This document shows, piece by piece, positions 1 through 36,451 of a stretch of DNA of 36,451 nucleotides; within the stretch, counting starts at the first letter, position 1; every line of letters starts with the position of its first letter. Made by a program: the position numbers and the translations under genes. This DNA comes from a virus. Under the pieces are notes generated by a model. It worked only from the letters and a program-made list of their open reading frames with translations, was not told the DNA's origin and made no database searches. The stretch spans positions 1-36,451 of IMG/VR virus record IMGVR_UViG_3300017776_000060; one strand, given 5' to 3'.

Positions 1-1417
1 AACTTGGATTTCCTCCTGATACATCTAAGGCAACTGTAGGATTAGCCCTCATCTCAACTGGTAAATAAAGCACCGCCCTTAATCTACCACTACCATTACC
101 AAAACCCTGAAGTATACTTGTACTACTAGATTCTTGATTGATTTGTTGATAATAACGCTTGCAAAGCTGAAGTTCGTCACCATATCCTTGGTGTTCAAAA
201 GCGGTGGCTTGAGATCCAACTTCCAACTGAACGCCTGTAAATTCAAATGTTGCACTGTTTGTAGTCCACCATGTTGATGTAAAGTCCTTAAATCTTGTTC
301 CACTTCCCCAAGATGCCCAAGTGTCATAATTAACACCGCTGCTCGTGTAGTTAGTTCCCATATAAGGAGAAATATTTACTCTAACTCCTTCTCCAGTATC
401 ATTATCTATTTGAAGATTAGAGTTGCCAGGAATTGTTTTTATTACTTTAGTCCAAGTATCAGCTGATAGAGTAAATGAAAATGGATAATTATATATTGTT
501 CCATCTGTTGTCATAAGACTTGCTTGATATGTCTGTCCAACTGATGATTTTACCCAAAAAGATAAAGTTATGTAACCTGTGCTTGATTTATAATTCCAAC
601 CACTCATTGAAATATTTTGTGCTTCTATTGGTTGTTGAGATACATAATATTGAACAGTAGCGGCCGTTGTATCACCGTTTGTAACATGATTAGAATATCT
701 AAAACCTTCCTCATATGGGCCACTATCACTTGATGTCAAGGCGTGTTGTGTAAATGTCATAGTCGCATCATGAGCATAACTATTAGACCATCTATCAATA
801 GTTGAATAACCACTAGTTGTAGATGACGTGCCACGTTGAGTCACTTGCATAGCTCCGTTGATGATTATATTTCTTCTTCCACCTATTTGTGTTCCATTAA
901 TATTAGCACAAGTGATTCCAATACCTGATGCTTCGATACCTGATTCTGATATTGTGACAGCACTTCCCACAACAGTCGCACCAGTTATATTAAGAGATGT
1001 GTGAACACCAACTACGTTAGCAGCGGGTACATTTGTTAGATTTAAGGCAGATATTGCTGGTAATGCACCACTCAGTTTTGATGCAGTGAGAGTTGATATT
1101 CTCGCATCAGCAACTGTTCCTGATGCGATGTTACTTCCATTTAAAGCAGTAAGGTTTGCACCACTAATTGCTGGCAATGTTCCAGTGACTTGTGCAGCAG
1201 GTAGTGCAGTTAAACTCGCACCCGATCCACTAAATGTAGTGGCAGTTGCTATTCCTGTGAAAAATATATCTCCATCTTCGCTTGCAGTTACACCTGTTCC
1301 AACTTTTAATGTTGATACAGTTGTAATTCCAGCAATATCCACTCCAGTGGGTGACAGTGTAACTGTCCCCACACCAGATAGGCTATTAATTTTATCGACT
1401 CTAATTTCTGACGCCAT
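1..1417 (-). CDS. Tail fibre-like protein, C-terminus cut by window edge
   Basis: The reading frame is open for 472 codons from an ATG at 1417 to the window edge, so the C-terminus is missing. The first ~170 residues are built from the short fibre modules shared by this cluster, including one GTGVTASEDGDIFFTGIAT unit followed by a GSGASLTALPAA segment. Near residue 175 the style changes to RRNIIINGAMQVTQRG...DRWSN, a start typical of phage fibre carbohydrate-binding-like beta-sandwich domains, and the rest is rich in aromatic and polar residues. I infer a virion adhesin. The start follows the repeated late-promoter/leader cassette at 1415-1453. The exact ligand and full length cannot be seen. 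Confidence 0.8.
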   Translation of the reverse strand, partial: MASEIRVDKINSLSGVGTVTLSPTGVDIAGITTVSTLKVGTGVTASEDGDIFFTGIATATTFSGSGASLTALPAAQVTGTLPAISGANLTALNGSNIASGTVADARISTLTASKLSGALPAISALNLTNVPAANVVGVHTSLNITGATVVGSAVTISESGIEASGIGITCANINGTQIGGRRNIIINGAMQVTQRGTSSTTSGYSTIDRWSNSYAHDATMTFTQHALTSSDSGPYEEGFRYSNHVTNGDTTAATVQYYVSQQPIEAQNISMSGWNYKSSTGYITLSFWVKSSVGQTYQASLMTTDGTIYNYPFSFTLSADTWTKVIKTIPGNSNLQIDNDTGEGVRVNISPYMGTNYTSSGVNYDTWASWGSGTRFKDFTSTWWTTNSATFEFTGVQLEVGSQATAFEHQGYGDELQLCKRYYQQINQESSSTSILQGFGNGSGRLRAVLYLPVEMRANPTVALDVSGGNPS

Positions 1418-1453
1418 TTGGGTTCACTTTCCCCCTAGTTTTAGTTATTTATC
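1415..1453 (-). repeat. Promoter/leader cassette copy 1
   Basis: Reads from a late box through GGGGGAAAGTGAACCCAAA to the ATG. The bases between GGGGGAAAG and ATG are identical to copy 2 and differ by one base from copy 3. Confidence 0.75.
1446..1453 (-). promoter_or_regulatory. Late promoter-like GATAAATA before the left-edge fibre
   Basis: GATAAATA on the minus strand, overlapping the stop of the S74 fibre and 29 bases before the next ATG. It is part of the repeated promoter/leader cassette. Confidence 0.6.
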
Positions 1454-2870
1454 AGGTAGCAATGCCTGCATTGTTTAGTCGAGTCTCAAGGACTTCAATT
1501 CTAGTCTGTGCCTCTTGTAATGTCTTTATTGCTTTCATATAAAGAATAGAGTACTTAACATTTTTTGTAGATGTTCCAGTTTCTACTCTTTCACCTTCTC
1601 CATTGATTTCTTTATCAGAAATATTTTCAATTAAACTTGGGCAAACTGTTTCTAATTCTTGTGCAACTACTCCAAGTAATTTAGTGTTAGAAGAATCTGA
1701 AATAAAATTAAAATTTCTTACTTTTATTGCTTTTAAATCGTCCCATTGTGAATTAGCATCTACAATATTTTCTTTCAGTTTTACGTCAGAAAGAGAACCA
1801 TAAGTATTAGTTCTGCTGTTAAAAGTACCATTACTTAAAATAGCTGCTTTTGACTGACTATCAGAAGTTGAATAAATATACAAAGCTTCTCTTGAAGCAG
1901 TAGCAGCATTAACTCTTATTTCTACTCCATAGCCAAGAGAAGCAGTATTAACAGCCTGCATTGCCCAACTAGTAGAGTTGCTGTTTTGTATGCAATGATG
2001 ATTAGTTTGAAGTCCAAGACTACCACCAGCATTAACATTAAATCTACCATTTTCATCAATCTTCATTCTAGTTGCATAAGAAGCAGAAGCGTCTCTAACT
2101 TCTAATCCATCATGAGTATCAATACCAAATCTATTCAATCCAAAATATCCAATCTGAGAATAAGTATGACCAGAAGTTGCGAATTGCATTCTAGAAGAAT
2201 CACTACCAAAAGATTCAACTTGCACTCCATATTGAGTAGTGGAAAATGCTTTTGTATTATTATGATATAGGTCTACGGATGAATTAGCATTACAAACAAT
2301 AGCATCTTCACTCGTATTTACTTTAGTTACAACTGCTCCAGAAGATATAAGATTTAAATTACCTGATGTACATTTAACATTTGCCAGAGAACTTCCATAA
2401 AAAAGTTCTAATTGATTACTACCCCCAAAGCGAAGTTTTTTATCATCAGCACCCAAATCTAAATTAGTTCCATCAAAAGTTAAGTTTGCTTCACCATTTA
2501 AGTTAACACCACTTCCACCAGTTATGACTCGATTATCTGCATTATTTGCTATGGTCGCTTGTGCTGGTAATGAAGTTAAGTTTGCACCACTAATCGCAGG
2601 CAATGTTCCAGTTATGTTTGCTGCTGGTAAGTTAGTTAAACTTGCACCTGATCCACTGAATGTGGTTGATGTGGTGACACCTGTTGCAAATATATCTCCA
2701 TCTGGGCTCACAGTAATTCCTGAGCCTACGATTACGTCTCCCGAACTATTAATTCTTACTCTCTCTGTGCTACTTGCATCGCTTGTATGAATCGTCAACA
2801 AATTATCACTACCGCTTCCAGTGGTGATACTATTAATACCAGATATACTTTTTGGATTTACTACAGTCAT
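1452..2870 (-). CDS. Tail fibre with C-terminal S74 intramolecular chaperone domain
   Basis: This 472-residue fibre begins with the shared modules (GSGITVSPDGDIFATGVTT, then GSGASLTNLPAANITGTLP). It continues with beta-rich segments containing LYHNNTKAFSTTQYGV-type repeats also present in the gene at 3655-5184. The last ~112 residues match the intramolecular chaperone of endosialidase family (peptidase S74): LSDVKLKEN, then KLLGVVAQELETVCPSLI, then a terminal coiled coil. In that family the chaperone trimerises the fibre and cuts itself off at a Ser, with a Lys five residues later; Ser361 and Lys366 fit. The mature fibre would then end near residue 360. Host-receptor binding is inferred. Confidence 0.85.
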   Translation of the reverse strand: MTVVNPKSISGINSITTGSGSDNLLTIHTSDASSTERVRINSSGDVIVGSGITVSPDGDIFATGVTTSTTFSGSGASLTNLPAANITGTLPAISGANLTSLPAQATIANNADNRVITGGSGVNLNGEANLTFDGTNLDLGADDKKLRFGGSNQLELFYGSSLANVKCTSGNLNLISSGAVVTKVNTSEDAIVCNANSSVDLYHNNTKAFSTTQYGVQVESFGSDSSRMQFATSGHTYSQIGYFGLNRFGIDTHDGLEVRDASASYATRMKIDENGRFNVNAGGSLGLQTNHHCIQNSNSTSWAMQAVNTASLGYGVEIRVNAATASREALYIYSTSDSQSKAAILSNGTFNSRTNTYGSLSDVKLKENIVDANSQWDDLKAIKVRNFNFISDSSNTKLLGVVAQELETVCPSLIENISDKEINGEGERVETGTSTKNVKYSILYMKAIKTLQEAQTRIEVLETRLNNAGIAT

Positions 2871-2907
2871 TTGGGTTCACTTTCCCCCTATTGTTTTACT
2901 ATTTAGA
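2868..2907 (-). repeat. Promoter/leader cassette copy 2
   Basis: TCTAAATA (2907-2900), a T/A-rich spacer, then GGGGGAAAGTGAACCCAAA and the ATG of the S74 fibre. The late box overlaps the stop of the 225-residue gene. Confidence 0.75.
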
Positions 2908-3580
2908 CTACAACGTAGTTGCCGTCAACGGTCAAAGTTCCAGCGATTGATACTGGGCCTGCCATCATACCTCGGAAACTGGTTCCGATGTAATGAACTC
3001 CTGTCAGTTCACTATCATGTATGACCATTCCGTTTGCAACGTATAATCCTTTGAATGAGTTACCGATACCAGTGAGATCAGGATCATCAACTGTTGATGT
3101 GTTAATACCTACAGGTGTGTTTGTGACAATACCAGCAGTTTCAGATACAAATTTACCAGCAGATACTCCTGTTAATAATGCACCACTACCACGAATACTC
3201 GTAGCACTAATAATACCTGACATGATAATGGTTCCAATACCACTATACTCACCAAAATTACCGTTTAACTTCTCAGCAGTAACTGTACCATCAGCAGGCG
3301 TAGGGATACTTACCGAAGCACCTAACGCAATGATGAAGATTTGTGCGTCAGCTGTCGGTGGATTTGAAAAAGTTATTTGATCGTTGACTACTGTAAATGA
3401 TGTTACAGCTTCTTGTATGACACCACCTAATGACACTAAAAGTGCATTGGCAGTTCCTGGCTTAAATGACTTACCACCAGTTGTTAAATTAAAAGTCGTT
3501 TTCGTTCCATTAAACTGGGATTGTAGATCGTCCAGTTTAATAAAATTACCCGATGTTAATTGTCTTCCTATATAAGGCAT
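2903..3580 (-). CDS. Virion structural protein, fibre-associated (225 aa)
   Basis: The 225-residue protein opens MPYIGRQLTSGNF, and its first ~100 residues (FNGTKTTFNL...ALLVSLGGVIQEAVTSFTV...ITFSNPPTADAQIFIIALG) form a beta-rich head seen in many cyanophage fibre-associated proteins. The second half carries short Gly/Thr/Ser modules and ends GPVSIAGTLTVDGNYVVV. It lies inside the fibre gene run and starts behind one copy of the repeated promoter/leader cassette. I infer a short fibre or fibre connector. No catalytic motif is visible. Confidence 0.7.
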   Translation of the reverse strand: MPYIGRQLTSGNFIKLDDLQSQFNGTKTTFNLTTGGKSFKPGTANALLVSLGGVIQEAVTSFTVVNDQITFSNPPTADAQIFIIALGASVSIPTPADGTVTAEKLNGNFGEYSGIGTIIMSGIISATSIRGSGALLTGVSAGKFVSETAGIVTNTPVGINTSTVDDPDLTGIGNSFKGLYVANGMVIHDSELTGVHYIGTSFRGMMAGPVSIAGTLTVDGNYVVV

Positions 3581-3615
3581 TTGGGTTCACTCTCCCCCTT
3601 TTTTTAGTATTTATG
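3578..3615 (-). repeat. Promoter/leader cassette copy 3
   Basis: CATAAATA (3615-3608), then GGGGGAGAGTGAACCCAAA and the ATG of the 225-residue gene: one change from copies 1 and 2 in the leader. Confidence 0.75.
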
Positions 3616-3654
3616 AAAAGACTTAGTTGTCAATTATCCTTCTAATTAATGGCA

Positions 3655-5184
3655 TTAATCCACTGCTATATTTGCAGTAATATCAAAAGTAACTCTAACT
3701 TTAGCGTGTGCGCCAGAGTTGTTTTGTACTGTTACTCCTAGAGTTGCAGCACTTACATTGAAAGATGCATTACTAAGATGGTTAATACTAAATATTTCAC
3801 TTCCAAGATTTGCAGTTGAATTACCTCTAGCCATAAAAGAAAACATTTTTGTTGTCGTAATACTAGTATTTCCATTGTGCATTACAGTTACGGTTACAGT
3901 TCCACCACCAACACAATCTGGAACTGTTGCTGTACAGGTTGCTGTGTTTCCTACCCCTTGTTCAAAAACTTGTTTAAGATTAACTCCATTGCTACCATAC
4001 TTCATCTTAACTGCTTCTACAGTTTGCATTCCTGTTGAAGTTGTCTGAGCTTTTAGAGAGTTATCATAATACAGCTGTACTGCTCCGTTAGCACCACAAT
4101 ATATTGCATTTTCATCATTAGTTTTTAAAGAAATATGTGTTGCACCTGTGGTTCTTATTGCAAGATTACCTGTTGCATTATCAATATATGAGTCTGTGCC
4201 GTTATGGTAAAGTTTTAAATCCTGGCTACTTCCAAGTTCTATTTTGTTACTATCATCTCCATAAAGACTACCTACAAATTGAGCACCACCTGACTGTACA
4301 TAGAACTTATTAGAACCAGCAACTCTGAAATATAATTGTTGACCACTGGCTATGTCACAATAGTTTGTTCCTCCAGAATGATAAATTTTTAGATCCTCGC
4401 CATCACCGAAGCGGATCTCATCACTATCGCCTAATAGTAGATTACCTGTGCTATATAAAGTCGCTGTTCCAACAGTTAAATGTCCTGTAACGGTAACGCC
4501 AGCGCTGGTTGTCTCAAATTTCTTTGAATCATTATGGTACAGCTCTACGGCTCCATCAGCTATAGCTTTAATACTATCTTCACCACCTTTAGCTTGTAAT
4601 ATAATTTGTTCTGAAGTTGAACTACTATCATTTTTAATTACAATATTTCCTGTAGTGTTTTCTATATCTGCATTTGAATCAGTATGTTTTACTCTTAACT
4701 TATCAGTACCAAAAACTATTCGGTCATTAGCAGCCATAAGGATATCATTACTATTACTTGCTAAATCGCCTCCCAGCTGTGGTGAAGTGTCAGAAACTAA
4801 ATCAGTATTAACTGTTTGGAATGTTGAGTCTCCTCTAAGGAATGTAGAGGAACTAGCAGTTCCTGATCCTAATCTTGCTGTTGGAACTGTACCTGATCCT
4901 ATATTTGATGCGTTTAGAGCAGTTAGTCCTGATCCATTACCAGTGGCGATGCCTGTGAAGAATACATCACCATCTTTACTTAAAGTTATACCACTACCAA
5001 CTACAATACCGTTTCGAGCAGTAATCAGACCAACTGCATCTACGTTTGTTACGTCTTCATAAGTTAATGTACCACCAATCGAAACAGTTCCACCAACAGC
5101 GAGTGTGTTCGTGACTGTAAGAACACCAACAGTAACGTCTGTGGTGTTCTTTATTACTTGTCCTGTGACTTTGGTGAGTGCCAT
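3655..5184 (-). CDS. Modular tail fibre protein (509 aa)
   Basis: The N-terminus (MALTKVTGQVIKNTTDVTVG...) and GSGITLSKDGDVFFTGIAT followed by SGLTALNASNIGSGTVPTA are typical of marine T4-like phage fibres. The middle holds at least four copies of a degenerate LYHN unit of about 25-60 residues (for example VELYHNDSKKFETTSAGVTV and LKLYHNGTDSYIDNATGNL). The last ~105 residues form a distinct domain with Cys pairs (NTATCTATVPDCVGGGTVTV) and a C-terminal beta-sandwich pattern ending VRVTFDITANIAVD. I infer that this tip contacts the host or another fibre. A late-promoter-like motif at 5200-5207 precedes the gene. Confidence 0.75.
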   Translation of the reverse strand: MALTKVTGQVIKNTTDVTVGVLTVTNTLAVGGTVSIGGTLTYEDVTNVDAVGLITARNGIVVGSGITLSKDGDVFFTGIATGNGSGLTALNASNIGSGTVPTARLGSGTASSSTFLRGDSTFQTVNTDLVSDTSPQLGGDLASNSNDILMAANDRIVFGTDKLRVKHTDSNADIENTTGNIVIKNDSSSTSEQIILQAKGGEDSIKAIADGAVELYHNDSKKFETTSAGVTVTGHLTVGTATLYSTGNLLLGDSDEIRFGDGEDLKIYHSGGTNYCDIASGQQLYFRVAGSNKFYVQSGGAQFVGSLYGDDSNKIELGSSQDLKLYHNGTDSYIDNATGNLAIRTTGATHISLKTNDENAIYCGANGAVQLYYDNSLKAQTTSTGMQTVEAVKMKYGSNGVNLKQVFEQGVGNTATCTATVPDCVGGGTVTVTVMHNGNTSITTTKMFSFMARGNSTANLGSEIFSINHLSNASFNVSAATLGVTVQNNSGAHAKVRVTFDITANIAVD

Positions 5185-5199
5185 TTATCTCTTTTTAGT

Positions 5200-5207
5200 T
5201 ATTTATT
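5200..5207 (-). promoter_or_regulatory. Late promoter-like AATAAATA
   Basis: AATAAATA on the minus strand 16 bases before the ATG of the 509-residue fibre, overlapping the stop of the coiled-coil gene. Confidence 0.5.
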
Positions 5208-5406
5208 CAACAACCTCTGGTTCTGGGGTTGCTTCTGGAGTTGTCTCCTCTTCTTTTGGTAAAGTCACACCGATTTCGGTAAGATACTCAATTGCACCTG
5301 TGACTTTCATTAATAAATTTTTCTTTTTTTCAATCTCATTCGAGAGTGCAACTTGCTGATCAGCAAGTGATTTAAGATGAGTTGAATGATCGATTCCTTC
5401 AGCCAT
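5203..5406 (-). CDS. Small acidic coiled-coil protein (67 aa)
   Basis: The first ~45 residues (HLKSLADQQVALSNEIEKKKNLLMKVTGAIEYL) have a heptad pattern and look alpha-helical. The tail (PKEEETTPEATPEPEVVE) is a flexible, acidic Pro/Glu stretch. I do not recognise a named family, though small proteins of this kind occur among cyanophage fibre genes. It could be a fibre chaperone or connector; that is inference from position only. It is preceded by a perfect sigma70 consensus promoter, unlike its late-promoter neighbours, so it may be expressed at a different time. Confidence 0.65.
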   Translation of the reverse strand: MAEGIDHSTHLKSLADQQVALSNEIEKKKNLLMKVTGAIEYLTEIGVTLPKEEETTPEATPEPEVVE

Positions 5407-5429
5407 AATTAAAAAATACTTTTGTCTCT

Positions 5430-5458
5430 ATTATATATCATAGTTTTGATGATGTCAA
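5430..5458 (-). promoter_or_regulatory. Perfect sigma70 consensus promoter inside the fibre cluster
   Basis: On the minus strand TTGACA (5458-5453), exactly 17 bases, TATAAT (5435-5430). Both hexamers are exact. It lies in the 52-base gap before the coiled-coil gene (5406) and would start transcription near 5423. Confidence 0.8.
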
Positions 5459-5701
5459 TTAGGTAGCAATACCAACGACACCTTCAGAGAGTGCAGCTTC
5501 AATTATCGCTGTACTTCCGACTGCTGTGATCGCTTCCCCTTTATTGATCTTAAATTGAGTGTAAGCGTTTGTAATTTCTATAATGGCAGCGTTCGCACGA
5601 TTTTGGATTGCATTTGTGATCCATTCATTTTGATCAACCATCACGGTTTGGAGAGCTTTATATTCTCCTGTGGTAATACCAACTGTGTAACTCGTATGCA
5701 T
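5459..5701 (-). CDS. Small virion-associated protein (80 aa), unknown role
   Basis: The protein starts MHTSYTVGITTGEYKALQTV and includes QNEWITNAIQNRANAAIIEI, an amphipathic helix, before ending in a hydrophobic Gly/Ala stretch. It resembles small conserved proteins in the fibre region of marine T4-like phages, but I cannot give a function. A GATAAATA motif at 5726-5733 lies about 25 bases upstream of its ATG. Its stop codon lies one base from the -35 box of the sigma70-type promoter that follows. Confidence 0.65.
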   Translation of the reverse strand: MHTSYTVGITTGEYKALQTVMVDQNEWITNAIQNRANAAIIEITNAYTQFKINKGEAITAVGSTAIIEAALSEGVVGIAT

Positions 5702-5725
5702 TTTCTTAAATTATTTGTACTGTGT

Positions 5726-5733
5726 TATTTATC
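5726..5733 (-). promoter_or_regulatory. Late promoter-like GATAAATA
   Basis: GATAAATA on the minus strand, 24 bases before the ATG of the 80-residue gene and just after the stop of the C1q-like fibre. Confidence 0.6.
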
Positions 5734-5736
5734 CTA

Positions 5737-7671
5737 TTAAGCAACAAGCCATCCATAAAAATAGCAATGCGCTCCATAGTATTGGAAATCAGCTCCGTTT
5801 GCTTGTAACACCACAGATACATAATCGTTTGCATTCAAATAGTGAAAATGTGATATGAAGTAACCTGTGTCACCATCCGAAGCATTTTGATAATGTTGAA
5901 TGGTATTAGATTCTTGTTGGGCAGCTCCATTTATTCTTATTCCACCAGATATGTAATGAGGGCTGGAAGTGTCCATAGATGCATGTTTAGTGTAAAGATT
6001 ACAACCAAACCAATAATAACCAGTGGTAGATGCAGTGAATCTGTAATTGCTGGTGTTATAATCGGAACTTGAAATAACAGCAGTGGCAAGAGCAAGAGCT
6101 GGTGATTGTCCGTTACTTATTGTAGTCCAACTGGAAGTGCCGTGATAACCAAATTTTGGTTGATTTGGTTTTGTTACATGTCCACTTGAGTTGATGCGAA
6201 ATCTTTCTGTTCCATTAGATGTTGTATTATTAGATGCAGTATAAAAACTAATTTGTGTTGCAGCGTTTAATATTGAACTACCGCCACCGAAGGAAAGTTG
6301 GTTAGTAGAGGAATCACTATAAGCACGAACTATTCCTATTGGTTCTTCTGCATTTGTGTAATGAACAGAAGCTATTCTTTGATCTTTGGCAGTATTATTT
6401 GTTCTTGCCTGTGAAGGATTACCAGAGTTACTATCAGCACCAAAAATTATACTGAGACCGTTACATGCTACATCAAGACCACCATTAGTAGCTTTTTGAG
6501 TTGCAACCGCACCAGAGCCATGTAACACTGTACCTGCTGATGTGATGCGAAGTCTTTCTGTATTATTTGTTCCAAATAATAAATCTGTATTTTCTCTATT
6601 CCAAAGATATGCTGTTCCATTATTACTTGCTATCATTTCATATCCATCATTACCAGTAACTCCCAAGTCACTGTCACAAAGTTTAATTCTTGCACCATCA
6701 GTCGCAGCAATCATAAGTGCTTTACCAGCAGTAACTGCAGCAGTAGTGGTTCCTAATAGTAAATGGCCACTTGAGTTGACACGAAGTTGTTCACTACCAC
6801 CAGCATAAAAACGCATAAAATTATTAGCATGGTCATACTGCACAAGCCCTACATATTCAGCAGCACCACTTGTACCATCAGAAAAGAAAATACTTCCAGT
6901 ATCTGATGTTCCACTTCTAATTGTCATTCCAGTGCCTCCACTGGTTGCAATCGTTAAATCATCACCATTTGTATGACCTTCTGTAGTGGTTCCTAAAAGT
7001 AATCTACCACTTGAGTCGATGCGAAGTCTTTCAGAAAATGTACCATCTTTTCTAACATGTACTGAAAAGATGGCAGTTCTGTTTGCACCTGTAGAGAAAT
7101 CTTCCTCTGAAGTCGCCTTTAATTGAACTCCCGATACACCATTAGCGGGAGCCATATCAAGAGTTGCATCCTGTGATGATGCAGCAGTAGAATTTTGTAT
7201 TCTTAAATTTGCAGCAGTAGTGTGTTTAGAAATCACACCATCTGAATCATCTATACGAAGTCTCTCAGTACCAGCAACTTCAAATGAAATATTATCAGTA
7301 GATGGGAATCTTATTTTTGTATTTGTGTCTCCAGTATGAACAATCGTATCAGCAATATCTACATCACCTGTAAAAGTTCCTGTGGTTCCCGATACAGCAC
7401 CACTAAATGTTCCAGTGGTTCCTGATACAGCACCACTACTTACTAAAGATCCTGTGGTTGTAACACCTGTTGCAAATACATCACCATCTGAACTTACAGT
7501 AACACCTGATCCAACCTTAAGAGTGGTTACTGTAGAAACACCTGTTGCAAATATATCTCCATCAGAACTAAGAGTGACACCAGATCCTACATGTAATGTA
7601 GCAACTGTAGTGACACCAGCAAATTGAATTCCAGTGCTAACACCAATACTTCCAATTTTGGTCAGTGACAT
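5737..7671 (-). CDS. Modular tail fibre with C1q/TNF-like C-terminal domain
   Basis: The 644-residue protein has two N-terminal DGD modules (GSGVTLSSDGDIFATGVST and GSGVTVSSDGDVFATGVTT), then an AVSGTTGTFSG duplication. At least five ERLRI-SSG units at intervals of roughly 55-100 residues follow (ERLRIDSSGRLLLGTTTEG, EQLRVNSSGHLLLGTTTAA, ERLRITSAG, ERFRINSSGHV). The last ~140 residues have the pattern of a C1q/TNF jelly roll: YRFTASTTGYYWFGCNLYTK, then ISGGIRINGA, then YLNANDYVSVVLQA, ending YFYGWLVA. That fold is common at receptor-binding tips. It starts one base after the stop of the 109-residue gene upstream, so the two are co-transcribed. Confidence 0.78.
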   Translation of the reverse strand: MSLTKIGSIGVSTGIQFAGVTTVATLHVGSGVTLSSDGDIFATGVSTVTTLKVGSGVTVSSDGDVFATGVTTTGSLVSSGAVSGTTGTFSGAVSGTTGTFTGDVDIADTIVHTGDTNTKIRFPSTDNISFEVAGTERLRIDDSDGVISKHTTAANLRIQNSTAASSQDATLDMAPANGVSGVQLKATSEEDFSTGANRTAIFSVHVRKDGTFSERLRIDSSGRLLLGTTTEGHTNGDDLTIATSGGTGMTIRSGTSDTGSIFFSDGTSGAAEYVGLVQYDHANNFMRFYAGGSEQLRVNSSGHLLLGTTTAAVTAGKALMIAATDGARIKLCDSDLGVTGNDGYEMIASNNGTAYLWNRENTDLLFGTNNTERLRITSAGTVLHGSGAVATQKATNGGLDVACNGLSIIFGADSNSGNPSQARTNNTAKDQRIASVHYTNAEEPIGIVRAYSDSSTNQLSFGGGSSILNAATQISFYTASNNTTSNGTERFRINSSGHVTKPNQPKFGYHGTSSWTTISNGQSPALALATAVISSSDYNTSNYRFTASTTGYYWFGCNLYTKHASMDTSSPHYISGGIRINGAAQQESNTIQHYQNASDGDTGYFISHFHYLNANDYVSVVLQANGADFQYYGAHCYFYGWLVA

Positions 7672-7672
7672 C

Positions 7673-8002
7673 TTATGTAATCTCCATGATTGTCAAAGTA
7701 GCATCAACACTATTATTTGTATCACTATCTACTGTTACAGTATCTGTTGTTTCTAATACAACCTTATTTCCACCCATAAATTCAAGTGATGATCCTTGTG
7801 GAATCGGAGCATTCTTAAGTAACTTGACATCTTCAGTTGTGCCTGCACGAGTAATTCCAACTCCTACATTAACACCAGATCCAGATGTATTTGCAAGTGT
7901 AATACCAATCACAACAGTCGTTGTTGCGGCAGGAGCAGTGTATATTCCAACTGTGGTCACTCCCACATTTGCTTTTGTTTTTAATTTAAAGGTGTTTGCC
8001 AT
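7673..8002 (-). CDS. Small beta-rich virion protein (109 aa)
   Basis: The whole chain alternates short beta strands: FKLKTKANVGVTTVGIYTAP, TTVVIGITLANTSGSGVNVG, then SLEFMGGNKVVLETTDTVTV, ending SVDATLTIMEIT. This resembles small phage beta-sandwich proteins found beside fibre or neck genes in many marine myoviruses. The spacing to both neighbours is 7 bases or less, indicating one operon with the fibres. Its role is inferred to be structural; no enzyme motif is present. Confidence 0.65.
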   Translation of the reverse strand: MANTFKLKTKANVGVTTVGIYTAPAATTTVVIGITLANTSGSGVNVGVGITRAGTTEDVKLLKNAPIPQGSSLEFMGGNKVVLETTDTVTVDSDTNNSVDATLTIMEIT

Positions 8003-8009
8003 TTTGTGA

Positions 8010-8990
8010 TTATCCTAAAGCGATTGCAAGTGCGGTTGCGTCACCACTTGCGGTGGTTAAGACGCTAGATCCAGCCTGACGAATTGTGCCTGTGCTATTT
8101 ATGTCACCGTCAACATCTAGTGTATATGCAGGGCCGATAGAGTTAATACCAACTCTGGTTGCTGGTGTCCCCTGCACCTTGATCATCGTTGCACCCATAC
8201 CGACATGCAATAATGATGAAGTAGTTATACCAGCGACATATGCATTTGCAGAAGTTGAGAATCCAACCGTTGCAATTCCTGTGATGGTTGCGTTACGAGC
8301 ATTAACCTCATCAAAGGTTAAGTCACCATTAACATCAAGATTTCCATTGAAGTAAGCATTACCAGTAACAGTTAATGCGCCACCAACTGTTGTTGCACCA
8401 CCTACACTTAAGTCTTCACCAACTAATAAACTCTTTTCAAACCTTGAGGTTGAAGCGAACTTCGCAGCACCTGTGAATGTTGAAATACCTGTGATCGTTG
8501 CAGCAGCACCAACATTAAGATCTTCACCGATCTCTAATGCCTTTTCAAATCTTGAATCAGCTGCGAACTTAGCACCACCTGTAACTGTCAATGCAGCACC
8601 AACTGTTGCAGCAGCACCAACATTTAAGTCTTTACTAAACGTTGATCCAAATGAAACAATAATGTCTGTTGCAGACATTGACTGAACTGTTGTGAATCCA
8701 GCAGTTACGTTTAACTCTTCAGCGTTTGCTCTTCCAAGTTTTGTTGATGAACCTGTACCTACACTATAAGTTAGAGTTGTGACACCGACTGCACCAGCAG
8801 TAACAATACCTACAAACTTACCAACCCAACTTTCTACTTGACTATCTGATAATATCTTTCCACGCACGTCAAGAGTTGCGGTGGGAACTGTTGTACCTAT
8901 CGCAACTCTGTTGTTAGCTGAATCGACAAAGAGAGTATTAGTATCTACCTCTAAGCCGTTTTTGACTACAAAATTCTTATTTACTGCCAT
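8010..8990 (-). CDS. Tail fibre-like protein (326 aa)
   Basis: The N-terminus NKNFVVKNGLEVDTNTLFVD followed by NRVAIGTTVPTATLDVRGKI is the standard opening of marine phage fibre proteins with a beta-helical or beta-prism shaft. Internally, FEKALEIGEDLNVGAAATITGISTFTGAAKFA and a second copy (FEKSLLVGEDLSVGGATTVGGALTVTGNAYFN, split here by my reading) form a direct duplication of about 45 residues. It ends with an Ala/Thr-rich tail (GDATALAIALG). The start is preceded by a diverged copy of the promoter/leader cassette (8988-9026). Confidence 0.72.
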   Translation of the reverse strand: MAVNKNFVVKNGLEVDTNTLFVDSANNRVAIGTTVPTATLDVRGKILSDSQVESWVGKFVGIVTAGAVGVTTLTYSVGTGSSTKLGRANAEELNVTAGFTTVQSMSATDIIVSFGSTFSKDLNVGAAATVGAALTVTGGAKFAADSRFEKALEIGEDLNVGAAATITGISTFTGAAKFASTSRFEKSLLVGEDLSVGGATTVGGALTVTGNAYFNGNLDVNGDLTFDEVNARNATITGIATVGFSTSANAYVAGITTSSLLHVGMGATMIKVQGTPATRVGINSIGPAYTLDVDGDINSTGTIRQAGSSVLTTASGDATALAIALG

Positions 8991-9026
8991 TGGGTTTCAC
9001 TCTCCACCCTTTTCTTTTTATTTATG
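8988..9026 (-). repeat. Promoter/leader cassette copy 4, diverged
   Basis: CATAAATA (9026-9019), then GGTGGAGAGTGAAACCCA and the ATG of the 326-residue fibre. Several changes from the other copies, but the same layout and length. Confidence 0.65.
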
Positions 9027-9029
9027 AGA

Positions 9030-12000
9030 TTAAGTTGCTGGGAAAACTGAAAGTATTCCAACCATCGCACTGTGACTTGTACATTGATAGAACAATTGTG
9101 CTGGTGCTGCGAATGGAACTTCAAATTTGACAACTCCAACTGCTGCTCCATTGTTTGTAACTCCAGTATTATAAGCAGATCCTCCATCTGATGATCGTAT
9201 CTGGAATGGATGACCACTTGCATTCACGTTAAACTCATATGTTTGACCCCTTGCAACATAAATTGTTGAGTTGTCAGCTGATCCATCAAGTCCACCAGGC
9301 CCTGTGAATCGATATGAGGATGATCCATTATTTACAACTGACCATCTGGATGTCACTGCATCTGATAGATCACCAACAAACTTGGTTGCAGTTGAAACAC
9401 CAGTTACAAATGCGTCTCCATCAGAACTGAGTGTAACACCAGTTCCAACTTTGATTGAAGTTGCAGTTAAAATACCAACATTGTATTTCTCAGTTCCAAG
9501 ACCAACTGTAAGATTAGATCCTACATTGACCAACTGAGTCCAATTACCAGCGTGTGCATAGAATGCCTTACCAGCAACATGAACATGAACAAATGCACCA
9601 TGATATGTAGATGCAGATGGTAGATCTGAGTAGTTATTATATAAGAATGGTATAATATTGTTTGTTGAGATTCCAAGAACTCTCTTTCCAATCGTTGTAA
9701 TACCAGTTGTGAATACATCTCCGTCTGGACTGAGTGTTATTCCAGATCCAACAACGACATTTCCCATCGCTGTTATGACACCGACAACATTAACTCCAGA
9801 CTCACTTGATGTGACGGCAGATCCAACAGTTGTATGTTCAAATGTTGCACTTGTCGCTCCAAGATCACCTGTGTTTGAATTAAATGTGAGATTTGTTCCA
9901 GTTTGAAGTGCTTGATTACCTGTTGCTGAAGTTGCAAAGGTTGGGAAACAAGTTGTGTCTGTTGATTCATCAGCAAGAGTAACAGTTGAAGAAACGTCTG
10001 CGGTTCCAGTCACATTACCTGTGACATTACCAGTCACATTACCAGTTAATGCACCAACAAAGGTTGTTGATGTGGTTACACCTGTTGCAAATACATCACC
10101 ATCAGGACTTACAGTAACTCCTGTTCCGACTTGTAAAGTGTTACTAAGAGTAGAAACACCTGTGATATTAAGATTTCTACCAGTGATTTCATCGTATGTA
10201 ATATCGCCTGCAACATCTAAGTTTCCGCTAATTTTCACACGACCTGTAACAGTTAGAATACCAACTGTTGTAATACCAGTTGCAAATATATCTCCATCAG
10301 GACTTAAAGTAACTCCTGATCCAATCAGAACATCATTTTGTAGAGTTGAAATACCTGTGACATTTAACTTATCTGTGATAATATTATCTGTTCCAGCAGC
10401 ACCAACCACTGTTGCAATACCAGTTGAGAATTGAACTGATAGATTATCAGCAAAGTTGACAGTCGCAGCAGTACCAACGGCACTTCCACTGTCTTGAACC
10501 ACGAAACCAGATCCGATTCCAATTACACCTGTCAGTGCAGATCCATCTCCACTTAATTCAGTTGCAGTTAGAATTCCAGCATTGATATTACCAAATGAAG
10601 TTGCAGTTAGAACACCTGTAATGTTTACACTACCATGAACATCAAGTTCTTGAGATGGATTTGTAGTGCCAATGCCGATCTTATCAACACTTACAACTAC
10701 TGAATCTTCATCCTTAGATACTAAACCAAACTTTCTCCAAGAGTTTTGTGTGGTATAAACCCAACCAGCATAACCACTCTCTGATGGTTTGGTAGTGAGA
10801 ACCACATCTCCAGCAGCGCCACCGACTGATGGTGTTGCGATTCCGACTGTGATTTTTCTAGCAACTTTTCCATCACCCTGTAATTGTAGTGATACAGCTT
10901 CAATACCATCAGCTGATGTTGATGTTACTTTACTTGTAAAGATAGATGGGCCATTGAACTCAGATAATACATCTTTGTTTGCTCCACCAGTTACTTTGAT
11001 CGCATCTGTGTCTGTCTTATAAACATCATGACCTTCACCTGTGACAGTTGTGATAGGTGCATCAAATATTTCTTCTTCACCTGTTGTTCCTTTAATAACT
11101 TTATTACCAATAAAGTATTCACCAACGTCATTAAGACCTGTATAGAAGTTTTGTCCTCCACCTCTCTTCTGCGTCTGACCTAACTTACGATCTTCTGTGG
11201 ATAGAACCTTCGTTTGTTTCTCTGGTAAAGCAACAGAGTAATTACCTTGACCAAATCCAACATATTCAAATGTCTGGTTCGCAGCACGAATCAGTGAGTT
11301 TCTTCTTGATTCAACAGGGACAACACGAACTTTCTTAATCTGTGTTCCTGATGGATGGTTTGTTGACTTAGTTCCAAACACACCTCTGAATACAGAGTTG
11401 ATTGATGTGTTCTTAATTCTCATCATCTCATCATTAACCATGATGTAATCACCAATGTTCAATCCACTTGCAGTAGCATCTGAAATAGTGATTGAAGATG
11501 ATGTTGATGTAATACCAGATGAAAGTGTTGTTGTAATTCCAACAAAGAGACTTGACATTCTACTTCCAATCTTCTCATCATCAGCACTAATCGCACCATC
11601 ATTTGATGAATATCCGCCAGGGAATCCAAATACAGATCCAGATAAAGTCGGTGCAGATACAGTTGATACACCAAGATTGACTGTAAATGTACTCAATCCT
11701 ACATTTTCTTGAACAATAAAGACACCATTGTATGCAGTTTGACCAGCACCAGCTAACTTAACTTTCGATCCAGCAAGTAAACCGTGTGCAGTAATACCAG
11801 TTCCAACTGTTGCAATACCAGTTGTAATGTCGTATGAAATTGCAGTGACAGGAATTGCAGGGCCAACAAATGACATTGATGCATCTGATACTGCCGATCC
11901 AACAACAATATTATTACTACTTCCTCCTAATGATCTACCAAAATCAATGATCTCTGTAGATGCAAACGATACCTGTTTAGGGCCAGGCGTTGCTGTAACT

Positions 12001-15000
12001 CGGAACGTGTTGTTAAGTTTTGAGTTAGTATCAGATCGAATACCAGCAATCTGAACAACTTGATCAGTCGCACTATAAACATTCGTGACTGTTAGAACAC
12101 CGACAACATGACCAGCAGCAGTTGTAACACCAACTACTTGAACAGTATCATCAATACCATACGCACCACCACCATTTACAATAGTGACTCCAGTAATACC
12201 ACCACGAGCATCAATTGTGATATTTGCAGTTGCACCACCACTCGCTGTACTACCTAAACCAACTCCAACAAGTTTTGCACCATGTAATGTTGTTGCAGAT
12301 CCCTCTCCATATCCAACACCAGATGATCCAATACCAACAGATAGAATTGAATTTAAATTATGTTCAACTGCTAAGTATGCAGTATGAGCAAGACCAGCAC
12401 CATTATCGGAAACGATACTTGTAATTCCAACACTAATACCATTTTGTAATAAGAATTTATTTTGAGTATCTTTTGTAATACTATTCTTTAAATCATTTGA
12501 TGCAACCTTACCAATCGTCTTCGATACAGCATGACTGATTCCTACATCAGGATCAGACTTGGGATTATCTCGGTCAACCTGTGGATAAAGATCCTTAACT
12601 GGTTGACTAAACTTATAGTTTGTAAATGGTGATACTGTTGGCGTTACATCATAATGTAAACAAGTTAGATGATAAACACCGTCCTGTTCTCCCGTAATAT
12701 GTTCCTTGACTTCTTCTGACTCATAAATGTAGAAACTCTGTGCATATTCATTCTTCGCAAAGTTAGGCATATTACCAACTGTTCTTGTCTGGGAGTCAAG
12801 AGTTGATGTGCCTGGATTTGAATTCAATGAATACTGGAATCCTCTTGCACTTGTAATACCTATGACTGAGAATCTTCCGTTGAATCCAGAACTGCCAATA
12901 CCAGTTGCGTTATTAGCAGACGTAATCTTATTAACGTTAACAACAGAACCAACAGTTAAGTTATGTGGTTCTTCCGACATCACTGTTGCAACGTTACTTG
13001 ACCAGTTTGCCTCGTTTAAGAAGTGGAAGTTTCTTTGGTCATCAATATTAGTTAATGATGTGGTTGTAATCTCCGCATCAGTTGAACCAGTTGTATCACT
13101 TGTTTCTTGTAAAACATAACCTTCAATTGGTGGTCTTGCAGTTGTAATACCAGCAGGGATGACATATCTAAACTTATAGATTGAATCATCAAGACTTCTT
13201 GAGTTCTCTTTTCTTATAAAGTATGATTTCGGTGTGTTTGCACCAAGAGCAGTTGTTCCAACTCCAACAAATGTAGGATATATCTCATTATCAACTGATT
13301 CATTTGAAACATTAACAAACCAGTTTTTATTTGGAATATCAAACTGAATTGGATGTCCAATGTCGCCTGACTTCTTATCAGATACACGACTGACAACTAC
13401 AAGTTCTCCACCAGTGTTGTTAATTGTAAGAGCTGTGCCTTCTAATGCATCATTTAAAGTTCTTGCAATCTTAAGATCATTCGCATTACTACCTTTAATT
13501 GTAAAGTAAACTTGATCTTCTTCTAATCCATCAGGTAAAAAACCATTGTTTGCAATAACACGAATTGATTCACCAGTGATTAAGTTATGATCAGTCTTTA
13601 ATGATATGATATTTGAACTAATACTACTTACACCAACGGCATTATCAACAACGTATCTCTTCTCACCTGTATTAGTTGTAATACCAGTTGCGGTTGGCAT
13701 CACAATCTTAGAAACAAAGTCACCTTCATTTCCGTTGATATTTAATTGCAATCTTATTTTATCATCTAATGCAGCACCGAATCTATATCCATCTACAACA
13801 TGTGGTGGTGGTGCATCTTGGTTTGTAAAACCTTCAAAGTATAGTCTTGTGACTGTACCTACACCAATTGTCTTATCTACATCAAGTGTTAAGTAATCTA
13901 CATTTGCAGTTCCATCAGTAATTTCTTTCGGTGGAATCAGATGTGTGATATATGCAGCATTGTCTGGAGTAAATGCAGCATTCTTAAATCCATCAGATAA
14001 AAGTGCGTTTTCACCAAAGTTTGCATTACAGTTTGCAAGTGATAGTTCACCACCCGTATCTGCTACATATTGACTCTTATGTCCAATCGCAAAGACTGAA
14101 ACAGCCTGTATGACTGAATCATTTGATGCACGAACATGAGTTGACTCATATTCTGGACGATAGACAGCTGATGGATCTAAGTGTAAGTTGTTGACACTTG
14201 TGTAATCTTCATACTGTCCAGATGTTGAATTATATCTAACGAATGCCTTATCATCTTTCTGTAGTGCATTACCTGTAAACTGTGCGAGTAATCCACTCTT
14301 AAATCCTGTAACCTTTGCACCATCTAAGTGAATACCATTCATACCAAAGACAGATCTCTTCGATAGGTTGAATAAGTATGGTGAAGCAGAGTTGATTGTG
14401 TCAACTTCAATGTTCACGTTTGCACTTGTCAGTGTTGGTAGTGGGTTGTTTGGTGCAGCACCAACCACATATTTAAACTGTGTGGTAGATACGACTTCTG
14501 ATACAACAAAGATGCCATTATATCCAGATGTACTAATACCAGAGATACGAACAGGTGTATCGATTGAAAGATCTGTAAGTGTTGCATCCAAATCAACAGT
14601 AACTACTGTAGATGCAGTTGCACCATCGCCAGACTTGATAGATGAAATACCAACCTGTTGTCCTTTTGAACCAACAATACGATATTCTTCAACTCTTGTC
14701 TGGAAATCAAGACTACCTGATGGGAAGTCTGGTTCGATTGCTCTTCCTGTACCAGCATCATAAACATCACCAACCTTCTGATAATACATATCAAGGTCAG
14801 TTGATGTTGAGTTTACATTTAAGAAACTGTCATTAATTGTAACTGCATTTGCACCGTCAGCGTACTCAAAACAAGTTAGTTTATGGTGAGAAAAACTTGG
14901 TGTGAATAAGTTTGAAGTGTAGTCTTTATATACATTACCAGATGGATCACCATCAAAGATGGTGAATTGTGAAATATAACAAGCACCAGTTAGTCTGAAT

Positions 15001-15515
15001 ATTGCAGTCGGATCGATATTACCGTTCTCTGGATCTGGAACATATTTTGGTCTTATTTTTGTCTTACGAAGGTCTTTACCTACAATAGATGTTCCTCTAG
15101 GGATGATTACACCACCACGAACACTATTTAATTTGTATAATTCGTTGTCAGGTGAGGTTAAATCAAAGTTACTACCTAATCCAAATGGACTTAATACCTG
15201 ATTACTTGATCCAAATCTTGTGAAATATCTTGCATTACCACCAGAACTATAGGGTATAAATCCTGGCCTGTTATCAACTGTGTGTGTACCAGCAGCAAGA
15301 ATTATAGTTGTTAAATCAAACTTATCGTTTCTTTGTCCTACAACATAAGAGAACCTAGCAGCTTCGATTAGAGCCCTCTGTATGGTTTTAAATGGTCGTG
15401 TTTGGGAGTTTCCTTGGTTTTCAATACTATCAGTCGCATCCAATTCATTGGGATCAACGTAGATGACGTTACCTTGTATATTCTTTAGAAAATTCTCCAG
15501 TCTTGAAAGGGGCAT
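9030..15515 (-). CDS. Giant tail fibre/adhesin (2161 aa) with cupredoxin-like end
   Basis: This is the largest gene in the window. The N-terminal ~150 residues (GNVIYVDPNELDATDSIENQ, then SQTRPFKTIQRALIEAARFS) match the opening of a long virion protein widespread in T4-like cyanophages, with a parallel beta-helix style (FKTIQRALIEAA...TTIILAAGTHTV). The middle has repeated Ig-like or beta segments. Residues ~1700-2050 hold four DGD modules and a VTGN tandem repeat. The final ~106 residues read as a cupredoxin-like beta-sandwich with SGHPF and YQCTSHSAM. It is probably a long tail fibre or large baseplate-attached adhesin. Start: ATG at 15515, about 35 bases after a late-promoter motif. Confidence 0.8.
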   Translation of the reverse strand: MPLSRLENFLKNIQGNVIYVDPNELDATDSIENQGNSQTRPFKTIQRALIEAARFSYVVGQRNDKFDLTTIILAAGTHTVDNRPGFIPYSSGGNARYFTRFGSSNQVLSPFGLGSNFDLTSPDNELYKLNSVRGGVIIPRGTSIVGKDLRKTKIRPKYVPDPENGNIDPTAIFRLTGACYISQFTIFDGDPSGNVYKDYTSNLFTPSFSHHKLTCFEYADGANAVTINDSFLNVNSTSTDLDMYYQKVGDVYDAGTGRAIEPDFPSGSLDFQTRVEEYRIVGSKGQQVGISSIKSGDGATASTVVTVDLDATLTDLSIDTPVRISGISTSGYNGIFVVSEVVSTTQFKYVVGAAPNNPLPTLTSANVNIEVDTINSASPYLFNLSKRSVFGMNGIHLDGAKVTGFKSGLLAQFTGNALQKDDKAFVRYNSTSGQYEDYTSVNNLHLDPSAVYRPEYESTHVRASNDSVIQAVSVFAIGHKSQYVADTGGELSLANCNANFGENALLSDGFKNAAFTPDNAAYITHLIPPKEITDGTANVDYLTLDVDKTIGVGTVTRLYFEGFTNQDAPPPHVVDGYRFGAALDDKIRLQLNINGNEGDFVSKIVMPTATGITTNTGEKRYVVDNAVGVSSISSNIISLKTDHNLITGESIRVIANNGFLPDGLEEDQVYFTIKGSNANDLKIARTLNDALEGTALTINNTGGELVVVSRVSDKKSGDIGHPIQFDIPNKNWFVNVSNESVDNEIYPTFVGVGTTALGANTPKSYFIRKENSRSLDDSIYKFRYVIPAGITTARPPIEGYVLQETSDTTGSTDAEITTTSLTNIDDQRNFHFLNEANWSSNVATVMSEEPHNLTVGSVVNVNKITSANNATGIGSSGFNGRFSVIGITSARGFQYSLNSNPGTSTLDSQTRTVGNMPNFAKNEYAQSFYIYESEEVKEHITGEQDGVYHLTCLHYDVTPTVSPFTNYKFSQPVKDLYPQVDRDNPKSDPDVGISHAVSKTIGKVASNDLKNSITKDTQNKFLLQNGISVGITSIVSDNGAGLAHTAYLAVEHNLNSILSVGIGSSGVGYGEGSATTLHGAKLVGVGLGSTASGGATANITIDARGGITGVTIVNGGGAYGIDDTVQVVGVTTAAGHVVGVLTVTNVYSATDQVVQIAGIRSDTNSKLNNTFRVTATPGPKQVSFASTEIIDFGRSLGGSSNNIVVGSAVSDASMSFVGPAIPVTAISYDITTGIATVGTGITAHGLLAGSKVKLAGAGQTAYNGVFIVQENVGLSTFTVNLGVSTVSAPTLSGSVFGFPGGYSSNDGAISADDEKIGSRMSSLFVGITTTLSSGITSTSSSITISDATASGLNIGDYIMVNDEMMRIKNTSINSVFRGVFGTKSTNHPSGTQIKKVRVVPVESRRNSLIRAANQTFEYVGFGQGNYSVALPEKQTKVLSTEDRKLGQTQKRGGGQNFYTGLNDVGEYFIGNKVIKGTTGEEEIFDAPITTVTGEGHDVYKTDTDAIKVTGGANKDVLSEFNGPSIFTSKVTSTSADGIEAVSLQLQGDGKVARKITVGIATPSVGGAAGDVVLTTKPSESGYAGWVYTTQNSWRKFGLVSKDEDSVVVSVDKIGIGTTNPSQELDVHGSVNITGVLTATSFGNINAGILTATELSGDGSALTGVIGIGSGFVVQDSGSAVGTAATVNFADNLSVQFSTGIATVVGAAGTDNIITDKLNVTGISTLQNDVLIGSGVTLSPDGDIFATGITTVGILTVTGRVKISGNLDVAGDITYDEITGRNLNITGVSTLSNTLQVGTGVTVSPDGDVFATGVTTSTTFVGALTGNVTGNVTGNVTGTADVSSTVTLADESTDTTCFPTFATSATGNQALQTGTNLTFNSNTGDLGATSATFEHTTVGSAVTSSESGVNVVGVITAMGNVVVGSGITLSPDGDVFTTGITTIGKRVLGISTNNIIPFLYNNYSDLPSASTYHGAFVHVHVAGKAFYAHAGNWTQLVNVGSNLTVGLGTEKYNVGILTATSIKVGTGVTLSSDGDAFVTGVSTATKFVGDLSDAVTSRWSVVNNGSSSYRFTGPGGLDGSADNSTIYVARGQTYEFNVNASGHPFQIRSSDGGSAYNTGVTNNGAAVGVVKFEVPFAAPAQLFYQCTSHSAMVGILSVFPAT
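10006..10053 (-). repeat. 12-bp tandem repeat encoding VTGN units
   Basis: Three near-identical 12-base units (CCAGTCACATTA type on the plus strand) plus a fourth diverged unit, inside the giant fibre. They encode the run GNVTGNVTGNVTGTAD. Length change by slippage would stay in frame. Confidence 0.75.
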
Positions 15516-15550
15516 CCTATTTTTCTCTAATTACAGATTCTGTCTAAGTT

Positions 15551-15558
15551 TATTTATT
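15551..15558 (-). promoter_or_regulatory. Late promoter-like AATAAATA before the giant fibre
   Basis: AATAAATA on the minus strand, overlapping the stop of the oxygenase gene and 35 bases before the ATG of the 2161-residue fibre. Confidence 0.55.
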
Positions 15559-16069
15559 CAACGGAATAATACCAAAAAGAGAGTGCATATCTCTCTGAGT
15601 TCTCTACTTTATCAACATAATGTAGATTTTTTGTATTTTCAAAGATAATTAATTTTCCTGGCTCTGGTTTGACCGTCACATCTTGAAAAATTAAGTTACC
15701 ACCCTCAAAATCATTATTTAGATACAGCATCGCTGCAACTTTGTTTGGTGTATGAACATTATTACTATCAAAATGAGGTTTCATGAATGTTCCAGTCGGC
15801 CATCTGACGATGCCAACATAACCTAATTGACAATCAACTAAACTTTTACACTTTTCAGTAACCTTTGTAACAACCTCATCATTGTCTTCGGGTGTTATAG
15901 GATCAACATTATTACCATAATATGTAGCGCCATGATCAATCCATTCAATGTCTGTAGAATAAACATCATCATGACTCACATTTTCACTCTTATTTAACGT
16001 AGCATAATCTATCAGTCTTTGACACTCACTTAAAGAAATGAAATCTTCTTCTATGTAAGGGAAACTCAT
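15554..16069 (-). CDS. 2OG-Fe(II) dioxygenase, prolyl-hydroxylase-like
   Basis: This 171-residue protein carries the full facial triad of the 2-oxoglutarate/Fe(II) oxygenase family: HxD at His99-Phe-Asp101 (MKPHFDSNN), distal His150 (NLHYVDKV) and Arg160 (SERYALSFWYY) for the 2-oxoglutarate carboxylate. The length fits the compact P4H-like phage versions. Such genes are common in T4-like cyanophages; their substrates are mostly unknown. Here it sits between the baseplate needle genes and the giant fibre and shares an ATGA overlap with its upstream neighbour, so hydroxylation of a virion protein is a fair guess, as is a role in host metabolism. Confidence 0.88.
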   Translation of the reverse strand: MSFPYIEEDFISLSECQRLIDYATLNKSENVSHDDVYSTDIEWIDHGATYYGNNVDPITPEDNDEVVTKVTEKCKSLVDCQLGYVGIVRWPTGTFMKPHFDSNNVHTPNKVAAMLYLNNDFEGGNLIFQDVTVKPEPGKLIIFENTKNLHYVDKVENSERYALSFWYYSVE

Positions 16070-16941
16070 TTTGTAAATGTGTTTGGTGGGCCATCAAATC
16101 GAGGATCTTTTGTGTTCTTCTTATCAGAATCAATCTTATTTGGATCATAGTTTGGATCTGGATAATCCTCCCAACTGTTGCCCTCATACTCAACTATCAA
16201 GGGATTGATGTCTTTTCTTTCACCATATACATGGTAGAAGCAATCAATGGTCGATATATCAGTGATCAAATCAGTATTAGTTAAATCCTCTGCGATGACA
16301 ATGAATTCATTATTAAATTCTTGAATCACAAGATTTTGATTTGTTCCAATTGGTTGTAACTGAACAGTGATGCTATCTTCATGAACTAAATCTTTCCAGT
16401 AATCGGGTAAATTAATTACATTAGACTCTTTTAATCTACCACGGTAATAAACTGCGACCTCTGGGCCTTCAATACATGCATAACGAAGTCGATGTCCTTC
16501 ACCCTTTGTGGGGTGAACTAGATCAAATGGTTTTGGAGATGCATCAGCAGCAGCAAATCTAGATGCAAGTTTACCTTTGTTACCACAATCAACTGCACCA
16601 GTGACAAACATGTCGCCTGTAACATGAATTGTATCAACAGATGAACCACCAGAAATGCGTAAAGCATTGGCAGTCTTACCATCACCAGCGACAGTCAGAT
16701 TACCATCAGCTTTAATTGCTAAATTTGCACTACAAGCTGGTTGTCTATCAAGGGCGCTCTGTGGTGCAGAATTTGAACTTACATTTAAAACACCTTCATA
16801 ACCTGGCGCAGCAGACGGTTTTCCAACATAAACAGGGCCGTTCAACACGGCAGTTCCGTCTGGAGAAGTGTCTGGCGGCACAAAAGAGACATCATTTGTT
16901 CCTACCACTATTTTATCAGTTTGAAGTCTTGAAATATTCAT
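16066..16941 (-). CDS. Virion structural protein, fibre/baseplate type (291 aa)
   Basis: The first ~130 residues have fibre modules (NLAIKADGNLTVAGDG, DTIHVTGDMFVTGAVDCGNK). The second half, FDLVHPTKGEGHRLRYACIE followed by GPEVAVYYRGRL and INLPDYWKDLVHEDSITVQL, is a domain I recall at the end of many marine phage structural proteins, but without a firm name. The tail is acidic and Pro/Asp-rich. It overlaps both neighbours by 4 bases (ATGA), placing it tightly between the needle-like gene and the oxygenase. It is probably attached to the baseplate or a short fibre. Confidence 0.72.
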   Translation of the reverse strand: MNISRLQTDKIVVGTNDVSFVPPDTSPDGTAVLNGPVYVGKPSAAPGYEGVLNVSSNSAPQSALDRQPACSANLAIKADGNLTVAGDGKTANALRISGGSSVDTIHVTGDMFVTGAVDCGNKGKLASRFAAADASPKPFDLVHPTKGEGHRLRYACIEGPEVAVYYRGRLKESNVINLPDYWKDLVHEDSITVQLQPIGTNQNLVIQEFNNEFIVIAEDLTNTDLITDISTIDCFYHVYGERKDINPLIVEYEGNSWEDYPDPNYDPNKIDSDKKNTKDPRFDGPPNTFTK

Positions 16942-17546
16942 ATTGATCTAAGATTAATATTTGAAGCTTGTGCAATGTTATTTGTCAATGCACCAAATCT
17001 TTCATCAGCAAATCGTGCAGATGTCATAAGTCCATACTTACACTCATAAACACCTCTCACGATAACATTCATATCTTTTGTGCAATTAATAGTTGTCTTT
17101 GAACTATTCATTACTATATCACCATCGGTGTTGATCTGAATTTTTTTATCACCCTTGATTACAATTTGATCACTGGCATCAAGATTTATTTGTCTCGCTC
17201 TGATGGTGATGTTTCCATCTTTACATTCAAAATGTTGATCTCCTTTTTCACACTCAATTAACTTAGCTAAGAGTAAAGTATTATCAGCATCACCTCTAAC
17301 TTTTAAACCTTGACCAAGAATTTCCTGTGACATTCCTGGCGTATATAAAACTGCCTTACCAGTTCCAGGCCCACCTCCTTCAGAGGCACCTTGTCCTGTA
17401 GACCCATAAAATCCAAAGGATTGAGACTCTTGTGTTTCAGCTTGAAATAGAGTAGATCCATGTATAGAATCTTGACCGCTATTAAAAGCGTATCTTTTCT
17501 TAACAATTCTCTCTACATTTTGGCCGTCTTTAGTTCCTTTTGTCAT
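16938..17546 (-). CDS. gp5-needle-like beta-helix protein (202 aa)
   Basis: Residues ~90-165 contain alternating short strands with Gly/Asp turns (DGNITIRARQINLDASDQIV, IKGDKKIQINTDGDIVMNSS), the pattern of the triple-stranded beta-helix that forms the C-terminal needle of T4 gp5 and VgrG proteins. The N-terminus is Gly/Ser-rich and flexible. It directly follows gp5 with no gap (gp5 TAA then ATG), and gp5 here lacks a beta-helix of its own, so I infer that the puncturing needle is encoded as a separate chain. A plain structural protein of another role is possible. Confidence 0.65.
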   Translation of the reverse strand: MTKGTKDGQNVERIVKKRYAFNSGQDSIHGSTLFQAETQESQSFGFYGSTGQGASEGGGPGTGKAVLYTPGMSQEILGQGLKVRGDADNTLLLAKLIECEKGDQHFECKDGNITIRARQINLDASDQIVIKGDKKIQINTDGDIVMNSSKTTINCTKDMNVIVRGVYECKYGLMTSARFADERFGALTNNIAQASNINLRSI

Positions 17547-19631
17547 TTACTTTTGAATACAACTGATTACAGTAACAACTGCATCTTGATCTATTTGAGG
17601 TGAATCAGCAGATTGTTTTGCATCATCAACTTTAGTGAATTTCAAAACAGGTAATAGTCTAGCGCCAACTCCAGTGTCACTATTTATCGTTAAATCTGGA
17701 AGGTCTGTGAATCCAAACCCACCATTAACAACTTCTGCACCAATAATGAATCCATCTTCTACTTTTAAATTGACCTCTGCTTGGCCAGGTTTTATAGAAT
17801 CAACATCAGTGCCTGTTATTGATCCATTCTCAACAGTGATAGTATCATTGTCATTATAACCGAATCCAGTGTTTTGCACAACCACTCCATCTAATTCTGT
17901 AACGTAAGATGTTTCCCCATCGTAATTTGCATTTGGATCTGGAACAACATCTTTAACATTTCCATCTAAGTCAGTTTCTGTGGTGTTTGGAAGATAATCT
18001 TGGCCAGGGCTAGTTATAACAACACCTATGACTCCAAGAGATTTATTTCCATTTGGATCAGTCACCTCACCCATAACTGGATATCCTCCAGCGCCAAAAC
18101 CTTTATTGCAACTATCATAGAATGAAAGTATTGGTGGTTGTTTGAATCCGAATCCTGGCCCATTAATTGCAACACCAATGATATTACCAAGAGCGTTTAC
18201 AATTGAACTTCCACTTGCACCTTGACCACCTCCACCAAGGAAATCAACTCTAGGTGGCCCACATTTAAGAACGTTAGTATCACAATTTGGAGCACTTGGA
18301 TCTGCTTCAATCATACCATCCACTGTGTCAACGAATGAATCAAGTTTTGATTTTAATCCAGCCTTTGAAATAATGTCACTAAAGTTGTCTTCAATAGCCT
18401 CTGAGATTCCATTTTTACTGGAAAATGTCATCGGTTTAGCACAGTCTAAGTTATCACAATCTAAGACGTTGGTGATTATGTTTGCAAATTTAATTGCTTT
18501 TGAAAAAGTTTCACTAGGTAAAGCGATTCCACCACCTTGTATATTATTTAATTGAGTAAACAAACCTCCAAGATTAGTATCAATGATATTATTAAGTTGT
18601 CCAAACATATCACTCATAAAGTTTTCCACACCACAAATGGGAACATCTAAAACTTGTCCAATCATATTTTCAAGACTCTTAGAAAGATAATCTTTTAATT
18701 GATCTATTATCTTTTCAAAATTACAAAAAATAGTATTCTGTAGATTCTTCTGTGCTAATTGTGCTGGAGCTTGATTAAATATATCTGTTTTTTCTTCTAA
18801 TGTTTTGTTAAACTTATCCATCGTCTCACTTATTACCCAAGATCTACCACGACGAACCAATTTTTTCATTGACTTATGAATTCTATTCGTTGCCAATTGA
18901 ACTTCACTATTGATATCAACGATAGATCCGATAGCTGGATTTATAAATGTAGCTTGATCATTTAATTGTTTAAGTGTCTGTATTTTACGAGTAAAATCTT
19001 TAATTGAATTACTTATGTTTGATATTTCATTCTCCTCACACGGACTAAAACTATCGACAGTTCTATCTTCTCTTGAAGTCTGTTCTAGTTTAGAAACTGT
19101 TTCCTTTGTTCCCTGATTATCAGACATCACAATTTTTGGGCCAGGCGAATTAGGGGTCATGTCTGCATGAGCCTTATGTTTACCAAGATCAGCTTTTGGT
19201 GAAGTGAAAGGTATAAAATCAGTTTGTCCAGTTGAGTAAAATTCAGATTTTTTTATTCCATCTTCAATAAAGTTTTGTTTGTATAAAGTTCCAAAAATTA
19301 CAGGTTGTTGTGCGTCATCACCATCCATGAAGAATCCAACTACAACTTCTCCACCTTGATATTGCATTGTTTCTCCTTGGCCACCAGTCGTTGAGACGTT
19401 TGATGGTAGAAGAACATGTGCTAGAGGTAACTCTTCATCTTTTAAATCAGTGTCATTTCCATGATAACCAACAATACGGACACGACATCTAAATTGATAG
19501 ATATCTTTTTTGTCCTTAGCTCTAGTCACCTCTAAAGAATCTTTCCACTTCCCTTTATCTGGATCGGTCACTTGACCAATCCACCATCTCATCGGATCTT
19601 TTCCCCAAAAATTAGTTGCTGGTTGATACAT
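17547..19631 (-). CDS. 5: Baseplate hub protein gp5, no lysozyme domain
   Basis: The N-terminal ~120 residues match the OB-fold of T4 gp5/VgrG hubs: WWIGQVTDPDKGKWKDSLEV, FRCRVRIVGYHG, LPLAHVLLPSN, and GEVVVGFFMDGDDAQQPVIF followed by GTLY. The middle (residues ~200-400) is helical. The rest is Gly-rich beta repeats (GPGFGFKQPPILSFYD, NTGFGYNDNDTITVENG, NGGFGFTDLPDLTINSD), which look like a spike-type repeat. I find no phage-lysozyme catalytic pattern, unlike T4 gp5, which digests peptidoglycan. At 694 residues it is longer than T4 gp5 (575). It follows cp12 by 4 bases and precedes the needle-like gene. Confidence 0.82.
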   Translation of the reverse strand: MYQPATNFWGKDPMRWWIGQVTDPDKGKWKDSLEVTRAKDKKDIYQFRCRVRIVGYHGNDTDLKDEELPLAHVLLPSNVSTTGGQGETMQYQGGEVVVGFFMDGDDAQQPVIFGTLYKQNFIEDGIKKSEFYSTGQTDFIPFTSPKADLGKHKAHADMTPNSPGPKIVMSDNQGTKETVSKLEQTSREDRTVDSFSPCEENEISNISNSIKDFTRKIQTLKQLNDQATFINPAIGSIVDINSEVQLATNRIHKSMKKLVRRGRSWVISETMDKFNKTLEEKTDIFNQAPAQLAQKNLQNTIFCNFEKIIDQLKDYLSKSLENMIGQVLDVPICGVENFMSDMFGQLNNIIDTNLGGLFTQLNNIQGGGIALPSETFSKAIKFANIITNVLDCDNLDCAKPMTFSSKNGISEAIEDNFSDIISKAGLKSKLDSFVDTVDGMIEADPSAPNCDTNVLKCGPPRVDFLGGGGQGASGSSIVNALGNIIGVAINGPGFGFKQPPILSFYDSCNKGFGAGGYPVMGEVTDPNGNKSLGVIGVVITSPGQDYLPNTTETDLDGNVKDVVPDPNANYDGETSYVTELDGVVVQNTGFGYNDNDTITVENGSITGTDVDSIKPGQAEVNLKVEDGFIIGAEVVNGGFGFTDLPDLTINSDTGVGARLLPVLKFTKVDDAKQSADSPQIDQDAVVTVISCIQK

Positions 19632-19635
19632 TTAA

Positions 19636-19863
19636 TTAGTCGTCATATACTAGACATTCTGGTTCGTCTGGATGTAAGTCACAGAATATTTCTAGAGCAT
19701 TCGGATCGTGGTGATCTCCTGCCTTAATCTCATCTTTATGATGTTCTGCATACTCTTCTAGATCATGCAATTCTTCTTTTGCATGTCTGCGTGCTGCAGG
19801 GTTTGCTTGTGGATCGTCAAGGATTTGTTTATCCTTTTCGATATGATCTTCGATTGATTTCAT
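19636..19863 (-). CDS. cp12: CP12-like Calvin cycle inhibitor
   Basis: The 75-residue protein ends ALEIFCDLHPDEPECLVYDD. This is the CP12 C-terminal signature: two Cys (61 and 70) separated by eight residues, with a Pro in the loop and a terminal Tyr-Asp-Asp. The centre (AKEELHDLEEYAEHHKDE) aligns with the AWD_VEEL core helix. The N-terminal Cys pair of plant CP12 is absent, as in some cyanobacterial forms. CP12 ties GAPDH and phosphoribulokinase into an inactive complex, and phage copies are thought to hold back the Calvin cycle so carbon flows to the pentose phosphate pathway. It has a strong ribosome site (AGGAG, 5 bases before the ATG) and a late-promoter-like motif overlapping the gp27 stop. 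Confidence 0.85.
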   Translation of the reverse strand: MKSIEDHIEKDKQILDDPQANPAARRHAKEELHDLEEYAEHHKDEIKAGDHHDPNALEIFCDLHPDEPECLVYDD

Positions 19864-19882
19864 TTGATTCTCCTGTTTCTTT

Positions 19883-19890
19883 TATTTAAG
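19883..19890 (-). promoter_or_regulatory. Late promoter-like CTTAAATA before cp12
   Basis: CTTAAATA on the minus strand, overlapping the gp27 stop (GCT TAA ATA). It is followed by ACAGGAGAATCAA and the cp12 ATG at 19863. Confidence 0.5.
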
Positions 19891-21133
19891 CGGTGAACAC
19901 ATCACGAATTAAAGTTAATCGAGTTGTGGCCTTACTACCCTCTAAATTTGATAATGTATGTTTTAATTCAGATATCATATATTTTCCACTAATATCATTA
20001 TCTTTATCCGTACCATAAGTTGTGGATTTTTCATCTTCACTTTTTCTAAGAGGTAATTTGACATCAATCATGTAACCAGCTCTTAAGTCAGGATTAAAAG
20101 GAATAACGATACTCAAAGATTGAGAGAATAGTAAATTATTCCTAGCATAAGACTTATTTTGATAAACGGCAAGCTCTGATTCTGGTTGTGTGTCATCCTT
20201 CGTAGCACCAACTTGCATGGCGCCAGGATCTGTTACCCTCAACATTAACCTTGTTGGAAAATTTTCTAATCCATTTGGTAATACAGGTGGTTTCTTTAAA
20301 TCCATTTCAGATATTTTATAATCAACTATTTTGGTCACTTGATTTTCAATATCAACGTATATAGTCTTATTTGCATACATTCCCATTCTTAAGTTAATTC
20401 CAATATCATTAGTTTGATTTAAATTATTTTCAGCAATTCTAAAATCATCCTCCGTAGGAATTTCTGGTTTTCTATAAACAATCGCATTTTCCTCTAATAA
20501 TTTTTCAATTGATCGAAATACATATCCATCTAACGTCTCAAAAAATAAAAAACCAAAATTTTTATTTCCTGATTGTGCTTTAGGACATAACCACTGAATT
20601 GTATCAAATGGTCTTTTTAAATTACCCACAAAGGTATATGAATTGGTAGCTCTATCATCGTTAATTCCCTCAATATTCTTGGAAGTCTGAACACCTTTTC
20701 TGTCATCCTTTAGTATTCTAAGAACAATATCAGAAATATTTCCAGTAAATCTTTGATTTAACCTTGATGTTTCATTAATCATTGATTCAACTGAAATAAA
20801 TTCTAAAGTTGCTAATTGTGAATTACCACTAGTCTTTACATCTTTAACAGAATTTAATATCATAAAATGTTTGTCAGGATCTATTTCAAAATCTTTTTGA
20901 CTCTCATTTCCAGTTGTCACTCTTAACGCAACATATTCGCCACCAGTTATACCCTCACGACTAATTAATTGATCAACATCAAGAAAAGTAATTGTCATTG
21001 ATATTGATGGACTTTTTACACTCTCAAAATAAGTGATCGTGGGATTACCTCCCGATATCTCAAAAGGTTCAGATAGAGATGATCCCTCAGTTGGGATTAA
21101 AGTACATTCTTTAATAAAATATTTATTTTCCAT
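19886..21133 (-). CDS. 27: Baseplate hub protein gp27
   Basis: The 415-residue product is close to T4 gp27 (391) and sits in the expected hub order next to gp5. The N-terminal half shows the double tube-domain style (FEISGGNPTITYFESVKSPS, ISMTITFLDVDQLISREGIT, then ATLEFISVESMINETSRLN). The C-terminal part, RAGYMIDVKLPLRKSEDEKS and DISGKYMISELKHTLSNLEG, is the conserved end of phage hub proteins related to gp27 and gpD. gp27 forms the trimeric ring joining the gp5 spike to the tail tube. Its ATG overlaps the previous stop by one base (TAATG). Confidence 0.82.
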   Translation of the reverse strand: MENKYFIKECTLIPTEGSSLSEPFEISGGNPTITYFESVKSPSISMTITFLDVDQLISREGITGGEYVALRVTTGNESQKDFEIDPDKHFMILNSVKDVKTSGNSQLATLEFISVESMINETSRLNQRFTGNISDIVLRILKDDRKGVQTSKNIEGINDDRATNSYTFVGNLKRPFDTIQWLCPKAQSGNKNFGFLFFETLDGYVFRSIEKLLEENAIVYRKPEIPTEDDFRIAENNLNQTNDIGINLRMGMYANKTIYVDIENQVTKIVDYKISEMDLKKPPVLPNGLENFPTRLMLRVTDPGAMQVGATKDDTQPESELAVYQNKSYARNNLLFSQSLSIVIPFNPDLRAGYMIDVKLPLRKSEDEKSTTYGTDKDNDISGKYMISELKHTLSNLEGSKATTRLTLIRDVFTA

Positions 21134-21765
21134 TATGATATCATTTTAGCGATTGATGATGGTAATTTATCAACTGTCATAGTTTTTATAGTTGTTGACT
21201 TAGAAGCCACTGGAATGGGTTGAACCACTTTTTTTGTTACAATCTGCGTCTTAACCATAGGTTGAATTAAAGTCCTTACACTACTTTTATTTAAGTTGGG
21301 TGGAACATTAGCAACAACTTCGTTTGGACTTACATATGCATTTTCGGTTGGTGTAACATATTCGGGCCCCTTTTCACCAACAAGGTATGTTTCACCTTTT
21401 ACCACTGGGCCACCCTCTACTCTTCGATTACCTCCCCATAAACCACCAATTAAACCACCTCTTTTATCAAAATCAAAAAGATCAGCGGTAAAATAATCAG
21501 CAACTCCAGATATTAATCTATTAAATCCTTTAGGGCCATCTCTTCTTTCATTATTTTGATTTGCAGAGTATCTAGAAACTTGAATTCCATATATGAATCC
21601 CATCTTAAAGAATTCTTTAGCATTAACCGCCTCTGACTTTGGTTGTTCCATGAGTTTATTTGCGGATAATTTCATAGATTTGCGATTTAACATTCTCTCT
21701 CTTTCATCCAAAGATTTGTCTTTGTCTAAAAGTTGTTTAAATAAATTTTTAGATGTTATTTTCAT
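21133..21765 (-). CDS. Tape-measure-like tail protein fragment (210 aa)
   Basis: The short protein begins with a charged helix (FKQLLDKDKSLDERERMLNR) and then carries RVEGGPVVKGETYLVGEKGP followed by EYVTPTENAYVSPNEVVANV. 'VGEKGPE' plus a following 'PTE..V.P..' is a motif usually found near the C-terminus of tail tape measure proteins. The protein is far too short to be a full tape measure. Together with the 525-residue gene just upstream it may form the hub/tape-measure equivalent of T4 gp29, or both may be hub-associated chaperones. I infer location at the tail hub. Confidence 0.6.
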   Translation of the reverse strand: MKITSKNLFKQLLDKDKSLDERERMLNRKSMKLSANKLMEQPKSEAVNAKEFFKMGFIYGIQVSRYSANQNNERRDGPKGFNRLISGVADYFTADLFDFDKRGGLIGGLWGGNRRVEGGPVVKGETYLVGEKGPEYVTPTENAYVSPNEVVANVPPNLNKSSVRTLIQPMVKTQIVTKKVVQPIPVASKSTTIKTMTVDKLPSSIAKMIS

Positions 21766-21766
21766 T

Positions 21767-23344
21767 TTAAGCTAGAGATAGATATGGATTTGAAATAACA
21801 TCAATAAAGTTAACTGAACTAACAGTTTCGCCTATAGACTCAGATTCAATTGAAGATGCTGTAAAAGGTGGTGATGTAGATTGATTATCAGATCCACCAA
21901 CAGTTTGTGATATTGGAGGCAAAATTTGTACTCCCATGTCATCATCAGGTGGAGTTAGATCATTTGATTTGACTTGAGGTTTTGAAACAGATTCAACTAA
22001 ACCTCCCTGATTGTATCCTTTTACTTCATACTCCTTTTTAGTATTGGATTTAAAATTTGAAAAACTACTAAAGAGAGAAGTTGGATTTATCTGTCCCGAT
22101 CTATATCCCACAGTTCCTTCTAAGGATTTTGAAGTTTCATCCATTCCACCGTCTTTTCCATAAGTACTAAAACCTTTCGTTATATCAATGCCTCTTGATT
22201 CTAAATCTATTTTTGTAGCTGCATCCTTCTTTGCAGCTGTGGCATATGATGCATCACTATTTGCTAAAATATTAAACATTGTGTCATCGTCTAATCCTGT
22301 TCTTCCCTGTAGAACATCTTCAATAGTGACATTTTCAAATCCTTTAATTTTGTGTATTTCACCAAGAAGTTGATCTTTATGTTCTATTAAATCAGGAACT
22401 CCAATATCTACACTTTTTGATGTCAACGTTTCAGTCTCAGTAAGAGTTTCTGTAGTTTTATCAGTACCATCATCATATGTTTCTGTATCACTATAATGAT
22501 CATAATAAGATTCACTTATAGAACTACCAACCATATCTGTCTTATGACTAAAAATAGTTGTACCATCAGAACCCTTTATTTCATATGAATCTGAGGAACG
22601 GCCTTTACCAGTATCAAAAAATGATTCTGTTATTACATTTGATTTAAAGTCTCTAGGATCCTCTCTTCCTATGGAAAGTTCAAAAGATGAAGTGGGTTCA
22701 CTTGTCGAACCAGCCGCAGCATTAATATTTTTTAAAGCATCAACACCAACTTGATTTACTGCATCTTTTGATATAACAAACTCGCCAGGCGTCAACATGG
22801 CAGGAACAGTATCTGCATCTCCTGAGCCTGAAACTTGACCACCAAGATTATATTTTTTCTTTTCTTTAAATAATTTAGATCCAGCACCAAGAAGACCCAA
22901 AGCAGCAAGAGATCCTAATTGACTATTAGCACCAGATACAGCTTGATTAGCTATATCACCTAGACTCTTTACTAAATTAGACTTACCAGTCTTTTTTTTA
23001 TCTTCTGCAAAAGGAAGATCATCTTTTAGTTGATCAGCTTTTGATTTACCACCTTTTTGTTGTTTATCTTGCTGAGCAACAATATCATCTGCTAACTTAT
23101 CTAATTGTTTTGTTTTTTGTTTCTGTTGAACTATGATATAATTTGTTATTTCACTTACGCCTGATTGAACATCTATGAGAGAGGATTGAACTGCTTGAAT
23201 TAATTGACTGTTTTGTTGAGCAAGAGAAAATGTAACCTCCGACTGTGCCATCGCAGCCTGAGCCAACTCATTAACTGGTTGAAGTGATTGAAAAAAACTA
23301 TCAACGTTAATTTTTTGATTAGATTGTTCTAATTCCTCATCCAT
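21767..23344 (-). CDS. Tape-measure/hub-like tail protein (525 aa)
   Basis: The first ~110 residues are helical and Gln-rich with coiled-coil character (SLAQQNSQLIQAVQSSLIDV and YIIVQQKQKTKQLDKLADDI). A hydrophobic stretch, LGSLAALGLLGAGSKLF, follows. Residues ~165-200 (YNLGGQVSGSGDADTVPAML, then TPGEFVISKDAVNQVG) are the tape-measure signature 'DTVPAMLTPGEFVI'. The remainder is polar and low in complexity. It occupies the tape-measure position, right after gp26 and gp51, and its ATG overlaps the end of the gp51 frame by 8 bases. It may be the functional counterpart of T4 gp29, split into two genes here. Confidence 0.65.
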   Translation of the reverse strand: MDEELEQSNQKINVDSFFQSLQPVNELAQAAMAQSEVTFSLAQQNSQLIQAVQSSLIDVQSGVSEITNYIIVQQKQKTKQLDKLADDIVAQQDKQQKGGKSKADQLKDDLPFAEDKKKTGKSNLVKSLGDIANQAVSGANSQLGSLAALGLLGAGSKLFKEKKKYNLGGQVSGSGDADTVPAMLTPGEFVISKDAVNQVGVDALKNINAAAGSTSEPTSSFELSIGREDPRDFKSNVITESFFDTGKGRSSDSYEIKGSDGTTIFSHKTDMVGSSISESYYDHYSDTETYDDGTDKTTETLTETETLTSKSVDIGVPDLIEHKDQLLGEIHKIKGFENVTIEDVLQGRTGLDDDTMFNILANSDASYATAAKKDAATKIDLESRGIDITKGFSTYGKDGGMDETSKSLEGTVGYRSGQINPTSLFSSFSNFKSNTKKEYEVKGYNQGGLVESVSKPQVKSNDLTPPDDDMGVQILPPISQTVGGSDNQSTSPPFTASSIESESIGETVSSVNFIDVISNPYLSLA

Positions 23345-23537
23345 AATTTTGAGCGCCTTCTTGTTGTTGTCTCTTTAAATTTTCATTTTCAATATAATCT
23401 TTTAGAAGAGCCAAATAAATGTCTCTTTCCCAAGGCAACATGTTTTCTAACTCTGTTAAGCTATATTTATGGTATTGCATGAGAGCGAAATTAATACGAT
23501 AATACGATTCAAGATTCTCTCTTGCAATACTTAACCG
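23337..23537 (-). CDS. 51: gp51-like hub assembly factor, probably made by -1 frameshift from gp26
   Basis: A 66-codon frame runs from within the end of gp26 to a TGA at 23339-23337. Its conserved part is NFALMQYHKYSLTELENML followed by PWERDIYLALLEDYI, which I recall as the cyanophage gp51 (baseplate hub assembly catalyst) signature. No ATG, GTG or TTG lies in frame before the Met at 23480, which would give only 47 residues and cut the conserved helix. The frame is -1 relative to gp26. The heptamer T TTT TTC in the gp26 frame, two codons before its stop, would fuse the two into a ~306-residue protein. The listed span covers the codons read after the slip. Confidence 0.7.
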   Translation of the reverse strand, partial: RLSIARENLESYYRINFALMQYHKYSLTELENMLPWERDIYLALLKDYIENENLKRQQQEGAQNYG

Positions 23538-24256
23538 AAAAAATCGGCTAGGCCCTCCAAAACGATATTACTTTTCTTTTTCGTATTTGGATTTATTACC
23601 TCAATTGTATGAGATAATTTAGGCATCGTTGCAAAAAATCTTTCTACTTCTTTATATTGTTTTGAATTCAGTTGTTCTATAAATTGTTTCCTTTCATTAG
23701 ATGTATAATCTTTTGAATCCCATGCTTCCTCCTTAGTATAAACTGTATCCATACAATCTGCGACTAATTTAAAAGTTTTATCAACAAAAGTATCTGGATC
23801 ATCTTCTGTATCAAAATTATTTTCAATAAACTGATTCAAAGATGGATATTTCATACGAAGTGTCATATTTTTATCAAGAACAATATCTTGTGTATGACCT
23901 TCTGGTCTGACAACCTCTATCTCATCAACATAAACCGTTACAGGAACCTCAGTTTTTCTATCATCTGGACAAGTGACTGTAAGTTTGATATCTTCTCCAA
24001 TTGATTTAGCACGAATATTTAAAAATATATACTCAATATCAAATGTAGGTAGACTATCAACCTTTATTCCTCTAGTTAAAATACATTTTTTTAAAACGTC
24101 TTTAACTGCATTAGTAATATCATTTTGATCTTTTGTTTCAAGAGCAATAATTAATATTTTTTCCTCTTTCACCAAAAATGGTCTATATTTAACTTTTTTA
24201 CCAGAGGAAGGTAAACTCAACTCATATGTCGGAGTCGTAATTGTTGGTAATGGCAT
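23531..24256 (-). CDS. 26: Baseplate hub subunit gp26
   Basis: The 241-residue protein (T4 gp26 is 208) shows the T4 baseplate gp26 family pattern: SSGKKVKYRPFLVKEEKILI, then AVKDVLKKCILTRGIKVDSL followed by PTFDIEYIFLNIRAKSIGED, then IKLTVTCPDD. In T4, gp26 is needed for hub assembly. By gene order, sitting between a tube-like protein (gp54) and the tape-measure-like genes, it resembles the chaperone 'G' of lambda-type tails. The end of the gene carries the T TTT TTC slippery heptamer two codons before TAA. Start ATG at 24256, 14 bases after the gp54 stop. Confidence 0.83.
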   Translation of the reverse strand: MPLPTITTPTYELSLPSSGKKVKYRPFLVKEEKILIIALETKDQNDITNAVKDVLKKCILTRGIKVDSLPTFDIEYIFLNIRAKSIGEDIKLTVTCPDDRKTEVPVTVYVDEIEVVRPEGHTQDIVLDKNMTLRMKYPSLNQFIENNFDTEDDPDTFVDKTFKLVADCMDTVYTKEEAWDSKDYTSNERKQFIEQLNSKQYKEVERFFATMPKLSHTIEVINPNTKKKSNIVLEGLADFFG

Positions 24257-24270
24257 AATAATTTAGAAAA

Positions 24271-25179
24271 TTATCGACGATTGTAATTTGGAAGATTTGA
24301 TCTTATTTGGCGAGCTTCTTCTTTAGTAACTCTATATCCTGTTGGATCTGATGGAAGATTTGTCCCTATTTGTACGGTTGTAGGAACTGGATCGTCTCCT
24401 GTTCCATCGTCAAGTACAACACCATGTACTTGATCATAATTATAATCCGTGAAGTATCTATCATAAGCAAGTTGCACACTACATTTTAACACATTTGAGT
24501 TACCATAGGCAACCCTCATTGATGTCATATTAGTAGGCCAAACATTAATAAATTCATAAGTCAGAAGTTTAGTTGTTGATTTTCTTATTTTAATTTTTTC
24601 ATGAAAAGTAGCTGCGTCATCAGTGTTGATTATTCTCTCTTCATCTATTTGGTCAACTAAAAAATCATTTTCAAATTTTGTTATATGTAATATCTCTTTA
24701 TAAGTTTCTGGATAATTAAAACGACCATAAGCATTTGGATCTCTCTTAGCTGTATTTAAAGGATTAATATATGTCATCCATGATTCTAAAATTTCAAGAA
24801 CTACATGATCGGCATCAACATAGAATACTAAGTTAAGTGGTGGGAAAGTTCTAAGGTTTGGAAATTCCTCTTGAATACCTTGATGATGTCCTACAGCAAG
24901 ACTTGTTTGAAAACTTGTGCCTGGTATTTCTGCCTCAGTACACATTAGTGATAACTTTTCTTTAAATCCACGACCTTGAGTTCTTTTATTTTCATCTCTA
25001 CTTCCAATCTCATCCAACCAATTTTGAAATCTACCAAAAGAGAAAGTTACTTGATATAGAGTATCAAGAGAAACTCTTTGCACAGTTTCTCTAATCTCAT
25101 TCATACCTCCTTTTGATCCAGCTATTATTTGATCTGGTCTGGGAAATATACTCTTAGAAACTGAATGTTTATTTGACAC
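24271..25179 (-). CDS. 54: Baseplate-tail tube initiator, gp54-like
   Basis: The 302-residue protein has a C-terminal tube-type domain: LLTYEFINVWPTNMTSMRVA followed by LKCSVQLAYDRYFTDY, a pattern shared by gp19/gp54-type tube proteins. The middle has EAEIPGTSFQTSLAVGHHQG and NLVFYVDADH. The length fits T4 gp54 (320), the factor that starts tube polymerisation on the baseplate. The start is a GTG at 25179; a Met 26 residues in is preceded by AAAGGAGGT but too close to act as a ribosome site. It heads the leftward tail operon and is divergent from gp4. A tail-tube paralogue is the alternative. Confidence 0.65.
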   Translation of the reverse strand: MSNKHSVSKSIFPRPDQIIAGSKGGMNEIRETVQRVSLDTLYQVTFSFGRFQNWLDEIGSRDENKRTQGRGFKEKLSLMCTEAEIPGTSFQTSLAVGHHQGIQEEFPNLRTFPPLNLVFYVDADHVVLEILESWMTYINPLNTAKRDPNAYGRFNYPETYKEILHITKFENDFLVDQIDEERIINTDDAATFHEKIKIRKSTTKLLTYEFINVWPTNMTSMRVAYGNSNVLKCSVQLAYDRYFTDYNYDQVHGVVLDDGTGDDPVPTTVQIGTNLPSDPTGYRVTKEEARQIRSNLPNYNRR

Positions 25180-25187
25180 GATAAATA
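25180..25187 (+). promoter_or_regulatory. Late promoter-like GATAAATA before gp4
   Basis: GATAAATA on the plus strand in the 31-base gap between divergent gp54 and gp4, 23 bases before the chosen gp4 ATG. Confidence 0.6.
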
Positions 25188-25210
25188 TATTTGTGTTGTT
25201 ATTATTATAT

Positions 25211-25651
25211 ATGAGCTATAAGGGAATATATAGGCCTTCTAACCCTCGAAAGTACAAGGGTGATCAATCTAATATTATTTATCGCTCTCTTTGGGAGCGA
25301 AAATTCATGAATTACTGTGATTTGAATGAAAATATCATCGAATGGGCGTCTGAGGAATTTTGGATTCCCTATTTAGATCCGACAACTAATCGTGTTCGTA
25401 GATATTTTCCTGATTTTTTCATTAAATATAAAGACAAAGATAATAATATTCGTAGATCAGTGATTGAAGTGAAACCAATGAGAGAAACACTTGAACCAAA
25501 GATAACAAAGGGTAAATCAAGAAAAACTCTGATAAATGAATCAATGACCTATGTTAAGAATCAAGCAAAGTGGAAGGCAGCGAAAGAGTTTTGTGCAGAC
25601 CGTAAATTAGAGTTTAAAATCATGACTGAGAAAGAATTAGGAATCAGATGA
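25211..25651 (+). CDS. 4: Head completion protein gp4 (endonuclease-fold)
   Basis: The 146-residue product equals T4 gp4 in size (150). It has the conserved opening YRPSNPRKYKGDQSNIIYRS and the TnsA/PD-(D/E)XK-like core: WERKF, FWIPYLDPTTNRVRRYFPDF, then RSVIEVKPMRETLEPK, with the putative metal ligands Glu, Asp and Glu-x-Lys. gp4 (also called gp50) finishes DNA-filled heads so that tails can join. I chose ATG at 25211 rather than the upstream in-frame TTG because the protein then begins MSYKGIYRPSN as in the family. A GATAAATA motif lies 24 bases upstream. It ends with an ATGA overlap to the next gene. Confidence 0.88.
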   Translation: MSYKGIYRPSNPRKYKGDQSNIIYRSLWERKFMNYCDLNENIIEWASEEFWIPYLDPTTNRVRRYFPDFFIKYKDKDNNIRRSVIEVKPMRETLEPKITKGKSRKTLINESMTYVKNQAKWKAAKEFCADRKLEFKIMTEKELGIR

Positions 25652-26136
25652 GTATTCTACAAAACATATTAGATAAAGTTGGTGGTCAAGTCAATGAAGA
25701 ATTCTTTCGTCAACAACTAATACAAGAACTTGGATCAACAAACTTTGATGATGATGCTGCGGATACAGGTGGATTTGCTCCTGGCCAACTATATTTTTTT
25801 ACATACCAAGCACAAACAAAACAACCATATTATGACATGTATCCACTATCATATGTGATTGAATATCAAACAGGTGGGTTTCTTGGTTGCAATCTTCACT
25901 ACCTTCGTTTGACTCAAAGAGAAGAACTTGCGATGAGCTTACTAAATAACTCTGCTCAGGGTGCGATTGCTGTGCCTCGTCGAACTCTACATAAATATGT
26001 TTATGCTGGTGTCAGAGGTCAACCATATCGAATTCCAGAATCTGAATGGACAGACGTGGCTCAATTGCCAACTGAAAAATTTGTCGATATGAGAGGGATT
26101 AGTGTCCCACGAAGTAGAATTTACAACACAAACTAA
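25648..26136 (+). CDS. Conserved T4-like phage protein of unknown function (162 aa)
   Basis: The centre of the protein, GQLYFFTYQAQTKQPYYDMY followed by PLSYVIEYQTGGFLGCNLHY and LRLTQREELAMSLLN, is a pattern I recall from many large myophages ('PYYD.YPL...GFLG.N.HYL'), where it is annotated only as hypothetical. It has no cofactor or nuclease motif that I can name. It overlaps gp4 by 4 bases and gp48 by 1 base, so it is translated with head-completion and baseplate genes. A role in assembly is inferred from position alone. Confidence 0.7.
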   Translation: MSILQNILDKVGGQVNEEFFRQQLIQELGSTNFDDDAADTGGFAPGQLYFFTYQAQTKQPYYDMYPLSYVIEYQTGGFLGCNLHYLRLTQREELAMSLLNNSAQGAIAVPRRTLHKYVYAGVRGQPYRIPESEWTDVAQLPTEKFVDMRGISVPRSRIYNTN

Positions 26137-27650
26137 TGGCAGATCCAATAGAAAGTAAACAATATACAATAGAGACAAATTCCTCTGATGGAACTTTTGG
26201 TGCATTATTAAAGTCTAAAAGCAATTATACATTTCAATATAAAGATGGTGAATTAGTTGGTGCTATTAGAACAGATGATGGAGTCAGAGGCGCTAAAATT
26301 AAAAAACAGGTTAATCCAGATAGTAAAGAATGGAAACAATTACTAGAGAGCACTTCTTATTTTGATAGTGATGGGGATGAAATTAAAAAGAATGCTGCAA
26401 CACAATCTTATAATGAAGCGATTCATAAGGGAGAAATTGATAATTATATAGATGATATAAATGATCCAGTTGGAGGAAATAAAATAGTTTCTGATGAAAA
26501 ATTAGGCAGACATTATAGAGAGGAGACTAATTCACTAACAAATGAAGAATTAATAAATGAAGCAGAAAAGGAATCTTTAAAACCAGAAAATATCAAAGGT
26601 CAAAATATAAAAGACAAATATGATAAAAGGAAAAAGGGATATAAAACCAAAACCGTATATCGATATCCTTTAGATATATCAATTAGACAAGATCATTTAG
26701 AAATATCTAGATATAACTATCAAAGATCGTCAGTTCAAGGTAGTAGACCATCTAGATTAGTAGAGACTCGAACAAAAGATGACTTTGTTTGGGATAAAAA
26801 CACAATGGGTGGAAATGCAAATAAAAGAAAAGATGCGAAGAGAGAATATCTTAAAAAACCAAGTACGACCACATATACAGAAAAAAAGGGTGATAGTATG
26901 AAGGGAAGCACATATTTTGGTACTGTTTTTCTACCAATGCCAAAGGTAGTTGATACAAATGGTGCAGAGTGGGGAAAAAGTGAATTAAATATACTTGGTT
27001 TAGCAGCTGCTTCTCTTGGAGAAGGTTTAGGTCAACTTGGTTTAGATGCAGAATCACAAGCTGAGTTAGAAAATGCTAAATCAATAATAGGAGCTGGAGA
27101 TAAAACCAGTAAAATGAAAGACATTGGTGGTGCATTTGCATCTCAATTCTATTCTGGAGCTGTTGCAAGAGCAACTGGTCAAAATGTAACCACTGACCAA
27201 CTTCTTGCTCGAGCAAGTGGTAGAGTTTTAAACCCAAATGCAGAAATGTTATTTGGTGGGCCAGTTTTAAGAGATTTTAGTTTTGATTTTACGATGATCG
27301 CAAGAAGTAGAGACGAGGGAAAGCAAATCAGAAGAATTATTCGATTTTTTAAAGAAGGAATGGCACCAAAATTTAATAATTCAACTTTTTTAACAACACC
27401 TGATATTTTTATTCTTAAATACAAAAGAGGTGAAGGACATGACTCTGATACAATAAATACTGTGAATAGATTCAGTCCAGGCGGACTTGCATTAAAAACA
27501 ATTGCAGTTGATTATGCTCCAAATGGTTATTGGTCTGCATATCAAGATTCTCAACCAATCGCACTTAAAATGAGTTTAAACTTTGCAGAATTGAGACCAA
27601 TATATCAAGATGATCACTTTGATACTCCAGAAGACAGTGTAGGATACTAA
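26136..27650 (+). CDS. 48: Baseplate tail-tube cap, gp48-like
   Basis: The C-terminal ~130 residues read LFGGPVLRDFSFDFTMIARS, DEGKQIRRIIRFFKEGMAPK, then DIFILKYKRGEGHDSDT and NGYWSAYQDSQPIALKMSLN, matching the conserved domain of T4 gp48 and its relatives that cap the baseplate for tube growth. The protein is longer than T4 gp48 (504 versus 364) because of a Lys/Asp-rich N-terminal ~270 residues of low complexity. A small helical part (GLGQLGLDAESQAELENAKS) precedes the cap domain. It begins with a TAATG overlap and is followed 1 base later by gp53. Confidence 0.72.
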   Translation: MADPIESKQYTIETNSSDGTFGALLKSKSNYTFQYKDGELVGAIRTDDGVRGAKIKKQVNPDSKEWKQLLESTSYFDSDGDEIKKNAATQSYNEAIHKGEIDNYIDDINDPVGGNKIVSDEKLGRHYREETNSLTNEELINEAEKESLKPENIKGQNIKDKYDKRKKGYKTKTVYRYPLDISIRQDHLEISRYNYQRSSVQGSRPSRLVETRTKDDFVWDKNTMGGNANKRKDAKREYLKKPSTTTYTEKKGDSMKGSTYFGTVFLPMPKVVDTNGAEWGKSELNILGLAAASLGEGLGQLGLDAESQAELENAKSIIGAGDKTSKMKDIGGAFASQFYSGAVARATGQNVTTDQLLARASGRVLNPNAEMLFGGPVLRDFSFDFTMIARSRDEGKQIRRIIRFFKEGMAPKFNNSTFLTTPDIFILKYKRGEGHDSDTINTVNRFSPGGLALKTIAVDYAPNGYWSAYQDSQPIALKMSLNFAELRPIYQDDHFDTPEDSVGY

Positions 27651-27651
27651 A

Positions 27652-28326
27652 ATGACATACTCAGGATCTCCAAATTCTTATTTCAGACAATTACCAGATT
27701 TAGATTATCCATCTTTAAAGAATGATCGAACATCTGCCTATGATTACGAAGTTGTTAAAAATATCTTCAAAAGAGCTGTGATGAGAGAAGATATTATGAA
27801 TGATGTGGTCAATTTTACAAAATATTCAGTTCAAGATGATGAAAGACCTGATCAAATTGCATATGATTTTTATAATGATGCTGGTTTAGATTGGGTAATA
27901 TTAACTACAAATAATATCATTCATGTAAGAGATGAATGGCCTATGGGAAACCAAGATTTTCTGACATATTTGAATGCAAAATACACGGCAGAGGAATTGT
28001 CAAATATTCATCATTATGAAACAAAAGAAATTACAGACTCAAGAGCAAGAGTGATACAAAGAAAGGGACTTTATGTTCAATCAGATCATTCAATCACATA
28101 TGTAGATAATGGTGTCACAAAAACTGCATCAGAAATTACACAAGTTACTTTTCTTGAAAATGAAACAAACTTAAATGATGATAAAAGAGAAATTAATATT
28201 TTAAGACCAGAATTACTTGATATGCTTCTTACAGATGTTAGTGATATTATGACATATCAAAAATCTAATCAATATATTAGTGATAGATTGAAGAAAACAG
28301 AGAATCCAAGAATAATTTCGCCATAA
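27652..28326 (+). CDS. 53: Baseplate wedge subunit gp53
   Basis: The 224-residue product (T4 gp53 is 196) contains YSVQDDERPDQIAYDFYNDA followed by GLDWVILTTNNI, the gp53 family core 'RPE.lA...Yg...lyWvi...N'. It ends REINILRPELLDMLLTDVSD, like the helical end of T4 gp53 where wedges contact the hub. gp53 joins six wedges around the hub. It is the last gene of the plus-strand block and ends five bases before the double terminator. Confidence 0.85.
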   Translation: MTYSGSPNSYFRQLPDLDYPSLKNDRTSAYDYEVVKNIFKRAVMREDIMNDVVNFTKYSVQDDERPDQIAYDFYNDAGLDWVILTTNNIIHVRDEWPMGNQDFLTYLNAKYTAEELSNIHHYETKEITDSRARVIQRKGLYVQSDHSITYVDNGVTKTASEITQVTFLENETNLNDDKREINILRPELLDMLLTDVSDIMTYQKSNQYISDRLKKTENPRIISP

Positions 28327-28354
28327 AAAAAAGAGGTCGTTTTGAGCGACCTCT
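28325..28354 (-). terminator. Rho-independent terminator of gp32
   Basis: On the minus strand an 8-bp perfect stem (AGAGGTCG/CGACCTCT, arms at 28347-28354 and 28332-28339) is followed directly by a run of eight T. It lies 38 bases after the gp32 stop and just after the gp53 stop of the opposing operon. Confidence 0.85.
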
Positions 28355-28367
28355 GACGTAAAAATGG

Positions 28368-28386
28368 CCCCGAATTTTTTTCGGGG
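28368..28386. terminator. Second hairpin, probable bidirectional terminator
   Basis: A 7-bp stem (CCCCGAA/TTCGGGG, 5-base T loop on the plus strand). On the plus strand it is followed by TATTTTCTAATTTT, which suits gp53 transcripts; on the minus strand it is followed by CCATTTTT and would give gp32 a first, weaker stop. Confidence 0.7.
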
Positions 28387-28392
28387 TATTTT

Positions 28393-29307
28393 CTAATTTT
28401 CAGCTAGTTTTGCAAAATAGCTAAGTGCATCTTCTTCATCCTCATCTGTATTGACAGAGGATGGTGTTGTGTCAACAACTGCACGACCTTTACCTTCACT
28501 TAGATCTTCAAGTTCACCACGAGTAGTTTCTTCATCAGCAACTTCTGGATCTTGTCTCTTAGGTGCAACAGTTAGACCAAGAACATAGTTAAGTCTCTTC
28601 TTGAGATCTTCATATGACTTGAACTGATCTGGAGCAACAAGTTCTGCAAGAGAGTGTTCATTCTTCCAGATAGTTTCCATTGCATCATCATCATCAAGAA
28701 GTGGAGCAGGAGCAGCAAACTCTGATGAGTCATAGTTCCAGTATCCAGCAACTTTTTTGATTTTAATCTTAAAGTTTGCACCCGCCCAGAAATCAAATGG
28801 ATTGATGGGAGTTTCATCTTCAAACTCAGGTTGCATCGCAGCAGTTAACTTATCAAAGATTTTCTTTCCAAATCTGAATAAGAATACTTTACCTTCATTC
28901 GATGGGTTTGAAGGATCTTTAACAACATATACGTTACTGTAATAAGATAACTTACGTTTCTGTTTTCTTGCGACTTCTTTATCTGAATCAACACCTGAGT
29001 TCCAGAGTTGTGAGTTGTGCTCAGAGACTGGATCTTTTTGACCAAGTGTTGTTAGTGAATTCTCTATGTACCAACCACCAGATGCTTGGAATGCATGTGT
29101 GTAGAGTTTTGCCCAAGGCAAATCTTCTCCGTCTGGTGCAGGGAGAAATCTGATTACTGCGTAACCGTTACCTGCTTTATCAACTTCTGGTTTCCATAAA
29201 CGATCATCTACACCATTTGAACCTTTGTTCATTTTTTCCACCTGACTAACAAGTTTTGCAGTCAGAGAACCAAGTGAGGATTGTTTTTTTAGATTAGAAA
29301 AAGACAT
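28393..29307 (-). CDS. 32: Single-stranded DNA-binding protein gp32
   Basis: The 304-residue protein (T4 gp32 is 301) shows the family landmarks: YAVIRFLPAP near residue 50, GGWYIENSLTTLG, LSYYSNVYVVKDPSNPSNEG followed by KVFLFRFGKKIFDKL, and AGYWNYDSS. The acidic tail (TDEDEEDALSYF) is the usual partner-binding C-terminus. It coats single-stranded DNA and recruits gp59, encoded two genes upstream. No Cys occurs anywhere in the protein, so the T4 zinc site (His and three Cys) is missing. It is set off from its neighbours by an unusual structured leader and promoter upstream and a strong terminator downstream. Confidence 0.92.
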   Translation of the reverse strand: MSFSNLKKQSSLGSLTAKLVSQVEKMNKGSNGVDDRLWKPEVDKAGNGYAVIRFLPAPDGEDLPWAKLYTHAFQASGGWYIENSLTTLGQKDPVSEHNSQLWNSGVDSDKEVARKQKRKLSYYSNVYVVKDPSNPSNEGKVFLFRFGKKIFDKLTAAMQPEFEDETPINPFDFWAGANFKIKIKKVAGYWNYDSSEFAAPAPLLDDDDAMETIWKNEHSLAELVAPDQFKSYEDLKKRLNYVLGLTVAPKRQDPEVADEETTRGELEDLSEGKGRAVVDTTPSSVNTDEDEEDALSYFAKLAEN

Positions 29308-29573
29308 TAGATTTTATTAGATTTATTTTTAATTGTGTTAGGGGAGACCATCTGCCCGACTCTTTCGAGTTGCATCTTAGGTCAAGAAAAGGGGGAGGTT
29401 GGATTCCTGTGTACCAACAAAGAATGGGCATTACTACAGAGTAAATACATCCTTGCCTGAGACCCGACTGGTAAGTCGATTCACCTCTCGGTGCAGCACC
29501 ACCTGTGTCTCATCACCTTAACCAGCGATTGCCAGTAAGTTTATTCAGTCACTCCCTATGTTGCGTCCAACAT
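29308..29573 (-). ncRNA. Long structured 5' leader or small RNA upstream of gp32
   Basis: There is no reading frame here, yet the minus strand holds many perfect helices. These are: ATGTTG/CAACAT with a 4-base loop at the 5' end (29558-29573); a closing stem TGAGAC/GTCTCA (29507-29512 with 29458-29463) around CACC-GAGA-GGTG (29482-29493) and CGACT-TACC-AGTCG (29465-29478); and GACC/GGTC (29380-29383 with 29346-29349) around ACTC-GAAA-GAGT (29359-29370). Two loops are GNRA. A sigma70-like promoter ends just upstream. I read it as a cis-regulatory RNA for gp32 or a separate small RNA. I do not recognise the class. Confidence 0.65.
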
Positions 29574-29577
29574 TATT

Positions 29578-29606
29578 AATATAACACACTACTATTTAGT
29601 TGTCAA
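29578..29606 (-). promoter_or_regulatory. Sigma70-type promoter with an embedded late-promoter motif
   Basis: On the minus strand TTGACA (29606-29601), a 17-base spacer, then TATATT (29583-29578). The spacer contains ACTAAATA (29600-29593), a T4-late-like box. Transcription would begin near 29571, at the first hairpin of the gp32 leader. The -35 box overlaps the last codons of the DUF1825-like gene. Confidence 0.75.
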
Positions 29607-29946
29607 GCGTCTCTTTTAACTTACGAATTGTACCCTTCATATTCTCAAACATCTGTTCTACAGTTGTGCCTCTTGTCATACCCATCTTCCTTAAAGACTC
29701 TCTCATATTCTCTGCAACCATCAAGGCATCCTCATCTCCTGAGAGTTTGCATCTAACATACATCAACTGTTGTTTCTCTAATAATTCTTCAACCAAATCG
29801 AGTTGTTCACGTTCTTCCTCCTCATCTTCATAGCCAAGACCAGCAGAAAATGCAGACTCTAATATACCATCGGTAATAATATCTTGAAGATTTTTAATAT
29901 CTTCTAGACTTTCTCTGACCATTTCAGAATCAAAAAAATCGTTCAT
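29596..29946 (-). CDS. DUF1825-like cyanobacterial family protein
   Basis: The 116-residue protein starts MNDFFDSEMVRESLEDIKNL and continues QQLMYVRCKLSGDEDALMVA, then RKMGMTRGTTVEQMFENMKG. This follows the order of the cyanobacterial DUF1825 family as I remember it: FFDSE.V near the start, a central 'R......S.D..A.M' helix, and 'MFE.M..T...MK..L' at the end. An acidic insert (EDEEEEREQ) replaces part of the usual linker. The family's function is not known to me. It overlaps gp59 by 4 bases, so it is co-translated with replication genes, and it was probably taken from a host. Confidence 0.65.
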   Translation of the reverse strand: MNDFFDSEMVRESLEDIKNLQDIITDGILESAFSAGLGYEDEEEEREQLDLVEELLEKQQLMYVRCKLSGDEDALMVAENMRESLRKMGMTRGTTVEQMFENMKGTIRKLKETLDN

Positions 29947-30542
29947 TTAACAACTATCTCCTTGAGGGTTTGTTTATATTTTTTAAGGTTAATATTATTT
30001 AACAAGAATGGTTTGTACTTGTCAAGCTTTAGACTAACGGTTTTCCACACAAAATCATCAAGTTTTGAATCAAAATCTTTTTTATATCCCAACAACCCTT
30101 CAAGTATCACCAACGTTTCGACTGTGATATTCTTCTTTAGATGTTCCTTTATAATTATTGGATGCCTTCCATTCATACATTCAAATAAAGAATTGAATTC
30201 GTTATCATCACAAAGGTTTGTCATCTCCTGTTTAAAAAGATAGTTCATACTCTGTATCTTTTTAAGCCAGTCGTTATATTTATTCTCACCAGTTTCTATA
30301 ATCTCTCCAATCCACATCTTCTGTGGATCATCGCACTGTGAGAAAATTGCAGTAAAGTAATCTACAATATCTTCGTCTTTCTTCTGACGAGACATCTTTT
30401 CAAAAAAATATTTGTCCTTTCTCTTATTAAATGATGTGGTGGTTGCATTTGTTTTGCCACCATATTTAAAATAATCAAAGTTATTCTTCGTAAAATGGTT
30501 CTTGAATGCTAAGTATGTTCTGTAGCAATCAAAACCAGTCAT
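29943..30542 (-). CDS. 59: gp59-like loader of the replicative helicase
   Basis: The 199-residue product (T4 gp59 is 217) carries RKDKYFFEKMSRQKK and PQKMWIGEIIETGENKYNDW followed by LKKIQSMNYLFKQEMTN, aligning with T4 gp59 'RRDKYFFQKLSEK' and 'DAWIGDIS'. gp59 loads gp41 helicase on gp32-coated forks. I chose the ATG at 30542, which overlaps the gp33 stop (TTATGA), over the in-frame ATG at 30599, because the protein then begins MTGFDCYRTYLAFKNHF, in line with the T4 N-terminus. Confidence 0.82.
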   Translation of the reverse strand: MTGFDCYRTYLAFKNHFTKNNFDYFKYGGKTNATTTSFNKRKDKYFFEKMSRQKKDEDIVDYFTAIFSQCDDPQKMWIGEIIETGENKYNDWLKKIQSMNYLFKQEMTNLCDDNEFNSLFECMNGRHPIIIKEHLKKNITVETLVILEGLLGYKKDFDSKLDDFVWKTVSLKLDKYKPFLLNNINLKKYKQTLKEIVVK

Positions 30543-30790
30543 AAGGGCAGTTTTGCTCTTGAGGTACGTTTTAGATAGTTCAATTCTGTTGCTTCCCATT
30601 TCAATTTTTCCTTAAGAGGTTTTGAAATGAGTTTGGGTACGGATTCAACGTCAATGGCATTTTTTTCACAATAAGCTACTATAGCATCAATATAACCTAA
30701 ATTGTCATCTTTGACAATAGATTCTATGTCCTGTGCAAACTGTGCTGAACAGAGAAACTTTTCTTTAAGTGCTTTGTCAATGCTGCTCAT
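30539..30790 (-). CDS. 33: Late promoter coactivator gp33
   Basis: From ATG 30790 the protein has 83 residues: MSSIDKALKEKFLCSAQFAQ, GYIDAIVAYCEKNAIDVESV, then PKLISKPLKEKLKWEATELN and YLKRTSRAKLPL. This is the small cyanophage gp33 pattern as I recall it; T4 gp33 is 112 residues. gp33 bridges RNA polymerase beta flap and the sliding clamp so that the late sigma factor gp55 can work on TATAAATA-type promoters, which occur throughout this window. An upstream in-frame ATG (30826) would run 50 bases into the nuclease gene and is less likely. Confidence 0.75.
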   Translation of the reverse strand: MSSIDKALKEKFLCSAQFAQDIESIVKDDNLGYIDAIVAYCEKNAIDVESVPKLISKPLKEKLKWEATELNYLKRTSRAKLPL

Positions 30791-31457
30791 TAGCCACCAT
30801 TCGGTTTTTGATAAATTCTTTAACATATTTCACCAATAATTTAATGTAATCACCTTTGTTTCTTTTATCATAAACTTTAATCTCACCATTCGGTGTGACC
30901 ATGATTGTGATAAGTTTTTGGATAGGAATTCCAGTCAGTTCATAATACATACAGGCATATGCAACCTCTTGAACAAAGTATTGTTCAATCCATTTTTCTG
31001 GTTTAATTTTTTTCGAGGTCTTAAAATCAATAACAGCAAGTTCGCCTTCGTATTCAGCGATACAATCGACTCTTCCTGCCAGACCAAGATATTCAGAATA
31101 AAGTGTGCGTTCTATTGCGTGTATCTTTCCAATCTTATCAAGACTTGACTTCGCACTGTGAAACATGAACTGAGTCAGTGGTTGGTAATCATCCCAAACT
31201 AACTCTTTATTTTCAAGATAGGCCTGTGCAGCCTCATGAAAGTCTGTACCACGGCGAGTTGCCTCTTTTGTGACACGATCTGCTTCTTCATTCCCGACTC
31301 TCTGTCTCCATTTACGAAACACCTCTCGATTATAAAAACTAGTTACTGAGGTGATAGAAGGAACCCAATCTTCATTAGGTAACTTATATAGGCGGAGTCC
31401 ATCAGTCTGTTTTGCCTCAAGTTCTAGTTCACCTAAGTGATTTTCAATTACGAACAT
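30777..31457 (-). CDS. PD-(D/E)XK exonuclease
   Basis: The 226-residue protein has RRGTDFHEAAQAYLEN (His74), then LGLAGRVDCIAEYEGELAVI followed by DFKTSKK. Asp131 and the Asp144-x-Lys146 pair form the PD-(D/E)XK metal centre, and YFVQEVAYACMYYE is the usual following helix with its Gln. The order fits the RecB/Cas4/MGME1-type exonucleases present in T4-like cyanophages. A role in recombination or DNA end processing is likely. Its ATG overlaps the phoH stop (TAATG), and its end overlaps gp33 by 14 bases. Confidence 0.82.
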   Translation of the reverse strand: MFVIENHLGELELEAKQTDGLRLYKLPNEDWVPSITSVTSFYNREVFRKWRQRVGNEEADRVTKEATRRGTDFHEAAQAYLENKELVWDDYQPLTQFMFHSAKSSLDKIGKIHAIERTLYSEYLGLAGRVDCIAEYEGELAVIDFKTSKKIKPEKWIEQYFVQEVAYACMYYELTGIPIQKLITIMVTPNGEIKVYDKRNKGDYIKLLVKYVKEFIKNRMVANEQH

Positions 31458-32206
31458 TACATACCCATAGCCATTTTTTTAATAAGATAATCTCTTACAA
31501 GTCCAGAACGAACAATATCATTGACATCAAATTCAATCATTGCAAATAGTTCAGGCATCTGTTCGATAATCTTCATGAAGTCAAGAATACCATTCTTCTC
31601 ATTAGTTTTTTGTAAGTCTGTTTGACTTGCATCACCGCAGAAAATAATCTTAGCATCCTCTCCTACTCTTGTTATTATACTATCTAATTCATGAAAATTC
31701 AAGTTCTGTGATTCATCAACTAACACAATTGCTTGATCGATTGTTGTTCCACGAATGAATGATGTACTCCAGAATTTAATTGTATCCTGTTGTTTTAAAT
31801 TACCATACAACATTTCAAAGTCTGCATCAGATGGCATCTGAAACATATACTTCACCATGTTTTTGTATGGTATCTGATACAAGAAAGACTTATCCTCATG
31901 ATCGCCAGGCAAAAATCCAATCTCTCTTGTAGAGACTAAAGATCTTACAATATAAAGTTGATTATAAGGTGTGTGTTGATCTAGAATATCTTTCAATGCA
32001 AGATATAATGCAACGAAAGTTTTACCTGTTCCAGCAGCACCATAAGTAAAAATGTTTTTACCCTCTTTGTAATTATCAAAGAGAATCTTTTGGTTGTCTG
32101 TGATAGGTTCGATCTTGTTTAGAAGATCAGCATTAATAGGTCTTTTTCTCTTCATCTGTTTAGCCGTCATTCCTACACCGATAGGAGAATCTTTTTTTCT
32201 TGCCAT
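31457..32206 (-). CDS. phoH: PhoH-like P-loop ATPase
   Basis: The 249-residue protein has a Walker A motif GAAGTGKT (residues 56-63), a Walker B AIVLVDESQNLNF near residue 160, and the sensor segment KIIFCGDASQTDL, as in the C-terminal ATPase domain of PhoH. An N-terminal KKDSPIGVGMTAKQMKRKRP is basic. PhoH-like proteins are near-universal in T4-like cyanophages; they are ATPases linked to phosphate starvation by name and to RNA or helicase activity by fold, but their phage role is unsettled. It lies between an 82-residue gene and the exonuclease, with one-base overlaps at both ends. Confidence 0.92.
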   Translation of the reverse strand: MARKKDSPIGVGMTAKQMKRKRPINADLLNKIEPITDNQKILFDNYKEGKNIFTYGAAGTGKTFVALYLALKDILDQHTPYNQLYIVRSLVSTREIGFLPGDHEDKSFLYQIPYKNMVKYMFQMPSDADFEMLYGNLKQQDTIKFWSTSFIRGTTIDQAIVLVDESQNLNFHELDSIITRVGEDAKIIFCGDASQTDLQKTNEKNGILDFMKIIEQMPELFAMIEFDVNDIVRSGLVRDYLIKKMAMGM

Positions 32207-32454
32207 TACTTGTTAATCTTTTTAACTGTTGAGCCAGGAGATTTAGATGCTTTATGAAGAACATCATTCCAGCCAGGATTACGAGTGATTAGTTTGTCTC
32301 TCCACTCACCAACCTCTCCAATTCCAGCACATCCTTCAGACCAATCTTTATCCCAATCTGGGTTATCTTTTCTCCATTCATCATACTTAATCATACTCAT
32401 GGATAATTGTTTTTTCTCACCAGTTTCTTTGTTAATAACAGGGTATGTAGGCAT
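32206..32454 (-). CDS. Conserved small phage protein (82 aa)
   Basis: The protein reads MPTYPVINKETGEKKQLSMS, KYDEWRKDNPDWDKDWSEGC and AGIGEVGEWRDKLITRNPGW. The opening recalls FmdB-like zinc-ribbon proteins ('MPTYEF..') but the paired Cys are missing. Similar proteins occur beside phoH in marine T4-like phages. Function unknown. A TCTAAATA motif (32476-32483) sits about 22 bases upstream, suggesting late transcription of this gene and phoH. Confidence 0.72.
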   Translation of the reverse strand: MPTYPVINKETGEKKQLSMSMIKYDEWRKDNPDWDKDWSEGCAGIGEVGEWRDKLITRNPGWNDVLHKASKSPGSTVKKINK

Positions 32455-32475
32455 AAGTTTTACGTTTTGTAATAT

Positions 32476-32483
32476 TATTTAGA
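32476..32483 (-). promoter_or_regulatory. Late promoter-like TCTAAATA before the 82-aa gene and phoH
   Basis: TCTAAATA on the minus strand, overlapping the thyX stop and about 22 bases before the next ATG. Confidence 0.55.
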
Positions 32484-33114
32484 CCCAATCAAGGGCTTCA
32501 GAAACGACAGGGAATTGTTCGATGAATACCTTTCGACATTCATTTGCGATATCCATATGTTCTTTTTGTGTTCCGTGTGATGATCTTAGATTAATATAAT
32601 GTATCCAAGAACGGCAAGAACCTGTCATATAGATTCTTGTTGGAGTGCATAATGGTAGAACCATTCGAGCACATTCTTTTGCAACTCCCTCCTCAATCAT
32701 TTGATTATACAATGATTGGCAAGAACTGAAAAGAGTTATCATCTGTGCTTCTAACTTCTGTTGAACAAAAGGATCTAAATCATCAATACTATTTTGACGA
32801 TTCTTTTTATCCTGCCTACGAAGTTGTGGTAATTCTATCTTTCCAAGTTCATTACTCTTTGCATATCTTTGAGAGAACTCTTGAAATGTAAAAGAACGAT
32901 GTCTTAGTATCTGTGCTGCGATTGCACGAGTAGTTTCTATCTCCAGAGTCATTGATGATTGTTCAAAGACAGACCAATGTTCATGTTGAATACAATATTT
33001 CAACAACCCAGAAAAATTATCATTCTCTTGGTTTGCTGGGTTTGATACTCTAGCGATGTACGCCATTGTTTTTTCTGCATCAGGTGTGACTGATACTACT
33101 TTAACTTTTTCCAT
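32479..33114 (-). CDS. thyX: Flavin-dependent thymidylate synthase ThyX
   Basis: The 211-residue protein contains the ThyX signature RHRX7S: Arg71-His72-Arg73 and Ser81 in RHRSFTFQEFSQRY. HEHWSVFEQ and the C-terminal SWIHYINLRSSHGTQKEHMD (substrate-binding Arg and His) agree. ThyX makes dTMP from dUMP using methylene-tetrahydrofolate, NADPH and FAD. It is common in cyanophages, whose hosts also use ThyX, and it supplies thymidine for phage DNA. It overlaps the gene upstream by 14 bases. Confidence 0.95.
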   Translation of the reverse strand: MEKVKVVSVTPDAEKTMAYIARVSNPANQENDNFSGLLKYCIQHEHWSVFEQSSMTLEIETTRAIAAQILRHRSFTFQEFSQRYAKSNELGKIELPQLRRQDKKNRQNSIDDLDPFVQQKLEAQMITLFSSCQSLYNQMIEEGVAKECARMVLPLCTPTRIYMTGSCRSWIHYINLRSSHGTQKEHMDIANECRKVFIEQFPVVSEALDWV

Positions 33115-33319
33115 AAGCTTTTTCTACATATGATCTCAAATAATCTTGAAAGCCTTGTTCAATATTATCTATTGTCGTATGTTCTTCACACCATACAGTA
33201 GCAAATTCATATACTACTCTAGTGTGTTCTTCTAAGTGATGTAAAAGAGATCGAAAACACGATGCTCTTAATAATAATTTTTCTTCTGAATAACGAGGAT
33301 CTTCACTATTATCCGTCAT
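33101..33319 (-). CDS. Small unknown protein (72 aa)
   Basis: From ATG 33319 the product begins MTDNSEDPRYSEEKLLLRAS and continues with an all-helical chain (LLHHLEEHTRVVYEFATVWC, FQDYLRSYVEKAYGKS). I prefer this start because it overlaps the preceding 56-residue gene by only 11 bases; the ATG at 33370 would add 17 residues wholly inside that gene. No family recognised. It precedes thyX directly. Confidence 0.6.
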   Translation of the reverse strand: MTDNSEDPRYSEEKLLLRASCFRSLLHHLEEHTRVVYEFATVWCEEHTTIDNIEQGFQDYLRSYVEKAYGKS

Positions 33320-33479
33320 CATCCTCAAAGATCTCATCATAGTCTGTAATGTGGTTGACAATCTCCTCATAATTTAAATTCGGAGTATATGACTCTGTAT
33401 CAGAGTATATTTCTGATTCTAACGCATTTACAACATTTTTCAAGTCCTTGATCATAGTCTTTAACTTTTGTTTATTCAT
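33309..33479 (-). CDS. Small acidic protein (56 aa)
   Basis: The frame runs from ATG 33479 to TAA 33309 and encodes MNKQKLKTMIKDLKNVVNAL, then ESEIYSDTESYTPNLNYEEI, ending EIFEDDDG. The N-terminus is a basic helix and the tail is acidic. The ATG shares one base with the upstream stop (TGATG) and the end overlaps the following gene by 11 bases, so it closes what would otherwise be a gap in the operon. No family recognised; the support is tight coupling and sensible composition. Confidence 0.6.
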   Translation of the reverse strand: MNKQKLKTMIKDLKNVVNALESEIYSDTESYTPNLNYEEIVNHITDYDEIFEDDDG

Positions 33480-33754
33480 CAGAGTGGCCTCCCATGTTTA
33501 TCGACTAGTCCCATCCTCTTTACTTGAGATAAATTTGATTTCTCCTTCTTCTTTAGTTTCTTATATTGTTTCATTATCTTATTTATCTCAGCGTTAGATA
33601 TTTTTACTTTGAGTTCTTTTGCGTCTTCTGGAGTGACAAAACCCATTCCCTGATGTTTTTCTTTTTCTTGTTTCTCTTCCAGATAGTCGTTGATTCCAAG
33701 TTGAATTTCTCCCTCAATAATATCGTTAATTTGATTTCTAATTTCGTCACTCAT
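33479..33754 (-). CDS. Small charged protein (91 aa), unknown
   Basis: The product begins MSDEIRNQINDIIEGEIQLG, with a helical, Lys/Glu-rich body (YLEEKQEKEKHQGMGFVTPE, MKQYKKLKKKEKSNLSQ) and a conserved-looking end VKRMGLVDKHGRPL. It might bind nucleic acid through its basic second half, but that is speculation. It is coupled to both neighbours by 1-base overlaps. Confidence 0.6.
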   Translation of the reverse strand: MSDEIRNQINDIIEGEIQLGINDYLEEKQEKEKHQGMGFVTPEDAKELKVKISNAEINKIMKQYKKLKKKEKSNLSQVKRMGLVDKHGRPL

Positions 33755-34110
33755 TATCCTCTCCTTACTCTCTTCTTAGGTTTGTTTGGTGTCGGAGTCC
33801 CCCATGTCCTTGGACTTACAATTCCAGGCCCATATTCAATGTTGACAACAGACCCTGGCCCAAACTTATCGAAATACATGTCAAAGATATTAACCCTGCC
33901 ATGACATCGAACAAGATCTTTACGAACTCCATCGTCAATTTTATAAGTCACAATATATGCATCAGAAGGCCAGCTCTTATCACTGAGTTCCTCCTGATTA
34001 CAATTTTCTTTAAGAAGATTTGTTGAATACTTACTATTCATATCTTCCTTTTCTTTTGGTGTCCAATAGGCTTCAGACATCACCTCATCTCTAGTTTTTG
34101 TTTTTGCCAT
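33754..34110 (-). CDS. Unknown cyanophage protein (118 aa)
   Basis: The N-terminal half is charged (KTRDEVMSEAYWTPKEKEDM). The second half reads as a small beta domain: DAYIVTYKIDDGVRKDLVRC, HGRVNIFDMYFDKFGPGSVV, then NIEYGPGIVSPRTWGTPTPN, ending in a basic tail (KPKKRVRRG). I do not recognise a named family. It lies in the run of small genes between the membrane protein and thyX and starts one base after its neighbour. Confidence 0.62.
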   Translation of the reverse strand: MAKTKTRDEVMSEAYWTPKEKEDMNSKYSTNLLKENCNQEELSDKSWPSDAYIVTYKIDDGVRKDLVRCHGRVNIFDMYFDKFGPGSVVNIEYGPGIVSPRTWGTPTPNKPKKRVRRG

Positions 34111-34111
34111 G

Positions 34112-34588
34112 TTAACCTCGATTACCCCATTGTATATCGGGAAACGCTTCTTCTACTACCGCACGAGTCAACTTATATTTCTTCTTTAGATTCTTATCTT
34201 TAACTAAACAGATAATCTCTGCTTCGTCAGGATGTAATCCCTCTAGAAGTTGCATAAACAGTTGTTCTCTTTTAACAGGTCGAAGAATATCATTTCCACC
34301 TTTAACAAAATTATACAACTTTTTCCATTCATATGCAAGGTGTAAATGTTCGGTTCCAGCAGGCGCCTCATTCTTATTAAATGGAACATCACCTTCTGGA
34401 AGAACAGATTGTACAGATGTGTCAAAGTTCCAAATCAAAACAGATTTAAGGTGTAAGGATTCATTTTGTTTTAGAATTTGAATCTTTTTCGCTTTTGTTT
34501 TTTGTTTTGATACCAATGCTAATACCTCACTTAATAGAGGGTTTCTTGGTAATCTATCTTCCCCTAATGTGGGATGTGTTGTAGTCAT
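34112..34588 (-). CDS. Conserved T4-like phage protein, DUF6433-type
   Basis: The 158-residue product shows LLSEVLALVSKQKTKAKKIQ, VLPEGDVPFNKNEAPAGTEH, then REQLFMQLLEGLHPDEAEII followed by CLVKDKNLKKKYKLTRAVVE and EAFPDIQWGNRG. I recall this as a family found throughout marine T4-like phages (DUF6433, from memory). Its role is unknown. The strong conservation of 'LEGLHPDEAEIICLVKDK' suggests a structured helical protein. It overlaps the membrane protein gene by 4 bases (ATGA). Confidence 0.75.
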   Translation of the reverse strand: MTTTHPTLGEDRLPRNPLLSEVLALVSKQKTKAKKIQILKQNESLHLKSVLIWNFDTSVQSVLPEGDVPFNKNEAPAGTEHLHLAYEWKKLYNFVKGGNDILRPVKREQLFMQLLEGLHPDEAEIICLVKDKNLKKKYKLTRAVVEEAFPDIQWGNRG

Positions 34589-34806
34589 AATTCTTCGTCA
34601 ATTTCACTATCAAAGTTTAAGTTTTCAAATCGAAAGGCAATAATTTCATCTGGAATTACATTACCTTTAAGGTCATACATCTCAGGATGCATCTCAGAGA
34701 TGTCATTTCTTTGTTTGTGTTCTTTGTATAACCATCCTATTATACCACCAACAAAGAGAAAAAGCACTGATATTAAAGTGCTGAGAGTTAGAGCGAGTGT
34801 TAACAC
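34585..34806 (-). CDS. Single-span membrane protein (73 aa)
   Basis: Starting at GTG 34806, preceded by AAGAGGTAAT, the protein opens straight into a membrane segment (LTLALTLSTLISVLFLFVGG, then IIGWLYKEHKQ) and ends with an acidic soluble tail (FENLNFDSEIDEEL). An in-frame ATG at 34884 would add 26 residues that overlap the upstream gene in another frame; I favour the GTG because a ribosome site and a CTAAATA-type box (34827-34834) lie just before it. Function unknown; inner-membrane location with a cytoplasmic tail is inferred from the positive YKEHKQR flank. Confidence 0.62.
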   Translation of the reverse strand: MLTLALTLSTLISVLFLFVGGIIGWLYKEHKQRNDISEMHPEMYDLKGNVIPDEIIAFRFENLNFDSEIDEEL

Positions 34807-34825
34807 ATTACCTCTTATACTTGAT

Positions 34826-35176
34826 TTATTTAGTTTTAGTTTTACGTCTCCCTCTTCTTCTTTCCTTTTCATATCTCTGAGCATCTTCTAAGATCACGTT
34901 AAAGTAATCTCTAATCTTTCTTGCGTTTGGTTTTCCAAGATGACCATATGCTTCTCTAAGCAATTGATGTTCACTATCTTTTCCACCTTTGATGTATCCA
35001 TTCAAGTCATCAATGAAATCAGTTAACTCTTTTGCAGTCGAACTTTGAATAAATTCTTTTGCTCCAGTTCCTGTTGTTTTACAGGACTTCATAAAATCAT
35101 AATAATGCAAATGAAACTTTTGTTCTTCAAATGCAATATCAATTGCTTTATCTACGATTGTGTAAATGTCTTCCAT
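34826..35176 (-). CDS. Unknown helical protein (116 aa)
   Basis: The product is mostly helical (MEDIYTIVDKAIDIAFEEQK, KEFIQSSTAKELTDFIDDLN, then REAYGHLGKPNARKIRDYFN) with a strongly basic end (YEKERRRGRRKTKTK), which could touch nucleic acid or the membrane protein encoded next. No family recognised with confidence. It starts with a TAATG overlap to the glutaredoxin gene. Confidence 0.62.
   Translation of the reverse strand: MEDIYTIVDKAIDIAFEEQKFHLHYYDFMKSCKTTGTGAKEFIQSSTAKELTDFIDDLNGYIKGGKDSEHQLLREAYGHLGKPNARKIRDYFNVILEDAQRYEKERRRGRRKTKTK
34827..34834 (-). promoter_or_regulatory. Late promoter-like ACTAAATA before the membrane protein
   Basis: ACTAAATA on the minus strand at the end of the 116-residue gene, 20 bases before the GTG start. 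The surrounding codons also encode the Lys/Thr tail, so it may be chance. Confidence 0.4.
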
Positions 35177-35412
35177 TAAACTAAGTTCTTTTCTTCAAGG
35201 TATTTGAAGGTGTCTAAACATCCTCCAAGTAATTTGCCATCCGCAAGTATTCTTGGGAATGATGATCCATAACCAAACTCTGATATGAACTGATCTTTTG
35301 TAAAGTCTATATCAAGTTTGTAAACTCTGTAATCCACCTTTGCTAATTCTAAAAGTTTCTTTGCTTTTTCGCAATAGGAACATCCTTCCTTTGAATAAAT
35401 CGTAAACTTCAT
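35176..35412 (-). CDS. Glutaredoxin (NrdC-like)
   Basis: The 78-residue protein has a thioredoxin fold pattern with the CxxC site C11-S-Y-C14 (YSKEGCSYCEKAKKLL), a cis-Pro segment SFPRILADGKLLGG, and the closing helix DTFKYLEEKNL. These are glutaredoxin hallmarks; T4 nrdC plays this part by reducing ribonucleotide reductase. No nrd gene lies in this window, so the partner is elsewhere in the phage or host. It is 1 base after talC and probably transcribed with it. Confidence 0.88.
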   Translation of the reverse strand: MKFTIYSKEGCSYCEKAKKLLELAKVDYRVYKLDIDFTKDQFISEFGYGSSFPRILADGKLLGGCLDTFKYLEEKNLV

Positions 35413-36084
35413 TTAGATTTTAAGTGCGTTGACAGTCTCCCAATCTTTTTGGAAAAGATCTAAACCTTTGTCAGTTAGGATATGATTGTACATCTTTTCA
35501 AAGACTGTTGGAGGCATTGTAACAATACCAGCACCGTTCTCAAAAGACTTACTCACACTTCCTACATCCCTTATCGATGCGGATAAAATTTCCGTATCAA
35601 CAAAATTATATAGTCTCGACTGTTTTTCATAGATGTCTGCAATTTGTTTAATTAAATTCAATCCATCAAATGAATTATCGTCAACTCGACCAACGAAAGG
35701 CGAGACGTAGGCAGCGCCTGCCTTGGACGCCAAGACCGCTTGGGCAGCACTAAAGATCAATGTAACGTTTACTCTAATCTTCTCGTCTGAGAGGAGTTTA
35801 CAACCCCTTAGTCCTTGAGGTGTACAAGGCACTTTAATTGTTGTGATTTCACCAAATTTTTCTTTGAGTCTACGACCCTCCTGTAAAAATTCATTAGCGT
35901 CATCTGTTACAATCTCCATACTAATATCATCAATGCCAAGGAGTGCAATCTTTCTGTAGACTTCTTCTGGTTCTTGACCACTCTTTCTAATCAGAGTTGG
36001 ATTTGTTGTGACACCATCAATCAATCCTGTTCCATAATATTTCGATATCAGATCAACATCTGCTGTGTCAAGGAAAATTTTCAT
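35413..36084 (-). CDS. talC: Transaldolase TalC
   Basis: From ATG 36084 the protein has 223 residues, the size of the short TalC/FSA class. It starts MKIFLDTADVDLISKYYGTG (Asp6), has GVTTNPTLIRKSG (Asn28), and Lys84 in TTIKVPCTPQGLRG as the Schiff-base lysine, then VNVTLIFSAAQAVLASKAGA and YVSPFVGRVDD. Transaldolase swaps three-carbon units in the pentose phosphate pathway; cyanophage TalC is thought to boost NADPH and ribose supply, in line with CP12 elsewhere in this window. I reject the upstream ATG (36186) because the extra 34 residues run through the psbD terminator. Confidence 0.94.
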   Translation of the reverse strand: MKIFLDTADVDLISKYYGTGLIDGVTTNPTLIRKSGQEPEEVYRKIALLGIDDISMEIVTDDANEFLQEGRRLKEKFGEITTIKVPCTPQGLRGCKLLSDEKIRVNVTLIFSAAQAVLASKAGAAYVSPFVGRVDDNSFDGLNLIKQIADIYEKQSRLYNFVDTEILSASIRDVGSVSKSFENGAGIVTMPPTVFEKMYNHILTDKGLDLFQKDWETVNALKI

Positions 36085-36091
36085 ACTCAAA

Positions 36092-36120
36092 ATAGTATTT
36101 GTAAATTCACCATAACACAA
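36092..36120 (-). promoter_or_regulatory. Possible talC promoter (weak)
   Basis: On the minus strand TTGTGT (36120-36115), 17 bases, TACTAT (36097-36092). The match is partial, and transcription would start almost at the talC ATG, giving little or no leader. It is offered because a terminator lies just upstream and talC needs a start site after it. Confidence 0.35.
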
Positions 36121-36141
36121 AAAAAGACCCCTGTAAAGGGG
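36117..36141 (-). terminator. Terminator between psbD and talC
   Basis: On the minus strand CCCCT-TTAC-AGGGG (arms 36141-36137 and 36132-36128) is followed by TCTTTTTTTGTG. It ends transcripts coming from psbD before talC. Confidence 0.85.
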
Positions 36142-36189
36142 CCTTGTAAGTTCCGAATTGTAGAGACCGCACGAATGATGTCTCAATAA

Positions 36190-36197
36190 TATTTATA
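36190..36197 (-). promoter_or_regulatory. Perfect T4-type late promoter TATAAATA
   Basis: TATAAATA on the minus strand, overlapping the psbD stop codon (GCA TTA TAA ATA). It is the only exact T4 consensus late box that I found. A terminator lies about 50 bases downstream. Confidence 0.65.
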
Positions 36198-36451
36198 ATG
36201 CATTACCACGAGGCAATACTTCCTCTGGGAACACGAAGTTCTCGTGTGGTTGGTCAACAGATGACATCCAAGCTCTCATACCCTCATTAAGAAGTATATT
36301 CTTAGTGTAGAAAGTTTCAAACTCTGGATCTTCTGCTGCTCTTATCTCCTGAGATACAAAGTCGTATGCTCTGAGGTTAAGTGCTAGACCTACGATACCG
36401 ATTGATGATGTCCACATACCCATCACAGGTACGAACAACATAAGGAAGTGT
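36193..36451 (-). CDS. psbD: Photosystem II D2 protein, C-terminal part
   Basis: The open frame enters from the right edge ([13 protein letters not shown]) and includes [40 protein letters not shown], then [20 protein letters not shown], the D2 C-terminus; D1 (psbA) ends differently. About 85 residues are present, covering the end of the fifth transmembrane helix and the C-terminal tail. D2 is half of the photosystem II reaction centre. Phage copies keep photosynthesis running as host D1/D2 decline. In many cyanophages psbA lies next to psbD, so psbA may be just outside the window. Confidence 0.95.

Follow-up and report, generated by a model that had tools for sequence, protein, structure and literature searches.

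The window analyzed here is a stretch of DNA of 36,451 nucleotides from a virus that infects marine cyanobacteria (IMG/VR record IMGVR_UViG_3300017776_000060). Positions 19,636–19,863 on the minus strand encode a 75-amino acid protein with a CP12 domain, whose C-terminal cysteine pair occupies residues 61 and 70 and whose C-terminal end reads ...EIFCDLHPDEPECLVYDD. A Pfam profile search matched PF02672 (CP12) to nearly the whole protein with an E-value of 2.4e-12 and a score of 47.9 bits (curated cut-off, 22.7). The protein also matches phrog_627 (E-value, 7e-39), and solved CP12 chains from the PDB align to it, best at the GAPDH-binding C terminus. Upstream of cp12 lies a gene for a gp27-like hub/tail protein of the T4-GC 15 type (19,886–21,133, minus strand; phrog_350, E-value 2e-73), and downstream lies a gene for a gp5-like baseplate hub/tail lysozyme (17,547–19,631, minus strand; phrog_1922, E-value 7e-82); this order is that of annotated phages. 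An AGGAG ribosome site (19,870–19,874, minus strand) stands 6 nt before the cp12 ATG. A TTAAATA box of the late-promoter type (19,883–19,889, minus strand) starts 26 nt before this ATG and shares bases with the gp27 stop codon. No clear ribosome site accompanies the gp5-like gene, which starts 4 nt past the cp12 stop codon. Thus, the features named in the original prediction, namely a CP12 gene with its C-terminal signature between gp27 and gp5, a strong ribosome site of its own, and a late-promoter-like box, are all present. In eight independent contigs, the same neighbors surround a cp12 gene whose protein is identical or nearly so, which rules out a chimera, contamination, or assembly artefact as the source of this arrangement. 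In PHROGs, phrog_627 is filed under unknown function, although the family contains CP12.

Comparison of 174 distinct phage CP12 proteins revealed that C61, P65, E69, and C70 are essentially invariant, with both C-terminal cysteines invariant throughout, and the median dN/dS among phage cp12 genes is 0.045. The GAPDH-binding-loop feature, in which the C-terminal cysteines lie eight residues apart and are followed by Y-D-D/N, is represented in the window by FCDLHPDEPECLVYDD. Two hallmarks of classical CP12 are absent: the window protein has no cysteine before residue 61 and therefore no N-terminal cysteine pair, and ARRHAKEELHDLEE stands in place of the AWD_VEE motif. Marine host CP12s (Prochlorococcus and Cyanobium) likewise lack both, which indicates that the window protein is of the short C-type rather than the classical form. 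These host proteins match phage CP12 over its full length with a nearly identical C-terminal signature, and that of Prochlorococcus has the same short form and the C terminus FCDANPDEPEC-L/R-VYDD found in phages. Judged by sequence, the window gene is a common cyanomyovirus cp12 that encodes a host-derived short CP12. Because marine host CP12s share the short form and the C terminus, phage CP12 most likely uses its C-terminal Cys-loop to bind host GAPDH, slowing the Calvin cycle, a reading that draws on published work as well; binding of PRK is less certain than that of GAPDH. The literature searched contained no GAPDH or PRK assay of a phage CP12. A Prochlorococcus single-cell genome (L520) encodes a 75-amino acid form of CP12 with the KEEIEAGDHHDP (AGDHHDP) insert otherwise seen in phages, which may reflect transfer in either direction.

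CP12 is present in 372 phage records. We gathered 240 IMG/VR cp12 loci with three different CP12 queries and found gp27 directly upstream in about 211 of them, a proportion that is only approximate because the sample consists of close relatives of the three queries. At the IMG/VR loci outside the hub, cp12 has talC directly downstream in a few cases and lies elsewhere in the rest. The order gp27-like, cp12, gp5 also recurs in the eight isolates checked (P-SSM4, S-SSM7, P-SSM7, Syn19, Syn9, S-SM1, S-RSM4, and P-TIM40), some of which have cpeT, pcyA, tRNAs, or other small genes between cp12 and gp5. Hub cp12 genes of the T4-like cyanophages P-SSM4, S-SM1, Syn9, S-RSM4, and P-TIM40 (T4-GC 337; gp17 in Syn9 and gp023 in P-TIM40) belong to the same family as the window gene (49–77% identity in a 14-sequence alignment) and have a TAAATA-type box in all five leaders. 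The window differs from these five phages in that no cpeT, pcyA, tRNA, or other gene separates cp12 from gp5 and in that its box reads TTAAATA instead of ATAAATA or CTAAATA. Among the exceptions, cp12 lies beside talC in P-HM2 and MED4-213, within a cluster with talC, PTOX, gnd, and zwf in S-TIM5, and at places neither in the hub nor adjacent to talC in P-SSM2 and S-SRM01. A previous survey found CP12 in 15 of 16 cyanomyoviruses, near gp5 or psbA (Sullivan et al. 2010, PMC3037559). The hub is therefore the commonest address of cp12 among the cyanomyovirus loci sampled, and its use is ordinary and has been in print since 2010. The original prediction had regarded this placement as odd and proposed a survey of cp12 location in other cyanophages; the survey shows the hub to be the usual address, with exceptions that include the five phages named, and the oddity disappears.

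Two loci (L028 and L075) whose proteins are among the closest relatives of the window CP12 adjoin talC and not the hub; thus, close CP12 relatives are found at both addresses. We also noticed cyanophage-type cp12 in eight contigs that are assigned to genomes of Euryarchaeota, Anaerolineales, Rhodopirellula, and Nonlabens. Most of these have gp27 and gp5 or cpeT alongside cp12, which points to misbinned or contaminating phage contigs.

Analysis of 150 distinct hub cp12 leaders revealed TAAATA between positions −50 and −8 in 103, compared with none of 150 in a more distant upstream segment of the same length and about 9 of 150 expected by shuffling, which argues that the box does not occur by chance. 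A Shine-Dalgarno-like site is found in 107 of the same 150 leaders, and the TAAATA core mostly lies 25–31 nt before the start codon. Within the leader family to which the window belongs, conservation is higher across the box and the next 15 nt or so than at the preceding end of gp27, and the box persists while the gp27 stop codon occurs at varying offsets. The window box is one base off NATAAATA, the late promoter described for S-PM2 (PMC2984593), and shares the TAAATA core with that promoter and with the T4 late promoter, TATAAATA. It differs from both in that it precedes a metabolic gene and is recognized here from its sequence.

We next compared genes by scanning distinct leaders for [ACT]TAAATA between positions −60 and −8. 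The box appears in 125/172 phage cp12 leaders (103/150 in the hub and 22/22 outside it), 7/64 talC leaders, 19/75 gp23 leaders, and 1/22 psbA leaders, the last number being small because the variable psbA start left only 22 usable leaders. Unlike their phage counterparts, host cp12 leaders contain it in just 2/62 cases. In Syn9, with gene classes that we assigned from the annotation, the box is concentrated at the starts of virion genes (20/46) and is found at 1/62 replication and other genes and at 1/16 metabolic genes, the one being cp12; in P-HM2, the box is less class-specific. Conserved in cp12 leaders and rare or absent in controls, the cp12 box is a predicted promoter of the late type. 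In the window, talC, the usual metabolic partner of cp12, encodes a transaldolase (35,413–36,084, minus strand; Pfam TAL_FSA, E-value 4e-51) about 15.5 kb from cp12 and has a leader without the late box. The window virus has a predicted late-type promoter at cp12, unlike its other host-derived metabolic genes.

Other signals were considered in these leaders. A GTA-N8-TAC sequence seen by eye after the late box in many leaders resembled an NtcA box; this reading was dropped, given that many of the half-sites are N9 apart and that the ribosome site accounts for the 3′ half. A 5′ stem-loop is predicted in some cp12 leaders with a stability not clearly above that of shuffled sequences, and none is predicted in the window leader. 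Immediately behind the late box and partly over the ribosome site, a short inverted repeat (GTATC..GAGGTAC or GTTAC..GTAAC) is found in many cp12 leaders that do not belong to the window family, eight loci among them; its predicted stability does not clearly surpass that of shuffled sequences.

Host-like promoters, called when at least 9 of 12 positions matched within 90 nt of leader, were found in 32/60 talC leaders (8.3 expected by shuffling) and in 14/22 non-hub cp12 leaders (4.2 expected), the latter being few and partly related. The count in hub cp12 leaders, 27/150 versus 20.9 expected, is near chance, both for leaders with the box (20/103; 14.8 expected) and for those without it (7/47; 6.1 expected). 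By the same criterion, the window cp12 leader contains none. The gp27-to-cp12 distance in hub copies has a median of 6 nt without the box versus 26 nt with it, and such tight placement behind gp27 is as expected of read-through. A generic sigma-70 scan of the hub region was uninformative (37 sites versus 38.8 by shuffling). Hub and non-hub addresses have interchanged at least four times on the cp12 tree; only four well-supported independent pairs were available for comparison of address with promoter type, nothing was significant among them, and so small a number of independent comparisons cannot prove a link between the two.

The cp12 genes of P-HM2 and MED4-213 are homologous to the window gene and have a late-type box in the leader as well. 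Unlike the window gene, they lie directly before talC, encode 70 amino acids, and have an additional TTGACA-17-TAGGAT promoter, which in P-HM2 accompanies the CATAAATA box. By RNA-seq, every metabolic gene of P-HM2, and with them cp12, belongs to the middle class (PMC5082946). The box alone is thus no proof of late timing, since cp12 of P-HM2 is a middle gene despite its CATAAATA box. The P-HM2 result is equally not to be transferred to hub copies, because the P-HM2 gene adjoins talC and has a host-like promoter, whereas hub leaders are near chance in this respect. Considering that the box is of the late type and that hub copies have no host-like promoters above chance, we estimate a probability of about two in three that hub cp12 is made late. 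Its expression is probably late, coupled to replication, and separate from that of talC. For the timing puzzle posed originally, the promoter evidence points to late transcription as proposed, whereas the expectation that a metabolic inhibitor is made early does not hold for P-HM2, where the measured class is middle and cp12 is talC-adjacent.

The chief alternative is that hub cp12 is a normal middle gene, transcribed through an undetected middle promoter or by read-through, to which the TAAATA box adds late transcription. The P-HM2 gene is of the middle class and is preceded by a TAAATA box; it has been proposed that middle expression in cyanomyoviruses arises where early and late promoters overlap (PMC2984593); and P-HM2 and P-SSM2 agree in the time class of 95% of their common genes (PMC5082946). 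In addition, CO2 fixation in the host stops at about 2 h with S-RSM4, in which cp12 is hub-located, versus about 4 h with S-PM2, a phage without cp12 and other carbon genes (review, PMC10452541). This difference hints at CP12 action without favoring very late expression. However, host-like promoters, enriched for talC and non-hub cp12, occur near chance level in front of hub copies, the window leader contains none, and hub copies that lack the box sit tight behind gp27. We consider the middle-gene explanation possible but rather unlikely.

It may be that cp12 exists in two regulatory forms, a hub majority that is late-only and replication-coupled and a remainder, beside talC or psbA, that is middle through an added host-like promoter; we give this division even odds. 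In the literature found, the middle-gene picture of cyanophage metabolic genes, cp12 among them, rests on P-HM2, which represents the minority position of cp12. If two forms do exist, most phages would time Calvin-cycle shut-off apart from the other metabolic genes, and P-HM2 would not serve as a general model.

Transcription of T4 late genes by gp55, gp33, and gp45 is coupled to replication, and homologues of the gp55/gp33/gp45 type are annotated in Syn9. Most likely, a late system of this kind transcribes cp12 from its own box, with additional read-through from the hub operon, so that CP12 would be made while phage DNA replicates and the demand of nucleotide synthesis for ribose-5-phosphate and NADPH peaks. 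By keeping GAPDH inactive, CP12 could then direct carbon toward the pentose phosphate pathway, in which TalC, expressed from its own host-like promoter, would already be at work. The cp12 program would thus run later than the programs of talC and of the photosynthesis genes, whose promoters are host-like or whose leaders lack the box. Should most cp12 genes indeed be late and replication-coupled, a boost of the pentose phosphate pathway would come first and inhibition of the Calvin cycle later, which differs from current models.

The hub position itself most likely represents an insertion site common to many phages and not a hub function. One could instead suppose that it has consequences for translation or gene order alone, with the strong cp12 ribosome site feeding translation of gp5 and timing being selectively neutral. 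The window gp5, with its start 4 nt past the cp12 stop codon and no clear ribosome site, fits this idea, but in other phages cpeT, pcyA, or tRNAs intervene between cp12 and gp5, and the box accompanies cp12 outside the hub too, which makes the explanation highly improbable. Least probable of all, as far as can be judged, is that CP12 now serves the baseplate hub or hub assembly as a structural protein or chaperone, along the lines of the hub role suggested in the original prediction: the strictly kept place of cp12 between two hub genes in most contigs that carry it and the 4-nt cp12-gp5 junction in the window are outweighed by the direct succession of gp27 and gp5 in P-HM2, the lack of cp12 in S-PM2, the repeated changes of address, the retention of the signature residues and of the marine host CP12 form under a dN/dS near 0.045, and, as indirect evidence, a virion study of S-SM1 (a phage with hub cp12; 41 proteins), since related records note similarity to S-SM1 proteins for gp27 and gp5 but not for CP12.

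Two further features of the window were noted. A 2OG-Fe(II) oxygenase gene (15,554–16,069, minus strand) lies within the late structural cluster and has no box of its own. Three tail-fibre-like genes have a common leader (2,871–2,910, 3,581–3,620, and 8,991–9,030, minus strand), in which a TAAATA box precedes a G-rich ribosome site with AGTGAACCC or AGTGAAACCC. This motif may form a GGG..CCC hairpin at the ribosome site or serve as a recombination tag for exchange of fibre genes.
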